This document shows positions 1-64,000 of a DNA stretch of 64,000 nucleotides, in pieces. Numbering within the stretch: position 1 is the stretch's first letter; each line of letters opens with the position of its first letter. The DNA comes from Wenjunlia tyrosinilytica (lineage in GTDB: Bacteria; Actinomycetota; Actinomycetes; Streptomycetales; Streptomycetaceae), in the NCBI RefSeq assembly GCF_014646055.1, contig NZ_BMMS01000001.1:333892-397891 (forward strand), given 5' to 3'. The position numbers and the translations under genes are program-made. The notes under the pieces were generated by a model, which did no database searches, was not told the DNA's origin, and saw nothing but the letters and a program-made list of their open reading frames with translations.

Positions 1-15
1 GGCCGGAAGGGCCGG

Positions 16-453
16 TCAGGCCTTGTGGACGAAGATGTAGTGCGGGCCGCTGGGCGCCAGCTCGAACTCCTCGCCGACCGCCGTGAAGCCGGCCCGCTCG
101 TAGAAGCCCCGGGCGCTGGTGCGGCCGTTGCACCACACCACCTCGGCGCCGCGTTCGGCGGCGGCCCCGATGCCCGCCGCGATCAGCGCGGCCCCGTACC
201 CCTGGCCGCGCACCTCGGGCGCGGTGCCCATGCCGCGGAAGCGGTAGGCGGTGGCGCCCGGGGCACCGTCCCAGGGGTCGGGGAAGAAGGTGACGCAGCC
301 GACGACACGCCCTTGCTCGTCCCAGGCGGCGAGGTGGAACGTGTCCGGGCGCGCGTCCTCCGGGTAATGGGCCGCCTCAGCGGGCATTCCGGTACGGAGC
401 ACCTGGTGCCGCAGGTCGAAGATGTCGGCGAGCGAGGTGACGGCTGTGCGCAT
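16..453 (-). CDS. GNAT family N-acetyltransferase
   Basis: A 145-residue protein of the GCN5-related N-acetyltransferase fold, which moves an acetyl group from acetyl-CoA to an amine; the substrate cannot be read from the sequence. Motif A, the acetyl-CoA pyrophosphate loop, is visible as VRGQGYGAAL near residue 80, followed by the late GNAT motif RGFYERAGF near residue 120. The ATG at 453 is chosen because it lies 10 nt after the stop of the flavoprotein gene on the same strand; a longer frame exists but would run back into that gene. Probably co-transcribed with the flavoprotein. No strong Shine-Dalgarno is seen, so translation may be coupled. Confidence 0.85.
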   Translation of the reverse strand: MRTAVTSLADIFDLRHQVLRTGMPAEAAHYPEDARPDTFHLAAWDEQGRVVGCVTFFPDPWDGAPGATAYRFRGMGTAPEVRGQGYGAALIAAGIGAAAERGAEVVWCNGRTSARGFYERAGFTAVGEEFELAPSGPHYIFVHKA

Positions 454-463
454 GCCGTGGACG

Positions 464-1735
464 CTACAGGTGCCCCTCCACCAGGGATTCGAGGGGGGTG
501 TCGGGGTCGGACAGCCGCTCGGGGTCGACCTGGACCCGGCTGCGGATGAGGCGCTGGACCGGGTCGGTGACATCCCAGACATTGACGTTCATACCGGCCA
601 GCACACGTCCTTCGCGCAGCCAGAACGCGATGAACTCGCGCTTGCCGACGTCGCCGCGGCACACCACCTGGTCGTACTGGCCGGGCGCGGCATGGCCCGA
701 GTACTCCAGGCCGAGGTCGTACTGGTCGCTGAAGAAGTAGGGGACGCGGTCGTGGGCGGCGTCCTGGCCGAGCATCGAACGGGCCGCGCAGGGGCCGCCG
801 TTGAGGGCGTTGGCCCAGTGCTCGACACGGACCCGGTGGCCGAGGTGGGGGGTCTCGGCGTTGGCGACGTCCCCGGCGGCGTAGATGTCGGGATCGGAGG
901 TCCGCAGCGAGGCGTCGACCGCGATGCCGCCGCCCTCCTCACGGGGGGCGAGCGCCAGTCCGGCGTTCTCGGCCAGGGCGGTGCGGGGTGCGGCGCCGAT
1001 GGCGGCGAGTACCGCGTGGGCGGGGTGCTCGTCGCCGTCGTCGGTGGTGGCGGCGAAGACCATGCCGTCCTGGCCGGTGATGGCGGTCAGGCGGGCGCCG
1101 AAGTGGAAGGTGACGCCGTGCTGCCGGTGCAGGTCGGTGAAGAGGGAGCCGAGCTGGGGGCCCAGCACGGAGTGCAGCGGGGTCGGCTCGGGTTCGACGA
1201 TGGTCACCTCGACGCCGTAGCCGCGGGCGGCCGCGGCCACCTCGAGGCCGATCCAGCCGGCGCCCGCGATCAGCAGGCGGCCGTTCTCCCGGCCGAGGCT
1301 GGCCAGGGTGCCGCGCAGAAGCTCCGCGTGGGCGATCCGGCGCAGGTGGTGGACGCCGGCGAGGTCGGTGCCGGGGATGTCGAGGCGGCGGGGTTCGGCG
1401 CCGGTGGCGAGGAGCAGTTTGTCGTACCGGATGACGCTGCCGTCGCCGAGCCGGACGGTTTTGGCGGCCCGGTCGAGGTGGGTGACGGTCTGCCCGAGGT
1501 GCAGTTCGACGTCGTGGTTGGCGTACCAGCCGGGTTCGTGGACGAAGACGGAGGCCCGGTCCTTCTCCCCGGTGAGGAATCCCTTGGACAGGGGAGGCCG
1601 CTCGTACGGGGGGTCGAGCTCGTCGCCGATCAGGATGACCCTGCCGGAGAAATTCTCCGACCGGAGGGTCTGGGCCGCCTTGGCCCCGGCCAGGCCTCCT
1701 CCGACGATCACAAACGTCTGGTCTGCGTCCACCAC
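464..1735 (-). CDS. NAD(P)/FAD-dependent oxidoreductase, ferredoxin reductase type
   Basis: A 423-residue flavoprotein of the putidaredoxin/rhodocoxin reductase type, which passes electrons from NAD(P)H through FAD to a ferredoxin serving a P450 or Rieske oxygenase. The FAD-binding VGGGLAGAKAA is at the N-terminus, the NAD(P) Rossmann motif GAGWIGLEVAAAARG near residue 155, and the second FAD motif IYAAGDVAN near residue 285. The remainder fits the reductase C-terminal domain. The start is one of two adjacent GTG codons (1735 or 1732); GGAG lies six bases upstream of the first. No ferredoxin, P450 or oxygenase lies nearby, so the electron acceptor is unknown. Confidence 0.9.
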   Translation of the reverse strand: MVDADQTFVIVGGGLAGAKAAQTLRSENFSGRVILIGDELDPPYERPPLSKGFLTGEKDRASVFVHEPGWYANHDVELHLGQTVTHLDRAAKTVRLGDGSVIRYDKLLLATGAEPRRLDIPGTDLAGVHHLRRIAHAELLRGTLASLGRENGRLLIAGAGWIGLEVAAAARGYGVEVTIVEPEPTPLHSVLGPQLGSLFTDLHRQHGVTFHFGARLTAITGQDGMVFAATTDDGDEHPAHAVLAAIGAAPRTALAENAGLALAPREEGGGIAVDASLRTSDPDIYAAGDVANAETPHLGHRVRVEHWANALNGGPCAARSMLGQDAAHDRVPYFFSDQYDLGLEYSGHAAPGQYDQVVCRGDVGKREFIAFWLREGRVLAGMNVNVWDVTDPVQRLIRSRVQVDPERLSDPDTPLESLVEGHL

Positions 1736-2093
1736 CGTGCACTCCGATCTCGCGTCGTCCCCGTCGTCCCCCGTGTACGTACCGTGCCTCCCCGGCGGCC
1801 CGTGTCCTTGGTTGGAGCGTGCCGCACCGGGCCGCTCCCGTGAAGAGCACGGGAATGAGACACCATTGTCACTCTCAAGATCGGCCCGGCACAAAAGCCC
1901 GCGCACCACTGGGCGCGCCCGCGCGACCGGCTCTTCGCGCGCCGACCGTGCGGCCGCGCGCGCTCCTTCGGGGAGCGCATGCCTCTCGCGCACACCGACT
2001 GGTTGTCACGGGAAGGCATCCGATCATGCGATCGGACGTACCTCGGCCCGATCGGGTTCCGGTGGCCGGTCCGGCGCACTCCCGTCGTACCCC
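1736..2093. other. 358-bp intergenic region upstream of the flavoprotein gene
   Basis: Both neighbours are on the minus strand, so this stretch should hold the promoter of the flavoprotein operon and the 3' end of the dGTPase-like transcript. No convincing gene is seen. The only ordered element I found is a palindrome at 2019-2036. Confidence 0.6.
2019..2036. promoter_or_regulatory. 18-bp palindrome, possible operator
   Basis: TCCGATC-ATGC-GATCGGA has perfect 7-bp arms around a 4-bp centre. It sits about 285 bp upstream of the flavoprotein start and 58 bp past the dGTPase-like stop. It is too short and lacks a T-run for a convincing terminator, so an operator is possible. The regulator is unknown. 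Confidence 0.3.
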
Positions 2094-3404
2094 TCAGCGC
2101 ACCACCAGGCGCTCGTGTAGGGCGACCGCCGAGGCGTCCGTCAGGGACGCGATCTGGTCGACGACCGCGCGCAGGCGGGCGCGGTCGTCGCCGGCGCGGT
2201 GGTACAGCGTCCGGAACGGAGGGGCCAGGGCTTCGGGGGCTCTGCGCATCAGGGCCTCGCCCAGTTCGGCCATGACGACGCGCTGGTGCCTGCGGCGGCG
2301 TTCCTGGTCGGCGCGCTGCATGACGTAGCGGTTGGCCACGCCCTTGAGCACGGCGCATTCCAGCCGTGCGGCGCGGGGCACGACCAGTTCGGCCTGGTAG
2401 CGGGTGAGCCGCCCCGGTCCGTGGCGGGCGCGGGTGGCCCGCTCCGCCTCCAGGCAGAACCGGCCGATGAGCTGGCTGGTGGCGTCCTTCAGACGGGCCT
2501 CGGCGACGGCCGACCCGTCGTAGGAGTGCGGCCACCACTCCTGGTCGTGCAGCCGGTCGAGCGCCTGGGCCAGTTCCTCGGTGTCCGCGTCCGGGGCGTA
2601 CCGCTTCACGGTCAGCTCGAACAGGTCCCTGCGCTCGGGCTCCGCGAGCAGCAGGCCGGGGTCGAGGTGTCCGGCGTGCAGCCCGTCCTCGAGGTCGTGC
2701 ACGGAGTAGGCGACGTCGTCCGCCCAGTCCATGACCTGCGCCTCGAAGCACTGGCGGCCCTCGGGGGCGCCCTCGCGCAGCCAGGCGAAGACCGGTGCGT
2801 CGTCCTCGTACACGCCGAACTTGGGCGACCGCGGGCCGTCGGGCCCCTCTGCCCGGGTCCAGGGGTATTTGGTTGCGGCGTCGAGGGCCGCCCGAGTGAG
2901 ATTGAGCCCGACGCTGCGCTCGCCGTCGCCGTCGGGGACGAACCGCTTGGGCTCCAGGCGGGTGAGCAGGCGCAGCGACTGCGCGTTCCCCTCGAAGCCC
3001 CCGCAGTCGGCGGCGAACGCGTTGAGCGCCTGCTCTCCGTTGTGGCCGAACGGGGGGTGGCCGAGGTCGTGCGCCAGGCACGCGGTCTCCACGAGGTCCG
3101 GATCGCAGCCGAGGGCGGCGCCGAGCTCACGGCCGACCTGCGCGCACTCCAGGGAGTGGGTGAGCCGGGTGCGCGGGCTCGTATTGATCTCGGGGGCGAC
3201 CTCCAGCGGCGCCACCACCTGGGTCTTGCCCGCGAGCCGCCGCAGCGCCGCCGAGTGCAGCACACGCGCCCGGTCCCGCTGGAACGCGGTGCGCCCGGGC
3301 CGCTTGTCCGGCTCGGACACCCAGCGTTCCTGTGCCGAGATGTCGTAGCCGGTGGCGGTCTGGTCCTGCGCGATCCCGTCCATACCCGGCACGGTAACCG
3401 CCAT
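2094..3404 (-). CDS. dgt: deoxyguanosinetriphosphate triphosphohydrolase-like protein
   Basis: A 436-residue HD-domain hydrolase of the Dgt/dNTPase family, which cleaves dGTP or other dNTPs to the deoxynucleoside and triphosphate and so helps control the dNTP pool. The metal site is complete: H83 in RLTHSLE, H112-D113 and H116 in [11 protein letters not shown], and the later Asp in [12 protein letters not shown]. The N-terminal signature ([26 protein letters not shown], residues 38-63) is typical of bacterial dNTPases. The start at 3404 gives family length; an in-frame ATG at residue 8 is a possible alternative. The small ORF at 3443-3598 ends 38 bp upstream and may share the transcript. Confidence 0.93.
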
Positions 3405-3442
3405 CGGCGACGATCAGTCCCCCGACGGGTGTCGGGGCGGTT

Positions 3443-3598
3443 TCAGTGCGGCGTGTGCTCGGGTCCCGAGGGCGGCGGCGGGGCGGGCGGCGCGAGCCGG
3501 GAGAGCTGGTCGGCGAGCTGTGCGTCGATCCTGGACATCAGCTGCGCTGTGCTGTCGAGGGTGGATTCCGGGCCGAGGTGTGCTGTCAGGGCCGTCAT
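3443..3598 (-). CDS. small hypothetical protein upstream of dgt
   Basis: A 51-codon ORF reading MTALTAHLGPESTL and ending in a Pro-rich tail (PPAPPPPSG). Third-position GC is high, as in neighbouring genes, and a short amphipathic stretch (STAQLMSRIDAQLADQLSRL) looks helical. It precedes dgt on the same strand by 38 bp. I recognise no family. No clear ribosome binding site is present; instead the hairpin at 3610-3627 lies 11 bp ahead of the ATG. It could be a real small protein or an open frame in the dgt leader. Confidence 0.4.
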   Translation of the reverse strand: MTALTAHLGPESTLDSTAQLMSRIDAQLADQLSRLAPPAPPPPSGPEHTPH

Positions 3599-3609
3599 GG
3601 GTCGAGTGT

Positions 3610-3627
3610 GGGCAACGGGTGTTGCCC
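3610..3627. promoter_or_regulatory. short inverted repeat in the dgt/response-regulator divergent region
   Basis: GGGCAAC-GGGT-GTTGCCC has perfect 7-bp arms with a 4-base loop. It is located between the divergent dgt transcript and the two-component operon, 11 bp from the small ORF start. It may be an operator or a leader hairpin; no regulator is identified. Confidence 0.3.
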
Positions 3628-3817
3628 ACTGGTTGCCTGCGGGTCACATATGGACGATCCGCCAGGGACCGCGCCATGGCCTTCGCCACGACTGGCCGCA
3701 GCACACGGCCGAAGCACATGATCGACCGCCGCGCAGCAATGTGATCGTCCCGTAACAATTACTCACCCATACGACCTCGGCAAATGAATTCGCACACGCT
3801 GTGCAGATACTGAGCAG

Positions 3818-4504
3818 ATGCCACGTGTCCTGCTCATAGAAGACGATCGCGCCGTGCGCGAAGGGGTGGAACTCGCCCTGCGCCGGCAGGGACACGACGT
3901 CGCCGCGGTCGAGACCGGTGAGGACGGGCTGGCCCGCCTGCGGTCGTTCCGCCCGGACGTCGTGGTGCTCGATCTGATGCTGCCCGGCATGACCGGCCTG
4001 GAGGTGTGCCGCCGGATCAGGGCCACCGACCAGGTGCCCATCCTCATGGCGACCGCCCGGGGCGACGACGTGGACGTCATCGTCGGGCTCGAGGCGGGGG
4101 CCGACGACTACGTGGTCAAACCCGTCCAGGCACGGGTGCTCGAGGCACGGATACGCGCGGTGCTGCGAAGGGTCGTCGGCACCACTGACGGCAGCGTGCC
4201 CCGCGTGGAGGTGCACGGCGACCTCACCGTCGACCGGGCCGGGCTCACCGTGACCCACCGCGGCGAGCCGATCCCGCTCGCCCCGTCCGAGCTGCGGCTC
4301 CTGCTCGTGCTCTCGGCCTCCCCCGGCCAGGTCTTCAGCCGCCAGCAGTTGCTGGAGTCGGTGTGGGAGCACAGCTACCACGGCGACTCACGGCTGGTGG
4401 ACGCCTGTGTGAAGAGGCTGCGCACCAAGATGGGAGAACCCGCGGGCCAGCCCCGCTATGTGCAGACCGTGCGCGGTTTCGGCTATCGGTTCCAGGCCCA
4501 ATGA
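3818..4504 (+). CDS. response regulator, OmpR/PhoB family (AfsQ1-like)
   Basis: A 228-residue two-component response regulator. The receiver domain (residues 1-115) has the acidic pair in IEDD, the phosphoacceptor D52 in VVLDLMLPG, T79 and K101 in VVKPVQ. A winged-helix DNA-binding domain follows (about 130-226), with SRQQLLESVWEHSYHGDSRLVDACVKRLR as the recognition region. The sequence strongly resembles AfsQ1-type regulators of Streptomyces. The paired kinase starts 24 bp after its stop, and the stop overlaps a decoy ATG as ATGA. A possible -10 (GATACT, 3806-3811) ends 6 bp before the ATG, so the message may be leaderless or nearly so. The signal and target genes are unknown. Confidence 0.92.
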   Translation: MPRVLLIEDDRAVREGVELALRRQGHDVAAVETGEDGLARLRSFRPDVVVLDLMLPGMTGLEVCRRIRATDQVPILMATARGDDVDVIVGLEAGADDYVVKPVQARVLEARIRAVLRRVVGTTDGSVPRVEVHGDLTVDRAGLTVTHRGEPIPLAPSELRLLLVLSASPGQVFSRQQLLESVWEHSYHGDSRLVDACVKRLRTKMGEPAGQPRYVQTVRGFGYRFQAQ

Positions 4505-4541
4505 AGGCGCCCCAATGAAGGCGCCCCGATGAAGGCGCCTC
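4501..4541 (+). repeat. triplicated 14-bp start region making two coupled micro-ORFs
   Basis: Three tandem copies of ATGAAGGCGCC(C/T)Cx begin at 4501, 4515 and 4529. Copy 1 overlaps the regulator stop as ATGA and encodes MKAPQ-stop (4501-4518). Its stop overlaps the ATG of copy 2 as ATGA, which encodes MKAPR-stop (4515-4532). That stop again overlaps the ATG of copy 3, the kinase start. Because 14 is not a multiple of 3, each copy is in a different frame, yet each junction keeps the coupling geometry. Confidence 0.85.
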
Positions 4542-6004
4542 CGCTCCTGCGCGGCCTGCGGATCCGCCTCGTCGTCGCGTTCGCCCTCGTGGCGGCGGTC
4601 AGCGCGCTCACCACAGGCGCGCTGACCTACCGGGAGGCCCGTACGGGGGTGCTCCAGCAGAGCCAGGACACCGTGGTCAAGCAGTTCCGCGACCACGTCA
4701 ACACGCTCGCGCTCACGGTCCGCTTCCCCCTCGACCAGGAGTCCCTCGACACGTTCGCCGGGGATGTCGCCCGCGCCGGGCGCTCCCAGAGCTGGCGGGT
4801 GCTGGCGGCCTTCGGACCGCTGCGGTCCACCTCCACCCCGGGCGACTCCTTCCGGGATCTGACCCCGCGGATGCGCGAGGCGGTGCACAAGCGGCCGGCG
4901 ACCGTCTTCCAGCGCGTCGTCAGGGGCGGCCACTCCTCGCTCGTCGTCGGCCTGCCCGTCACCTTCGCCGCCGCGCGGGACGGCAGGGTGAGGGCTTCCG
5001 GGCTCGAGGTCTTCCTGATCGTTCCGCAGACGAACGAGCAGGCGTACGCGGACGCCCTGGTCACCGCGGTCGAGCGGGCCACCGTCCCCGCGCTGGTCCT
5101 GGCCGTCCTCCTCGCGCTGCTGGCCGCCCGGGGAGTGCTGCGCCCGGTCCGTGAGCTGCGGCGGGCCGCCCGCGACATGGCGCGGGGCAACCTCGACACC
5201 CGGCTGAGGGTCAATGGCTCCGACGAGCTCGCCGACCTGTCCAGGACATTCAACGAGACCGCCGCCGCACTCGCGGAGTCCATGGCGGAGCTGCGGCGGA
5301 TGGAGGCGCGGGCCCGGCGCTTCGCCGCCGACGTCTCGCACGAACTGCGCACCCCGCTGGCGGCGATGTCGGCCGTCACCGACGTCCTGGACGAGGACGC
5401 GGCCGGACTCGACGGTGACACCGCCACCGCCGTGCGGCTGATCAGCGAGGAGACCGTGAAGCTCGCCCGGCTCGTCGACGACCTCATGGAGATCTCCCGC
5501 TTCGACGCGGGGGCGGCATCCCTGCACCTGGACGAGGTGGACCTCGGCGAGTCCGTACGCCGGACGCTGTCGTCCCGGGCGTGGCAGGACTCGGTGGAGA
5601 CGGAGCTGCCGGAGGTGCCGCTGCGCGGCCGGCTGGACCCGCGCAGGCTGGACGTGGTGGTGGCCAACCTCGTCGGCAACGCCCTGCGGCACGGAGCGCG
5701 CCCGGTCCGGCTGCGCCTGACCGCCGAGGAGAGCGCGGACGGGGAACGGTGGGCGGTGCTGGAGGTCTCCGACAGCGGTTCCGGGATACCCGCCGATGTG
5801 CTGCCGCACGTCTTCGAGCGCTTCTTCAAGGCCGACAACGCCCGCGTCAGGACCGAGGGCAGCGGGCTGGGGCTCGCCATCACCGCGGAGAACGTCCATC
5901 TGCACGGCGGCACCGTCCGAGTCGCCAACCGGCCCGGAGGCGGCGCCGTCTTCACCGTCGGGCTGCCGCTGTGGGCGCACCGTTCCGAGGAGGCTTCCTC
6001 ATGA
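4529..6004 (+). CDS. sensor histidine kinase with HAMP domain
   Basis: A 491-residue membrane kinase that phosphorylates the regulator just upstream. TM1 is at about residues 9-31, an extracytoplasmic sensing domain runs to about 183, TM2 follows (LVLAVLLALLAARGVL), then HAMP. The H-box FAADVSHELRTPLAA carries H271; the N-box VANLVGNALRHG carries N384; the ATP lid boxes are DSGSGIP and EGSGLGLAI. The ATG at 4529 is the only one of three tandem ATGs in the kinase frame; none has a Shine-Dalgarno, so initiation probably depends on reinitiation after the upstream stops. Its stop overlaps the lipoprotein ATG (ATGA at 6001). Confidence 0.93.
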   Translation: MKAPPLLRGLRIRLVVAFALVAAVSALTTGALTYREARTGVLQQSQDTVVKQFRDHVNTLALTVRFPLDQESLDTFAGDVARAGRSQSWRVLAAFGPLRSTSTPGDSFRDLTPRMREAVHKRPATVFQRVVRGGHSSLVVGLPVTFAAARDGRVRASGLEVFLIVPQTNEQAYADALVTAVERATVPALVLAVLLALLAARGVLRPVRELRRAARDMARGNLDTRLRVNGSDELADLSRTFNETAAALAESMAELRRMEARARRFAADVSHELRTPLAAMSAVTDVLDEDAAGLDGDTATAVRLISEETVKLARLVDDLMEISRFDAGAASLHLDEVDLGESVRRTLSSRAWQDSVETELPEVPLRGRLDPRRLDVVVANLVGNALRHGARPVRLRLTAEESADGERWAVLEVSDSGSGIPADVLPHVFERFFKADNARVRTEGSGLGLAITAENVHLHGGTVRVANRPGGGAVFTVGLPLWAHRSEEASS

Positions 6005-6519
6005 GGTCGAGCAGCGCCGGGAGTGTGTGGCGGACAAGTGTGGGGCGCGGGTACGCCGCCGCTGTGCTGTTCACGCTGGCGGGCACCGCGCTGTCCGGGT
6101 GCGAGATCCCGGCCACGGGTGTGGTGGAGGCGGGCGAGCCCGCGACGGGGATCCAGGGGACCACGACGGTCTACTTCGTCGAGGGCGGCGAACTGCGGCC
6201 CTCGCCGCGGTGGCTCGACGTCCCGGTCGGCATCCGGGCGGCGCTGGAGCTCCTCTCCAACGGCCCCGACGAATCCGAGCGCAGCCAGGGCCTGGTCACC
6301 GAACTCCCCCCGGGGCTGCGGCCCGAGAAGGTGACGGTCAAGGGCGCGAGTGTGGTGCTCGTCCTGCCCATGGATGTGCGGCGGCTCAGTGAGCGGGCCG
6401 TGGGCCAGCTGGTGTGCACGGCCGCCGACGCCCGTGCGGTGGAGGCGCCGGGCACCGGCCCGGTCGAGGTGACCCTGCGGGGCGCGGGCTCCGAACGCGC
6501 CCCGCAGCGCTGCTGGTGA
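6001..6519 (+). CDS. GerMN-type lipoprotein of the two-component operon
   Basis: A 172-residue predicted lipoprotein. The signal peptide ends with the lipobox LSGC (C34). The mature part (TTTVYFVEGG...GIRAALELLSNGP...TELPPGL) resembles the GerMN domain also found in mycobacterial LpqB, which works with the MtrAB two-component system. The start overlaps the kinase stop by four bases, so the two are translationally coupled. By analogy with LpqB this protein may sit outside the membrane and tune the kinase; this is inference. Its stop lies 6 bp from the stop of the convergent STAS gene. Confidence 0.88.
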   Translation: MRSSSAGSVWRTSVGRGYAAAVLFTLAGTALSGCEIPATGVVEAGEPATGIQGTTTVYFVEGGELRPSPRWLDVPVGIRAALELLSNGPDESERSQGLVTELPPGLRPEKVTVKGASVVLVLPMDVRRLSERAVGQLVCTAADARAVEAPGTGPVEVTLRGAGSERAPQRCW

Positions 6520-6525
6520 CGGACG

Positions 6526-6906
6526 TCAGGCGGCGGCCAGCGGCGCCTTGACGGGAGGCGGCCCGACGGGCGCGACGGGCACGATGGTCAACGGGAACGG
6601 CTCCGACCGGCTCGCCCGCTCCAGGGCCTGACGCGTGGGTGACTCCTCCGGTACCGCGATCCCGAGCCGGGCGCCCAGCGCACGGGCCCGCCGGTTGGCG
6701 CGAATGAGGGCGGGCACGCCGCAGCACTCGCACACCACCGCGCAATCGGTCAGATCCACGATGACGTCACGGGCACCGCGGTTGAGCAGGATCAGCAGCT
6801 GCTCCCGGACCTGAACCGCGTTGGAGCAGGCGAGTTCCTGGAGGCGGGCGCGTGCCGCCCCGCCCTCGACGGACTCCAAACCGAGTGCCTGGAAGTCGAT
6901 GCGCAT
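6526..6906 (-). CDS. STAS-domain protein with ECCG in place of the phospho-acceptor motif
   Basis: A 126-residue STAS-domain protein of the kind that acts as anti-sigma factor antagonist. The core beta-strand VIVDLTDCAV matches RsbV/SpoIIAA-type proteins, but where those carry DS(S/T)G, with the regulatory Ser, this protein has ECCG preceded by another Cys (CAVVCECCG). It therefore cannot be controlled by the usual Ser phosphorylation, and four cysteines lie in ten residues. A Pro/Ala-rich tail ends the protein. No anti-sigma factor or sigma factor gene is adjacent. The function is unknown; redox or metal response is a possibility only. Confidence 0.8.
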   Translation of the reverse strand: MRIDFQALGLESVEGGAARARLQELACSNAVQVREQLLILLNRGARDVIVDLTDCAVVCECCGVPALIRANRRARALGARLGIAVPEESPTRQALERASRSEPFPLTIVPVAPVGPPPVKAPLAAA

Positions 6907-7318
6907 GGATGACTCTCTCCTTCACGAGAAGAATCCCTCGTGGGACCGATCCCTCGGGGGAAGACTTTCGGGCCGGACCCCGGGTCACAGCCGGATGACC
7001 CTTTTTCCACGGCCTACCAACTTTCATGCCCAATCCCTGCATGACGGACCTTCTTGGACCTGTGGGTCTTGTCACGGAACCGCCCGAGGTCTCGGCGAGC
7101 CGCCAGGCGGCACCGACCCGCAGGACCGGATGCGCTCCCGAGCCGAACGCCGGTCAGGCGCGGCCGGGTTGGACCCGACGGGGCGCCCGGCGCGACAGCG
7201 CGACGGAGGTCCACCCGCACCCGCCGCAGATCGGCGGGGAGCGAACTCCCGTTCACGACCGGGAGATGGGGCCAAGGAGTCGGCCATCAAACCGTCATAC
7301 GATCATGTTTCCGGTTTT
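6907..7318. other. 412-bp intergenic region between the STAS and DUF3152 genes
   Basis: This lies upstream of the STAS gene and downstream of the DUF3152 gene, both on the minus strand. It should contain the STAS promoter. I see no gene with convincing coding character, no RNA gene and no strong hairpin. Confidence 0.6.
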
Positions 7319-8113
7319 TCATTGGGTTGGAGGGCCCGTGATCGGGCGGCCGTTGCGGGTGAAGGGCCAGACGTTGGGTTTGCAGCCCTTGAGGCCCTTG
7401 ATCTGCTGCATCATCACCGGCGCGGGCTCACCGCCGCCGGGGCAGGACTCGTGGCCGTGGCCCAGGAAGTGGCCCACCTCGTGGTTGATGATGAGGGCCC
7501 GGTAGCCGGGAACGTCCTTGTCGTAGTACCGAGTCGCCAGCAGCCAGCGTTTGAGGTTGACGACCACATCCACGCCCGCCCGGCAGTTGACCTCACCGCC
7601 GGTGTCCAGGCCGGCGCCGCCGCAGATCTTGTCCACGGTGTCCGGCGTGGCCACCCGGACCACGAAGTCGGGGGTGCCGCCGGAGACCCGCCGGAAGGCC
7701 CACTGCCCGTCCCCCGTCCAACCCCGCTTGTCGGCAAGGATCGCACCGACCTCGGCGGCGACCTTGGGGGCGGACAGGCCGATACCCTTCTCCACCTCGA
7801 CCTTGTACCGCAGCAGCCGACCGCGGCCGACCTTGCCGCCGTCCCCCTCGGCGGTGGTGAACGTCCCGGAACCGGACCGGGGCACGGAGGACTCGGAGCG
7901 GCCGGGGACGTCATCACCGGCGGCCCCGACCTCGTTGCCCGGGTCCGGGCCGGAGGAGTCCCCCTCGGCATCCGTCGCCATTCCTACCGCCAGGCATCCG
8001 GCCAGCACGGCCAGCGAGGCCACCGCGGCGGGCAGCAGCCTGCTCGACCGCTTACGGGCGCGGCGGTGGCTGCGGGGCTGCGGGGTGTTGCGAGAGTGCG
8101 CTGTCACGATCAT
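7319..8113 (-). CDS. DUF3152 protein, secreted metzincin-like putative metalloprotease
   Basis: A 264-residue protein with an Arg-rich N-terminus and one hydrophobic segment (LLPAAVASLAVLAGC, residues 26-40) that could be a membrane anchor or a lipoprotein signal with lipobox LAGC. A low-complexity acidic linker follows, then the DUF3152 domain. Near the C-terminus, NHEVGHFLGHGHE (H211 onward) matches the metzincin zinc motif HExxHxxGxxH, and a Met follows (APVMMQQ) where a Met-turn would be. Activity is inferred. The start at 8113 leaves the signal region intact; a GTG two codons inside is possible. It is divergent from pqqA, 239 bp apart, which raises the question of a role in PqqA processing. 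Confidence 0.82.
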   Translation of the reverse strand: MIVTAHSRNTPQPRSHRRARKRSSRLLPAAVASLAVLAGCLAVGMATDAEGDSSGPDPGNEVGAAGDDVPGRSESSVPRSGSGTFTTAEGDGGKVGRGRLLRYKVEVEKGIGLSAPKVAAEVGAILADKRGWTGDGQWAFRRVSGGTPDFVVRVATPDTVDKICGGAGLDTGGEVNCRAGVDVVVNLKRWLLATRYYDKDVPGYRALIINHEVGHFLGHGHESCPGGGEPAPVMMQQIKGLKGCKPNVWPFTRNGRPITGPPTQ

Positions 8114-8266
8114 CAGGCTGCGGCGCCCATGTGATAGGACCTGGCCCGGATGGTCACAAAACGATAACAGCGCCGTGCCGCCGAGCCATGTCGGGAATGC
8201 GAGCAATGCTTCGGCGCCGCGCCGCCACCGCCTCAAGCGAGGGCCGCCATCAGAATGCGACAGCAC

Positions 8267-8272
8267 TTGACA
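8267..8272 (+). promoter_or_regulatory. candidate -35 (TTGACA) of the pqq operon promoter
   Basis: A perfect TTGACA lies 80 bp upstream of the pqqA ATG. The region 16-19 bp downstream (CACTAACAATCTGAG) is unusually AT-rich for this genome but has only a weak -10. If used, transcription would begin just upstream of the 8311-8329 palindrome. Confidence 0.4.
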
Positions 8273-8310
8273 GCACGCCGTCACACTAACAATCTGAGTC
8301 GCACAGGACT

Positions 8311-8329
8311 GTTAGGAAACTTACCTAAC
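8311..8329. promoter_or_regulatory. 19-bp palindromic operator candidate before pqqA
   Basis: GTTAGGAAACTTACCTAAC is palindromic over 19 bp with one mismatched pair. It lies 23 bp ahead of the pqqA start, downstream of the candidate -35, where a bound repressor would block transcription of the whole operon. The half-site TTAGG resembles iron-regulator boxes, but the spacing between half-sites is 7 rather than 9, so I do not assign it to IdeR/DmdR. The regulator is not in the window as far as I can see. Confidence 0.6.
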
Positions 8330-8352
8330 TCTGGAAGGCGGGTGCACAACCG

Positions 8353-8490
8353 ATGACAGCACCGCACGACACGGCCGGGACCCCCACGGCCAAGGCTCCG
8401 AAGCCCGAAGAGACGGCCTGGGTCAAGCCCGACTATCAGGTCGTCGACACCTCCATGGAGTGCACGGCCTACGTCCTCACCAAGCGTTAG
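8353..8490 (+). CDS. pqqA: pyrroloquinoline quinone precursor peptide PqqA
   Basis: A 45-residue ribosomal precursor of pyrroloquinoline quinone. The C-terminal core MECTAYVLTKR contains the invariant Glu and Tyr in the E-x3-Y spacing (E36, Y40); their side chains become the cofactor skeleton. The N-terminal leader is longer than in proteobacterial PqqA, which is usually about 23-30 residues, and is rich in Thr, Ala, Pro and Lys. The ATG at 8353 follows GGAAGG at a rather long spacing. pqqB begins 11 bp downstream. Identification rests on the motif and on the pqqBCDE genes that follow. Confidence 0.92.
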   Translation: MTAPHDTAGTPTAKAPKPEETAWVKPDYQVVDTSMECTAYVLTKR

Positions 8491-8501
8491 GCCCGGCCGC
8501 C

Positions 8502-9413
8502 ATGCTGTTGCAGGTCCTCGGTACCGCGGCGGGCGGCGGCATCCCCCAGTGGAACTGCGCGTGCCCCGGCTGCCTCGGGGCACGCGCTCACCCCGGCCGG
8601 AGGCGTCGGCACGCCTCGATCGCGATCCGCGCGGCGCAGGCGCGCTGGTTCGTCGTCAACGCGACGCCGGACATCGCAGACCAGATCGAGGACAGCGCGG
8701 CACTGCGACCCGGTCCCGGGCCGCGTGAGACGCCGCTGGCCGGGGTGGTCCTCACCGACGCCGAGCTCGACCACACCCTGGGGATGGCGCGGCTGCGCGA
8801 GGCACAGGGGTTCGACGTCTTCGCCGCCCCCGCCGTGCGCGACGCGCTCATCACCCGTCTCAGGCTCGGTGAGGTCCTCGGCCCCTACACGGGCGTGGCC
8901 TGGCGAGAGCTGCCGCGCACCCGTTCGGTCCCCCTCACGGAGAACGGCTCGATCGAGATCTCCGGGATCAAGGTCTCCGGCAAGCGCCCGCGTTACGCCG
9001 CCGACGCCGAGCCGCACGAGGTCAGCGACGACACCTGGGTGGTGGCGCTGCGCATCAGCGACCGCGAGACCGGCACCGCGGCCCTGTACGCGCCCGCGAT
9101 GGCGGCCTGGCCCGAGGAGTTCGACGCGGCGGCCCGCGAGGCCGACTGCGTGATCGTCGACGGCACTTTCTGGGACGACGAGGAACCCCGGCGCACCGGG
9201 ATTTCGCGCCGCACCGCCACGGGCATGGGACATCTGCCGATCGAGGGCCCGGCAGGCACCGCCGACCGCCTGGCGAAGCTCGGCGCGCGCCACCGCCTCT
9301 ACACACATCTGAACAACACCAACCCCCTCGTGGACCCGGACGCGCCCCAGCACAGGGCACTCGCCGAACGGGGCATCGAGGTGGCCGACGACGGGATGGT
9401 GATCGAGCTGTGA
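8502..9413 (+). CDS. pqqB: pyrroloquinoline quinone biosynthesis protein PqqB
   Basis: A 303-residue metallo-beta-lactamase-fold protein of family length. The N-terminus MLLQVLGTAAGGGIPQWNCACPGC carries the PqqB structural zinc site (C19, C21, C24), and LTDAELDHTLGM replaces the canonical HxHxDH of the superfamily, as in other PqqB proteins. PqqB is thought to hydroxylate the tyrosine-derived part of the intermediate before PqqC. The ATG at 8502 is chosen because the longer open frame would start inside pqqA. Its stop overlaps the pqqC start as GTGA at 9410. Confidence 0.95.
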   Translation: MLLQVLGTAAGGGIPQWNCACPGCLGARAHPGRRRRHASIAIRAAQARWFVVNATPDIADQIEDSAALRPGPGPRETPLAGVVLTDAELDHTLGMARLREAQGFDVFAAPAVRDALITRLRLGEVLGPYTGVAWRELPRTRSVPLTENGSIEISGIKVSGKRPRYAADAEPHEVSDDTWVVALRISDRETGTAALYAPAMAAWPEEFDAAAREADCVIVDGTFWDDEEPRRTGISRRTATGMGHLPIEGPAGTADRLAKLGARHRLYTHLNNTNPLVDPDAPQHRALAERGIEVADDGMVIEL

Positions 9414-10336
9414 CATCAGCGCCGCCCAGTACCGGTACAGCGGGGACGAGCACGGCGGGGACGAACACGGCGGGGACGAACACGGCGGGGACGAACACGG
9501 CGGGGACGAACACGGCGACAGGGACCGGCGCACGAGAGACCGGCGCGCCAGGGACCGGCACTCCGGGCACCGGCACCGGCACTGGCACTGGCACTGGCAC
9601 TCCAGGCACGGGCACCACGACGACGAGCACAGTGGTCACCGTCGACCGGTGGAGCCCGGAGGAGTTCGAGTCCCGGCTGCGCGCGGTGGCGCGGGCCCGC
9701 TACCACCACCTCCACCCGTTCAATCTGCGCATGCACCGGGGCGGGCTCACACCCGACGAGATCCGCCTGTGGATCATCAACCGCTTCCACTACCAGCGCC
9801 ACATCCCCGTCAAGGACGCGCTCATCCTGGCCAAGCTGGACTCCTCGCGGCTGCGCCGGATGTGGGTGCGCCGCATCCAGGACCACGACGGCCGGGCCGA
9901 GGACGAGGGCGGTATCGAACGGTGGCTCAGGCTCGGCGAGGCCGCGGGCCTCGACCGCTCCCTGCTGCTGTCCGGCGAGCACGTGCCGCCGGGGGTGCGC
10001 CTCGCGGTCGAGGGCTACGTCAACTTCTGCCGTCTGAAGTCCCCGCTGGAGGCCGTGGCCTCCTCCCTCACCGAGATGTTCGCCCCGGATCTGATGGTCA
10101 CCCGGATCGAGGCGTTCGAGAAGCACTACACCTGGCTGGACCAGGACGGGCTGCAGTACTTCCGCAACCGCGTCACCCAGGGGCGGCGGGACAGCGAGGA
10201 GGCGCTCGGCCTCGTCCTCGGCTGGGCGCGTGAACGGTCGGACCAGGAAAGGGCCGTGGCCGCGCTGTCGTTCAAATGCGATGTGCTGTGGAGCCTGCTC
10301 GACGCGGTGGAGCTGGAGTGCCGCGGTGGACGCTGA
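9410..10336 (+). CDS. pqqC: pyrroloquinoline-quinone synthase PqqC with repetitive N-terminal extension
   Basis: A 308-residue protein whose last 234 residues are PqqC, the cofactor-free oxidase that performs the final ring closure and eight-electron oxidation. Conserved family features are visible: HPFNLRMHRGGL, NRFHYQRHIPVKDA, RRIQDHDG, GEHVPPGVR, SSLTEMFAP, YFRNRV and SFKCDVLWSLLDA. The first 74 residues are not PqqC-like: TAGTN repeats from four perfect 15-bp units (9451-9510), then Gly-Thr repeats. The start shown is GTG at 9410, overlapping the pqqB stop. A GTG at 9632 would give a normal-length enzyme and leave the repeats untranslated; the preserved frame and overlap favour 9410. Confidence 0.92.
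   Translation: MTSAPPSTGTAGTSTAGTNTAGTNTAGTNTAGTNTATGTGARETGAPGTGTPGTGTGTGTGTGTPGTGTTTTSTVVTVDRWSPEEFESRLRAVARARYHHLHPFNLRMHRGGLTPDEIRLWIINRFHYQRHIPVKDALILAKLDSSRLRRMWVRRIQDHDGRAEDEGGIERWLRLGEAAGLDRSLLLSGEHVPPGVRLAVEGYVNFCRLKSPLEAVASSLTEMFAPDLMVTRIEAFEKHYTWLDQDGLQYFRNRVTQGRRDSEEALGLVLGWARERSDQERAVAALSFKCDVLWSLLDAVELECRGGR
9437..9600 (+). repeat. 15-bp and 6-bp tandem repeats at the 5' end of pqqC
   Basis: Four perfect copies of CACGGCGGGGACGAA occupy 9451-9510, with degenerate copies on both sides, followed by GGCAC(C/T) hexamers at about 9575-9600. Both units are multiples of three, so copy-number changes would keep the pqqC frame. Confidence 0.85.
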
Positions 10337-10586
10337 CTGGCGGCCCGCGCTCGCTGCCTCGATCCTGCTGCGCCACGACAAACGGCGCGATGCCGACCTG
10401 CTGGTCATGCCCGAGCGTGTGGTCGTGCTCAGCGGGCAGGCCGCGTCCGTCCTGCGGCTGTGCGACGGGAACCGGTCGGCGGGCGACATCGTGGCGGAAC
10501 TGGAGCGGCGGTTCCCCGGCGCACCCGTCGCCGACGATGTGACGGGATTCCTGGACCGGGTGCGCGACGAGGGGTGGCTGCGGTGA
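10326..10586 (+). CDS. pqqD: PQQ biosynthesis peptide chaperone PqqD
   Basis: An 86-residue PqqD, the small RRE-fold chaperone that binds PqqA and presents it to the radical-SAM enzyme PqqE. Family features are WRPALAASILLRHDKRR, DLLVMPERVVVLSGQA, ASVLRLCDGNRSAGDIVAELERRFPG and FLDRVRDEGWL. The GTG at 10326 overlaps the end of pqqC by 11 nt and gives the usual length; an upstream in-frame ATG would run far into pqqC. Its stop overlaps the pqqE start (GTGA at 10583). Separate pqqC, pqqD and pqqE genes contrast with the fused forms seen in some methylotrophs. Confidence 0.93.
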   Translation: MDADWRPALAASILLRHDKRRDADLLVMPERVVVLSGQAASVLRLCDGNRSAGDIVAELERRFPGAPVADDVTGFLDRVRDEGWLR

Positions 10587-11839
10587 ACCCGCCCGACGAC
10601 CGGCGTGCCCTGAACCGGCCCTGGGGGCTGCTCGCCGAGCTGACCCACGCCTGCCCGCTGCACTGCCCCTACTGCTCCAACCCGCTCGAACTCGTCCGCC
10701 GCTCCAGGGAACTGCCCACCGAGGAGTGGGAGCGCGTTATGCGGGAGGCCGGCGAGCTGGGTGTCGTCCATGTGCACCTGTCCGGCGGAGAGCCGCTGCT
10801 GCGCCCCGACCTGGCCGCGATCGTGGCCGCCGCCGTCCGCTCCGACCTGTACACACAGCTCGTGACCAGCGGACTCGGCCTGGACGGGGCCCGGCTCGAC
10901 GAGCTGGCGGCGGTCGGCCTGCACAGCGTCCAGCTCTCGGTGCAGGACGCCGACCCCGTCAACTCCGAGCTCATCGCCGGGCGCCGCTCGTTCGCCGCCA
11001 AGGAGAAGGCCGCCGCCGCCGTCCGCGAGCGCGGCCTCCCGCTCGGCCTCAATGTGGTGCTGCACCGCCGCAACCTCGACTCCATCGAGGAGATCATCGC
11101 CCTGGGCGAGGCCTGGGGCGTGGAGCGCATCGAGCTGGCCAATACGCAGTTCTACGGGTGGGCGCTGCTCAACCGGGCGACGCTGCTGCCCGACCGCGAC
11201 CAGCTCGCCCGGGCGGAGGAGGCGGTCGAGCGCCGGCGGGAGCGGCTGGCCGGGCGGATCGAGCTGGTCTGGGTGGTGCCGGACTACTTCGACGGTGTGG
11301 CCAAGCCCTGCATGGGCGGCTGGGGCGCGGTCTCGCTCACGGTCTCTCCCGAAGGAACCGCGCTGCCGTGCCCGGCGGCGTACGCGCTCGAGGGGCTGGA
11401 AGCGCCGAATGTGCGCGAGCACTCGCTGGAGTGGATCTGGGAGGAGTCCGAGGCGTTCAACGCCTACCGGGGCTCGGACTGGATGCGGGAGCCCTGCCGC
11501 TCCTGTGCCCACCGGGACACCGACTTCGGGGGCTGCCGCTGCCAGGCCTTCGCGCTGACCGGGGACGCCACCCGCACCGACCCCGCGTGCCGGCTCTCCC
11601 CCGACCACCACATCATCCAGCGGATCGCCGCCGCACGGCCCGCCGACCCCACGGCGGTGCCGTTCACCTACCGCAAACTCGGCGGGCAGCAGACGCCGCC
11701 CGCCACCGCCCCTTCCACCGCCGCCCCATCTCCCGCCACCCCTTACGACGCTCCCGCTTCCACCGCCGCCCCCTCCACCGCCGGAGCGCCGCCCGGCGGC
11801 GGTTCCCGGCCGGCCGAAGGGCCGCCGCCGGGCCGCTGA
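10583..11839 (+). CDS. pqqE: pyrroloquinoline quinone biosynthesis protein PqqE (radical SAM)
   Basis: A 418-residue radical-SAM/SPASM enzyme that forms the carbon-carbon bond between Glu and Tyr of PqqA. The SAM-cluster motif CPLHCPYC gives C24, C28 and C31; LSGGEPLL follows near residue 70. SPASM cysteines are in KPCMGGWG, ALPCPAAYAL, PCRSCAHRDTDFGGCRC and TDPAC. Homology ends near residue 365; the last 50 or so residues are a Pro/Ala/Thr/Ser tail ending in GGGSRPAEGPPPGR, longer than typical PqqE of about 380. GTG at 10583 overlaps the pqqD stop. Confidence 0.95.
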   Translation: MNPPDDRRALNRPWGLLAELTHACPLHCPYCSNPLELVRRSRELPTEEWERVMREAGELGVVHVHLSGGEPLLRPDLAAIVAAAVRSDLYTQLVTSGLGLDGARLDELAAVGLHSVQLSVQDADPVNSELIAGRRSFAAKEKAAAAVRERGLPLGLNVVLHRRNLDSIEEIIALGEAWGVERIELANTQFYGWALLNRATLLPDRDQLARAEEAVERRRERLAGRIELVWVVPDYFDGVAKPCMGGWGAVSLTVSPEGTALPCPAAYALEGLEAPNVREHSLEWIWEESEAFNAYRGSDWMREPCRSCAHRDTDFGGCRCQAFALTGDATRTDPACRLSPDHHIIQRIAAARPADPTAVPFTYRKLGGQQTPPATAPSTAAPSPATPYDAPASTAAPSTAGAPPGGGSRPAEGPPPGR

Positions 11840-11908
11840 GTCCCGCCCCGTGCCCGAGGCACCGCCTCTACGCTGAGGAGGCGCACAGCCCGACAGCAGG
11901 GAGACGGC

Positions 11909-12838
11909 ATGGCAGGCTGGACAGCAGCGGACATACCCGATCAGCGTGGACGGACCGCCGTGGTCACGGGGGCCAACAGCGGCATCGGCTACTGCACGGC
12001 GCGTGAGCTCGCCCGCAAGGGCGCGCACGTCGTACTGGCGTGCCGGGACGAGAGCCGGGGCAAGGCCGCCGAGGCCCGCATCGGCGAGGAGGTCCCCGGT
12101 GCCGAGGTGGAGCTGTCCGTGCTCGACCTCGCCGACCTGGCCTCGGTGCGCGACTTCGCCGAGCGCTACGGCAGGTCCGGGCGGGAGGGGCTGGACCTGC
12201 TGGTCAACAACGCCGGGGTGATGGCGCTGCCCTACCGCAGGACCGCGGACGGGTTCGAGACGCAGTTCGGGGTCAACCACCTCGGCCACTTCGCCCTCAC
12301 CGGACTGCTCCTGCCGAAGCTGCTGGCCCGTCCGGGCGCTCGGGTGGTCAGCGTCTCCAGTGGCTTCCACGCCCTGGGCAATGTCGACCTCGGCGATCTC
12401 AACAGCGAGCGCAAGTACCGGCGCTGGATCGCCTACGGCCGCAGCAAGACCGCGAATCTGCTCTTCACTCACGAACTCGCCCGGCGGGCGGTCGCGGCGG
12501 GCGCCGATCTGGTGGCGGCCGCGGCCCACCCCGGGTACGCCTCGACCAATCTGCAGACGGCGGGGGTGCGGATGGAGGGGCGCCGCATGGCCGAGCGGGT
12601 GGCGGAACTCGCCAACCGCGTCATCGCGCAGAGCGCGGACGCCGGGGCACTGCCGGCGCTCTTCGCGGCAACCGCTCCCGGGGTGGCGCAGGACGCCTTC
12701 TTCGGGCCGAGGGTCCAGGGGTGGCGGGGTGCGCCGGCGCCGTCGTGGCGGGCCAAATGGACCCTCGACGACAAGTCCGCCGAGCTGCTGTGGAGCGCCT
12801 CCGAGCAGCTGACCGGCGTCACGTACGAGGGTCTGTAG
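11909..12838 (+). CDS. SDR family oxidoreductase
   Basis: A 309-residue short-chain dehydrogenase/reductase, closest in style to retinol-dehydrogenase and WW-domain-oxidoreductase-like SDRs. TGANSGIG (residues 20-27) binds the nucleotide, with CRDE following the second strand suggesting NADP; NNAGVM is present; the catalytic Ser is in VVSVSSG and the YxxxK motif is Y176-GRSK. GGGAG lies six bases before the ATG. It follows pqqE by 69 bp; TACGCT in that gap could be a -10, so it may have its own promoter. It is an NAD(P) enzyme, not a quinoprotein, so a link with PQQ is unproven. Confidence 0.92.
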   Translation: MAGWTAADIPDQRGRTAVVTGANSGIGYCTARELARKGAHVVLACRDESRGKAAEARIGEEVPGAEVELSVLDLADLASVRDFAERYGRSGREGLDLLVNNAGVMALPYRRTADGFETQFGVNHLGHFALTGLLLPKLLARPGARVVSVSSGFHALGNVDLGDLNSERKYRRWIAYGRSKTANLLFTHELARRAVAAGADLVAAAAHPGYASTNLQTAGVRMEGRRMAERVAELANRVIAQSADAGALPALFAATAPGVAQDAFFGPRVQGWRGAPAPSWRAKWTLDDKSAELLWSASEQLTGVTYEGL

Positions 12839-12955
12839 GCGGCTCCCCGCCGGCCCCGGACGCGGACGGGTGGAAAGAGCCCCGGCCCCGCCCGATGCCG
12901 CAAAGGACCGGAGCCCCGGTCCCGGACGACCGGGAAGAACCGCCCCGGGCAAACC

Positions 12956-12990
12956 CGAGGGCGGCGCCTCCGCACAAGGCGCCGCCCTCG
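12956..12990. terminator. bidirectional terminator hairpin between the SDR gene and ppdK
   Basis: Perfect 14-bp arms CGAGGGCGGCGCCT (12956-12969) and AGGCGCCGCCCTCG (12977-12990) flank a 7-base loop. It lies between convergent genes, so it can end both transcripts. There is no U-run, as usual in this GC range. Confidence 0.8.
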
Positions 12991-13009
12991 CTCAAGGTGG
13001 TCCTGCGGG

Positions 13010-15751
<2,742 letters not shown>

Positions 15752-16321
15752 GGGTCTGCTCCCTGCCACGGATGCCCTGACGGCGGGGAGCGTACCCAGA
15801 TCCAAGGCAGGTCAGCGCATCAACCGCACCGACTCCTACCTGCAACCACCCGTCCGCCAGGAGATCGAAAGTGACCCGGGCCACGGAGCCTGCGAACTCC
15901 ACGCTGTCATCCGCATGACACCTTGCGTTCATAACTTGAACGCGCCCTTCCGAAGAGTGCGGGGCGGGGTGCGGTCTACGCGCAGAGCCGTGGCCACGCA
16001 AGCGCGCACCGTGATCCATTCCTTGGACCTGTGGCGGCAGCGTGCATGGCACCGGGTGCCAGGTATTGGACAGTTGTGAACGGCGGGAGACTCCTGAAGG
16101 CTTCTTGGCGATCTCTCACCGGCACTGCCGTCCATACCCGGAGGTGGTGAGAATCACGCGTGTCGCCGGATGAACGTCTCAGCCATCGGACGCAGTTCCC
16201 GAAGCTCGGACGCGTGGACGACCGGGCACGACGCGGGCCGGGCGGCGCACGCCGGACGGGACGCGCCGACGAGGCGGGCACGGGGCACGGCACGGGCGGC
16301 GGTGTCCGGCCGCTCGACGTG
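15752..16321. other. 570-bp intergenic region between dusB and ppdK
   Basis: Both flanking genes are on the minus strand, so this holds the ppdK promoter. Open frames here have poor coding character or run antisense to dusB, and I recognise no RNA gene. A 16-bp inverted repeat (15905-15920) next to a locally AT-rich stretch is the only ordered feature. Confidence 0.6.
15905..15920. promoter_or_regulatory. inverted repeat upstream of ppdK
   Basis: TGTCAT-CCGC-ATGACA has perfect 6-bp arms, about 155 bp upstream of the ppdK start, beside CATAACTTGAA, an AT-rich stretch that could hold a promoter. A regulator-binding role is only a guess. Confidence 0.25.
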
Positions 16322-17449
16322 TCAGCCGCCGGAGGTGTCGCACTCGGCGTCCTCGCTGGGCACGGCGCGGTCGTGGGGATCGTCGAGCCAGCCCTCCGGC
16401 AGGACGACGCGCTTGGTGCCCGCCGTGCGTCCGCGGGGGCCGTCCGCGCCCGCCGGCCAGGGCTGGTCGAGGTCGAGCCCGGCCAGGTGCTCGTCGAGCT
16501 CCGCGAGCGAGGACGCCATCGCGAGCCGCTGCCGCATCTGAGAGCCGACCGAGAAGCCCTTGGTGTACCAGGCGACATGCTTGCGGAAGTCGGTGACACC
16601 GCGTGCCTCGTCACCGATCCACTCCCCGAGCAGTTCGGCATGGCGGCGCATGACCGCGGCGACCTCCCCCAGCGTCGGCCGGGCGGTCTGCCCACCACCC
16701 TCGAAGGCGTCGACCAGGTCGCCGAACAGCCAGGGCCGCCCGAGGCAGCCGCGCCCCACGACGACGCCGTCGCAGCCGGTCTCCCGCATCATGCGCACCG
16801 CGTCGGCGGCGCTCCAGATGTCGCCGTTGCCGAGGACAGGGATCTCGGGGACCGACTCCTTCAGCCGGGCGATCGCCTCCCAGTCGGCCGTGCCGCCGTA
16901 GTGCTGCTGGGCGGTGCGCCCGTGCAGGGCGATCGCGGTCACCCCCTCCTCGACGGCGATCCGTCCGGCGTCGAGGTAGGTGAGGTGGTCGTCGTCGATC
17001 CCCTTGCGCATCTTCATCGTGACCGGCAGCGATCCGGCGCCGGTGACGGCCTCGCGCAGGATCTGGCGCAGGAGTTCCCGCTTGTACGGCAGCGCGGAGC
17101 CGCCGCCCTTGCGGGTCACCTTGGGCACCGGGCAGCCGAAGTTGAGGTCGATGTGGTCGGCGAGGTCCTCGTCCACGATCATGCGCACGGCCTTGCCTAC
17201 GGTTGCCGGGTCCACCCCGTAGAGCTGGATCGAGCGTGGCTTCTCGGTGCCGTCGAACCGGATCAGCCGCAGGGTCTTGACGTCGCGCTCCACGAGTGCC
17301 CGCGTGGTGATCATCTCGCTCACGAACAGCCCCTTGCCGCCGGAGAACTCCCGGCACAGGGTGCGGAACGGAGCGTTGGTGATCCCCGCCATCGGCGCCA
17401 GCACCACCGGCGGCCGCACGGTGTGCGTTCCGATCTGCAGGTCGCTCAT
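16322..17449 (-). CDS. dusB: tRNA dihydrouridine synthase DusB
   Basis: A 375-residue FMN-dependent enzyme that reduces uridines in the tRNA D-loop. The TIM-barrel start is VLAPMAGITNAPFR, the catalytic Cys is C106 in NFGCPVPKV, and the phosphate-binding ends include GNGDIWSAADAVRMMRETGCDGVVVGRGCLGRPW. The ATG at 17449 has GGAAGGAAG upstream and begins MSDLQIGTHTVRPPVVLAPM; the frame is open further upstream only through the G-rich repeats at 17481-17610, which I regard as noncoding. The tail beyond residue 345 (PEDAECDTSGG type) is typical of Streptomyces homologues. Confidence 0.95.
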   Translation of the reverse strand: MSDLQIGTHTVRPPVVLAPMAGITNAPFRTLCREFSGGKGLFVSEMITTRALVERDVKTLRLIRFDGTEKPRSIQLYGVDPATVGKAVRMIVDEDLADHIDLNFGCPVPKVTRKGGGSALPYKRELLRQILREAVTGAGSLPVTMKMRKGIDDDHLTYLDAGRIAVEEGVTAIALHGRTAQQHYGGTADWEAIARLKESVPEIPVLGNGDIWSAADAVRMMRETGCDGVVVGRGCLGRPWLFGDLVDAFEGGGQTARPTLGEVAAVMRRHAELLGEWIGDEARGVTDFRKHVAWYTKGFSVGSQMRQRLAMASSLAELDEHLAGLDLDQPWPAGADGPRGRTAGTKRVVLPEGWLDDPHDRAVPSEDAECDTSGG

Positions 17450-17480
17450 GGGACTTCCTTCCGGGGACGGCGGGCCTGGG

Positions 17481-17610
17481 GTCGGCGGGCACAGGGTCGG
17501 CGGTCGCGGGGGTCGGCGGGCTTGGGTCGGTGGGCGCGGGGGTCGGCGGGCTTGGGTCGGTGGGCGCGGGGGTCGGCGGGCTTGGGTCGGTGGGCGCGGG
17601 GGTCGGCGGG
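17481..17610. repeat. 30-bp G-rich tandem repeat upstream of dusB
   Basis: Three perfect 30-bp copies at 17511-17540, 17541-17570 and 17571-17600, each beginning GGTCGGCGGG and containing CTTGGGTCGG then TGGGCGCGGG. A degenerate copy precedes (17481-17510) and a partial copy follows. The plus strand is full of GGG runs, so G-quadruplexes are possible. It lies between the regulator stop and the dusB start. Confidence 0.9.
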
Positions 17611-17670
17611 CATGGTGGGCGGTCCGCCCGGGGTCGCGCACGGCGGGCAGACCGTCCATTGTCCCACGGG

Positions 17671-18663
17671 CTACGCCCAGGCCTCCTCATGGTCCCCGGC
17701 CACGGACCCGGTGAGCGCCGGCTCCCCCGTCCCGCCCGGTCCAGGGGCCTCGCCCCGGCCCGCGGCGGAAGCCCGCTCACGGGCCGACTCCAGCAGCCGC
17801 TCCAGCCTGCGGCGGGTCTCCTCGTCGGACGGGACGTAGGTGACCAGGCGGGGCCCTGCCTGGGGGCCGAGCCACAGGGAGGTGTGGTCGAAGTTCAACC
17901 GCCCCACCTCCCGGTTGAGGAAGCACTTGGCGCGATTGTCCGGCATCACCACATCATGGCGCGCCCACAGCTCACGGAACTCCGCCGACTCGCTCAGCAG
18001 CCGCTTGACCAGGCACTTCCACGTGGGCTCCGCCAGGTGCTCGGCCATGGCGGTACGGAACTTGGCGGCCATCACCCGCACCGTCTCGGCCCGGTCCACC
18101 AGTGCCTCGCGCCAGGCCGGGTGGGTGAACGCCAGCCACATCACATTGCGGTCCTCGAACGGCAGCTCGTCCAGGTCGACCACCAGATGGCGGTAGGCGC
18201 CGTTGTAGGCGACGACGTCGTAGCGGCTGTTCATCACACAGGCCGGGAACGGCTCGAGCCGGTCGAGCATCAGGCGCACCGGAGCCGACACACCGGGGCA
18301 CTCGGTGCCAGGTACGGGGTCCATCTGCCCGGCGAGCACGAACAGGTGCGAGCGCTCGTTCTTGTCCAGCTCGAGGGCGCGGGCGATGGCGTCCAGCACC
18401 TGCGGCGACACATGGATGTCGCGGGCCTGCTCCAGCCACGTGTACCAGGTGACGCCGACCGCGGCGAGCTGCGCCACCTCCTCGCGGCGCAGGCCCGGAG
18501 TACGGCGGCGGGGGCCTCGGGGCAGGCCCACCCTCTCGGGGGTGATCCGCTCGCGGCGACTGCGGAGGAAGTCCGCGAGCTCCCGGCGACGGATGGTGTC
18601 GGACGGCGGCGTGGAGGACGCGAAGGCGCCCGGCACGGCGGCGGACGGTGCGCTGCTGCTCAT
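17671..18663 (-). CDS. helix-turn-helix transcriptional regulator, XRE family with MmyB-like domain
   Basis: A 330-residue regulator. An XRE-type helix-turn-helix covers about residues 22-85 (RRELADFLRSRRERI...RREEVAQLAAVGVTWYTWLEQAR), followed by an MmyB-like C-terminal domain (LDRLEPFPACVMNSRYDVVAYN...), a PAS-like ligand-binding region that binds fatty acids in studied relatives. The start at 18663 (MSSSAPSAAV) gives a compact N-terminus; the longer frame would cross the operator. It is divergent from the MFS exporter with 101 bp between, containing a 21-bp operator-like repeat, so it probably regulates the exporter and itself. The C-terminal tail is Gly/Ala-rich. Confidence 0.9.
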   Translation of the reverse strand: MSSSAPSAAVPGAFASSTPPSDTIRRRELADFLRSRRERITPERVGLPRGPRRRTPGLRREEVAQLAAVGVTWYTWLEQARDIHVSPQVLDAIARALELDKNERSHLFVLAGQMDPVPGTECPGVSAPVRLMLDRLEPFPACVMNSRYDVVAYNGAYRHLVVDLDELPFEDRNVMWLAFTHPAWREALVDRAETVRVMAAKFRTAMAEHLAEPTWKCLVKRLLSESAEFRELWARHDVVMPDNRAKCFLNREVGRLNFDHTSLWLGPQAGPRLVTYVPSDEETRRRLERLLESARERASAAGRGEAPGPGGTGEPALTGSVAGDHEEAWA

Positions 18664-18695
18664 GCCTCCAGCATGAGGGACAGCGCAGCCTATTT

Positions 18696-18716
18696 CCAGG
18701 TACTCCCAATACCTGG
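18696..18716. promoter_or_regulatory. operator candidate between the MmyB-type regulator and the MFS exporter
   Basis: CCAGGTA (18696-18702) and TACCTGG (18710-18716) form perfect 7-bp arms around a 7-base spacer. A second palindrome, TGGTACCA, follows about 12 bp on. Their place in the 101-bp gap between divergent genes suits autoregulation and control of the exporter. Confidence 0.6.
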
Positions 18717-18764
18717 ATAACCACACTCTGGTACCACCCTACGATCCCGACGATCGTTAGCGCC

Positions 18765-20330
18765 GTGAACGAACGGATCGCACACACCCAGACCCTGACC
18801 ACGAGGGCCGCCGTCCGGCCCCGCGTCATCCGCGTCGGCACGCCCGGCGCCCCCTCGACCGGCACGGAGGCGGCCGGCCCGAACGTCACCGGCCCGAAGA
18901 CCGCGACCGGAACCGGCCGGGACCCGGCCGCTCCTCCCGCTCCCCCGCGGCTCGGGCCGCTCGGCCTGCTGACCGTGCTCCTCGGCGCGGCGCTCCCGAT
19001 GCTCGACTTCTTCATCGTCAACGTGGCGCTGCCCACCATCGACCGCGATCTGAACGCCGGTCCCGCCGTGCTGGAGATGGTCGTCGCCGGGTACGGCGTG
19101 GCCTACGCGGTGCTCCTCGTCCTCGGTGGGCGGCTCGGCGACACCTTCGGCCGCCGAAGGCTCTTCCTCGTGGGCACGGCGGCCTTCGCGGTGACCTCCC
19201 TCGCCTGCGGTGTCGCGCCCACCGCCTGGACCCTGGTGGCGGCCCGCACAGCCCAGGGCGCCGCCGCGGCGCTGATGCTGCCGCAGGTGCTCGCCACCAT
19301 CCACGCCGCCACCTCCGGCGAGCGCCGGGCACGGGCCCTCGGCCTGTACGGCGCCACCGGCGGCATCTCCAGCGTCGTCGGGCAGGTCCTGGGCGGATTG
19401 CTGGTCGCCGCGAATGTGGCCGGCACCGGCTGGCGCTCGATCTTCCTCGTGAACGTTCCGGTGGCGCTGCTCGGCCTCGTGCTGGCCCTGCGGACCGTGC
19501 CGGAGAGCCGCGCGGAGCGGCCCGCCGGGGTGGACGCGCCCGGCACCGCGCTGCTGGGTGCCTCCCTCCTCGCCCTCCTGCTGCCGCTGACCGAGGGCCG
19601 GGCCATGGGCTGGCCGCTGTGGACCTGGCTGTCGCTGGCCGCGGCCCCGGTGGCGATCGCCGCGTTCCTCCTGGTCGAGCGCCGGGCGGAGCGGCGCGGC
19701 GGCACACCGCTGGTGCCGCCGAGCCTCGTGCGGCTGCCCGGGGTGCGTACCGGGCTGGCGCTGGCGGTGCCGCTGTTCACCGGGTTCGGCGGCTTCATGT
19801 TCGTGGTCGCCGTGGCGCTCCAGCAGGGGCTGCGGCTGGGTCCGGTCGAGGCCGGGTCGGCGCTCGTGCCGATGGCGGCCGCGTTCCTCGCCGCGTCGCT
19901 GGCGGGGCCCCGCCTGGTGGGCCGGTTCGGACGCCGGGTGGTCACGGCCGGTGCGGTGCTCCAGGGCCTGGGCCTGGCCGGGGTGATCGTGACCTTCGCC
20001 TCCGACTGGCCGCACGTGGGCCCGTGGCAGCTTCTGCCCGGCATGGCCGTCCTCGGCTTCGGCCAGGGCCTGCTGCTGACGACGCTGTTCCGGATCGTCC
20101 TCGCGGACGTGCCCGCCGAGCGGGCGGGGGTCGGCAGCGGGGTGCTGGTCACCACCCAGCAGTCCTGCCTGGCCCTCGGTGTGGCGACGCTCGGCACGCT
20201 CTTCCTCTCCCTGGCGCCGCAGTCGGCCCTGGGCATGCGTGACGCCCTGCTGGCGGCTCTGGCGGTGCAGTTGGCCGGGGTGGGCGTGACGGCCCTGCTG
20301 AGCCTGCGCCTGCCGCGCACGGTCGGCTGA
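18765..20330 (+). CDS. MFS transporter, DHA2 (EmrB/QacA) family
   Basis: A 521-residue major facilitator superfamily drug:proton antiporter of the 14-helix DHA2 class. Motif D1 LDFFIVNVALPTIDRDL lies in the first helix region, motif A GGRLGDTFGRRRLF between helices 2 and 3, and motif C-like glycines in GATGGISSVVGQVLGGLL. The first 60 residues before helix 1 are a hydrophilic Thr/Ala/Pro/Gly-rich tail. The GTG at 18765 is chosen because upstream codons would place the start in the operator region. Expression is probably controlled by the divergent MmyB-type regulator; the substrate is unknown. Confidence 0.9.
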   Translation: MNERIAHTQTLTTRAAVRPRVIRVGTPGAPSTGTEAAGPNVTGPKTATGTGRDPAAPPAPPRLGPLGLLTVLLGAALPMLDFFIVNVALPTIDRDLNAGPAVLEMVVAGYGVAYAVLLVLGGRLGDTFGRRRLFLVGTAAFAVTSLACGVAPTAWTLVAARTAQGAAAALMLPQVLATIHAATSGERRARALGLYGATGGISSVVGQVLGGLLVAANVAGTGWRSIFLVNVPVALLGLVLALRTVPESRAERPAGVDAPGTALLGASLLALLLPLTEGRAMGWPLWTWLSLAAAPVAIAAFLLVERRAERRGGTPLVPPSLVRLPGVRTGLALAVPLFTGFGGFMFVVAVALQQGLRLGPVEAGSALVPMAAAFLAASLAGPRLVGRFGRRVVTAGAVLQGLGLAGVIVTFASDWPHVGPWQLLPGMAVLGFGQGLLLTTLFRIVLADVPAERAGVGSGVLVTTQQSCLALGVATLGTLFLSLAPQSALGMRDALLAALAVQLAGVGVTALLSLRLPRTVG

Positions 20331-20395
20331 GGCCGAGGCCCGGTCGGCAGCGGCCGGGCGGGTCGGGTGCCGGGTGCCGGTCCCGCGGACGGCGA

Positions 20396-20434
20396 AGGCC
20401 CCGGGCTCCCTCCCGGAAGGAGGGGCCCGGGCCT
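20396..20434. terminator. terminator hairpin between the MFS exporter and glyS
   Basis: AGGCCCCGGGC (20396-20406) pairs with GCCCGGGCCT (20425-20434) with one bulge. It lies between convergent genes. Confidence 0.6.
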
Positions 20435-20490
20435 CGTTCCGCTCCGGCGTTCGCCCGCCGTCTTTCCCCTGGGCGTTCACCCCGCCGCGT

Positions 20491-20535
20491 TTCCGACCCG
20501 CGGCGTTCCGACCCGCGGCGTTCCGACCCGCGGCG
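20491..20535. repeat. three perfect 15-bp tandem repeats downstream of glyS
   Basis: TTCCGACCCGCGGCG is repeated exactly three times, ending 15 bp before the glyS stop codon on the convergent side. It is noncoding as far as I can tell. Confidence 0.85.
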
Positions 20536-20549
20536 TTCGCCTCTCGGCG

Positions 20550-21932
20550 TCAGCAGCCGAGGAGCTTGCCCGCCAGGTAGGACTCCACCTGGTCGATGGA
20601 GATGCGCTGCTGGGCCATGGTGTCGCGCTCGCGGATGGTCACCGCGTTGTCCTCGAGGGTGTCGAAGTCGACGGTCACGCAGAACGGGGTGCCGATCTCG
20701 TCCTGGCGGCGGTAGCGGCGGCCGATCGCGCCGGCGTCGTCGAAGTCCACGTTCCAGTGCTTGCGCAGGTCGGAGGCGAGGCCGCGGGCCTTCGGGGACA
20801 GGGCGGGATTGCGCGACAGCGGCAGCACGGCGACCTTGACCGGCGCCAGACGCGGGTCGAGGCGCAGCACGGTGCGCTTCTCCATGACGCCCTTGGCGTT
20901 GGGCGCCTCGTCCTCGACGTAGGCGTCGAGCAGGAAGGCGAGCATGGCGCGGTTCACACCGGCCGCGGGCTCGATGACGTAGGGGAACCAGCGCTCGCCG
21001 GCCTCCTGGTCGAAGTACGAAAGGTCCTGGCCGGACGCCTTGGAGTGCGCGGCCAGGTCGAAGTCGGTGCGGTTGGCCACACCCTCGAGCTCGGAGAACT
21101 CGGTGCCGCCGAAGTTGAAGCGGTACTCGATGTCAGCCGTCCGCTTGGAGTAGTGGGACAGCTTCTCCTTCGGGTGCTCGTACCACCGGATGTTCTCGGG
21201 CGTGATGCCGAGGTCGACGTACCAGTTCCAGCGCTCGGCCATCCAGTACTCGTGCCACTTCTCGTCCTCGCCCGGCTTGACGAAGAACTCCATCTCCATC
21301 TGCTCGAACTCGCGGGTGCGGAAGATGAAGTTGCCCGGTGTGATCTCGTTGCGGAAGCTCTTGCCGATCTGGGCGATGCCGAACGGCGGCTTCTTGCGCG
21401 AGGTCTGCTGGACGGCCGCGAAGTTGGTGAAGATGCCCTGGGCGGTCTCCGGGCGCAGGTACGCCACCGAGCCGGAGTCCTGCGTGGGGCCGAGGTGGGT
21501 GGAGAGCAGGCCGGAGAACTGCTTGGGCTCGGTGAAGGTGCCCTTGTTGCCGCAGTTCGGGCAGTTGATGTCGGCGAGGCCACCCGCCGGGGGGCGCCCG
21601 TGCTTGGCCTCGTAGGCCTCCTCCAGGTGGTCCGCGCGGAACCGCTTGTGGCAGGAGGTGCACTCGGTGAGCGGGTCCGTGAAGGTGGCCACGTGACCCG
21701 AGGCCTCCCAGACCTCGCGGGCCAGGATCACGGAGGAGTCGAGGCCGACGACGTCGTCGCGGGAGGTGACCATCGAGCGCCACCACTGGCGCTTGATGTT
21801 TTCCTTGAGCTCCACGCCGAGCGGTCCGTAGTCCCAGGCGGCGCGCTGTCCGCCGTAGATCTCACTGCAGGGATAGACGAAGCCACGGCGCTTGCTCAGG
21901 CTGACGATGGTGTCGATCTTGTCGGCGGCCAC
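20550..21932 (-). CDS. glyS: glycyl-tRNA synthetase (alpha2 type)
   Basis: A 460-residue class II aminoacyl-tRNA synthetase of the single-chain homodimeric type used by actinobacteria. Motif 1 and the glycine site are seen in [23 protein letters not shown]; a zinc-binding insertion has CTSC and CPNC; motif 2 is [15 protein letters not shown]; motif 3 includes [11 protein letters not shown]. The anticodon-binding domain is at the C-terminus ([20 protein letters not shown]). The GTG at 21932 begins [17 protein letters not shown], the conserved N-terminus. It is divergent from znuA, with the Zur boxes nearer to znuA. Confidence 0.97.
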
Positions 21933-22101
21933 AGTGCTCTCTTCAGTACGACGAAGCGGTCAGTGGAGATCGGCTGGCGGGCGGGCGTACCGCGGCGCCT
22001 AGGCGAATACCTCAGATTACCGGCGGCGGCACCCCCCACTCCAAATCGGTTCCGGGCCCGCCCGCCCCGGGGCACAGGGTGCAACGGGCCGCGACACTCA
22101 A

Positions 22102-22139
22102 TTGACAATCGTTTCCATTTTCGTTGAGAATGATTGTCA
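22102..22139 (+). promoter_or_regulatory. znuA promoter with two Zur boxes
   Basis: Two 15-bp sites match the actinobacterial Zur box pattern TGAnAATnATTnTCA: TGACAATCGTTTCCA (22103-22117) and TGAGAATGATTGTCA (22125-22139). They coincide with -35 TTGACA (22102-22107) and -10 GAGAAT (22126-22131), 18 bp apart, so Zur would cover the whole promoter. Transcription should start at or next to the A of the ATG at 22139. Confidence 0.85.
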
Positions 22140-23095
22140 TGAACGTACGCCGTCGCCTCGTACCCGGCCTCCTCGCCGCGGCCGCCGCCACCTCCATGAT
22201 CGCCCTGACCGGGTGCTCCCCGGAAAGCGGTGGAAGCGGCAACGGCAAGGTCGACGCGACCGCGTCCTTCTACCCCCTCGAGTACATCACCAAGCGGATC
22301 GGCGGCGAGCACGTCAACGTCACCGGTCTCACCAAGCCGGGCGTCGAGCCGCACGACCTCGAACTCACCCCGCGCCAGGTCGGCCGCCTCAGCGACACCG
22401 ACCTCGTCGTGTACCTCAAGGGCCTCCAGCCCGCCGTGGACGAGGCCGTCTCCCAGGCCCACCCCAAGCACCTCGTCGAGGCAACGCGGTACTCGCCCCT
22501 CGTGGCGCACGGCGAGGAAGTCGACGCCGTGCACGGCGGCACCGCCCCCGAGGAGGGCGGCCACGGGGAGAACGCCTCGGGCGATCCGCACATCTGGCTC
22601 GACCCCACCCGGCTCGCCAAGGTCGCCGAGGGCGTGAACAAGCAGCTGGCCGCCGCCGACCCGGCCCACGCCGCCTCCTACAAGGCCAACACCGACAAGC
22701 TGGTCGGCGAGCTCAACGCCCTCGACAAGGAGTTCACCGAGGGCCTGTCGGGCGTGAAGCGGCGGACCTTCGTCACCACCCATGCCGCGTTCGGCTACCT
22801 CGCCGAGCGCTACCGGCTGGACGAGGTCGGCATAAGCGGCCTGGACCCGGAGGCGGAGCCCAGCCCCGCGCATCTGGCCGACTTGCACCGGACGGCCGAG
22901 GAGAAGAAGGTGAGCACGATCTTCTTCGAGACCCTGGCCAATCCCAAGACCGCCAAGACCCTCGCCGAGGACCTCCACCTGAAGACGGCGGTCCTCGACC
23001 CGGTCGAGGGCGTGCGGGACCCCAAGAAGAGCGACTACTTCTCGGTCATGCGGCAGAACCTCAAGAACCTGCAAGCGGCCCTGGGGAGCTCATGA
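22139..23095 (+). CDS. znuA: zinc ABC transporter substrate-binding lipoprotein
   Basis: A 318-residue cluster A-I metal-binding protein that captures Zn2+ outside the membrane. The signal peptide ends in lipobox ALTGC (C26). Ligand histidines are in GVEPHDLEL, the His-rich loop (GGHGENASGDPHIWLDP) and TTHAAFGYLAERY, with the fourth-ligand region near LDPVEGV. The ATG at 22139 is the last A of the second Zur box, with no Shine-Dalgarno ahead, implying a leaderless message; a TTG at 22124 is a weaker in-frame alternative. Its stop overlaps the znuC ATG. Confidence 0.95.
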   Translation: MNVRRRLVPGLLAAAAATSMIALTGCSPESGGSGNGKVDATASFYPLEYITKRIGGEHVNVTGLTKPGVEPHDLELTPRQVGRLSDTDLVVYLKGLQPAVDEAVSQAHPKHLVEATRYSPLVAHGEEVDAVHGGTAPEEGGHGENASGDPHIWLDPTRLAKVAEGVNKQLAAADPAHAASYKANTDKLVGELNALDKEFTEGLSGVKRRTFVTTHAAFGYLAERYRLDEVGISGLDPEAEPSPAHLADLHRTAEEKKVSTIFFETLANPKTAKTLAEDLHLKTAVLDPVEGVRDPKKSDYFSVMRQNLKNLQAALGSS

Positions 23096-23919
23096 CAGCG
23101 CTGATGCCCGGCCCGCGGGCGGAGCAGGAGACGAGCGTGGAACCGACCCGGAACGGCTCAGGTGAGCCCGTCATATCCCTGCGCGGGGCGACCGCGTCGC
23201 TGGGGGCCCGCCGCGTCCTGCGCGGAGTGGACCTCGGCGTCGAGCGCGGCGAGGTCGTCGCGCTCCTCGGCGCGAACGGCTCCGGCAAGTCCACCACCGT
23301 GCGGGCGGTGGTCGGCCAGGTGCCCCTGTCCGGGGGCGAGCTGAGCCTGTTCGGCACCCCCTACCGGCGCTTCCGCCAATGGCGCCGCATCGGCTACGTG
23401 CCCCAGCGCACCACGGCCGCCAGCGGCGTGCCCGCGACGGTGCGCGAGGTCGTCTCCTCCGGGCGGCTCTCCCGCGGCAGGCTGCGGCCGCTGCGCCGCG
23501 CCGACCGCGCCGCCGTCGACCGGGCCCTGGAGCTCGTGGGCCTCGCCGACCGCGCCAAGGACTCGGTCAACGCCCTGTCCGGCGGTCAGCACCAGCGGGT
23601 GCTCATCGCCCGCGCCCTCGCCGGCGAACCCGAGCTGCTGATCATGGACGAGCCGATGGCGGGTGTGGACCTGGCCGGCCAGCAGGTCCTCGCCGGCACC
23701 CTGCGCGAGGAGGTCGCCGAGGGCACCACGGTCCTGCTCGTCCTCCATGAGCTCGGCGCCCTCGAACCACTGATCGACCGGGCCGTGGTCCTGCGCGACG
23801 GCTGCGTCGTCCACGACGGCGCACCGCCTCCCGCGACCGGCCAGCACGCCCTGCCGGGCCACGACCATGTGCACCCGCACGCTCCCGAGGAGCCGATCCG
23901 GACGGGGCTGCTGACATGA
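23092..23919 (+). CDS. znuC: zinc ABC transporter ATP-binding protein
   Basis: A 275-residue ATPase that drives zinc import. Walker A is GANGSGKST near residue 60, the signature is LSGGQHQR, Walker B is LLIMDEP, and the switch His is in LVLHELG. The C-terminal 30 residues are His-rich (GQHALPGHDHVHPHAPEE), a feature of zinc-related transporters that may bind metal. It starts with ATG overlapping the znuA stop by four bases and ends overlapping the znuB ATG, a fully coupled operon. The long open frame upstream of 23092 is a shadow of znuA. Confidence 0.95.
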   Translation: MTALMPGPRAEQETSVEPTRNGSGEPVISLRGATASLGARRVLRGVDLGVERGEVVALLGANGSGKSTTVRAVVGQVPLSGGELSLFGTPYRRFRQWRRIGYVPQRTTAASGVPATVREVVSSGRLSRGRLRPLRRADRAAVDRALELVGLADRAKDSVNALSGGQHQRVLIARALAGEPELLIMDEPMAGVDLAGQQVLAGTLREEVAEGTTVLLVLHELGALEPLIDRAVVLRDGCVVHDGAPPPATGQHALPGHDHVHPHAPEEPIRTGLLT

Positions 23920-24818
23920 CCTTCCTCCAGGACGCCTTCATGCAGCGGGCGCTCGTCGCCGCGATCCTCATCGGGATCACCGCGCCCGCGGTCGGCATCT
24001 ACCTGGTCCAGCGCCGCCAGGCGATCATGGGCGACGGAATCGGCCATGTCGCGCTCACCGGTGTCGCGCTCGGCTTCCTCACCGGCACCAACCCGGTGTG
24101 GATGGCCGTGCTGGTCTCCTCGGCCGGCGCGGTGGCCATGGAGCTGGTCAGGGCCCGCGGCAGGACCCAGGGCGACATCGCGCTCGCCATGCTCTTCTAC
24201 GGGGGCATGTCCGGCGGTGTGCTCCTGATCCATCTGTCGCCCAACGGGAGCAACGCCAATCTGCTGTCCTACCTGTTCGGCTCGATCACCACGGTCTCCC
24301 AGGAGGACGTGGTGGTGATCGGCATCCTGGCGGCGGTCGTCGTCGCGGTCACCGTCGGCCTGCGGCGGCAGCTGTTCGCGGTCTGCCAGGACGAGGAGTT
24401 CGCCCGCGTCACCGGTCTGCCGGTGCGCCTGCTCAACATCGTGCTCGCGGTCACCGCGGCCGTCACCGTCACCGTCGCCATGCGCGTCGTCGGCCTGTTG
24501 CTGGTGAGCGCCCTGATGGTCGTTCCCGTCGCGGCCGCCCAGCAGCTCACCCGCGGCTTCGCGGCCACGATGGCCTTCGCCGTCGCCATCGGACTCACGG
24601 TGACCACGTCGGGCACCGTGTACACGTACTACGTGGACGTCCCCTCCGGCGCGACCATCGTCGTCATGGCCATCGGGGTGTTCCTGGCCGTGACCGCCCT
24701 CGCCGCTCCCCTGGCGAAACGCAGGGCCCGGCGCTCGGCCGCCCCGGTGTCGGAGGAGGCGGAGTGCACCCTCGAACCCTCGCGCAGCCGTTCCCCGGAG
24801 GACGATGTGCGCGTTTAG
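23916..24818 (+). CDS. znuB: zinc ABC transporter permease
   Basis: A 300-residue permease of the ABC-3 family with eight to nine hydrophobic segments, the channel of the zinc importer. The family segment RRQAIMGDGIGHVALTGVALG, facing the ATPase, is near residues 28-48, and MRVVGLLLVSALMVVPVAAAQQL is in the second half. The hydrophilic tail (KRRARRSAAPVSEEAE...) is cytoplasmic. The start overlaps the znuC stop (ATGA). zur follows 82 bp later, either on the same transcript or from its own promoter. Confidence 0.95.
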   Translation: MTFLQDAFMQRALVAAILIGITAPAVGIYLVQRRQAIMGDGIGHVALTGVALGFLTGTNPVWMAVLVSSAGAVAMELVRARGRTQGDIALAMLFYGGMSGGVLLIHLSPNGSNANLLSYLFGSITTVSQEDVVVIGILAAVVVAVTVGLRRQLFAVCQDEEFARVTGLPVRLLNIVLAVTAAVTVTVAMRVVGLLLVSALMVVPVAAAQQLTRGFAATMAFAVAIGLTVTTSGTVYTYYVDVPSGATIVVMAIGVFLAVTALAAPLAKRRARRSAAPVSEEAECTLEPSRSRSPEDDVRV

Positions 24819-24900
24819 GGTCACCTCACTGACACACTGGCACAATGTCCCCATGCACAGCGACAGCGCTGGCCGGCCAGAGTCTCGAGGAGGAGAACCG

Positions 24901-25308
24901 GTGAACACCGCAAACCCCCCGACGCGCGGCCGCGCGACGCGGCAGCGCGCCGCGGTCGCGTCCGCGCTCGACGAGGTCGACGAGTTCCGCAGCGCGCAGG
25001 AGCTCCACGACCTGCTCAAGCACCGCGGTGACTCGGTCGGCCTCACCACCGTCTACCGCACCCTCCAGTCCCTCGCCGACGCCGGTGAGGTGGACGTCCT
25101 GCGCACCGACGACGGCGAGGCCGTCTACCGGCGGTGCAGCCAGGGCCACCACCACCACCTGGTGTGCCGCTCCTGCGGCCGCGCCGTCGAGGTCGAGGGT
25201 CCCGCCGTGGAGAAGTGGGCGGACGCGGTCGCCGCCGACCACGGCTTCGTCGACGTCGCCCACACGATGGAGATCTTCGGCACCTGCGGCCAGTGCGCCT
25301 CCGCCTGA
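24901..25308 (+). CDS. zur: zinc uptake regulator Zur (Fur family)
   Basis: A 135-residue Fur-family repressor that binds DNA when loaded with zinc. The winged helix is in residues 8-80 (RATRQRAAVASALDEVDEFRSAQELHDLL and GLTTVYRTLQSLADAGEV). Metal ligands are in the His cluster QGHHHHLVCRSC, the structural CxxC pairs CRSC and CGQC, and HTMEIFGTCGQC. The GTG at 24901 has AGGAGGAG ideally spaced; the longer open frame from 24805 is rejected because that N-terminus is not Fur-like. It is encoded downstream of znuABC, whose promoter has two Zur boxes. Confidence 0.96.
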   Translation: MNTANPPTRGRATRQRAAVASALDEVDEFRSAQELHDLLKHRGDSVGLTTVYRTLQSLADAGEVDVLRTDDGEAVYRRCSQGHHHHLVCRSCGRAVEVEGPAVEKWADAVAADHGFVDVAHTMEIFGTCGQCASA

Positions 25309-25350
25309 CCGCCTGACGCGCCCGACCGCCTCCGCCTGCGGGTCCTTTCG

Positions 25351-25395
25351 CGCCATGAGGGCGCGACCCCTTGTCCGGGTCGCGCCCTCATGGCG
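25351..25395. terminator. strong bidirectional terminator between zur and uppS
   Basis: A perfect 19-bp inverted repeat: CGCCATGAGGGCGCGACCC (25351-25369) and its complement (25377-25395), with a 7-base loop and TTT following on the plus strand. It separates the convergent zur and uppS transcripts. Confidence 0.92.
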
Positions 25396-25411
25396 TTTCC
25401 GTACGGCCCGT

Positions 25412-26236
25412 TCAGCGGGCCGGGACCTCGGCCACCTGGTTGGGCAGCGCTCCGCCGTAGCGGCGGTCGCGGGAGGCGTACTCCTGGCAGGCGTCCCACA
25501 GGTTCCGGCGGTCGAAGTCCGGCCAGAGGATGTCCTGGAAGACCATCTCGGCGTAGGCGGACTGCCAGATCAGGAAGTTGGAGGTGCGCTGCTCGCCCGA
25601 GGGCCGGATGAACAGGTCCACGTCCGGCATGTCCGGGTGGTACATGTACTTCGCCAGCAGCTTCTCGTTGACCTTCGCCGGGTCGACGCGGCCGGCGGCC
25701 ACGTCCATGGCCATGGCCCGCGCGGCGTCGGCGACCTCGGCGCGGCCGCCGTAGTTGACGCACATGTACAGCGTCATGGCGTCGTTGTCGCGGGTGTGCT
25801 CCTCGGCGATCTGGAGCTCGTTGACCACGCTCTTCCACAGCTTGGGCATGCGCCCGGCCCAGCGGATGCGCACACCCATCGCGCCGAGCTCCTCGCGGCG
25901 GCGGCGGATCACATCGCGGTTGAAGTTCATCAGGAAGCGCACCTCGTCCGGCGAGCGCTTCCAGTTCTCGGTGGAGAAGGCGTAGAGGGAGAGGTTCTTC
26001 ACCCCCAGTTCGAGGCAGCCGCGGACCACGTCGAGGACGACCGACTCGCCCACCTTGTGGCCCTCGGTGCGCGGCAGGTTGCGCTCCTTCGCCCAGCGCC
26101 CGTTGCCGTCCATGACGATGGCCACATGGCCCGGCACCAACTCCCCCGGCAGCATGGGGGGCTTGGCGCCGGAGGGGTGGGGCTCGGGCGGCAGGTACTC
26201 GCGACGCTGTCGGCTGAGGATCCCGCGACGTGCCAT
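25412..26236 (-). CDS. uppS: isoprenyl transferase (undecaprenyl diphosphate synthase family)
   Basis: A 274-residue cis-prenyltransferase that makes the long-chain polyprenyl diphosphate carrier for cell-wall synthesis. Region I is [20 protein letters not shown] with the catalytic Asp; later motifs are [22 protein letters not shown] and the diphosphate site [16 protein letters not shown]. It lies 3 bp after the recO stop, forming a recO-uppS operon, a common actinobacterial pairing. The N-terminal 27 residues before the core are Arg/Pro-rich. Chain length cannot be told from sequence. Confidence 0.95.
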
Positions 26237-26239
26237 GCG

Positions 26240-26986
26240 CTATTTCTCCACGTATCTCAGCGAGCGGAGACCCCGCTCGAGGTGCCACTGCAGGTACGCA
26301 GCGACCATGCCGCTGCCTTCTCGGCAGAAGCGCGGCTCGCACGCGTCTGCCGTCTCCCAGTCCCCGGCGAGCAGCGCGCCCAGGAGTTGGAGGGACTCCG
26401 GAGAGGGTACGACGCTGCCGGGCACCCGGCACTCGCCGCACACGGTGCCGCCGGAGGCGACGGAGAAGAAACGGTTGGGGCCGGGCATACCGCACTTCGC
26501 GCAGTCGTCGAAGCTCGGCGCGTAGCCGTTGACCGCCAGCGAGCGCAGCAGGAAGGCGTCGAGCACCAGCCCCGGGCCATGGGCGCCGGAGGCGAGGGTG
26601 CGCATCGCCCCGACGAGCAGGAGGTACTGCTGGATGGCGGGCTCGCCCTCGTGGTCGGTGAACCGCTCGGCCGTCTCCAGCATGGCCGTGCCCGCGGTGT
26701 ACCGGGCGTAGTCGGTGACGATGCTGCCGCCGAAGGCCGCGATCGTCTCCACCTGCGTGCACAGCGGGAGGCCGCGGCCGACGAGGTCGCCGCCGCGGGC
26801 GAAGAACTGCGCGTCGACGTGGCTGAAGGGCTCCAGGCGGGCCCCGAACTTGGACTTGGTGCGCCGCACTCCTCGGGCGACCGCGCGTACCCGGCCGTGG
26901 TGGCGGGTGAGCAGGGTGATGATCCGGTCCGCCTCACCCAGCTTCTGGGTGCGCAGCACGATGCCGTCGTCGCGGAACAGACTCAT
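26240..26986 (-). CDS. recO: DNA repair protein RecO
   Basis: A 248-residue RecO, which helps load RecA at single-strand gaps by displacing SSB. The OB-fold N-terminus is MSLFRDDGIVLRTQKLGEADRIITLLTR, and the zinc finger has CAKC and CGEC about 20 residues apart. Family length. It is upstream of and operonic with uppS, 3 bp apart. The TerB-domain gene ends 69 bp upstream on the same strand and may be co-transcribed. Confidence 0.95.
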   Translation of the reverse strand: MSLFRDDGIVLRTQKLGEADRIITLLTRHHGRVRAVARGVRRTKSKFGARLEPFSHVDAQFFARGGDLVGRGLPLCTQVETIAAFGGSIVTDYARYTAGTAMLETAERFTDHEGEPAIQQYLLLVGAMRTLASGAHGPGLVLDAFLLRSLAVNGYAPSFDDCAKCGMPGPNRFFSVASGGTVCGECRVPGSVVPSPESLQLLGALLAGDWETADACEPRFCREGSGMVAAYLQWHLERGLRSLRYVEK

Positions 26987-27055
26987 GGCGCCATTCTCGC
27001 GTACCGCGGCGCATGCCCGGTCGGCAGTCCCGCGGTCCGGCCGCGGACGGGGCGG

Positions 27056-27769
27056 TCAGGGCAGGACGCGGGCCGCGGCCTCCAGGACGCACTCGGTGGC
27101 CTCGGTGGACATCCGCAGGCAGCGGCCCACCGCGGCGAGGGCATCCCGCTCGGCCGGACGGTACGGGCCGTCGGCCAGGGCGATACGGGCGCCCTGGAGC
27201 AGGATCCGCTCGCAGCCCTGGGGCGCCAGGTGCTCGGCGAGGGGTTCGAGGACCTCGTGAAGCTCGATGGACAGCCAGCTGCCGCAGCCGTCGATCGCGT
27301 CGCCGAGCCCACGGTCGGGGACCGCGTCGGCGGTCGTCGACAGCGCGGTGAGCATGGCCAGCAGCTGCTCCTGCGTGCAGTCGGTGAACCCGGCCTCGCG
27401 CACGGCGGCCGTGGCGACCTCCCTGGTGTGCCGGCTGGTGGCGCCACCGGCGACGAGGACGGCCAGCGCGACGGTGTAGGCGGCGTCGCGCAGCATGGCG
27501 GAAAACCGCGTCGTGGTGGGGCGCTCCAGCGCCTCGAGGCCGTAACGGGTCCGGCAGGCCGCGCATTCGATCACGCTGCCGGCCGAGCCCCGCGCCATCA
27601 GCGGCACCCCGACCACCGTGAGCTTGCGTGTCCCGGCGCGCCTGCGGTAGCCGCGGTCACCGCCGCATCCCGGGCAGTAGAAGTCGCCGTCCGACTCCGT
27701 GCGCCATGACGTGCGTACGCCCCAGATACACAGGCCCCAGATCTGCAACAATCCGACACTCCCCGCCAT
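27056..27769 (-). CDS. TerB-family protein with N-terminal zinc ribbon
   Basis: A 237-residue protein of the TerB/tellurite-resistance-like fold. Residues 27-70 form a zinc ribbon (FYCPGCGGDRGY ... IECAACRTRYGL) and the helical TerB domain follows (AMLRDAAYTVALAVLVAGG ... ERDALAAVGRCL). The hydrophobic first residues (SVGLLQIWGLCIWG) could attach it to the membrane. Despite the name, such stand-alone genes next to recO are common in Streptomyces and are not part of a ter operon; function unknown. The ATG at 27769 is chosen because the frame upstream has no coding character. Confidence 0.85.
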   Translation of the reverse strand: MAGSVGLLQIWGLCIWGVRTSWRTESDGDFYCPGCGGDRGYRRRAGTRKLTVVGVPLMARGSAGSVIECAACRTRYGLEALERPTTTRFSAMLRDAAYTVALAVLVAGGATSRHTREVATAAVREAGFTDCTQEQLLAMLTALSTTADAVPDRGLGDAIDGCGSWLSIELHEVLEPLAEHLAPQGCERILLQGARIALADGPYRPAERDALAAVGRCLRMSTEATECVLEAAARVLP

Positions 27770-27913
27770 CTGACCGACTGCGGCACCCTGCGGCTCTGCC
27801 GGGCGCAGGCGACGGCAGGGCCCCATAACGCTTCGGCAACGGTGCCGTCTGCGTGATGCTGCCATACAAGTCACAGCGAGTCAGTAGCGAGTGGACGGGG
27901 AGTTCCGGACAAT

Positions 27914-27947
27914 CGCGCCCCGCCTGCCTCTGAGCAGGCGGGGCGCG
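27914..27947. terminator. leuA terminator hairpin
   Basis: CGCGCCCCGCCTGC (27914-27927) and GCAGGCGGGGCGCG (27934-27947) form a perfect 14-bp stem with a 6-base loop, just past the leuA stop on the minus strand. Confidence 0.85.
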
Positions 27948-28000
27948 GAAAACCGTCCGGCAAAGAAGGGTAAAAGAGTTCGCCGGATCGAGACTTCCGG

Positions 28001-29862
<1,862 letters not shown>

Positions 29863-29881
<19 letters not shown>

Positions 29882-29910
29882 CAGCTAAGAAGAAGCAGCC
29901 CGTAACGCAT
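29863..29910 (-). CDS. leuA leader peptide
   Basis: A 15-residue peptide, MRYGLLLLSCRGEGL, with four consecutive Leu codons (CTG CTT CTT CTT) and a final Leu before TAG. CTT is a rare codon in this GC range, which would sharpen sensitivity to leucyl-tRNA. It ends 89 bp before leuA, and its coding sequence overlaps one arm of the predicted switch. Confidence 0.85.
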
Positions 29911-30105
29911 GATGGTCAGAGACTAACCCGACGCCACTGCCGAGCGCAGCCGGTGCCCGACTCTTCCCAGTATCTGGAACGGACGGTGTCGAGACCCGGG
30001 TCCAAAGTCACCCAAGAGTCACCGAAGCGGAAGTTTTACACCTATTTTCATGAATCGTCGCCGGATTCAGTGACAGCACGTGGTCCTTCTGCCACTTTTG
30101 GCCAC

Positions 30106-31254
30106 ATGGATGCCAACCATGTCTTCTGCGGCATCGTGCCGCCGCACATGCTCGACCACCTCGCCCGCTCGGGCAGCGCCGCCGTTGCCGACGCCGCCCG
30201 CAACGCCCTGCGCATGGACGCCTTCCACCGTGAGCGCCGCCTCTCCGCGGTCGCCGGAGCGCCCCCGCAGCCGACCGTGCCCGGCGCCGGCACGCCGCCC
30301 GACGCGGCGCAGCGGTGCGCCGAATCCGTGCTCCGGCGCACCATCGGGGACGCCGAGCACCACCAGCGCCTGCCCGGCAGGGTCGTGCGCGCCGAGGGCC
30401 AGGACGCCGTCTCGGACGAGCCGGTCAACCGCGCCTACGACGGCCTCGGCCACACCCACCGGCTGTACCTGGACGCCTTCGAGCGCGACTCCATCGACGA
30501 CTCGGGGCTCGCGCTGAACGCGACGGTCCACTACAGCCGCCACTACGACAACGCGTTCTGGGACGGCGAGCAGATGGTCTTCGGCGACGGGGACGGGGAG
30601 GTCTTCAACGACTTCACGATCTCGCTCGACGTCATCGGCCACGAGCTGACGCACGGCGTCACCCAGTACACGGCCAATCTCGACTACTCCGGGCAGTCCG
30701 GGGCGCTGAACGAGTCGATGTCCGACGTGTTCGGCTCCCTGGTCAAGCAGTACGCGCTCGGGCAGGGCGCGGCGGAGGCCGACTGGCTGATCGGCGAGGG
30801 GCTGCTGACCGACCAGGTCCAGGGCGTGGCGCTGCGCTCGATGAAGGCGCCCGGCACCGCCTACGACGACGACGTCCTCGGCAAGGACCCTCAGCCGGCC
30901 ACCATGGACGACTACGTCGAGACCACGGACGACAACGGCGGAGTGCACATCAACTCCGGCATCCCCAACCACGCCTTCTACCTCGCGGCCACGGCCCTGG
31001 GCGGCAACGCGTGGGAGCGCGCGGGCCGGATCTGGTACGACGTGCTGACCGGCGGCAAGCTGGCGACCGACGCGGACTTCGCCTCGTTCGCGGGGCTCAC
31101 CGCGGCGGCGGCGCGCGCCCGCTACGGCGAGGGGGAGGAAGTGCAGGCCGTGCTGGACGCGTGGAAGCAGGTCGGGGTCCCCACCGGTTCCGAGGAGGGC
31201 AGCGCCGTCGTCCGGCAGCGGTCCGGGACGACCGCCCCGACGCCGACCATCTAG
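30106..31254 (+). CDS. M4 family metallopeptidase, protealysin-like
   Basis: A 382-residue thermolysin-family zinc protease. The zinc site is H179-E180-LT-H183 (HELTHG) with E203 in NESMSD; the catalytic His is in GVHINSGIPNHAFY. It has no signal peptide. It has a short N-terminal propeptide with CGIVPPHMLDHL, the PlaT/protealysin precursor motif, whose Cys may cap the zinc until maturation. ATG at 30106 (MDANHVFCGIVPP) is chosen over a longer frame with no similarity. The emfourin gene follows 14 bp later, as in protealysin operons. Confidence 0.93.
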   Translation: MDANHVFCGIVPPHMLDHLARSGSAAVADAARNALRMDAFHRERRLSAVAGAPPQPTVPGAGTPPDAAQRCAESVLRRTIGDAEHHQRLPGRVVRAEGQDAVSDEPVNRAYDGLGHTHRLYLDAFERDSIDDSGLALNATVHYSRHYDNAFWDGEQMVFGDGDGEVFNDFTISLDVIGHELTHGVTQYTANLDYSGQSGALNESMSDVFGSLVKQYALGQGAAEADWLIGEGLLTDQVQGVALRSMKAPGTAYDDDVLGKDPQPATMDDYVETTDDNGGVHINSGIPNHAFYLAATALGGNAWERAGRIWYDVLTGGKLATDADFASFAGLTAAAARARYGEGEEVQAVLDAWKQVGVPTGSEEGSAVVRQRSGTTAPTPTI

Positions 31255-31268
31255 GACAAGCTGGGGTC

Positions 31269-31535
31269 ATGCATATCCAGGTCAAGCGCACCGGTGGGTT
31301 CGTGGGAGCGACACGTCGGGCCGAGGTGGACACCTCCGGCCGGTCCGACGCGGAGGCATGGCACAGCCTGGCCCGGGAGGCGCTGGCCTCGGGCAAGGGC
31401 TCTGAGCGGGCGGGGGTCCCCGACGGCTTCCACTACGAGGTCACGGTCGACGGACACACCGTCCACTTCGCGGACCCGCATCTGACGGACGCCCAGCGGA
31501 GCCTGGTGTCCAAGGTCCTGAAGGAAGGCGCCTGA
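31269..31535 (+). CDS. emfourin, protealysin inhibitor
   Basis: An 88-residue cytoplasmic protein matching emfourins: begins MHIQVKRTGGFVGATRRAEVD, with a mid-region HYEVTVDGHTVHFADPHL and a helical C-terminus (TDAQRSLVSKVLKEG). Emfourins are slow tight-binding inhibitors of protealysin-like M4 proteases and are encoded next to them. The gene begins 14 bp after the protease stop and is surely co-transcribed. Together the pair resembles a protease-inhibitor unit whose active state needs release from the inhibitor; that is known from Serratia and is inferred here. Confidence 0.85.
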   Translation: MHIQVKRTGGFVGATRRAEVDTSGRSDAEAWHSLAREALASGKGSERAGVPDGFHYEVTVDGHTVHFADPHLTDAQRSLVSKVLKEGA

Positions 31536-31758
31536 GCGGCGATCGAGGGCTCCGCGCCCGGGGCTCCGCTCAGGGCGCCGCCCGAAGGGGCCGTTCGAGG
31601 GGGCGCCGGCCTCCTCGGGCGGCACCGCGGGGGCGGCAGTCCCTCGGGCGGCACCGCGCGCCGGGGCGTCCGCCCCGCGGTGCCGGACCGGCTGCCGGAA
31701 GTGACCGGACACACGCCGTCGGAAGGACGGGGCGGCCGCGCAGTGGCCGGACAGGCCG

Positions 31759-32700
31759 TCAGAAGCCCAGTTTGCGCAGCTGCTTGGGGTCGCGCTGCCA
31801 GTCCTTGGCCACCTTCACATGCAGGTCCAGGAAGACCGGCGTCCCCAGCAGCGCCTCGATGTGGCGGCGGGACTTCGTCCCGACCTCCTTCAGACGGGCG
31901 CCCTTCGGGCCGATGATGATGCCCTTCTGGCTGGGGCGCTCGATGTAGAGATTGGCGTGGATGTCCAGCAGCGGGCGGTCGGCGGGGCGGCCCTCACGGG
32001 GCAGCATCTCCTCCACGACCACCGCGATGGAGTGGGGAAGCTCGTCCCGCACACCCTCGAGCGCGGCCTCGCGGATCAGCTCCGCCACCATGACCTGCTC
32101 GGGCTCGTCGGTCAGGTCCCCGTCCGGGTAGAGCGCCGGACCCTCGGGGAGCAGGGGCGCGAGGAGGTCGGCGAGCAGGCCGACCTGCTTGCCGGAGACG
32201 GCCGAGACCGGGACGATCTGCGCCCACTCGATGCCCAGCTCCGCGCCGAGCCGGTCGATGGCGATCAACTGCTCGGCGAGGGTCTTGGAGTCCACCAGGT
32301 CGGTCTTGGTGACGATGGCGACCTTGGGGGTGCGCTTGGCCTCGGCGAGCTCCTTGGCGATGTAGCGGTCGCCGGGGCCGAGCTTCTGGTCGGCGGGCAG
32401 GCAGAAGCCGATGACGTCCACCTCGCCCCAGGTCGAGCGGACCAGGTCGTTGAGCCGCTCACCCAGCAGGGTGCGCGGCTTGTGCAGCCCGGGGGTGTCG
32501 ACGAGGACGAGCTGGGCGTCGGGGCGGTGCACGATGCCGCGCACGGTGTGCCGGGTGGTCTGCGGGCGCCCGGAGGTGATGGCGACCTTGGTGCCCACCA
32601 GAGCGTTCGTCAGGGTGGACTTGCCTGCGTTGGGGCGCCCGACGAAGCAGGCGAAGCCCGCACGGTGGGCCTGGTCATCGGAGGAGGGGCGAACGCTCAT
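31759..32700 (-). CDS. era: GTPase Era
   Basis: A 313-residue GTPase that binds 16S rRNA and assists 30S maturation. G1 GRPNAGKST, G2 region TSGRPQTTRHT, G3 DTPGL, G4 TKTD and G5 SAVSG are all present, followed by a KH domain (ERPSQKGIIIGPKGARLKEVGTKSRRHIEALLG). The ATG at 32700 (MSVRPSSDDQ) matches known Streptomyces Era N-termini; another ATG three codons upstream is possible. It is last in a minus-strand run from rnz through phoH and ybeY. Confidence 0.97.
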   Translation of the reverse strand: MSVRPSSDDQAHRAGFACFVGRPNAGKSTLTNALVGTKVAITSGRPQTTRHTVRGIVHRPDAQLVLVDTPGLHKPRTLLGERLNDLVRSTWGEVDVIGFCLPADQKLGPGDRYIAKELAEAKRTPKVAIVTKTDLVDSKTLAEQLIAIDRLGAELGIEWAQIVPVSAVSGKQVGLLADLLAPLLPEGPALYPDGDLTDEPEQVMVAELIREAALEGVRDELPHSIAVVVEEMLPREGRPADRPLLDIHANLYIERPSQKGIIIGPKGARLKEVGTKSRRHIEALLGTPVFLDLHVKVAKDWQRDPKQLRKLGF

Positions 32701-32732
32701 GCCGACCATTCTCCCCGATCGCGCGGGCTCCC

Positions 32733-33086
32733 TCAGCCAACCGTGACCGTGGAGCGCACCGAACCGTCCGGCCCGGCCAGCACCAAGGGGGTGTCCGGGC
32801 CGCCCAGGTCGCGGACGGCGGCCCGGTCGGCGTCGGCCGCGGCGGTGGCCTCGGAGACCACGGCGGCGGCCTCAAGGCTCTTCGCCCCGCTGGCCACGGC
32901 CATGGCCACAGCGGTCTGCAGGGCGGTCAGCCGCAGGGAGTCCAGGGACACCGTGCCGGCCACATAGGTGCGCCCGGTCTCGTCGCGCACGGCCGCGCCC
33001 TCCGCGACACCGTTGCGGGCGCGGGCGGAGCGGGCGAGGGTCACGAGCTTGCGGTCCTCGGCGTCGAGCTGGGCGTCGTCTCTCAT
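32733..33086 (-). CDS. cytidine-deaminase-like protein lacking zinc ligands
   Basis: A 117-residue protein in the position, between era and the CorC-type gene, where actinobacteria encode a cytidine-deaminase-fold protein. The beginning (DRKLVTLARSARARNGVAEGAAVRDETGRTYVAGTVS) is deaminase-like. Where an enzyme has (C/H)AE, this protein has TALQTAVAMAVA, and no PCxxC motif follows. Without Cys or His ligands and the proton-shuttling Glu it cannot work as a zinc deaminase. It may be a structural or regulatory relic. Start ATG at 33086; 102 bp after the CorC-type stop. Confidence 0.85.
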   Translation of the reverse strand: MRDDAQLDAEDRKLVTLARSARARNGVAEGAAVRDETGRTYVAGTVSLDSLRLTALQTAVAMAVASGAKSLEAAAVVSEATAAADADRAAVRDLGGPDTPLVLAGPDGSVRSTVTVG

Positions 33087-33188
33087 GGGCCGAGCATAGA
33101 ACGGGACGAGGCCGCCCCCGTCGGCGGACCGCGCCGCGCCGAGAGCACGCCCTTCGGCGGACCGCGCGCCCTGCTGGAGCGGCGCCCG

Positions 33189-34490
33189 TCAGCGGACCGC
33201 GTCCTCCTCGGACTTCCCGTTCTCCCCGGGGATCCGCCGCACCAGCACGGTGCCGATGCGGTTGCGCCGCCCGGCCACGCTCTCCGCGGTGAGCCGGATG
33301 CCCTCGACCACCGCCGTGGCGCCGGGAATCGGCACCCTGCCGAGCGCCTTGGCGAGCAGGCCGCCGACGGTCTCCACGTCCTCGTCGTCCAGCTCGATCC
33401 CGTACAGGTCGCCGAGGTCCTCGATGTCCAGGCGGGCGGTCACCCGGTACTCGCCGTCGCCGAGTTCCTCGACGGGCGGCATCTCGCGGTCGTACTCGTC
33501 GGTGATCTCGCCGACGATCTCCTCGAGGATGTCCTCGATGGTCACGATCCCGGCCGTGCCGCCGTACTCGTCGATCACGACGGCCACGTGGTTGCGGTCC
33601 TTCTGCATCTCGCGCAGCAGGTCGGCGACGGGCTTGGTGTCGGGGATGAACGCCGCGGGGCGCATCACCGTGGAGATCAGCTCGCTCTCCGCCTCGCGGT
33701 TGATGTGCACCCGCCGGGCCAGGTCCTTGACGTAGACGATGCCGACGACGTCGTCCTCGTTCTCGCCGGTGACCGGGATCCGGGAGAAGCCGCTGCGCAG
33801 GGCGAGGGTGAGGGCCTGCCGGATGGTCTTGAACCGCTCGATCATCACCAGGTCGGTGCGCGGCACCATGACCTCGCGCACGATGGTGTCGCCGAGCTCG
33901 AAGACGGAGTGCACCATACGGCGTTCGTCGTCCTCGATGAGGGAGTCCTTCTCCGCGAGGTCGACGACCGCGCGCAGCTCGGCCTCGGAGGCGAACGGGC
34001 CGTGGCGGAAGCCCTTGCCCGGCGTCAGCGCGTTTCCGAGCAGGATCAGCAGGCGCGGAATGGGCCCCATGACGCGGGCCAGCGGCAGCAGCACATAAGC
34101 GGCGGCCGTGGCGGTGTTGAGCGGGTGCTGGCGGCCGATGGTGCGCGGGGAGACCCCGACGGCCACATACGAGACGAGGACCATCGCGCCGATCGCGACG
34201 AGCAGCACCTGCCACGTCTCGTCGAAGGAGTGCTCGGCGACGATCGCCACGAGCACGGCCGCCGCCATCTCGCAGCCGACCCGAACCAGCAGGGCCACAT
34301 TGAGGTAGCGGGTGGGGTCGGAGGCGACCGCCAGCAGCTTCTCGCCGCCGCGGCGCCCGGAGCGCGCCGCCTCCTCGGCCCGCCAGCGGGAGACCCTGGC
34401 CAGTCCCGCCTCGGCGCAGGCCGCCAGCCAGGCGACGACGACCAGCGCCACCGCGGCGATCAGATAGCTCCTGGTGATGTCCGCGGACAC
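33189..34490 (-). CDS. hemolysin family / CorC-like protein (CNNM and CBS domains)
   Basis: A 433-residue membrane protein of the HlyC/CorC family, related to CNNM magnesium transporters. The DUF21/CNNM region has about four hydrophobic helices in residues 1-175, followed by tandem CBS domains (VREVMVPRTDLVMIE ... GIVYVKDLA and STVMRPAAFIPDTKPVADLLREM ... VVIDEYGGTAGIVTIEDILEEIVGEI) and a C-terminal CorC/HlyC domain. Adenosine nucleotides bind the CBS pair in relatives. The GTG at 34490 lies one base after the ybeY stop, so the two are coupled; an earlier frame start would overlap ybeY. Confidence 0.93.
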   Translation of the reverse strand: MSADITRSYLIAAVALVVVAWLAACAEAGLARVSRWRAEEAARSGRRGGEKLLAVASDPTRYLNVALLVRVGCEMAAAVLVAIVAEHSFDETWQVLLVAIGAMVLVSYVAVGVSPRTIGRQHPLNTATAAAYVLLPLARVMGPIPRLLILLGNALTPGKGFRHGPFASEAELRAVVDLAEKDSLIEDDERRMVHSVFELGDTIVREVMVPRTDLVMIERFKTIRQALTLALRSGFSRIPVTGENEDDVVGIVYVKDLARRVHINREAESELISTVMRPAAFIPDTKPVADLLREMQKDRNHVAVVIDEYGGTAGIVTIEDILEEIVGEITDEYDREMPPVEELGDGEYRVTARLDIEDLGDLYGIELDDEDVETVGGLLAKALGRVPIPGATAVVEGIRLTAESVAGRRNRIGTVLVRRIPGENGKSEEDAVR

Positions 34491-34491
34491 G

Positions 34492-34971
34492 TCAGGCGTC
34501 CGGTGACGCGGGGCCCGAGTCCCGCTGGGCACGCCAGGACTCGAGGATCTCCTTCTGGAGCCCGAACATCTCGCGTTCCTCGTCGGGCTCGGCGTGGTCG
34601 TAGCCGAGCAGGTGCAGCACACCGTGGACGGTGAGCAGGTGCAGTTCGTCGTCCATGGTGTGGCCGGCGCCGTCGCCCTGCTTCTTCGCCACCTCGGGGC
34701 ACAGGACGATGTCGCCGAGCAGGCCCTGCGGCGGCTCCTCGTCCTCCTTGCCGGGCCGCAGCTCGTCCATGGGGAAGGAGAGCACGTCGGTGGGGCCCTG
34801 CTCGTCCATCCACTGGATGTGGAGCTGCTCCATCGCGTCGGTGTCGACGAAGATCAGCGACAGCTCGGAGAGGGGGTGGATGCGCATGCGCTGCAGGGCG
34901 TAGCGGGCGACGTCGAGCACGGACTGCTCGTCGACCTCCCACCCCGACTCGTTGTTGACGTCGATGGACAT
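34492..34971 (-). CDS. ybeY: rRNA maturation RNase YbeY
   Basis: A 159-residue zinc endoribonuclease acting in 16S rRNA 3' maturation and ribosome quality control. The zinc motif is [11 protein letters not shown] (HGxLHLxGYDH), preceded by [10 protein letters not shown] and GDIVLCPE. Family length. It is 14 bp downstream of phoH and is followed directly by the CorC-like gene, the conserved phoH-ybeY-corC-era order. The C-terminus ends in a short Ser/Pro/Asp tail. Confidence 0.96.
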
Positions 34972-34985
34972 GGGGGTGCGGTTTC

Positions 34986-36089
34986 TCAGCTCTCGGTGCG
35001 GTGGGGCTGGTCGGTGCGGTGGGGCTGGCGCGAGGCACGGCCGCGGCGCTTGGGGGCGGCCGGCTCGTGCTCGCCGTCCTCGCCGGCGCCGTCGTGGGCC
35101 TCGTAGGCGTCCACGATGGCGCTGACCAGCTTGTGGCGGACCACGTCGGTGCTGGTCAGCCGGGAGAAGTGGATGTCCTCGATGCCGTCGAGGATGTGCT
35201 GGACCTGGCGCAGGCCGCTCTTGGTGCCGCCCGGCAGGTCGACCTGGGTGACGTCTCCGGTGATGACGACCTTGGAGTTGAACCCGAGCCGGGTCAGGAA
35301 CATCTTCATCTGCTCGGCGCTGGTGTTCTGCGCCTCGTCGAGGATGATGAACGCGTCGTTGAGCGTGCGGCCGCGCATGTACGCCAAAGGAGCGACCTCG
35401 ATGGTGCCCGCGGCCATCAGACGCGGGATCGAGTCGGGGTCGATCATGTCGTGCAGCGCGTCGTACAGCGGCCGCAGGTACGGGTCGATCTTCTCGTAGA
35501 GCGTGCCGGGCAGGAAGCCGAGGCGCTCTCCGGCCTCGACGGCCGGACGGGTGAGGATGATCCGGTTGACCTGCTTGGACTGCAGGGCCTGGACGGCCTT
35601 GGCCATGGCGAGGTAGGTCTTGCCGGTGCCGGCGGGGCCGATGCCGAAGACGACCGTGTGCTTGTCGATCGCGTCGACGTAGCGCTTCTGGTTCAGCGTC
35701 TTCGGGCGGATCGTGCGCCCGCGGTTGGACAGGATGTTGGCGGTGAGCACCTCGGCGGGGCGCTCCGTCTGCTCGCCGTCCGCCTCCTGGCGGAGCATGG
35801 CGATGGAACGCTCCACTGAGTCCTCCGTCATGGGCTGGCCGGTGCGCAGCACCAGCATCATCTCGTCGAAGAGCCGCTGGACCAGGGCGACCTCTGCCGG
35901 GTCACCGGTCGCGCTCACCTCGTTGCCCCGGACGTGGATGTCCGTCGCGGGGAATGCTCTCTCGATCACACGCAGCAGCGCGTCGCCGGAACCGAGGACG
36001 GTGACCATCGGATGCTTGGCCGGCACCACGATGCGGGCGCGCGCCTGGGGCCCTGAGGGCTCGGTCCGGGAGGTGGGTGTCTGAGTCAT
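34986..36089 (-). CDS. PhoH family protein
   Basis: A 367-residue PhoH-like P-loop ATPase, often linked with YbeY in RNA metabolism. An N-terminal KH-like segment precedes the core; Walker A is [10 protein letters not shown] and Walker B is [10 protein letters not shown], with [11 protein letters not shown] as the sensor region. The C-terminus carries a short near-perfect duplication, [12 protein letters not shown], after a Lys/Arg-rich stretch. ATG at 36089. It heads the phoH-ybeY-corC run; rnz ends 95 bp upstream. Confidence 0.95.
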
Positions 36090-36184
36090 GGGTCGGCCGC
36101 GAGGACCAGATCATCCCGTTTCTTCATCAGGGGCTGTGGCACTGGCCATGGTAACCGGGCCGGGCGGGCCGGGGGCGAGCGCTT

Positions 36185-37111
36185 TTACCGGGCACGGGCC
36201 TGTCGGCGCTTGGGGACGGGCACCCGTATGAGGTCGTCGGCCACGGTGATCTCCCCGTCGAAACGGGCCCCGGCCTCGGCCAGGAACGCGCCCGGGTCGG
36301 GGTAGCGCTGCGAGAAGTGGGTGAGCACCAGGTGGCGCACCCCGGCCTCGGCGGCCGCCCGGCCCGCCTGGCCGGCGGTGAGGTGGCCCACCTCGTCGGC
36401 CAGCTGAGCGTCCGCCTCGAGGAAGGTGGACTCGATGACGAGCATGTCCACTCCCTGGGCGAGGGCGTGGACCCCTGCGCACATCCGGGTGTCCATGACG
36501 AAGGCGAAGCTTTGACCTGGGCGGGGCTCGCTGACCTGGTCGATCCGGACGGTCGTGCCGTCGGGGGCGAGGACGGAGCCCTCGCGCTGGAGCACGCCCA
36601 CCGCCGGGCCCGCGACGCCGAGGGCGGCGAGACGGTCCGGCAGCATCCGGCGGCCGTCCGGCTCGGTGACGCGGTAGCCGAACGACTCCACCGGATGGGA
36701 GAGCCTGCGGGCCTCGAGGGTGAACGCGGCCGAGACCTCCAGCACCCCGTCCTCGACGACCGGGCGCTCGCGCAGCTCGACGCTCTCGTAGTACGAGCTG
36801 GCGTACCGCAGCCGGTCGAAGAAGTGCTGGCCGCTGCCCGGGTAGTGGGCGGTGACCGGGTGCGGCACCCGGTCCAGGTTGAGCCGCTGCACCACCCCGG
36901 CGAGTCCCAGGCAGTGGTCGCCGTGGAAGTGCGTGACGCAGATGCGGGTCAGGTCGTGCGCGGCGACACCCGCGTGCAGCATCTGCCGCTGGGTGCCCTC
37001 GCCCGGGTCGAACAGGATGCCCTCGCCGTCCCAGCGCAGCAGGTACCCGTTGTGGTTGCGGGTCCTGGTCGGCGCCTGGCTGGCCGTGCCCAGGACGACG
37101 AGTTCGCGCAA
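36185..37111 (-). CDS. rnz: ribonuclease Z
   Basis: A 308-residue tRNA 3' endonuclease of the metallo-beta-lactamase superfamily. The zinc motif is [11 protein letters not shown], with further ligands in MDTRMC and [10 protein letters not shown]. Conserved [41 protein letters not shown] is at the N-terminus. The start is uncertain: the TTG at 37111 follows AAGGGGACAGGG and gives the family N-terminus ([11 protein letters not shown]). Upstream in-frame ATGs would add residues translated from the TGACGTC repeats, which I regard as noncoding. Confidence 0.93.
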
Positions 37112-37154
37112 AGCCCTGTCCCCTTGTACCCGGTTTGTACCCGGTGTCCCTGTC

Positions 37155-37248
37155 CTTGACGTCCCCGTGCCCGACGTCTCGTGCCTGACGTCTATGTGCA
37201 TGACGTCCTGTGCCCGAGTCTCGTGCATGACGTCCTGTGCCCGACGCG
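37155..37248. repeat. TGACGTC-containing direct repeats upstream of rnz
   Basis: A 22-bp segment beginning GTGCATGACGTCCTG is perfectly repeated at 37196-37217 and 37223-37244, with degenerate TGACGTC or CGACGTC copies back to 37155. It lies between the HIT gene stop and rnz. Confidence 0.8.
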
Positions 37249-37301
37249 CCCGCACCGGTGCCCTGGCCCGCGATCCCCCGTCGGCGCGGACCGTGCGCGC
37301 C

Positions 37302-37661
37302 CTATCCCGGAGGCCACTCGAGGCCGCGGCCCCCGAGCACATGGGCGTGCGCGTGGAACACCGTCTGGCCCGCGCCGGTCCCCGTGTTGAACACGATGCG
37401 GTAGCCGGTGCTGTCCACCTTGTCCTCCGCGGCCACCCGGCCCGCCTCCACGAGCACGTCCGCGGTGACGGCCGGGTCGGCGGCGGCCAGCTCAGCGGCA
37501 TCGCGGTAGTGGACCCTGGGGATCACCAGGACGTGGGTGGGTGCCTGCGGGTTGATGTCGCGGAACGCCACGGTGGTCTCGGTCTCCCGGACCACGGTCG
37601 CCGGGATGTCCCCCGCGACGATCTTGCAGAACAGGCAGTCCGCCTGCGGCTCTCCCGCCAC
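37302..37661 (-). CDS. histidine triad (HIT) nucleotide-binding protein
   Basis: A 119-residue HIT-family hydrolase acting on nucleoside phosphoramidates or related AMP conjugates. The catalytic triad is [11 protein letters not shown] (HxHxHxx), the zinc Cys pair is CLFC (C9, C12), and [17 protein letters not shown] is the conserved mid-strand. The GTG at 37661 has an ideal AGGAGG seven bases upstream. It ends 190 bp before rnz and starts 48 bp after the tricorn gene stop. Confidence 0.95.
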
Positions 37662-37709
37662 CGGGAGCCTCCTTCTGATCGGTTGCTGCTGGATGCTATC
37701 GAGGAACGG

Positions 37710-40700
37710 TCAGCCGAGGCCGGGAAGCGGGGGCGGGGTCGCGGCCGGGTGTTCCGCGAGGGCCTCCAGGGCCAGGGCGACGGCCTTGTCCAGCTGGGGG
37801 TCGCGGCCGGCGGCGTGGTCCTGGGGCGCGCACACCACCTCGACGTCGGGGTCGACGCCGTGGTTCTCCACACCCCACCCGTACCCCTGGAGCCAGACGG
37901 CGTACTTGGGCTGGGTCACCGAGGTGCCGTCCACCAGCGAGTAGCGGCTGTCGATGCCGATGACCCCGCCCCAGGTGCGGGTGCCCACGACGGGGCCGAG
38001 ACCCAGCGCCTGGATGGCCGCGTTGACCATGTCGCCGTCGGAGCCGGAGAACTCGTTCGCCACGGCCACTATCGGCCCGCGCGGGGCGTCCAGGGGGTAG
38101 CTGAGCGCACGCGTGCCGCGCGGCACGTCCCAGCCGACGATCCTGCGGGCGAGCTTCTCCACGACGAGCTGCGAGGTGTGCCCGCCGCGGTTCTCCCGCA
38201 CGTCGACGACCAGGCCGTCCCGGGCGACCTCGACCCTCAGGTCCCGGTGGAGCTGCGCCCAGCCGGAGCCCACCATGTCGGGCACGTGCAGATAGCCGAG
38301 GCGGCCCTCGGACTGCCGGTGGACGTAGGCACGGCGGTCGGCCACCCAGTCGTGGTAGCGCAGCGGCTCCTCGTCGTCGACGGGGACGGCCACGGCGTGC
38401 CGGGGCTCGCCGCCTCCCGAGGGGGCGACGGTGAGCTCGACGGGCTGGTCGGCGGCGCCCACGAGCAGGGGTCCGGGGCCGACGACCGGGTCCACGGGCC
38501 GACCGTCCACCGCGAGGATCGCGTCGCCGGGACCGACCGCGACGCCGGGTGCGGTCAGCGGGGAGCGCGCCCGGGGGTCGGAGCTCTCCGAGGGCAGGAC
38601 CCGGGCGACGCGCCAGACGCCCTCCGCGTCCCGTTCGAGGTCGGCGCCGAGCAGTCCCTGGCGCCGGGCGCCGCCGCCGTGCCCTCCGGGCGGGATGACA
38701 TAGGCGTGCGAGGTGTTGAGCTCGCCCTGGACCTCCCAGAGCAGGTCCACGAGGTCGTCGTGGGTGGCGAGCAGGTCCAGCAGCGGGCGGTACCGGTCCA
38801 GTACGCCCTCCCAGTCCACGCCGCCCATGTCGGGCCGCCAGAAGTTGTCCCGCATGAGGCGCCCGGCCTCGTCGAACATCTGCCGCCACTCCTCGGCGGG
38901 CTGGACGGTGACCCGCACGCGGGACAGGTCGACGGGGATCCGGTCGTCGCTGTTCTCGTCGTCGGACGCCTTCCGGTCGGCGGGCAGCACCACGAGCTTG
39001 TCGCCCTCCAGCACCAGCAGGCGGCTGCCGTCCCCGGTGACGGAGAAGTCCTCGATGTCCTCGGCGAGCACCTCCAGCCGGTGGCCCGTCAGGTCGTAGC
39101 GCTCCAGGGCGGGGCCGGGCGGCGCGCTGTCGGGGGTGGCCAGGCCCGCGCCGAGGACGCCCTGGACGGGGTGGCGCAGCCACAGCACTCCGTCCTTGGC
39201 CGTGCGCAGCGTCGAGTAGCGGTCGGCGCAGACGGGGAAGGCGACGATGCGGTCGGCGAGGCCGTCGAGGTCGACGCGGGTCTGCGGCGCGCTCTCCTCC
39301 GTGGCCGTATCGCCGCTCTCCTTCTCGGCGCCGACTCCCCGGCCGTGGCGCTGCGGGCCGAACGGGGACGGGGTGGCGGCGGCGAGGGTGATCAGGTGGG
39401 GGCGGCACCCGGCGGGGAACGACAGGTCGAAGACGTGGGCGTCGTAGACGGGGTCGAAGCTGCGCTCGGAAAGGAACGCCAGATGCTTGCCGTCAGGGGT
39501 GAAGGCGGGCGAGAAGTCGGTGAAGCGCAGCGGGGTGGCGTCGGCGACGGACAGGTCGGCGGCGTTGGCGATCTTCAGCTGGCGCAGCGGCTCGGGGCCG
39601 GGGTGGGACCAGGCCAGCCAGCCGGAGTCGGGGGAGAACACCAGGCCGTTGGCGTCGCCGTCCTCGCTCCTGGCCACCTCCCGCACCTCGCCGGTCTGGG
39701 CCTCGACCAGCAGGACCCGGCCGTCGTGGGAGGACACGGCCACCCGGCGGCCGTCGGGAGAGACGGCGAGGTCCAGCACCCGGCCGAGCTGCCCGGAGCC
39801 GATGCGGCGCGGGGGCGTGTCCAGGGACGCTCCGGTCGCGGGCGCGAACTCCAGCCCGTCCTCGCCCTCGGCGTCGGACACCCACACCACCTGGTCGCCC
39901 AGCACCCTGGGCAGCCTGGCCCGCACCCCCGGCGCCGCGCTCAGGACCCTGGCCGGGCCCTCGCGGTGCGTGACCCAGTGCACGGTCCCGCGCACCTCCA
40001 CGGCGCTGCCGCGGCCGGTGTGGTCGGGGACGGCCTCGCCGAGGTGGCCCGCCGCCCGCAGGGGGTAGGGCTGAAGGTCGACCCGGGGGCCGCCGAGGCG
40101 GATGTCGAGGCGGCGCGGCTCGGCTCCGTCGAGGTCGTCGAGCACCCACACGCGGCCCGCGCTCGCGTAGACGACACGGGCGCCGTCGGTGGAGGCGTGG
40201 CGGGCGTAGAAGCCGTCCAGCGGGGTGTGGCGGCGCAGGTCCGAGCCGTCGGGCAGGCTCGAGTACAGGGCGCCGACGCCTTCCTGGTCGGAGAGGAAGG
40301 CGATGCGCTCCCCCACCCACAGCGCGCACTCGAGATTGCCGTCGATGCCCTCGTGGACACGGCTGAACTGTCCGTCGCCCGTCGCGTCCAGCCAGAGCTT
40401 GCCCGCCGTGCCACCGCGGTAGCGCTTCCAGTAGGCGGCCTCGCGGCCCATCGTGGCGGACAGCAGCAGGACCTCGCCGCCGGCGCCGCGGGCGACCCCG
40501 CCGACGGGCCCGTACGGCAGCCTGCGGGCGGGGCCGGCGTCGAGCGGCACGGCGTGCGCCCAGGTCCGCCGCAAGGACGCCTGCCCGGCGGTGGTGATGG
40601 CCAGCACCTCGGTGTCGCCGACCCAGCCGCGCACGGATGTCTTGGGACTGCCCCAGTGCGTCAGCCTGCGCGACGCTCCGCCCTCGACCGGAGCGATGTG

Positions 40701-40928
40701 CACCTCGGGGGCGCCGTCCCGCGTGGAGGTCCACGCGAGCCAGGTGCCGTCGGGAGAGAAACGGGGATGGTCCACGGGCATGTTGTCCGCGCTCACCCGC
40801 CAGGCGCGGCCACCGGTGAGCGGGGCCACCCAGACGTCGTCCTCGGCGGTGAAGGCGACCAGGTCGCCGTGGATGTGCGGGTAGCGGAGATAACCAGGCA
40901 GGTGCGTCACATCGGCCACAGTAGTCAC
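37710..40928 (-). CDS. tricorn protease homologue (S41 family)
   Basis: A 1072-residue protein matching archaeal and Streptomyces tricorn proteases, large cytosolic peptidases that shorten oligopeptides. Two beta-propellers occupy about residues 1-680 (repeats such as RFSPDGTWLAWTS and FSPDSGWLAWSHPG). A C1 helical domain, a PDZ domain (about 765-850) and the S41 catalytic domain follow. Catalytic residues are His in NTSHAYV, nucleophile S963 in NEFSGSDGD, and Glu in GVENHGVDPD. The start is GTG 40928 or GTG 40919. It is transcribed ahead of HIT and rnz. Confidence 0.95.
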   Translation of the reverse strand: MTTVADVTHLPGYLRYPHIHGDLVAFTAEDDVWVAPLTGGRAWRVSADNMPVDHPRFSPDGTWLAWTSTRDGAPEVHIAPVEGGASRRLTHWGSPKTSVRGWVGDTEVLAITTAGQASLRRTWAHAVPLDAGPARRLPYGPVGGVARGAGGEVLLLSATMGREAAYWKRYRGGTAGKLWLDATGDGQFSRVHEGIDGNLECALWVGERIAFLSDQEGVGALYSSLPDGSDLRRHTPLDGFYARHASTDGARVVYASAGRVWVLDDLDGAEPRRLDIRLGGPRVDLQPYPLRAAGHLGEAVPDHTGRGSAVEVRGTVHWVTHREGPARVLSAAPGVRARLPRVLGDQVVWVSDAEGEDGLEFAPATGASLDTPPRRIGSGQLGRVLDLAVSPDGRRVAVSSHDGRVLLVEAQTGEVREVARSEDGDANGLVFSPDSGWLAWSHPGPEPLRQLKIANAADLSVADATPLRFTDFSPAFTPDGKHLAFLSERSFDPVYDAHVFDLSFPAGCRPHLITLAAATPSPFGPQRHGRGVGAEKESGDTATEESAPQTRVDLDGLADRIVAFPVCADRYSTLRTAKDGVLWLRHPVQGVLGAGLATPDSAPPGPALERYDLTGHRLEVLAEDIEDFSVTGDGSRLLVLEGDKLVVLPADRKASDDENSDDRIPVDLSRVRVTVQPAEEWRQMFDEAGRLMRDNFWRPDMGGVDWEGVLDRYRPLLDLLATHDDLVDLLWEVQGELNTSHAYVIPPGGHGGGARRQGLLGADLERDAEGVWRVARVLPSESSDPRARSPLTAPGVAVGPGDAILAVDGRPVDPVVGPGPLLVGAADQPVELTVAPSGGGEPRHAVAVPVDDEEPLRYHDWVADRRAYVHRQSEGRLGYLHVPDMVGSGWAQLHRDLRVEVARDGLVVDVRENRGGHTSQLVVEKLARRIVGWDVPRGTRALSYPLDAPRGPIVAVANEFSGSDGDMVNAAIQALGLGPVVGTRTWGGVIGIDSRYSLVDGTSVTQPKYAVWLQGYGWGVENHGVDPDVEVVCAPQDHAAGRDPQLDKAVALALEALAEHPAATPPPLPGLG

Positions 40929-41078
40929 GCCCGCGAGGCGGGGACGAGCGCTTTCGGACGTTCCCTCCCGTTCAGTTCCGCCCGTTCACGGGGCAGGAGT
41001 TGGGATGGGCGGGTGGCCAGGCAGCGGGCACGGGGTTTGCGGTGCCACTGCCCGACGGGCGGCTGCGCGGGCCGCGGG

Positions 41079-41828
41079 TCAGCCCCAGCGGCCGGTGCGC
41101 GTGAGCAGGGCGGCGGTCGCCGCGACGCCCGCCGTGGAGGTGCGCAGGACGCTCTGCCCCAGGCGGTACGGCTTGGCACCGGCGGCGGCGAAGGTGTCGA
41201 TCTCCTCGGGACAGACCCCGCCCTCCGGGCCGACGACCAGCACGATCGAGCCGGAATCCGGCAGTGGGACCGCGGCCAGCGGCTGTGCGCCCTCCTCGTG
41301 GAGGACGGCGGCCAGATCGGCGCCGCCCAGCAGTCCGGCCACCTGATGGGTCGTCATCATGTCGTGCACGACCGGGAACCGCAGCCTGCGCGCCTGCTTG
41401 CCGGCCTCCCTGGCGGTGGCTCTCCACTTCGCCAGGGACTTCGCCCCGCGCTCGCCCTTCCACTGGGTGATGCAGCGTGAGGCCGCCCACGGCACGACGG
41501 CGTCGACGCCGACCTCGGTCATCGTCTCGACCGCGAGCTCACCCCGGTCGCCCTTGGGCAGCGCCTGGACGACGGTGATGCTCGGGCTCGGCGGCGGATC
41601 CTCGCGCAGGCTCTCCACGGCGACCTCGAGGGTGTCCTTGCCCTCGACGGAGGCGACGGTCCCCGAGGCGCCGTTGCCCTCGCCGTCGGTGAGCACGATC
41701 GGCTCACCGACCCTCAGCCGGCGGACGGAGACGGCGTGCCGCCCCTCCGCCCCGTCGAGGACGACCGAGCGGCCCGGCGCGGCCTTCGCCAGCCGTTCCG
41801 CCTCGACCAGGAAGACCGGTGCGCTCAC
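41079..41828 (-). CDS. rsmE: 16S rRNA (uracil(1498)-N(3))-methyltransferase
   Basis: A 249-residue SPOUT-fold methyltransferase for U1498 of 16S rRNA. An N-terminal PUA-like domain (HAVSVRRLRVGEPIVLTDGEG) is followed by the trefoil-knot SAM site VLVVGPEGGVCPEEIDTF and LGQSVLRTSTAGVAA. The GTG at 41828 overlaps the nitronate monooxygenase stop as GTGA, so the two are coupled; the longer open frame upstream is a shadow of that gene. Standard family length. Confidence 0.95.
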   Translation of the reverse strand: MSAPVFLVEAERLAKAAPGRSVVLDGAEGRHAVSVRRLRVGEPIVLTDGEGNGASGTVASVEGKDTLEVAVESLREDPPPSPSITVVQALPKGDRGELAVETMTEVGVDAVVPWAASRCITQWKGERGAKSLAKWRATAREAGKQARRLRFPVVHDMMTTHQVAGLLGGADLAAVLHEEGAQPLAAVPLPDSGSIVLVVGPEGGVCPEEIDTFAAAGAKPYRLGQSVLRTSTAGVAATAALLTRTGRWG

Positions 41829-42967
41829 GCCTGCGCCTTCTCGGCCTCGTCGATTTCGGCGGTCTTCTCGGCCTCGCTGACCTCGGCGGCCTTCTCGGCC
41901 TCGTTGACCTCGACGGTCTTCCTTGCCTCGTTGACCTCGGCAACCAGAGTCTCGACCAGCTCTGCGGCGGGCAGGGGGCGGGCGAGCCGGTGACCCTGTC
42001 CCGCCCACAGCGCCATCGCCTGCGGATCGCCCGCGGTTGCCGCCGCCTTGCGCAGCGGCGAGGTCAGATAGTGCACCTGCGGATAGGCGGCCGGGGCGTA
42101 CGGTCCGTGCTCGCGCATGAACCGGTTCACCAGGCCGCGCGCCGGGCGACCCGAGAACGCCCTGGTCAGCTCGGTGTGGGTGAACAGCGGGTCGGTCATG
42201 GCCGATTTGTGCACGGCGTTCGCCCCCGACTCGGGGGTGACCAGGAAGGCCGTGCCGAGCTGAGCGGCGCTCGCGCCCGCGGCCAGCACCGCGGCGATCT
42301 GCGAGCCGCGCATGAGGCCGCCCGCGGCGATCAGGGGCAGGTCGACGCTCTCGCGCACCAGGCCGAGCAGCGACAGCAGGCCGAGCCCGGCCCCGTCCAG
42401 CTCGGGGTCGTTGCGGTGCGAACCCTGGTGCCCTCCGGCCTCCACGCCCTGAAGGCACACCGCGTCCGCGCCCGCGCGTTCGGCCGCGCGCGCCTCGGCG
42501 GGCGAGGTCACGGTCACCACGGTGGCGGTGCCGACGCGGCGCAGCGCCTCGATCTCGCTGGGCTTGGGGCAGCCGAAGGTGAAGCTGACCACGGGCACGG
42601 GTTCACTGATGAGCAGGGCGAGCTTGGCCTCGTAGGCGTCGTCCGTGGAGCCGCCGCTGTCCCCGAGGGAGGTCTTGAACCACGCGGCCTCGGTGCCCAG
42701 TTGCTCACGGTAGACGGCGACCGCCGCCGGATCGGCGGTGGGCGCCTGAGGCATGAAGAGATTGACGCCGAACGGCGTGCCCGGGGCCAGAAGGGGCCGC
42801 AGCCGCTCGATCTCCTCGCGCATGCCCGCCGCCGTCTTGTACCCCGCGGCCAGGAAGCCGAGGCCCCCCGCCTGCGAGACGGCGGCGGCGAGCTCCGGCC
42901 GGGAACCGCCGCCCGCCATGGGCGCCTGCACGACGGGATGCGGGAAGAGGCTGCTGAACTCGACCAT
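41825..42967 (-). CDS. nitronate monooxygenase family flavoprotein with repetitive tail
   Basis: A 380-residue FMN enzyme of the 2-nitropropane dioxygenase/nitronate monooxygenase family, oxidising nitronates such as propionate-3-nitronate. The barrel begins FPHPVVQAPMAGGGSRPELAAAVSQAGGLGFLAAGYK; FMN and substrate regions include CLQGVEAGGHQGSH, PLIAAGGLMRG and GTAFLVTPESGA. The last 36 or so residues are four copies of a nine-residue charged repeat of the type EVNEAEKAA, absent from typical family members. GTGA overlap couples it to rsmE. Confidence 0.93.
   Translation of the reverse strand: MVEFSSLFPHPVVQAPMAGGGSRPELAAAVSQAGGLGFLAAGYKTAAGMREEIERLRPLLAPGTPFGVNLFMPQAPTADPAAVAVYREQLGTEAAWFKTSLGDSGGSTDDAYEAKLALLISEPVPVVSFTFGCPKPSEIEALRRVGTATVVTVTSPAEARAAERAGADAVCLQGVEAGGHQGSHRNDPELDGAGLGLLSLLGLVRESVDLPLIAAGGLMRGSQIAAVLAAGASAAQLGTAFLVTPESGANAVHKSAMTDPLFTHTELTRAFSGRPARGLVNRFMREHGPYAPAAYPQVHYLTSPLRKAAATAGDPQAMALWAGQGHRLARPLPAAELVETLVAEVNEARKTVEVNEAEKAAEVSEAEKTAEIDEAEKAQA
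41831..41943 (-). repeat. 27-bp intragenic repeats encoding the nitronate monooxygenase tail
   Basis: About four imperfect 27-bp copies encode EVNEARKTV, EVNEAEKAA, EVSEAEKTA and EIDEAEKAQ. The unit preserves the frame and forms a Glu/Lys-rich helix. Confidence 0.85.
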
Positions 42968-43002
42968 GGGGCCATCGTTTCACGGGGCCAGGGCACACGG
43001 AA

Positions 43003-43035
43003 CGCGGGGCGCCGCCCGTCGGACGGCGCCCCGCG
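43003..43035. terminator. terminator downstream of dnaJ
   Basis: CGCGGGGCGCCG (43003-43014) and CGGCGCCCCGCG (43024-43035) form a perfect 12-bp stem with a 9-base loop. It lies between the dnaJ stop and the next minus-strand gene. Confidence 0.75.
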
Positions 43036-43081
43036 GCACGCCACGGCGACAGATCGCCCGCCACCAGTCGGACTCGCCTGC

Positions 43082-44215
43082 TCAGCGGCCGTTGAAAGCG
43101 TCCTTCAGACGGGAGAACAGCCCCTGCTGGCCGGGCGCGAAGTGGCCCGAGGCCCGCTCCTCGCCCCGCAGCTTGGCCAGGCGCCGGATGAGCTCCTCCT
43201 GCTCGGCGTCGAGCTTGGAGGGCGTCTGCACCTCGACGTGCACGATCAGATCGCCGCGCCCGCCGCCGCGCAGATGGGTGACACCGCGCTGATGCAGCGG
43301 GATCGACTGGCCGGACTGGGTGCCGGGCCGGATGTCGACCTCCTCGAGCCCGTCGAGCGTCTCCAGCGGGATCTTGGTGCCCAGGGCGGCGGCGGTCATG
43401 GGCAGCGTGACCGTGCAGTGCAGGTCGTCGCCGCGCCGCTGGAAGACCGCGTGCGGCCGCTCGGAGATCTCCACGTAGAGGTCTCCGGCCGGGCCTCCGC
43501 CGGGGCCGACCTCGCCCTCACCGGCGAGTTGGATCCGGGTGCCGTTGTCCACACCGGCTGGGATCTTGACGGTCAGGGTGCGGCGGGAGCGGACCCGGCC
43601 GTCGCCCGCGCACTCGGGGCACGGGGTCGGCACGACCGTGCCGAACCCCTGGCACTGCGGGCAGGGACGCGAGGTCATGACCTGGCCCAGGAAGGAGCGG
43701 GTCACCTGCGAGACCTCACCGCGGCCGCGGCACATGTCGCAGGTCTGCGCCGAGGTGCCGGGCGCCGCGCCCTCGCCCTCACAGGTGGTGCAGACGACCG
43801 CGGTGTCCACCTGGATGTCCTTGGTGGTGCCGAACGCGGCCTCGTCCAGCTCGACCTCGAGACGGATCATCGCGTCCTGGCCGCGCCGGGTGCGCGAGCG
43901 CGGGCCGCGCTGCGAGGCGGTGCCGAAGAACGCGTCCATGATGTCGCTGAACCCGCCGAACCCGGCTCCGAAGCCACCCGCGCCGCCACCGCCGGCGGCG
44001 GACAGCGGATCGCCGCCGAGGTCGTAGACCTGCTTCTTCTGCGGGTCGGACAGGACCTCGTAAGCGGCGTTGATCTCCTTGAACCGCTCCTGGGTCTTGG
44101 GGTCCGGGTTGACGTCCGGGTGCAGCTCGCGCGCGAGACGGCGGAACGCCTTCTTGATCTCGTCCTGGCTCGCGTCACGACGGACGCCCAGGACCGCGTA
44201 GTAGTCCGTGGCCAC
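43082..44215 (-). CDS. dnaJ: molecular chaperone DnaJ (DnaJ2 type)
   Basis: A 377-residue type I J-domain chaperone that stimulates DnaK. The J domain (residues 1-70) has the HPD motif in ARELHPDVNPD; a Gly-rich linker (SAAGGGGAGGFGAGFGG) follows; the zinc domain has four repeats CTTCEGEG, CDMCRGRG, CPQCQGFG and CPECAGDG. The substrate-binding and dimerisation regions complete it. The GTG at 44215 begins the base after the hrcA TAA (TAAGTG), so it is translated as an hrcA-dnaJ unit under CIRCE control. Confidence 0.96.
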   Translation of the reverse strand: MATDYYAVLGVRRDASQDEIKKAFRRLARELHPDVNPDPKTQERFKEINAAYEVLSDPQKKQVYDLGGDPLSAAGGGGAGGFGAGFGGFSDIMDAFFGTASQRGPRSRTRRGQDAMIRLEVELDEAAFGTTKDIQVDTAVVCTTCEGEGAAPGTSAQTCDMCRGRGEVSQVTRSFLGQVMTSRPCPQCQGFGTVVPTPCPECAGDGRVRSRRTLTVKIPAGVDNGTRIQLAGEGEVGPGGGPAGDLYVEISERPHAVFQRRGDDLHCTVTLPMTAAALGTKIPLETLDGLEEVDIRPGTQSGQSIPLHQRGVTHLRGGGRGDLIVHVEVQTPSKLDAEQEELIRRLAKLRGEERASGHFAPGQQGLFSRLKDAFNGR

Positions 44216-45232
44216 TTACGACTCCGCCAGGATCTGTCCGACGTAACGTGCCACTGCGCGTACCGCTCCCATCGTTCCGGGGTAGTCCATGCGGGTCGGT
44301 CCGACCACGCCGAGTTTCGCAACTGCCTCGTCGCCCGAACCGTAGCCGACCGAGACGACGGACGTTGAGTTCAAGCCCTCATGGGCGTTCTCATGGCCGA
44401 TTCGCACCGTCACTCCCGAGTCCTTCGCCTCACCGAGGAGCCTCAGGAGGACGACCTGCTCCTCCAGCGCTTCCAGCACCGGGCGGATGGTCATCGGGAA
44501 GTCGTGGCCGAATCTCGTGAGGTTGGAGGTGCCGCCGATCATCAGCCGCTCCTCGGTCTCCTCGACCAGGGTCTCCAGCAGGGTGGACAGCACGGTGGAG
44601 ACATTGGAGCGGTCGTCCTGCTCGAACGACTCCGGGAGTTCCACCACCAGCTGGGGAACATCCGAGAACCGGCGCCCGACGACCCGGCTGTTGAGCCGGG
44701 CGCGCAGATCGGCCATGACCGTCTCGCCCATGGGGGACGGGCAGTCCACCACCCGCTGCTCGACCCGGCCGGTGTCGGTGATGAGCACCAGCATGACGCG
44801 GGCGGGCGCGAGCGAGAGCAGCTCGACATGGCGCACGGTGGAGCGGGTCAGCGAGGGGTACTGGACGACGGCGACCTGCCGGGTCAGCTGGGCGAGCAGC
44901 CGGACGGTGCGGGCGACCACGTCGTCGAGGTCCACCGCCCCGCCGAGGAAGTTGTGGATGGCGCGGCGTTCGGCGGCGGACAGCGGCTTGACGCCCGCGA
45001 GGCGGTCCACGAACAGCCGGTAGCCCTTGTCCGTGGGGATGCGTCCCGCGCTGGTGTGCGGCTGCTGGATGAAGCCGTCCTCCTCCAGCGCCGCCATGTC
45101 GTTGCGGACCGTGGCCGGGGAGACACCGAGGTTGTGGCGCTCGGTGAGCGCCTTGGAACCGACCGGCTCCTCCGTCCCCACGTAGTCCTGGACGATGGCG
45201 CGCAGCACCTCGAGCCTGCGTTCGCTGAGCAT
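44216..45232 (-). CDS. hrcA: heat-inducible transcriptional repressor HrcA
   Basis: A 338-residue repressor of class I heat-shock genes. An N-terminal winged helix ([52 protein letters not shown]) binds CIRCE; a GAF-like middle and dimerisation region follow ([14 protein letters not shown]). Repressor activity is kept up by GroEL in studied species. The ATG at 45232 gives the family start [17 protein letters not shown] element lies 69 bp upstream, so the operon is autoregulated. Confidence 0.96.
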
Positions 45233-45300
45233 TCGCGCACCTCCAGCCGTGGTCCTGATCCTCGCGCGTCCTGATACTCGCGCGTCCTCATACCCGTGCA

Positions 45301-45327
45301 TTGGCACTCTGCACAACCGAGTGCCAG
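45301..45327. promoter_or_regulatory. CIRCE operator of hrcA-dnaJ
   Basis: TTGGCACTC (45301-45309), nine bases, then GAGTGCCAG (45319-45327): the CIRCE arrangement of 9-bp arms with N9, with one mismatched outer pair. HrcA binding here would repress hrcA-dnaJ2. Confidence 0.92.
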
Positions 45328-45426
45328 TATTCCTGTGCCAGTGTACGGCCGGGTAGCAACGCTCCGGAATGCCGGACCGGCGCGGGCCACCGTATCGCGG
45401 CACTTCCCACCGGTTAGCGTCTCCGT

Positions 45427-46146
45427 ATGGACGGAAGATGGGAAGAGTACGGGTGGACCCGGTTGGGTCACGGTGTCGCCCGTCGGCGACTTCCCGGAGT
45501 GGACGCCACGGTCGGGGTCGTGACCGGGGAGAACGGGCTGCTGGTCGTGGACACCGGGGGCTCGCTGGAGGAGGGGGCGGAGCTGGCCGCGTCCCTGACC
45601 GGGGCCACGGGCCGCGCGGCCACAGATGTCGTGATCACGCACGCGCACTGGGACCACTGTTTCGGGACCCTCGCCTTCGCCGGTGCGGAGGTGTTCGGGG
45701 CTCAGGGCCTTGCGGCCCGGCTGGACGGGGAGGAGCTGGCTCGGGACGCGGTCCGGTACGGGGCGGAGCCCGCGAGGGCGCGGGAGGCGGCTGCCGCCCT
45801 GGTGGCGCCGTCGCGGCTGGTGGACGGGGAGTACGAGCTCGACCTGGGCGGCCGGGTGGTGCGGCTCCTGCACCCCGGGGGCGCCCACACCGACCACGAC
45901 CTCGCCGTGGTGGTCCCCGTCCCGGGAGAGCGGACCATCGTCTTCTGTGGCGATCTTGTGGAGGAATCCGGGCCGCCGCAGGCCGGTCCGGACGCGGTGC
46001 CGGAGGGCTGGCCCGCTGCGCTGGACCGGCTCCTGGCGGCGGGCGGGGACGGTGCGCTGTACGTGCCCGGACACGGAGCGGTGGTCGATGCCGGGTTTGT
46101 CCGTGACCAACGCAACGCCCTGGCGGCCCGGTTCGGCGTGTCGTAG
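45427..46146 (+). CDS. MBL fold metallo-hydrolase
   Basis: A 239-residue metallo-beta-lactamase-fold hydrolase. The metal motif is [11 protein letters not shown] (HxHxDH), with later ligands in [23 protein letters not shown] and [14 protein letters not shown]. The pattern is that of stand-alone class B-like or glyoxalase II-like hydrolases; the substrate cannot be assigned. The DUF3097 gene follows 34 bp later and may be co-transcribed. It is divergent from hrcA. Confidence 0.9.
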
Positions 46147-46180
46147 GCGTTCCGGGCCGACCGTTCCTATCGTCGGTCCA

Positions 46181-47011
46181 ATGCGCAGCAGACAGTACGG
46201 ACCGGACCTCACGCCGCCGTGGAAGAAGAAGAATCCGGCGCCCGAGGTGGCCGCCGAGCCCGGCCTGGTCGTCGAGGAGGCCGTCACCGGCTTCTGCGGG
46301 GCGGTGGTGCGCTGCGAGAAGACCGCGCAGGGCCTGACGGTGACGCTCGAGGACCGCTTCGGCAAGCTGCGGGTCTTCCCGATGGAGCCGCGCGGCTTCC
46401 TCCTGGAGGGCCGGACGGTGACCCTGGTCCGTCCGCAGGGGCGGTCCGCCGACCGGTCCGGTCCCGCGCGCACCGCCTCGGGCTCGATCGCGGTCAGGGG
46501 CGCCCGCGCCCGGGTGGCGAGGGCGGGCCGCGTCTACGTGGAGGGCAGGCACGACGCCGAACTCGTGGAACGTGTCTGGGGCGACGACCTGCGCATCGAG
46601 GGCGTGGTCGTGGAGTACCTGGAGGGCATCGACGACCTCCCGTCGATCGTGAAGGCCTTCGATCCCGGCCCCGACGCCCGCCTCGGCGTCCTGGTGGACC
46701 ACCTGGTCCCCGGCTCGAAGGAGTCGCGCATCGCCGCCCAGGTCACCGGCGACCACGTGTTGGTGGTCGGCCACCCCTACATCGACGTGTGGGAGGCGGT
46801 GAAGCCGTCGTCGGTGGGCATCCGGAGCTGGCCCCACGTCCCCCGAGGCCAGGACTGGAAAAAGGGCGTCTGCCGCGCCCTGGGCTGGCCCGAGGACACC
46901 CCCGCCGCCTGGCGCCGCATCCTGGCCTCGGTCTCCTCCTACCGCGACCTGGAACCCGCGCTGCTGGGCAGGGTGGAGGAACTGATCGACTTCGTGACAG
47001 CACCGGAGTGA
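46181..47011 (+). CDS. DUF3097 family protein
   Basis: A 276-residue protein of the actinobacterial DUF3097 family. Visible features are the N-terminal YGPDLTPPWKKKNP, a central strand-rich stretch, and a TOPRIM-like segment VYVEGRHDAELVERVWGDDLR ... GVLVDHLVPGSKES, which recalls Mg-binding nucleic-acid enzymes. The family is conserved among actinobacteria and has no known role. The ATG at 46181 gives the conserved N-terminus. Likely in a transcript with the upstream MBL gene. Confidence 0.88.
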   Translation: MRSRQYGPDLTPPWKKKNPAPEVAAEPGLVVEEAVTGFCGAVVRCEKTAQGLTVTLEDRFGKLRVFPMEPRGFLLEGRTVTLVRPQGRSADRSGPARTASGSIAVRGARARVARAGRVYVEGRHDAELVERVWGDDLRIEGVVVEYLEGIDDLPSIVKAFDPGPDARLGVLVDHLVPGSKESRIAAQVTGDHVLVVGHPYIDVWEAVKPSSVGIRSWPHVPRGQDWKKGVCRALGWPEDTPAAWRRILASVSSYRDLEPALLGRVEELIDFVTAPE

Positions 47012-47021
47012 CCTTGGCGGC

Positions 47022-47576
47022 TCAGGCCAGTGTCTGGAACTCGTCCGTCCCGATGGCGAGGTCGATCGCGTCGACGGGTACCGGCTCACCGAACTTGCTG
47101 ATGCGCTCCACCGCGTAGTCGGCCTCCTCACCCGCGCCGGTCGGTTCGGTGAGGAGAACGCACTTGGCGGCGAGGGGGTCGACGATCAAGTAGGCGGGTA
47201 CCCGTCCGGCCGCGTACATGGAGCGCTTGAGCCTGTAGTCGCGGCCAACACTGCTCTTGGAGACGACCTCCAGAACGAGCGCGACCGCCGGGGCCGCGAT
47301 GAGACGGCCAGGCCCTTCGACCACTCCGCGCTCGTACACCACGAGATCGGGCTGCGGCTCGCTCAATTCACCCGGAATCCGGATGTCCTGCGTTTGGCTT
47401 CGGTGCCGGCGGGCGCGTGGGATCTGATCCACCACCGACTCGACGATCCAGTTGTGGACCCGGTCGGGCCCGGCCGTCATCACGATGTCCCCCCGCAGCA
47501 GCTCTGCCTTGTAACCCTCGGGAACATCCAGGTTCTCGAAGAGCTCGGCAATCGTTCGGTCATCCACTGCGGTCAT
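47022..47576 (-). CDS. Uma2 family endonuclease-like protein (DUF820)
   Basis: A 184-residue protein of the Uma2/DUF820 family, a PD-(D/E)xK nuclease fold widespread in Streptomyces and cyanobacteria. The core is EPQPDLVVYE ... ALVLEVVSKSS, giving the D...ExxxK-like catalytic arrangement. The ATG at 47576 has GGAGG nine bases upstream; another start at 47597 is less well placed. It is convergent with the DUF3097 gene, with only 10 bp between stops. Biological role and DNA target unknown. Confidence 0.87.
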   Translation of the reverse strand: MTAVDDRTIAELFENLDVPEGYKAELLRGDIVMTAGPDRVHNWIVESVVDQIPRARRHRSQTQDIRIPGELSEPQPDLVVYERGVVEGPGRLIAAPAVALVLEVVSKSSVGRDYRLKRSMYAAGRVPAYLIVDPLAAKCVLLTEPTGAGEEADYAVERISKFGEPVPVDAIDLAIGTDEFQTLA

Positions 47577-47676
47577 CTCCGTGGCCCTCCACATCACGCC
47601 GCGTGCAATAGCGGCAGCGTAGGGACAGCGTAGGTGGGGGGACGGGATATGCGCACGGGTTCACCCCTGCGGGTGA

Positions 47677-48909
47677 TCAGTCGACGAGGTCTCTCACCAC
47701 CGCGTCGGCCAGGAGGCGGCCTCGGAGGGTGAGGACGGCTTGGCCGGAGTCGAAGGGGGTGGGGGCCAGGAGGCCGTCGCAGACGGCGCGGGCGGCGGCT
47801 TCGCGGCCGGTGGGGGTCAGGAGGGAGAGGGGGCAGCCTTCGGACAGGCGCAGTTCCAGGAGGATGCGCTCCACGCGGCGGTCCTCCTCGGAGAGGAGTT
47901 CGCGGCCCGCGCCCGGAGAGGTGCCCGCGTCGAGGCGCTGGGCGTAGGCGGCGGGGTGCTTGACGTTCCACCAGCGCACGCCGCCGACGTGGCTGTGGGC
48001 GCCCGGGCCAGCGCCCCACCAGTCGGCGCCGGTCCAGTACAGCTCGTTGTGGCGGCAGCGCGCGGCCCTGTCCGTCGCCCAGTTGGAGACCTCGTACCAG
48101 GTCAGCCCGGCCGCGCTCAGGGCTTCGTCCGCCATCAGGTAGCGGTCGGCGTGCACATCGTCGTCGACCGGGGCGATCTCGCCGCGGCGGATCCGGCGGG
48201 CGAGCTGGGTGCCCTCCTCCACGATGAGCGCGTAGGCCGAGATGTGGTCGGGACCGGCTCCCAGCGCCGACTCCAGCGAGGCCCGCCAGTCGTCGTCGGA
48301 CTCGCCGGGGGTGCCGTAGATCAGATCGAGGTTGACGTGCTCGAACCCGGCCGAGCGTGCCTCCGTGACGCAGGCCTCGGGGCGCCCTGGTGTGTGCCGC
48401 CGGTCCAGGATCTGGAGGACATGCTCACGAGCGCTCTGCATACCGAACGAGATGCGGTTGTAGCCCGCCCCGCGCAGTTCGGCGAGGTAGCCGGGGTCGA
48501 CCGACTCGGGGTTGGCCTCCGTGGTGACCTCGGCCCCGGGCGCCAGGCCGAACTCCTCCCGGATCGCCGCCAGCATCCGCCCCAGATCGGCGGCGGGCAG
48601 CAACGTCGGAGTGCCGCCGCCGACGAAGACCGTCGAGACGGGGCGGTCGTCGCCCGCGAGTACCTTGCGGGCGAGGCGGATCTCCTCGATCAGCGCGTCG
48701 GCGTAGTTCTCCCGCGAGGCGAGCGCGCCACCGGAGGAGCGCAGCTCGCCGGCCGTGTAGGTGTTGAAGTCGCAGTAGCCGCAGCGCGTGGCGCAGTACG
48801 GCACATGGACGTAGAAGCCGAGCGGTCGCTCCCCCGCCCCGGCGAGGGCGTGGCCGGGCAGGGCGCCGTCTTCGGGGACGGGCAGGCCGTCGGGGAGTGC
48901 TGAGGGCAT
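47677..48909 (-). CDS. hemW: radical SAM family heme chaperone HemW
   Basis: A 410-residue radical-SAM protein, formerly annotated as oxygen-independent coproporphyrinogen III oxidase but now regarded as the heme chaperone HemW. The cluster motif is HVPYCATRCGYCDFNTY (CxxxCxxC plus the HemN-family fourth Cys missing, with Phe after the Asp). FVGGGTPTLL and FGMQSAREHVL are typical. The ATG at 48909 (MPSALPDG) matches Streptomyces HemW N-termini; an ATG three codons upstream is possible. Confidence 0.93.
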   Translation of the reverse strand: MPSALPDGLPVPEDGALPGHALAGAGERPLGFYVHVPYCATRCGYCDFNTYTAGELRSSGGALASRENYADALIEEIRLARKVLAGDDRPVSTVFVGGGTPTLLPAADLGRMLAAIREEFGLAPGAEVTTEANPESVDPGYLAELRGAGYNRISFGMQSAREHVLQILDRRHTPGRPEACVTEARSAGFEHVNLDLIYGTPGESDDDWRASLESALGAGPDHISAYALIVEEGTQLARRIRRGEIAPVDDDVHADRYLMADEALSAAGLTWYEVSNWATDRAARCRHNELYWTGADWWGAGPGAHSHVGGVRWWNVKHPAAYAQRLDAGTSPGAGRELLSEEDRRVERILLELRLSEGCPLSLLTPTGREAAARAVCDGLLAPTPFDSGQAVLTLRGRLLADAVVRDLVD

Positions 48910-49039
48910 GCCTTCCATTGTCCGGCATCGGCCGCGGAGCCCCTTCCCCGGCGGACCGGGGCCCGTCGGCCGCGGAGTCCTTCCCCGGGGAACGGCGGGC
49001 GCCCCGCGTCAGCCGCGGACCGGCACGCGTCCGCCCGCT

Positions 49040-50917
49040 TCAGCTCGTGGGCACCGCCTGGAGCACCATCACCGCCAGGTCGTCGCTCAGCGGATCGGCG
49101 TCGAACGCGTGCACTTCCTGCCGGATCCGCTCGGCGACCGCCTGGGCGTCGAGTCCCGCGCAGGCGCCCAGCAGGGCATGCAGGCCGTCGTCGTCATCGA
49201 GCTGCCGGTCGCCGTGCCGGCGCTCGGTGACTCCGTCGGTCACGCACAGCAGGGTGTCCCCGGCCGCCAGCTCGAAGGTCTCGGCGGCGTACTGCGCCTC
49301 CTCGGTGATCCCGAGCAGCATCTGGGGCGCGGCCACGGGCTCGACCGCCCCGTCGCCGCGCAGCAGCAGGGGAAGCGGGTGGCCAGCGCTGGCCAGCGTG
49401 CACATGGCGCCGCTGTCGCGGGAGGGGACGAGTTCGCCGTAGAGCAGGCTCAGAAAGCGCGGTCCTTCCCCGCCGAGCCCGTTCTCCGCGCTCTCCTCGA
49501 CCAGCGAGCGGTTCAGCCGGTCCAGGACCCCGGCGACGCCGTAGCCCTCGCGGGCCAGCAGCCGCACCACGTGCCGGGCCAGGCCCGTGACCGCGGCGGC
49601 CTCGGGGCCATTGCCGCAGACGTCGCCGAGCGCGAAGCACCACCGGCCGTCGCCCACCGGGAAGAGGTCGTAGAAGTCGCCGCCGACGTGGAAGCCCTCA
49701 CCCGTCGGCTCGTACACCACGGCGGTTTCCACACCGGGGATGCGCGTCACCGCCGCCGGTGCGAGACCCAGCTGGAGCACACGGCTGATCATCGCCTCCC
49801 TGCTGTACCGCCGGGCCGTGCCCACGGCCATGGCCACCCTGCGGGACAGATCCTCGACCAGCCGCACCGCCTCGTCGGGCAGGCGCAGCAGCCCCGCCCT
49901 GCCGATGACCAGCAGACCGTGGCAGCGGCCGCCGTTGACCAGCGGGCAGGCCAGCGCATAGCCGCCGGGGTCGAAGCCCTCCGGGTTCGAGGGCCAGGGC
50001 CAGGGGAAGCCCTCGGGCCTGAGCAGGCCGGTCGCCGGGCCCAGGGCGGGCCGGGACGGCGGGTCCTTCTCCAGCACGAGACGCAGGGTGTCGTTCCTCT
50101 CCTCGTCGGTGTGCCACACACGCGAGAGCCGCATCCCGTCGCTGTCGCCGGTCAGCCAGACGGCGCACCAGTCGGCCAGACGCGGGACCAGCATCTGCGC
50201 GGCGAGGGAGGCGATCATGTCCTCGTCGAGCTGGCCCGCGAGCAGGTCACTGGCCTCGGCCAGGAACGACAGGGAGCCCTGGTTGACCCACTGGGAGCCG
50301 CAGTTGCGGGTGCGCGGCGGCACCGGGCTGAGAATCCGCGCGACGCGAAGCTCCTGGCCGCCTCCCTCGCCGTCTCCCGCGCCGCCGCCGTGCGCACCCG
50401 AGGACGTCACGGCTCCCCTGGTGTCGAGGCGGAACCACACCGATTTGCTGCACCGCCGGTAAGTGACGCCCCAGGAGTCGGCGAGCGCGCGGACGAGCCG
50501 CAGTCCCGGCCCGGTGTCGTCGTGCCCGTACGGCTCCGCGTGGTCCGGCGATTCCGCCGACTCCGGCGAGGCATGGTGTCCGGCTACGTCCACGACCAGG
50601 CCGGTCGGCCCGTTGTGCCACTCCCAGCGGCAGACCAGGTCCACCGTGGTGCCCGTCCGCATCACCGCGGCGGTGACCAGCTCGCTGGCCAGGAGAACGG
50701 CGTCGTCCACGAACCGCTCGGTGACAGCGCTCACGGCGGGGGCGCCCTGCGCGGCCCACTCGGCCAGTACCGCGCGGACGAATCTGCGTGCGGCGGAGGA
50801 GGCGAGCTGGTTTCCGGGAAGGCTGGTGCGCGAGAGGTACTCCCGCGGCGGAGGAGGCGAACCCACGTACTGCTCCCGAGGAGTCCGTTGTCGTAGCGCC
50901 GTTCGAGCAGACCCCAT
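49040..50917 (-). CDS. SpoIIE-type phosphatase with HATPase and GAF domains
   Basis: A 625-residue soluble regulator with three parts: an RsbW-like HATPase domain (about residues 30-165; ELVTAAV...VVDVAGHH...GPGLRLVRALADSWGV), a GAF domain (about 205-345), and a PP2C/SpoIIE phosphatase (about 390-622) with metal residues in VGGDFYDLF, ALGDVCGNGPEA and LCVTDGVTERR, ending DDLAVMVL. Such proteins combine anti-sigma kinase and antagonist phosphatase activity in one chain and control partner-switching. No sigma factor or STAS gene is adjacent. ATG at 50917. Confidence 0.92.
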   Translation of the reverse strand: MGSARTALRQRTPREQYVGSPPPPREYLSRTSLPGNQLASSAARRFVRAVLAEWAAQGAPAVSAVTERFVDDAVLLASELVTAAVMRTGTTVDLVCRWEWHNGPTGLVVDVAGHHASPESAESPDHAEPYGHDDTGPGLRLVRALADSWGVTYRRCSKSVWFRLDTRGAVTSSGAHGGGAGDGEGGGQELRVARILSPVPPRTRNCGSQWVNQGSLSFLAEASDLLAGQLDEDMIASLAAQMLVPRLADWCAVWLTGDSDGMRLSRVWHTDEERNDTLRLVLEKDPPSRPALGPATGLLRPEGFPWPWPSNPEGFDPGGYALACPLVNGGRCHGLLVIGRAGLLRLPDEAVRLVEDLSRRVAMAVGTARRYSREAMISRVLQLGLAPAAVTRIPGVETAVVYEPTGEGFHVGGDFYDLFPVGDGRWCFALGDVCGNGPEAAAVTGLARHVVRLLAREGYGVAGVLDRLNRSLVEESAENGLGGEGPRFLSLLYGELVPSRDSGAMCTLASAGHPLPLLLRGDGAVEPVAAPQMLLGITEEAQYAAETFELAAGDTLLCVTDGVTERRHGDRQLDDDDGLHALLGACAGLDAQAVAERIRQEVHAFDADPLSDDLAVMVLQAVPTS

Positions 50918-50999
50918 GGTGACAGAAAGCCGCCACTCATAAGCGACAAGTCACGGAAGTGCGCGATCGCCACAGTGTGAACTACCTCATACAAGGAAA

Positions 51000-51030
51000 A
51001 GGGGACCGGCGCGGTGCGCCCCGGTCCCCT
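51000..51030 (-). terminator. intrinsic terminator of the acyl-CoA ligase gene
   Basis: AGGGGACCGG (51000-51009) and CCGGTCCCCT (51021-51030) form a perfect 10-bp stem. On the minus strand it is followed by TTTTCCTTG, a real U-rich tract. It lies 24 bp past the ligase stop. Confidence 0.9.
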
Positions 51031-51053
51031 CACCCGTCCGCTTCAGTGCGTGC

Positions 51054-52979
51054 TCAGTCCTCGCGCGACCCGACGTACATCTCCTCGATCAGGCCCGCGT
51101 ACTCCTTCTCCACCACCGGCCGCTTCAGCTTCAGGCTGGGGGTGAGCTCGCCGTGCGCCACATCCAGGTCGCGCGGCAGGAGCGCGAACTTCTTGATGGT
51201 CTGCCAGCGCTGGAGGTCGGTGTTGAGCCGCCGCACATAGCCGTCGATGAGCTCGTGCACCTGCGGGGAGGCGACGATCTGCGCGTAGCCGCTCGCCGTG
51301 ACGCCGTTCTCCTTCGCCCAGGCGGTGATCGAGGGCTCGTCGAGGGCGACGAGCGCGGTGCAGTAGTTGCGGCCGGCTCCGTGGACCAGCACATTGCTGA
51401 CGAACGGGCAGATCGCCTTGAACTGCCCCTCGACCTCCGCGGGTGCCACGTACTTGCCGCCCGAGGTCTTGATGAGGTCCTTCTTGCGGTCGGTGATCCT
51501 CAGGAAGCCGTCCTCGGACAGCTCGCCGATGTCGCCGGTGTGGAGCCAGCCGTCGGGCTCGAGGACCTCGGCGGTCTTCTCCGGAAGGCCGTGGTAGCCC
51601 TGCATGATGCCGGGGCCCCGCAGAAGGATCTCGCCGTCCTCGGCGATACGCACCTCGGTGCCCTGGAACGGCTTGCCGACGGTGCCCGTGCGGTACGACT
51701 CGCCCGGCCCGATGAAGCTGGCCGCGCTGGTCTCGGTGAGGCCGTACCCCTCGAGGATGTGGATGCCCGCGCCGGCGAAGAAGTAGCCGATCTCGGGGGC
51801 CAGCGCCGACGCGCCGCAGGCACACGCCCGCAGATTGCCGCCGAAGGCCGCGCGGAGCTTGGCGTAGACGAGCTTGTCGGCGATCGCGTGCTTGGCCGCG
51901 AGGCCGAACGGCGCCGAGGGCTTGCCGGTGCGGCGGCGGTTCTCCTGGGTGACCCTGCCGTACTCGCGGGCCACCTCGGCCGCCCACTTGAAGATCTTGT
52001 ATTTGGCCCCGCCGCCCTCACGGGCCTTGGAGGCGACACCGTTGTAGACCTTCTCGAAGATCCGGGGCACGGCGCACATGAACGTCGGCTGCACCACCGG
52101 TAGGTTCTCGATGATCTTGTCGATCCGGCCGTCCACGGCGGTCACATGGCCGACCCCGACCTGCGCGGCCAGGAGCACCTTGCCGAAGACATGGGCCAGG
52201 GGAAGCCAGAGGTATTGGACATCCTCGGAGTTGATGAGGCCGCTGACCTCGATGGCGCGGGCCTCGTACGTCCAGGAGTCGTGCGCGAGGCGGACGCCCT
52301 TGGGGCGGCCGGTGGTGCCGGAGGTGTAGATGAGCGTCGCCAACTGGTTCGGGCGCAAGCCGGCGACGGTCTCCTCGACGCAGTCGGGGTTCTTCTCCAG
52401 GTGCTCCGCGCCGCGCCGCTCGAGCTCCTCCAGGCTCAGGACCCAGCCCTCGTCCTCCTTGTCGGCCCCCGCGGCGTCAATCCCGGCGGTGTCAATCCCG
52501 GCGGTGTCCATGACGACGACGTGGGCGAGCTCGGGCATCTCGGAGCGGTGCGCGCGGACCTTGGCGAGTTGTTCCGCGTTCTCCGCGATGAGCACCCGGC
52601 TCGCGGAGTCGGTGAGGATGTACGCGCTCTCGTCGGCGTTGGTGCTGGGGTAGATCGTCGTGGTGGCCGCGCCCGCGCAGAGCACTCCGAAGTCGGCGAG
52701 GATCCACTCCAGCCGGGTGTTGGAGGCGATGGCGACGCGCTCCTCGGGCCGCACCCCGAGGGCCATCAGCCCGGCGGCGACGGCGCTGACCCGCGCGGCC
52801 GCCTGCGCCCATGTGAGTGAACGCCACTGGTCCGGGCCCCCGCCCTCGGCCGGCACGGGGTAGCGGTACGCCTCACCGTCCGGCGTGGCCTTGACCCGAT
52901 CGAGGAAGAGCGCGGCCGCCGATGGGGGCCGGTTCTCGATCAGGGCAGTCGTCGAATGTTGCTGGACGGTCTCGCTCAC
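51054..52979 (-). CDS. long-chain fatty acid--CoA ligase (AMP-dependent)
   Basis: A 641-residue acyl-adenylate-forming enzyme that activates fatty acids with ATP and CoA. The P-loop is LIYTSGTTGRPKGVRL, A5 is EGYGLTETSAAS, A7 LHTGDIGELSEDGFLRITDRKKDLIKTSGGKYV and A10 SLKLKRPVVEKEY. The overall layout is that of FadD15-type ligases. A small repeat, DTAGIDTAGIDAAGADKEDE, inserts Gly/Ala/Asp residues before the P-loop. ATG at 52979. It is a monocistronic unit with an intrinsic terminator at 51000-51030. Confidence 0.94.
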   Translation of the reverse strand: MSETVQQHSTTALIENRPPSAAALFLDRVKATPDGEAYRYPVPAEGGGPDQWRSLTWAQAAARVSAVAAGLMALGVRPEERVAIASNTRLEWILADFGVLCAGAATTTIYPSTNADESAYILTDSASRVLIAENAEQLAKVRAHRSEMPELAHVVVMDTAGIDTAGIDAAGADKEDEGWVLSLEELERRGAEHLEKNPDCVEETVAGLRPNQLATLIYTSGTTGRPKGVRLAHDSWTYEARAIEVSGLINSEDVQYLWLPLAHVFGKVLLAAQVGVGHVTAVDGRIDKIIENLPVVQPTFMCAVPRIFEKVYNGVASKAREGGGAKYKIFKWAAEVAREYGRVTQENRRRTGKPSAPFGLAAKHAIADKLVYAKLRAAFGGNLRACACGASALAPEIGYFFAGAGIHILEGYGLTETSAASFIGPGESYRTGTVGKPFQGTEVRIAEDGEILLRGPGIMQGYHGLPEKTAEVLEPDGWLHTGDIGELSEDGFLRITDRKKDLIKTSGGKYVAPAEVEGQFKAICPFVSNVLVHGAGRNYCTALVALDEPSITAWAKENGVTASGYAQIVASPQVHELIDGYVRRLNTDLQRWQTIKKFALLPRDLDVAHGELTPSLKLKRPVVEKEYAGLIEEMYVGSRED

Positions 52980-53256
52980 GCCAACCTCCGGTCCCGCTCA
53001 CGTTCGGGTAACTCATGAGTAACCTACGAGCCAGATCAGAGTACGGGCGACAGGCCTGGTGCGTAAGAGCCCCCGCCGACCTGATGGAACGGGAAGACCA
53101 GTGGGACCCCCGAGGCAGCCCCGCGGGTGCCGCTGCGGCTGCCCCGGGACCCTTTAGGCTGCCCCACCGAGGTGCCGCCGAGGCGGACGCGGGCGGGCCC
53201 GCGGCACTACCGCGCCGCGGGCCGCCCGATACATCACCGATACATCCGCTGAACGG

Positions 53257-55134
53257 CTACTTCCGGCCCTTGTCCGTGCCCGCGCCGTCGGAGTCGGTGG
53301 ACAGAGCGGCGATGAAGGCCTCCTGGGGGACCTCCACACGGCCCACCACCTTCATGCGCTTCTTGCCCTCCTTCTGCTTCTCCAGCAGCTTGCGCTTACG
53401 GGAGATGTCACCGCCGTAGCACTTGGCGAGAACGTCCTTGCGAATCGCCCGCACGGTCTCCCGGGCGATGACCCGGGCGCCGATGGCGGCCTGGATGGGC
53501 ACCTCGAACTGCTGCCGGGGAATGAGCTCGCGCAGCTTGGAGGCCATCTGGACGCCGTAGTTGTACGCCTTGTCCTTGTGGACGATGGCCGAGAACGCGT
53601 CCACCTTGTCCCCGTGGAGCAGGATGTCGACCTTCACCAGATCGGACTGCTGTTCCCCGGTGGGCTCGTAGTCGAGCGAGGCGTAGCCGCGGGTCTTGGA
53701 CTTCAGCTGGTCGAAGAAGTCGAAGACGATCTCCGCGAGCGGCAGGGTGTACCGCAGCTCGACCCGGTCCTCGGAGAGGTAGTCCATGCCCAGCAGGCTG
53801 CCGCGGCGGGCCTGGCACAGCTCCATGATCGCCCCGACGAACTCGCTGGGAGCCAGGACGGTCGCCCGCACGACCGGCTCGTGGACCTCGGCGATCTTGC
53901 CCGTCGGGAACTCGCTGGGGTTGGTGACGATGTGCTCGCTGCCGTCCTCCATCAGCACCCGGTAGACCACGTTGGGCGCGGTGGCGATCAGGTCGAGGTT
54001 GAACTCGCGCTCGAGCCGCTCCCGGATGATCTCCAGGTGCAGCAGGCCGAGGAAACCGCATCGGTAGCCGAAGCCGAGGGCGACGGAGGTCTCGGGCTCG
54101 TAGACCAGAGCCGCGTCATTGAGGCGCAGCTTGTCCAGGGCGTCACGCAGGAGCGGGTAGTCCGAGCCGTCGAGCGGGTACAGCCCCGAGAACACCATGG
54201 GCTTGGGGTCCTTGTAGCCGCCGAGGGCCTCGGTGGCGCCCTTGTTGAGCTGGGTGATCGTGTCACCCACCTTGGACTGGCGGACATCCTTCACACCGGT
54301 GATCAGATAGCCCACCTCCCCGACGCCGAGGCCGTCGGAGGCCTTGGGCTCCGGCGAGATGACGCCGATCTCCAGAAGCTCGTGGGCGGCGCCGGTGGAC
54401 ATCATCTGGATGCGCTCGCGCTTCGACAGCCGACCGTCGACCACACGCACGTAAGTGACCACGCCGCGGTAGGCGTCGTACACCGAGTCGAAGATCATCG
54501 CGCGGGCGGGAGCGTCCTTGACGCCGACCGGGGCGGGGACCTTGTCCACGACCACGTCGAGCAGCTCAGCGACGCCCTCGCCGGTCTTGGCGCTCACCTT
54601 CAGCACGTCGGAGGGGTCGCAGCCGATGATGTGGGCCAGCTCGGCGGCGTACTTCTCCGGCTGCGCGGCGGGCAGGTCGATCTTGTTCAGCACCGGGATG
54701 ATCGTGAGGTCGTTCTCCAGCGCCAGGTAGAGATTGGCGAGGGTCTGCGCCTCGATGCCCTGGGCGGCGTCCACCAGCAGGACCGTGCCCTCGCACGCGG
54801 CCAGGGAGCGGGAGACCTCGTAGGTGAAGTCCACGTGGCCGGGCGTGTCGATCATATTGAGGATGTGGGTGCTCCCCGTGTCCTCGCCCGTCCTCGGTGC
54901 CCACGGCAGACGCACCGCCTGGGACTTGATCGTGATGCCGCGCTCACGCTCGATGTCCATGCGGTCCAGGTACTGCGCACGCATCTGGCGCTGGTCGACC
55001 ACGCCGGTCAGCTGGAGCATCCGGTCGGCAAGGGTCGACTTGCCGTGGTCGATGTGCGCGATGATGCAGAAGTTGCGGATCAGAGCCGGGTCGGTACGGC
55101 TCGGCTCCGGCACATTGGTGGGGGTCGCGGGCAC
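53257..55134 (-). CDS. lepA: elongation factor 4 (LepA)
   Basis: A 625-residue translational GTPase that acts on stalled or mis-set ribosomes. G1 is [10 protein letters not shown]2 contains [15 protein letters not shown]3 DTPGHVD and G4 NKID. The LepA-specific C-terminal domain ([29 protein letters not shown]...[25 protein letters not shown]) is complete. The GTG at 55134 ([26 protein letters not shown]) matches Streptomyces LepA; the longer frame upstream is not conserved-looking. It is divergent from rpsT, with the DoxX gene between. Confidence 0.97.
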
Positions 55135-55395
55135 GCGGGGTCCAGATTCTGTTCGGTCCGCCGCCGTGCTTCCGACTCCTTGAGCCCTGCGGGGCCGGGA
55201 CTGCGGGTGCGGCGGACGGTGCTGTCTGATCGATCCGTCGCCTCCCATAGTCCCACGCCGACGCGCCGCCCATACGCGGACGGGCGGCGGGGCCCCGCGG
55301 CTGCGGCGGCGTGATGTGGCGCTGAGGCCCGGTGATCGCGCCGCCGAAGCGCGGTGGACGCGCCGCCGAAGCCTCGTCGGCTGCGGCTACGGGGC

Positions 55396-55785
55396 TTACG
55401 GCTTCGTGGCCGCGCGGCGGACCGAGAGGGCCCAGGCGACGAGCGGAGCCTGGAGCGGCAGCCGGGCGTAGGCGAGGGCGCGCTTTGCCGGGGAGGCGTT
55501 GCGCCAGTCGTAGGCCATCTGCACATTGGCCGGGAAGACCGCCGTGAACAGGGCAGCCGTGGCCAGCCCCCCGAGGCGCCGGGTACGCGGCACGGCGAGC
55601 GCTGCGGCGCAGGCCAGTTCGACGACGCCGCTGGCGCGCGTGTACAGATTGGGGTCTCCCGGCAGCGCCTTCGGCACGATGTCGTCGAACGGCCCGGGCT
55701 TCAGGAAGTGCGCCGTTCCGATCGTTGCGAGCAGTCCGGAGAGCACGAGTGCGGAGCGGCGGCCTTTGGTCATGCCTTTGGTCAT
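55396..55785 (-). CDS. DoxX family membrane protein
   Basis: A 129-residue protein with four hydrophobic helices, matching the DoxX/DoxX-like family (LVLSGLLATIGTAHFLKP ... GVVELACAAALAVP ... ALFTAVFPANVQMAYDW). Role unknown; relatives have been linked with redox homeostasis. The gene begins with a perfect 12-bp duplication, ATGACCAAAGGC twice, so there are two in-frame ATGs at 55785 and 55773. It ends 261 bp before the lepA start and shares its direction. Confidence 0.88.
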   Translation of the reverse strand: MTKGMTKGRRSALVLSGLLATIGTAHFLKPGPFDDIVPKALPGDPNLYTRASGVVELACAAALAVPRTRRLGGLATAALFTAVFPANVQMAYDWRNASPAKRALAYARLPLQAPLVAWALSVRRAATKP

Positions 55786-56055
55786 GAGCCAACCCTGGCA
55801 CGGGGGCGGTGGCCATCGGCTGGGGTGCGCCTCGATAGGAGACGAATCACATCGGGTGGCGCCGCTCGCAGCGGGACCGGGAGGCTGTCAGGGACGTGTC
55901 CGGCGGGGGCTCGGTGGCCTTCGGTGGCGCTCGTGGGCCCCAGCACGGCCCGTTTTGGGAGTGGTTCGGACCTGCTGGTAGCCTGGTCCACTGTGCCTCG
56001 TGCCCTCTCACGCGAAGCGCATCACGTAATCCGACGAATCATTTGAGGCTCATTC

Positions 56056-56322
56056 GTGGCGAACATCAAGTCCCAGATCAAGCGGATCAAGACGAACGAG
56101 AAGGCCCGCCAGCGCAACAAGGCGGTCAAGTCGTCCCTCAAGACCGCGATCCGCAAGACCCGTGAGGCCGTCGAGGCGGGCGACGCGGCGAAGGCCGCCG
56201 AGCTGGCCCGCGAGGCTTCCAAGAAGCTCGACAAGGCCGCCTCCAAGGGCGTGATCCACAAGAACGCCGCCGCCAACAAGAAGTCGGCGCTGGCGCACAA
56301 GGTCGCTTCCCTGGGCAGCTGA
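56056..56322 (+). CDS. rpsT: 30S ribosomal protein S20
   Basis: An 88-residue basic helical protein of the small subunit that binds 16S rRNA. The whole sequence is characteristic: [29 protein letters not shown] at the start, then [34 protein letters not shown]. It starts with GTG at 56056. It is monocistronic, followed by a 13-bp-stem terminator, and is in its usual actinobacterial place between lepA and holA. Confidence 0.98.
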
Positions 56323-56471
56323 AGCCCCTGGCTCACCCAGCTCAACGGTGCTGCGCAAGCACCTCGCCGACCCGGAACCGGCGGTCCCTCTCACCCGCCC
56401 CGGTCCGGCACCCGGACACCGCACGCGGCCTGCGTTCGCCACGCGGGTGCGGTGTCGATGAGAACCAGGCC

Positions 56472-56525
56472 AAGGCCCCGTCCCACCCTTTCTCCAGGAG
56501 TTCTCCAGGAGCGGGACGGGGCCTT
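56472..56525 (+). terminator. hairpin downstream of rpsT
   Basis: AAGGCCCCGTCCC (56472-56484) and GGGACGGGGCCTT (56513-56525) pair perfectly over 13 bp. The 28-base loop contains a direct repeat of TTCTCCAGGAG. Confidence 0.7.
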
Positions 56526-56598
56526 CGGCGTGCGTGAAAACCCGTAACCGGTGCCGAGCCGGCGGACGAGGCCCTCACTGTCCCGATATGGTCGCGCC

Positions 56599-57432
56599 AT
56601 GTCGACGCCGCCTGATCAGCCGAGCGCCTATCCGTACCCGAGCCCCCAGAGCCCGGGCGGGTACGGATCGCCCACCCAGCCCGCGGTACCGGGGCAGCAC
56701 AACCCGTACGCGCAGACGCCCAATCCGTATGCCCAGCCGGGGGCCTACGGCTCGGCGGGGATGCCCCCGCAACCGCCCGGCACCCCCGGCTACGGAGGGG
56801 GCGGCGCCAAGCGGGCGCTGCTGTGGGCCGCGGTCGGCGCCGTGGCGGCGTCCGCGGTCTGGGGCGCCGGACTACTGGCGGCCAACCTGGTCGGCGGTGA
56901 CACCACCGCCGGGGACCTGGGCTCCTACAAGTTCCAGGACAACCTGTGCGACACCGCCGATATCTCCTCCATGAAGCAGGAGTACCCGGAGGCGGACAGC
57001 AACCCCACGCACGAGTCGCTCAAGCATGAGGCGACGGACAGCATGTCCTGCAGCCTCACGCTGAAGAAGAGCGGCTCGTCCACGTACGCGGACGCCTATT
57101 TGTCGCTGGCCGTCGAGTACCACAAGAAGTCCGACCCGACGGCTGACTTCACGGCGCTGTGGGAGAGCTACAAGGAGCGCACGGGCAGCGACTACAAGGT
57201 CGAGAAGATCGACGGGTACGGGGACCAGGCCTATCTGGTGACCCTGGAGCCCGCGTCCAGCACGGGCACCCGCTCGGCGACGCTGGCGGTACGCGACGGC
57301 TCCGTGACCTACAACATGAGCTGGAGCGCGTATCCGTCCTCGTTGACCACGTCCACCATTCCGGCGGTCTCCGACATCGCCGCGAAGCTGAAGACGGACA
57401 CCAAGGCCACACTGGCGAAGCTGAGCGACTGA
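56599..57432 (+). CDS. hypothetical membrane protein with Pro/Gly/Tyr-rich N-terminus
   Basis: A 277-residue protein. Residues 1-70 are a disordered Pro/Gly/Tyr/Gln-rich cytoplasmic tail (PYPSPQSPGGYGSPTQP), then one transmembrane helix (ALLWAAVGAVAASAVWGAGLLAANLV), then an extracytoplasmic domain of about 180 residues with two Cys (NLCDTAD and MSCSLTL) that may pair. This layout is common in Streptomyces surface proteins of unknown function. ATG at 56599. It is convergent with holA, with 136 bp between. Confidence 0.82.
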   Translation: MSTPPDQPSAYPYPSPQSPGGYGSPTQPAVPGQHNPYAQTPNPYAQPGAYGSAGMPPQPPGTPGYGGGGAKRALLWAAVGAVAASAVWGAGLLAANLVGGDTTAGDLGSYKFQDNLCDTADISSMKQEYPEADSNPTHESLKHEATDSMSCSLTLKKSGSSTYADAYLSLAVEYHKKSDPTADFTALWESYKERTGSDYKVEKIDGYGDQAYLVTLEPASSTGTRSATLAVRDGSVTYNMSWSAYPSSLTTSTIPAVSDIAAKLKTDTKATLAKLSD

Positions 57433-57568
57433 CCGGGTGCGATCCAGCCCCAAGCAATCCGGCCCAGTGCGACCCGGCCCCGTGGGATCAGCCCAGTGCG
57501 ATCCGACCCGGTGCGGGCCGATGCCGGTGCGGGGTGGCCTGGTGGTGGCCCGGTGCGGTGGTCGCGGG

Positions 57569-58561
57569 TCAGTAGGGGCGGCCCGAGCGGGCCGCCCGGG
57601 AGACCGTGACCACCGCGCGCTCCAGCGCGTAGGCGGGGTCGTCGCCCCCGCCCTTGACGGCGGCGTCCGCCTCGGCCACGGCGATGAGAGCCGTGGCGAC
57701 GGCGTCGCCGGACCAGCCGCGCATCTGCTGGCGCACCCGGTCTATCTTCCACGGCGGCATACCGAGCTCCCTGGCCAGGTCGCCGGGGCGCATCCCCCGA
57801 GGGGCCGTGGCCAGCTTGCCGATGGCGCGCACCCCCTGGGCCAGGGCACTGGTGATGAGAACGGGCGCCACCCCGACCGCGAGCGCCCAGCGCAGCTGCT
57901 CGAGCGCTTCGGCGGCCCGTCCTTCGACGGCGCGATCCGCCACATTGAAGCTGGAGGCCTCGGCGCGCCCGGTGTAGTAGCGGGCGACCACGGCCTCGTC
58001 GATCGTGCCCTCGACGTCGGCGGACAGTTGGGAGCACGCACTGGCCAGTTCACGCAGATCGCTGCCCACGGCGTCCACCAGCGCCCGGCACGCGTCCTCG
58101 GTGGCCGAACGCCCCGCGGCCCGGAACTCCCCCCGGACGAACTGCAGCCGATCCGCCGGCTTGGTCATCTTCGGGCAGGCCACCTCGCGCGCGCCCGCCT
58201 TGCGGGCCACGTCCAGCAGACCCTTGCCCTTGGCGCCTCCCGCGTGGACGAGGACGAGGACGACCTCCTCCACCGGATCGCCGAGATACGCCTTCACATC
58301 CTTGACCGCGTCGGCGGCCAGATCCTGCGCGGCGCGCACCACGATCACCTTGCGCTCGGCGAACAGCGAAGGACTCGCCAACTCCGCGAGCGTGCCGGCC
58401 CGCACCGCGTCCGCCGTGAGATCGCGCACATCGGCGTCGGCGTCGGCCGCCCGGGCCGCCGCCACGACCTGGGCCACGGCCCGGTCGAGCAGTAGCTCCT
58501 CCTGCCCCACGGCGAGCGTCACGGGGGCGAGCGGGTCGTCGTTCGTCGTCTTCCTGGCCAT
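57569..58561 (-). CDS. holA: DNA polymerase III subunit delta
   Basis: A 330-residue clamp-loader delta subunit that opens the beta sliding clamp. The N-terminal domain (VTLAVGQEELLLDRAVAQVVAAAR) and the beta-binding and collar regions (CRALVDAVGSDLRELASACSQLS ... MPPWKIDRVRQQMRGWSGDAVATAL) fit HolA of actinobacteria. The ATG at 58561 (MARKTTNDDPLAPVTL) fits the family; the longer open frame is spurious. It is divergent from the small acidic protein gene. Confidence 0.95.
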   Translation of the reverse strand: MARKTTNDDPLAPVTLAVGQEELLLDRAVAQVVAAARAADADADVRDLTADAVRAGTLAELASPSLFAERKVIVVRAAQDLAADAVKDVKAYLGDPVEEVVLVLVHAGGAKGKGLLDVARKAGAREVACPKMTKPADRLQFVRGEFRAAGRSATEDACRALVDAVGSDLRELASACSQLSADVEGTIDEAVVARYYTGRAEASSFNVADRAVEGRAAEALEQLRWALAVGVAPVLITSALAQGVRAIGKLATAPRGMRPGDLARELGMPPWKIDRVRQQMRGWSGDAVATALIAVAEADAAVKGGGDDPAYALERAVVTVSRAARSGRPY

Positions 58562-58610
58562 CACCGCACAGCATCCCACGCCCCTCGGACATCGCCTGCC
58601 GCCGGGCAGA

Positions 58611-58859
58611 ATGGGCGCCGTGAACAGGCATGTACTGGTACTCCCCGACCGCGACACGGCCGAACTCGTGGCCGAAACGCTCATCACCCGCTTCCCCGTG
58701 AACGGCGAGCCGCTCCTCGTCCGCGACGCCCTCGCCGGTGAGGACGACGCCGAGGACGCGCAGTGGCTCGTCGTCGTGGAGGCGGCACTCGACGGGGAGG
58801 CCGTGAGCGCGCTGGACACCTTGGCCGCGGAGCACGAGGGCTGGCTCGAGGAGGAGTGA
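58611..58859 (+). CDS. small acidic hypothetical protein
   Basis: An 82-residue protein reading VNRHVLVLPDRDTAELVAETLITRFPVNGEPLLVRDALAGEDDAEDAQWLVVVEAAL and ending EGWLEEE. It is strongly acidic with a beta-alpha-beta-like pattern; I recognise no family. The start may be ATG 58611 or GTG 58620. It is divergent from holA by 49 bp. Codon use is like that of the neighbours, and its stop lies 53 bp before the stop of yeiH, at what appears to be the outer border of the lysR-CDO-yeiH cassette. Confidence 0.75.
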   Translation: MGAVNRHVLVLPDRDTAELVAETLITRFPVNGEPLLVRDALAGEDDAEDAQWLVVVEAALDGEAVSALDTLAAEHEGWLEEE

Positions 58860-58912
58860 GGGGCGCGGAGCTCCGAAGCCGGTGGCGTGTGTGCCTGGAG
58901 GGAACGCGGGGC

Positions 58913-59962
58913 CTAGGTGGTCAGGAGCACACCCGCGTAGGAGGCGGCGGCGATCACCAGCCAGGAGGTCAGCCCCAGGGCGGCGACGCGCAGGCCGGTG
59001 CGGGTGAGGGAGGGCAGATGGACCGCGGTGCCGAGACCGAAGAGGGCCGCCGCCAGGAGGAGTTCCTGAGCTGTTCGGGCGGAGTCCAGGAGGGTCTGCG
59101 GCAGCAGGCCGGTGGTGCGTGCGGCCACCATCACCAGGAAGCCCACCACGAACAGCGGCACCAGCGGAGGGCGCCTGGCTCCCGGCGAGGGGGTTCCGGT
59201 GCGGCGGCGGGCCGTCACCGCGATCCCGGCCACCAACGGGGCCAGCAGGGCCACCCGCATCAGCTTGACCAGCACGGCCTCCCCGAGCGCGTCCGGGCCG
59301 GCCGTCTGCGCGGTCGCCACCACCTGTCCCACATCGTGCACCCCCGCTCCCACCCAGCGGCCGAACTGCGCGTCACTGAGCCCCAGCGGGTGGTGCAGCA
59401 ACGGCAGTACCGCGATGGCGAGCGTGCCGCAGAGCGTCACCAGCGCCACCGAGGTGACGACGTCCTCCTCCTCGCTGTCGGTCACGGCACTCACCGCGCC
59501 GATCGCGGAGGCACCGCAGATCGAGTAGCCGGTGGCGATCAGGAGCGGCTGGTCCCCTGGGAGCCCGATGCGCCGCCCGAGCCACCAGGTGCCGCAGAAC
59601 GTGGCCGCCACCACCGCCAGCACCATCGCCACCGTCGCCCAGCCGAGCCCCAGCACGTCCCCCGCGCTCAGCTTCAGGCCGAGCAGGACGATCCCGAGCC
59701 GCATCAGCCGCTTGCCGGCCAGGGACAGCCCCGGGCGGCACCCGCCGCGCACCCGTGTGCGCAGCCGGGGCGTGTGGGCGGCGGCGATACCGAGCACCAC
59801 GGCGGCGGTCAGCATCGGCACCGCGGGCACCAACCGGTGCACCGCCCATGCCGTCCCGACTCCCAGGGCCGCCAGCGCCAGTCCCGCGGTGGGGCCGGTC
59901 CCGGTTGCCCGTTCGCGGGGCGGCGCCCACAGGGTGCGCTCACGCGAACCGATCAGCGCCAT
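58913..59962 (-). CDS. YeiH family putative sulfate/sulfite exporter
   Basis: A 349-residue membrane protein of the YeiH/UPF0324 family with ten or so helices. Typical segments are AGKRLMRLGIVLLGLKLSAGDVLGLGW, TGYSICGASAIGAVSAV and GAGVHDVGQVVATAQTAG. Members near sulfonate or cysteine catabolism genes are proposed to export sulfite or sulfate. The ATG at 59962 overlaps the cysteine dioxygenase stop by one base (TGATG), so the two are coupled. The comEC reading frame runs open, in the same frame, through this start codon. Confidence 0.92.
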   Translation of the reverse strand: MALIGSRERTLWAPPRERATGTGPTAGLALAALGVGTAWAVHRLVPAVPMLTAAVVLGIAAAHTPRLRTRVRGGCRPGLSLAGKRLMRLGIVLLGLKLSAGDVLGLGWATVAMVLAVVAATFCGTWWLGRRIGLPGDQPLLIATGYSICGASAIGAVSAVTDSEEEDVVTSVALVTLCGTLAIAVLPLLHHPLGLSDAQFGRWVGAGVHDVGQVVATAQTAGPDALGEAVLVKLMRVALLAPLVAGIAVTARRRTGTPSPGARRPPLVPLFVVGFLVMVAARTTGLLPQTLLDSARTAQELLLAAALFGLGTAVHLPSLTRTGLRVAALGLTSWLVIAAASYAGVLLTT

Positions 59963-60528
59963 CACCGGTCGGCGGGCAGTTTGTAGACGCGGCGGATGCT
60001 GGTGCCCAGGCGGGCTATGTCGGCGCCGTAGACGTGGAGGGAAATCGCCGTGGACGTGCAGTTGTTGCGCACGCGGTGGATGTCGCCCGGCGGGGCGAAC
60101 CCGCAGACCGTGCCCTGCGCGTTGACCACGTGCTCGGTGGCGACCAGACGGGCGGTGGTGCCGTCCGAGACCAGCCGGTAGCGGCGTTCGCTCTCCTCGC
60201 CCTCCAGGACGCCCGTGACGCACCAGGAGACATGGTCGTGGATCGGCGTGACCTGCCCGGGCAGCCACACGAGGGCGACCACCGAGAAGCTGCCGTCGCT
60301 CTCGGCGTGCAGCACATGCTGGCGGTAGCGGTCGGGGTCGCCCTGGCGCTGCTCGCCGGTGAGCAGGTCCGACTCGCCGAGGAACGGCGCCAGGCGCTCC
60401 GCCACCAGATAGGCGGTCAACTCCGGTGGCAGACCGCGTCCCACGGCCTCGCGGACCTCCCCGACCAGTGCGTCGAGGCGTGCGGTGGTGCGGCGGGCTG
60501 CGGTTCGTGACGCGGTCGAAAGGGTCAT
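59962..60528 (-). CDS. cysteine dioxygenase
   Basis: A 188-residue cupin that oxidises cysteine to cysteine sulfinate with iron and O2. Iron ligands are in TPIHDHVSWCVTGVLEGEE (two His) and DIHRVRN (third His); substrate residues include Tyr-Arg in PDRYRQHVLH, and the Ser-His-Tyr triad is in ISLHVYGAD. The Cys that crosslinks to Tyr in animal enzymes is not at the usual place, as in other bacterial enzymes. ATG 60528 is preferred; ATG 60555 and TTG 60564 are in frame. It is coupled to yeiH and lies 96 bp after the lysR stop. Confidence 0.92.
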   Translation of the reverse strand: MTLSTASRTAARRTTARLDALVGEVREAVGRGLPPELTAYLVAERLAPFLGESDLLTGEQRQGDPDRYRQHVLHAESDGSFSVVALVWLPGQVTPIHDHVSWCVTGVLEGEESERRYRLVSDGTTARLVATEHVVNAQGTVCGFAPPGDIHRVRNNCTSTAISLHVYGADIARLGTSIRRVYKLPADR

Positions 60529-60563
60529 ATCGGCAGCGTCCCGCCGCCGATCCATTACGTCCA

Positions 60564-60625
60564 AGGAGGGTTTCTTGCCCGGTCTCCAACGGGTGCTTAT
60601 GGGTTTGCTGAACGCGAACCCTCCT
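60564..60625. promoter_or_regulatory. inverted repeat between lysR and the cysteine dioxygenase gene
   Basis: AGGAGGGTT (60564-60572) and AACCCTCCT (60617-60625) are perfect 9-bp arms 44 bp apart in the 96-bp gap. They may be LysR-type operator halves or fold the transcript; the gap is also less GC-rich than the surroundings. Confidence 0.35.
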
Positions 60626-61542
60626 CAGCAGCCGACCCGGGCCGCCGCCACCGTCTTGATCTCGTCCAGTACCAGGGCGGTGGCGGGGATGCGCAGATGG
60701 TCGCGTAGGACATAGGCGGACACCTTGCGGCGGGTGTGCGGTTCCACGGCCCGGCCGGTCACCTTCTTGTGGCACAGGAAGGAGAGCACGAGTGCGGGCA
60801 TCATCGCGATGCCCACGCCGGCGGCGACAAGGCTCTGCACCACGAGGTTGTCGTCGGTGGTGAAGGCGATGTCGGGGGTGAACCCCTCCTCCGCGCACGC
60901 GTGCAGGAAGTTGGCCCGGCAGCGGGGGCATCCCGCAATCCAGCGTTCCGCCGCCAGGTCCGCGAGATGGACCGCGCGCCTGCGTGCCAGCGGGTGCCCG
61001 GCCGGCAGTAACACCGTCAGCTGGTCCTCCAGCAACGGGATCTCCACCAGGTCCTCCGGCACCTCCACATGCAGGCCGGGATAGGTGAACCCGAGGGTGA
61101 TGTCGCACTCGCCTCGCGCCAGTCGCCGCAGGGAGTCCGGAGGTTCGCCCTCCTGGAGCTCCACCCGGATACCCGGGTACTCCGCCGCGAGCCTGGCCAT
61201 CGCCTCCGGGATGACGGTGGCGCCGGCGCTGGGGAACGCGCACAGCCGCACCCGTCCCGTGCGGAGCCTCGCGATGGCGCTGATCTGCTGCTGTGCGGCG
61301 AGCAGGCTGTCCAGGATGGTGCCCGCGTGGCGCGTCAGCGCCTCTCCGGCCTCGGTGAGCCGGATTCCCCGTCCGACGCGAGTGAACAAGGGCGTGCCGA
61401 CGTCCCGTTCGAGTGCCTTCATCTGCTGGCTGATCGCGGGCTGGGTGTAGCCGAGCGATCGGGCGGCCGCGGAGTACGACCCGGTCCTGACCACTTCGTG
61501 GAAAGTCTTGATGTGCCGGGAGTCGAACACGCGAAGAATCAT
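60625..61542 (-). CDS. LysR family transcriptional regulator
   Basis: A 305-residue LysR-type regulator. The N-terminal winged helix is clear (DSRHIKTFHEVVRTGSYSAAARSLGYTQPAISQQMKALERDVGTPLFTRVGRGIRLTEAG), followed by a two-lobe ligand-binding domain (RVRLCAFPSAGATVIPEAMARL ... ITLGFTYPG ... VVQSLVAAGVGIAMMPALV). Co-directional with cysteine dioxygenase and yeiH rather than divergent, which is less usual for the family. The ATG at 61542 is only about 45 bp past the last ComEC-like codon. It probably senses cysteine or a sulfur metabolite; inference. Confidence 0.93.
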   Translation of the reverse strand: MILRVFDSRHIKTFHEVVRTGSYSAAARSLGYTQPAISQQMKALERDVGTPLFTRVGRGIRLTEAGEALTRHAGTILDSLLAAQQQISAIARLRTGRVRLCAFPSAGATVIPEAMARLAAEYPGIRVELQEGEPPDSLRRLARGECDITLGFTYPGLHVEVPEDLVEIPLLEDQLTVLLPAGHPLARRRAVHLADLAAERWIAGCPRCRANFLHACAEEGFTPDIAFTTDDNLVVQSLVAAGVGIAMMPALVLSFLCHKKVTGRAVEPHTRRKVSAYVLRDHLRIPATALVLDEIKTVAAARVGC

Positions 61543-64000
61543 AAGCGGAGATTGGAAAGGCGGACGATTCCCTGTCCTGATGCTTTTGCGCCACCCGCAG
61601 GTCCTCCCGGTCGCCGAGAACGGCGACGGAGCCGTCGGTGTCGGTGCGCAGGACCATGGCACCGGTGGAGCGCAGAGCGGTGACCGTGCGGGGCGAGGGG
61701 TGGCCATAGGGGTTGTCGCGGCCGCAGGAGATCAGGGCGAGCCGTGGGCGCAGGCGCCGCAGAAGCGCGGGATCCTGGTAGGCGGACCCATGATGGGCGA
61801 CCTTGACCACATCGACACGTGGCAGGTCGGGGACAGTGGCCAGCAGGCGTTCCTGGGCGAGGGGTTCGAGGTCGCCGAGGAGGAGGACGGTCAGGTCCGC
61901 GACCGTGACCGTGACGAGCATGACGACGCTGGCGTTGTTGGGGCCCTCCTCGCCCGGTCCTGACGCGGGCGGCCACAGGATCCGCCAGGTCAGCGGGCCG
62001 ACCCCTCGGGCCTCCCCGGCGGTGCCGCGCATGACCGGGACGCGGGCGGTTGCCGCCGCCCGCGCCACCATGGCGCGCTGGTCCGGCGGGTCGGCCAGGC
62101 CGGTGGTCTCGATGGCGCCGACGGTCCGGCCCCGGAGCGCGCCCGGCAGACCCGCGACATGGTCGGCGTGGAAGTGGGTGAGCACCAGCAGGGGGATGCG
62201 GGTGACGGCGAGTTCGCGCAGGCATGTGTCGATCGCCTCGGGTGCGGGGCCGGTGTCGACGACCACGGCGGCACCGGCTCCCGCCGCCAGGACCAGGGCA
62301 TCTCCCTGGCCGACGTCGCACATCGCCATACGCCAGTGCCGGGGCGGCCAGCCGGTGACGAAGCGGGTCAGCGGTGCGGGGCGCAGGACCGCCATCATCA
62401 GGAGGAGGACCAGGATCGCGCACAGCGCCGGTCTGCGCAGGAGCGGCCGGGCGACGATCACGGCGAGGGCGCACATCCCGGCGAGGAGCAGGCCGCCGAG
62501 CGGGCCTCCGGGCCAGTTGAGCTGGGCGCCGGGAAGAGCTGCGCCCGTGCGGGCGATGGAGGCGATCCAACCCGCGGGCCAACCTGCCAGTCGGCACAGC
62601 GCTTTGGCGATGGGCATCGCCACGGGGGCGGCTGCGAGGGCCGTGAAGCCGAGCACGGTGGCTGGGGCGACGGCCAGTTCGGCGAGCAGATTGCAGGGGA
62701 CGGCGACAAGGCTGACGCGGGCGGCCATGACCGCGACGACGGGAGCGCACACGGCCTGGGCCGCCGCTGTGGCGGCGACGACTTCTGCGAGGCGGCCGGG
62801 CATTCCGCGGTGCCGCAGGCTCTCGCTCCAGCGTGGGGCGATGACCAGCAGAGCGCCGGTTGCCAGTACGGACAGCAGGAAGCCGTAGGAGCGGGACAGC
62901 CAGGGGAAGAACAGCACGAGGAGGAGAACGGCTCCGGCGAGGCCGGGGACGAGGGAGCGACGGCGCCCGGTGCCAATGGCCACCAGGGTGATGAGGCCGC
63001 AGGCGGCGGCGCGCAGGACGCTCGGCTCGGGGCGGCAGAGGATGACAAAGCCGACCGTGAGCAAGCCCCCGAGGAGCGCGGTCAGGCGCAGCGGCAGTCC
63101 GAAGCTCGGGGCGAGACCGCCGCGTTCGGCGCGGATGGCGAGGCCGGGCGGACCGATGAGTACGGAGAGCAGGATCGTCAGGTTCGCTCCGCTCACCGCG
63201 AGGAGATGGCTGAGATCGGTCGAACGGAAGTCCTCGGTGAGCTCGGGCGGGATACGGGAGGTGTCTCCGATGACCAGGCCCGGCAGGAGGGCCCGGGCAT
63301 CGGGAGGCAGCCCGTCGGTGGCCGTGCGAAGCCCGGCACGGAGCCGCCCGGCAGCCCGCTGGACGGCGGTGGGTGCCCCGGTGACGCGTGGCACCCGGCG
63401 GACCCGCAGGACGGCGGCGATGCGGTCCCCGGGCAGGGCGGATGGGGTGAACTCGGCGTCGGCGGTCACTCGCGTCGAAGGCAGCAGGTCCATCCACTGG
63501 GCGGCGCCGGGACCTTGGGCGAGAACGAGGACGGGGGTGCGAACCCTGGTGGACTCGGTGACAGTGGTGACGCGGTCGGCGGTGGCCTCCAGCATGACCA
63601 GGGCGGGCCCCTGAGTCGCCCCCCGCACATGAGGGCGGTGGGTGCGGGGATCACCGCTGACGGTGAACTCCACGGTCGCCCGCCCATGCTCCCGGGCAAG
63701 CGCCGGAATGGGTCCCCGGTAGAGGTCGGCGGCATGGCAGGTGGCGACAAGGGCGGAGGCCGCCGCGCAGAGCAACACCCCAGCCCCCGCGGCCCGGCGT
63801 GCCCCGCGCTGGCGCCCCACGAGGAGAAGGACGGCGAGCACCAGGGCGCCGACGGTGATCGGCAGCACGACGGCCGCCGGAGCCCGGAGCGCGAGAGAGG
63901 CAGCGAGCCACGCGGCGGCCGCCGGGAGAGCCAGTCGAAGGTCGGTCGGACGACTCTCGGGGTCGGGAGCCGCGAGCCCGCGGGCAGGGGTGCCGGGGGT
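61543..64000 (-). CDS. ComEC/Rec2 family competence protein, 5' end off window, no own stop
   Basis: Partial: the frame is open to the right edge, and PTDLRLALPAAAAWLAASLALRAP just inside it is the usual Streptomyces ComEC N-terminal region. Then come the DUF4131-like domain, the multi-helix competence channel (LLAVSGANLTILLSVLIGPPG ...) and a metallo-beta-lactamase domain with THFHADHVAGLPG. Homology reaches DTDGSVAVLGDREDLRVA, about where relatives end (codon 61589-61591), but no stop follows; the frame stays open past lysR and cysteine dioxygenase and joins yeiH in phase, ending at 58913. The end shown is the lysR start, not a stop codon. ComEC relatives transport DNA. Confidence 0.85.

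Follow-up and report, generated by a model that had tools for sequence, protein, structure and literature searches.

The locus downstream of comEC in Wenjunlia tyrosinilytica is explained, with good confidence, by a mobile LysR/thiol dioxygenase/YeiH operon that carries two operator-like motifs and whose junction lies among the final comEC codons, the long reading frame that runs on from comEC being a functionless shadow. A puzzling frame of 1,650 codons is thereby turned into a largely resolved insertion junction. The window, that is, the whole stretch of DNA analysed, comprises 64,000 nt (positions 333892-397891) of contig NZ_BMMS01000001.1 (522,775 bp) in assembly GCF_014646055.1. The genome of 8.49 Mb is assembled in 172 contigs. 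Some 127 kb of contig separate the junction between comEC and the cassette from the nearer end, and the junction is therefore not at a contig edge.

Organization of the locus and predicted proteins

The genes of the locus are placed on the minus strand, with a single exception. The 3' part of comEC (61589..64000), the start of which is outside the window, encodes the Competence and metallo-beta-lactamase domains, including the motif LTHFHADH. The domain search returned PF03772 (3.6e-39) and PF00753 (1.9e-10), the domains of ComEC/Rec2, and the score against TIGR00361 is 128 bits for a cut-off of 190, with the 5' end of the gene cut off by the window. The cassette follows, with a lysR-type regulator gene (60625..61530), a thiol dioxygenase gene (59962..60528) and yeiH (58913..59962), whose ATG overlaps the TGA of the dioxygenase. 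A small conserved ORF on the plus strand (58620..58859), convergent with comEC, forms the second border of the slot. Next to it is the holA ORF (57569..58819, minus strand; DNA polymerase III delta), whose start is not fixed and which served as the vertical marker.

The regulator contains the HTH_1 and LysR substrate domains and thus belongs to the LysR type. It scores 89.2 bits against the NCBIfam YeiE equivalog model (cut-off 480) and is not classed as a YeiE. The yeiH product, a putative sulfite/sulfate exporter, is assigned to the YeiH family by PF03601 (4.1e-65) and reaches 161 bits against TIGR00698, below the cut-off of 232.6. The dioxygenase belongs to the CDO_I family. The best matches among the PDB sequences are the 3-mercaptopropionate dioxygenases 4wvz, 3uss/4tlf and 6xb9 (E 3.5e-25 to 1.7e-23), the value of 3.5e-25 comparing with 9.1e-6 for the best cysteine dioxygenase of the mammalian type; the likeness lies in these matches, and the substrate assigned from them is putative. 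A glutamine in place of arginine distinguishes the Gln-type (3-mercaptopropionate) enzymes from cysteine dioxygenase. Gln70 aligns with a glutamine of 4wvz, and the HDH motif and the later histidine are present, so the protein is predicted to be a Gln-type thiol dioxygenase.

The end of comEC and the open frame

The similarity to ComEC ends at LRVA (61589), as the preliminary description had placed it and as the comparison with relatives confirms. In most relatives a stop codon follows the aligned end after at most a few codons; here there is none. The minus-strand frame from 64000 down to 58913 comprises 1695 open codons, and 2027 in the full contig, because the open stretch includes sequence ahead of comEC. 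The continuation beyond comEC (58913..61588, minus strand) amounts to 891 codons, of which 542 are shadow codons and the remainder runs in phase through yeiH. The reported phases are likewise correct: lysR (offset 2) and the dioxygenase are read in other phases than this frame, whose phase is shared by the yeiH ATG at 59962. The lower-GC stretch at 61543-61588, also described previously, has 52% GC.

The missing stop had been taken as the proof of a fusion. This does not hold, since the frame of comEC also runs on past its end at loci where no cassette is seen: 7 of 97 extend 100 or more codons beyond the aligned end, and one extends 564 (the 97 rows exclude the window's own loci and duplicates, and a recount gave the same 7). 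Among the literature matches listed for Streptomyces comEC, as far as their available text goes, nothing concerns C-terminal extensions.

The tests of whether the openness exceeds chance disagree. A codon-shuffle null, which draws synonymous codons at the mean codon usage, gives P=0.00055, and in the cassette loci of 32 relatives the best frame in the same phase is open for 674 codons from the LysR Val, versus 871 here. On the other hand, of the real genes of this genome with 300+ codons, 26 of 160 have a same-phase shadow frame open through 298 or more codons, as do, through 541 or more, 3 of the 33 genes of 542+ codons. The gene set was obtained with a codon-position filter, not a gene finder, and about 6 kb of it falls within the window and enters the count twice. 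The synonymous-codon simulation was judged too strict as a null, the 26/160 of real genes standing against 3.6% for the simulated lysR. Most probably the giant reading frame is a chance product of GC-rich DNA, and a caution follows for such genomes, in which missing stops can yield huge empty frames. GCG CAA AAG was also considered as a canonical -1 slippery site and dismissed by eye.

The junction and the upstream region of lysR

The junction is placed at 61588..61589, where the limit of the comEC homology (61589) is directly followed by the distal element CAAAAGCA (61581..61588, minus strand), 45 nt upstream of a TATGAT box. In the 69 aligned relatives, the element is exact in 2 and present with at most two mismatches in 10, with a peak at the present offset, and the variants CCA[AG]AAG or CCATAGG occupy its position in 24. 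The 45-nt spacing to TATGAT is identical in the lysR upstream regions of some relatives. The junction copy of CAAAAGCA is the only one in 808 kb of strand sequence. The alignment covers 69 of 72 loci, two being left out for want of a recognisable start (L220 and L223) and one for too low a score (L137). The four closest cassettes (G230, G289, G320 and G091) lack the distal element, and the final bases of the junction therefore rest on more distant relatives. Because the upstream region of the cassette resembles that of relatives from 61588, directly after the comEC homology, comEC has probably lost its stop and only a few codons. The preliminary description is supported in that an acquired cassette adjoins comEC and that comEC has no stop at the junction.

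The lysR start had been read as the ATG at 61542. This ATG belongs to a conserved TATGAT-like box, and the GTG at 61530 is for that reason the likelier start. In 52 of the 69 relatives the box is located 18 nt before a conserved Asp codon and out of frame with lysR; in three it is at 19 nt, as here, and in 14 at a variable distance of 43-107 nt upstream. With the GTG start deduced from the TATGAT spacing, the lysR mRNA is probably leaderless. A scan restricted to promoters of the sigma-70 type detected none; a single weak terminator-like site appeared on the plus strand.

A paired putative operator motif, CATAAGC-N5-TTGG, which is new, precedes both lysR and the dioxygenase gene. Site 1 (61540..61555, minus strand), written CCAA-N5-GCTTATG, overlaps the -10-like TATGAT box. 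Site 2 (60586..60601, minus strand) is its inverted form and lies about 72 nt ahead of the dioxygenase ATG. These are the only two perfect sites in the 8.49 Mb genome. A site 1 type sequence, CCAA-N5-GCTTAT, is present upstream in 54 of the 69 relatives, and the site 2 core ATAAG[CT] occurs in the lysR-dioxygenase gaps of 44 of 45 relatives, versus 0.74 expected (the count excludes the window and L119, a duplicate of L242). With one mismatch, 6 sites in the genome fit the operator pattern and 39 fit a reversed control pattern, and the weight is therefore placed on perfect sites only. In other genomes 20 of 55 perfect sites lie outside the cassette; genomes G138 and G056 have none anywhere, and G349 none in its cassette.

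Evidence for acquisition

The description of the three genes as an acquired cassette adjoining comEC is supported by colinearity, tree conflict, a congener without a match and varied flanks. The order lysR-dioxygenase-yeiH is kept in 43 of 44 loci, taken from the best matches. With a query made of the comEC end, lysR, the dioxygenase gene and part of yeiH, 143 of the 394 family genomes are matched at least in part (E<=1e-100), the genome itself among them. A query for the comEC-lysR junction is matched end to end in its own genome only, among the matches listed. In trees of 31-35 of the genomes at hand, lysR and yeiH group the cassette with G230, G289, G320 and G091 (support 95/88 and 100/99), contrary to holA, which groups the genome with the congener G001 (support 99/91).

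G001, the one congener compared, has no match at E<=1e-100, and its best LysR is 46% identical. It also provides the proposed comparison with a relative in which no cassette was found: its comEC stops after LRAVTRR and is followed by different genes, encoding a TetR regulator and a methyltransferase. The arrangement comEC-small ORF-holA, which had been regarded as the usual one, is not so, the slot being mostly occupied by other genes in relatives. A first clustering of the slot ORFs yielded mostly shadow frames, and the codon-position filter was used instead. The flanks of the cassette differ among genomes and form several distinct groups. The named genes of the slot include no transposase or integrase, and no flanking repeat stands out clearly in it. 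Its repeats are short and imperfect; two of them near both borders, D7 (58693/61611, 16 nt, 88%) and D10 (58823/61465, 15 nt, 93%), may be due to chance.

Proposed mechanism and alternative explanations

A horizontally moving operon would have landed in the slot of variable content that separates comEC from the small ORF. The joining of its left end inside the final comEC codons would have eliminated the stop. LysR would control its own gene by binding to site 1, which overlaps the -10-like box of lysR, and would activate the dioxygenase gene by binding to site 2, about 72 nt ahead of it. The dioxygenase may convert small thiols into sulfinates, from which sulfite would be released, and YeiH may remove the sulfite. 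The role of the cassette is thus probably sulfur detoxification. The 891-codon continuation of comEC would be a GC-rich shadow frame without function, and ribosomes finishing comEC would either drop off or produce a tail that is unstable. A further and rather speculative extension is that the cassette acts as a self-contained mobile sulfite switch with its own regulator and operators, functional at any site of insertion, and that its insertion feeds comEC transcription into lysR or that bound LysR is a roadblock to comEC.

A decaying comEC pseudogene, in which the stop loss is one lesion among several, is doubtful. The stop is lost and, relative to G001, comEC retains 70% identical residues over 790 and holA 85% over 320, with a dN/dS of 0.29, about twice the 0.14 of holA. 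However, the part within the window has no internal stop or frameshift and LTHFHADH is intact, and the same ratio (dN 0.24, dS 0.82) indicates constraint since the split, although such an average is blind to the period after the insertion. Still less probable is an assembly or sequencing error, with one base missing or extra near the comEC end masking the stop. A one-base change would shift comEC into the -1 frame, where it would end at the TGA at 61541-61539, and the assembly consists of 172 contigs; against this, the spacing of 45 nt between CAAAAGCA and TATGAT is equal in 10 relatives, which makes an indel in that stretch unlikely, the in-frame homology of comEC continues to 61589 and the contig end is distant.

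The least credible alternative is that the long frame is used and comEC is translated through the lysR/dioxygenase shadow into yeiH, to form a membrane protein ComEC-linker-YeiH. The frame is uninterrupted and in phase with yeiH, its openness is rare under the synonymous null and its length exceeds that in all 32 relatives' cassette loci. Nevertheless, open shadow frames in this phase are not rare in the genome, the frame is open upstream of comEC as well and yeiH has its own ATG. In relatives the frames break before the end of yeiH, so the linker is not conserved. A ComEC-YeiH protein is accordingly unlikely on the present reading of the frames, and the insertion of a mobile operon within the last comEC codons remains the preferred explanation. 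The LysR/thiol dioxygenase/YeiH unit with its two operator-like sites represents a directly testable candidate sulfite-control module in Streptomycetaceae.

Comparison with known systems

No cysteine dioxygenase-YeiH operon of this kind was found among the literature matches listed, in the text available from them and with subscription journals mostly outside the scope; a Bordetella table, in its accessible part, includes cysteine dioxygenase and YeiH genes, both among others. In Salmonella, the available text on the YeiE-YeiH module describes YeiE as a LysR regulator of its own gene and of the adjacent yeiH, and YeiH as the main sulfite resistance factor (PMC12880088). The Salmonella promoters are divergent (PMC12880088), whereas the present genes are colinear with a thiol dioxygenase in between. 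The regulator is also far under the cut-off of the YeiE model (89 versus 480 bits).

In Advenella, the neighbour of mdo is the desulfinase gene acd, and a LysR gene is three genes off; the accessible description names no yeiH there and places a putative sulfate exporter elsewhere (PMC5373536), whereas here yeiH adjoins the dioxygenase gene. The comEC end, in turn, resembles the C-terminal extensions by stop loss reported for yeast and flies, in which, according to the text at hand, downstream sequence is added to the frame of the old protein (PMC4494051). Those extensions are short segments (PMC4494051), whereas here 891 codons, probably unused, run over other genes.

Probable acquisition of the cassette

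The three minus-strand genes adjoining the 3' end of comEC (lysR, a thiol dioxygenase gene and yeiH) seem to form a mobile sulfur module, which apparently brings its own two-site control and is of more interest than the long open frame that crosses it. Their acquisition at comEC, proposed in the preliminary description, is well supported by the conflict between gene trees, the differing flanks and the lack of a match in the congener. In the lysR and yeiH trees the window copy clusters with G230, G289, G320 and G091, genomes of another genus, g9 (95/88 and 100/99), whereas in the tree of the vertical marker holA the window clusters with the congener G001 (99/91) and the same four genomes group together within the g9 sample. 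Compared across nine cassettes, the flanks sort into the groups G230/G289, G320/G091 and G157/G211/G394, and those of G120 and G128 resemble no other. G001, the only congener compared, gave no cassette match at E≤1e-100. Its comEC has a stop after LRAVTRR, and of three likely ORFs behind it the two scanned are a TetR gene and a methyltransferase gene; the small conserved ORF that borders the window cassette (58620..58859, plus strand) was not found in the stretch behind it. A repeat search returned only short imperfect pairs. Two of these, 58693/61611 and 58823/61465, are close to both borders and may be chance matches.

At least partial matches at E≤1e-100 to a query running from the comEC end through lysR and the dioxygenase into yeiH occur in 143 of 394 family genomes, the window's own included. 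Loci were retrieved for the best matches, 44 in 43 genomes, and in 43 of these loci the three genes share the same order and direction; yeiH was not found in the exception, L243. Among the matches listed for a query across the comEC-lysR junction, only the own genome matches end to end; the others span one half only, that of comEC or that of lysR. One locus of G012 (L004, 377-2366) carries yeiH and lysR on opposite strands, a rearranged form of the unit with no dioxygenase match seen between them.

The interval between comEC and the small ORF varies within the family. Among 69 named loci with both borders, the gap is below 300 bp in four. With a codon-position filter, a gene family with an arylamine N-acetyltransferase representative occupies the interval in 45 loci and one with a YceI-like representative in 29; fewer intervals hold pyridoxamine-oxidase-like, MOSC, MFS, permease or DUF899 genes. 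Thus, the holA-small ORF-comEC neighbourhood previously regarded as usual is only one of several states. Recurrent short variable gene sets are carried in this interval in L033-L112.

The open frame beyond comEC

The gene comEC (minus strand) enters the window at 64000 and its similarity to relatives lasts to LRVA, whose last base is 61589. The sequence bears out that no stop follows: the first one in frame is at 58913, and the frame, out of phase with lysR and the dioxygenase, is in phase with yeiH from its ATG at 59962. The junction lies about 127 kb from the nearer contig end. The frame is also open 5' of comEC, to a total of 2027 codons, which shows how readily long open frames arise here.

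The evidence on this openness is mixed. Redrawing synonymous codons with the codon usage of five genes gave P=0.00055 for the frame to reach yeiH. In the same frame, all 32 cassette loci of relatives close sooner than the window, the longest run being 674 codons from the LysR Val versus 871. On the other hand, among 160 likely genes in 404 kb of the window's genome, 26 leave the same-phase shadow frame open for 298 codons or more, and 3 of 33 long genes do so for 541 codons or more; none of the 160 leaves the other shadow frame open through 298 codons. On balance, we therefore regard the openness as either ordinary or mildly unusual. Nor, contrary to what had been argued, does the missing stop prove a fusion, since the comEC frame extends at least 100 codons beyond the aligned end in 7 of 97 others (two of the seven reach the end of the retrieved stretch). 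A strong lysR match was found in 0 of these 97 stretches, which differ in length. In G018, from another genus (L164, ~2490-4182), comEC likewise lacks a prompt stop and its frame continues for 564 codons across holA, which lies close behind; no cassette match at E≤1e-100 was found in this genome, nor the small ORF in the L164 stretch. A ComEC-YeiH fusion protein is unlikely.

The junction, the lysR start and the operator-like sites

In 31 of 80 named relatives, comEC ends in a VAxD-like tail (for example LRVARD, LRVAGD or LRVAQD) followed by a stop. Given these endings and comEC homology as far as 61589, the loss at the junction was probably limited to the stop and a few codons. Plain DNA similarity to relatives mostly starts at 61555, the edge of the operator-like site 1 (CCAA-N5-GCTTATG, 61540..61555, minus strand). 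A distal element (CCAAAAG, CCAGAAG or CCATAGG) precedes TATGAT by about 45 nt in 24 of 69 relatives; at its position the window has CAAAAGCA (61588-61581, minus strand), the single occurrence of this 8-mer in 808 kb of strand sequence. Of the 69, 2 carry it unchanged and 10 with no more than two mismatches, and such matches are most numerous at this offset. The junction placement that the element would suggest is weakened, not removed, by its absence from the four nearest cassettes (G230, G289, G320 and G091).

The CCAA-N5-GCTTAT part of site 1 lies upstream of lysR in 54 of 69 relatives. The TATGAT-like box precedes the conserved Asp codon by 18 nt in 52 of the 69, by 19 nt in 3 and by 43-107 nt in 14. 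At the 18-nt spacing the ATG that the box contains is in another reading frame than lysR, and at the varying spacings it cannot serve as a shared start; initiation there, assumed previously, is not favoured. On the simplest reading, the box is a putative -10 box and lysR would start, leaderless, at the GTG at 61530, the box being followed by the start codon at 6-7 nt. A GC-rich terminator-like inverted repeat stands just before site 1 in nine relatives, L198, L204, L207, L208, L211, L212, L232, L234 and L235.

In the gap between lysR and the dioxygenase, about 72 nt upstream of the latter's ATG, the motif recurs inverted as site 2 (CATAAGC-N5-TTGG, 60586..60601, minus strand). Of 45 relatives, 44 have its core ATAAG[CT] in this gap, where shuffles predict 0.74; none has GCTTAT[CG] there. 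Sites 1 and 2 are the only perfect sites in the 8.49 Mb genome. If one mismatch is tolerated, the motif gives 6 sites and the reversed control pattern 39, so weight is placed only on perfect sites. A further 30 genomes, of which 28 have a cassette match and 2 do not, contain 55 perfect sites, spread over 27 of them, against 12 for the reversed pattern; by reading the listed places, 35 lie within the cassette and 20 outside. Eleven of these 20 are one recurring site, CATAAGCCCTCCTTGG, identical in 11 of the 30 genomes and perhaps a further regulator target or an unrelated conserved element.

Proposed function and comparison with known systems

By sequence, the dioxygenase most resembles the 3-mercaptopropionate dioxygenases (4wvz, E 3.5e-25); the mammalian-type cysteine dioxygenase is much more distant (9.1e-6). 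Its Gln70 aligns at the position of the Gln typical of the 3-mercaptopropionate type. In the proposed mechanism, LysR would tune its own promoter from the putative site 1 and activate the dioxygenase and yeiH from the putative site 2. The putative dioxygenase would then oxidise small thiols, and the putative YeiH would remove the sulfite so formed. In Advenella, the sulfinates produced by such dioxygenases give off sulfite, either spontaneously or via the desulfinase Acd (PMC5373536). In Salmonella, sulfite resistance depends mainly on YeiH, which is controlled by a LysR regulator that acts on itself as well (PMC12880088). Given the dioxygenase likeness and these two systems, the unit probably oxidises small thiols and then clears the resulting sulfite.
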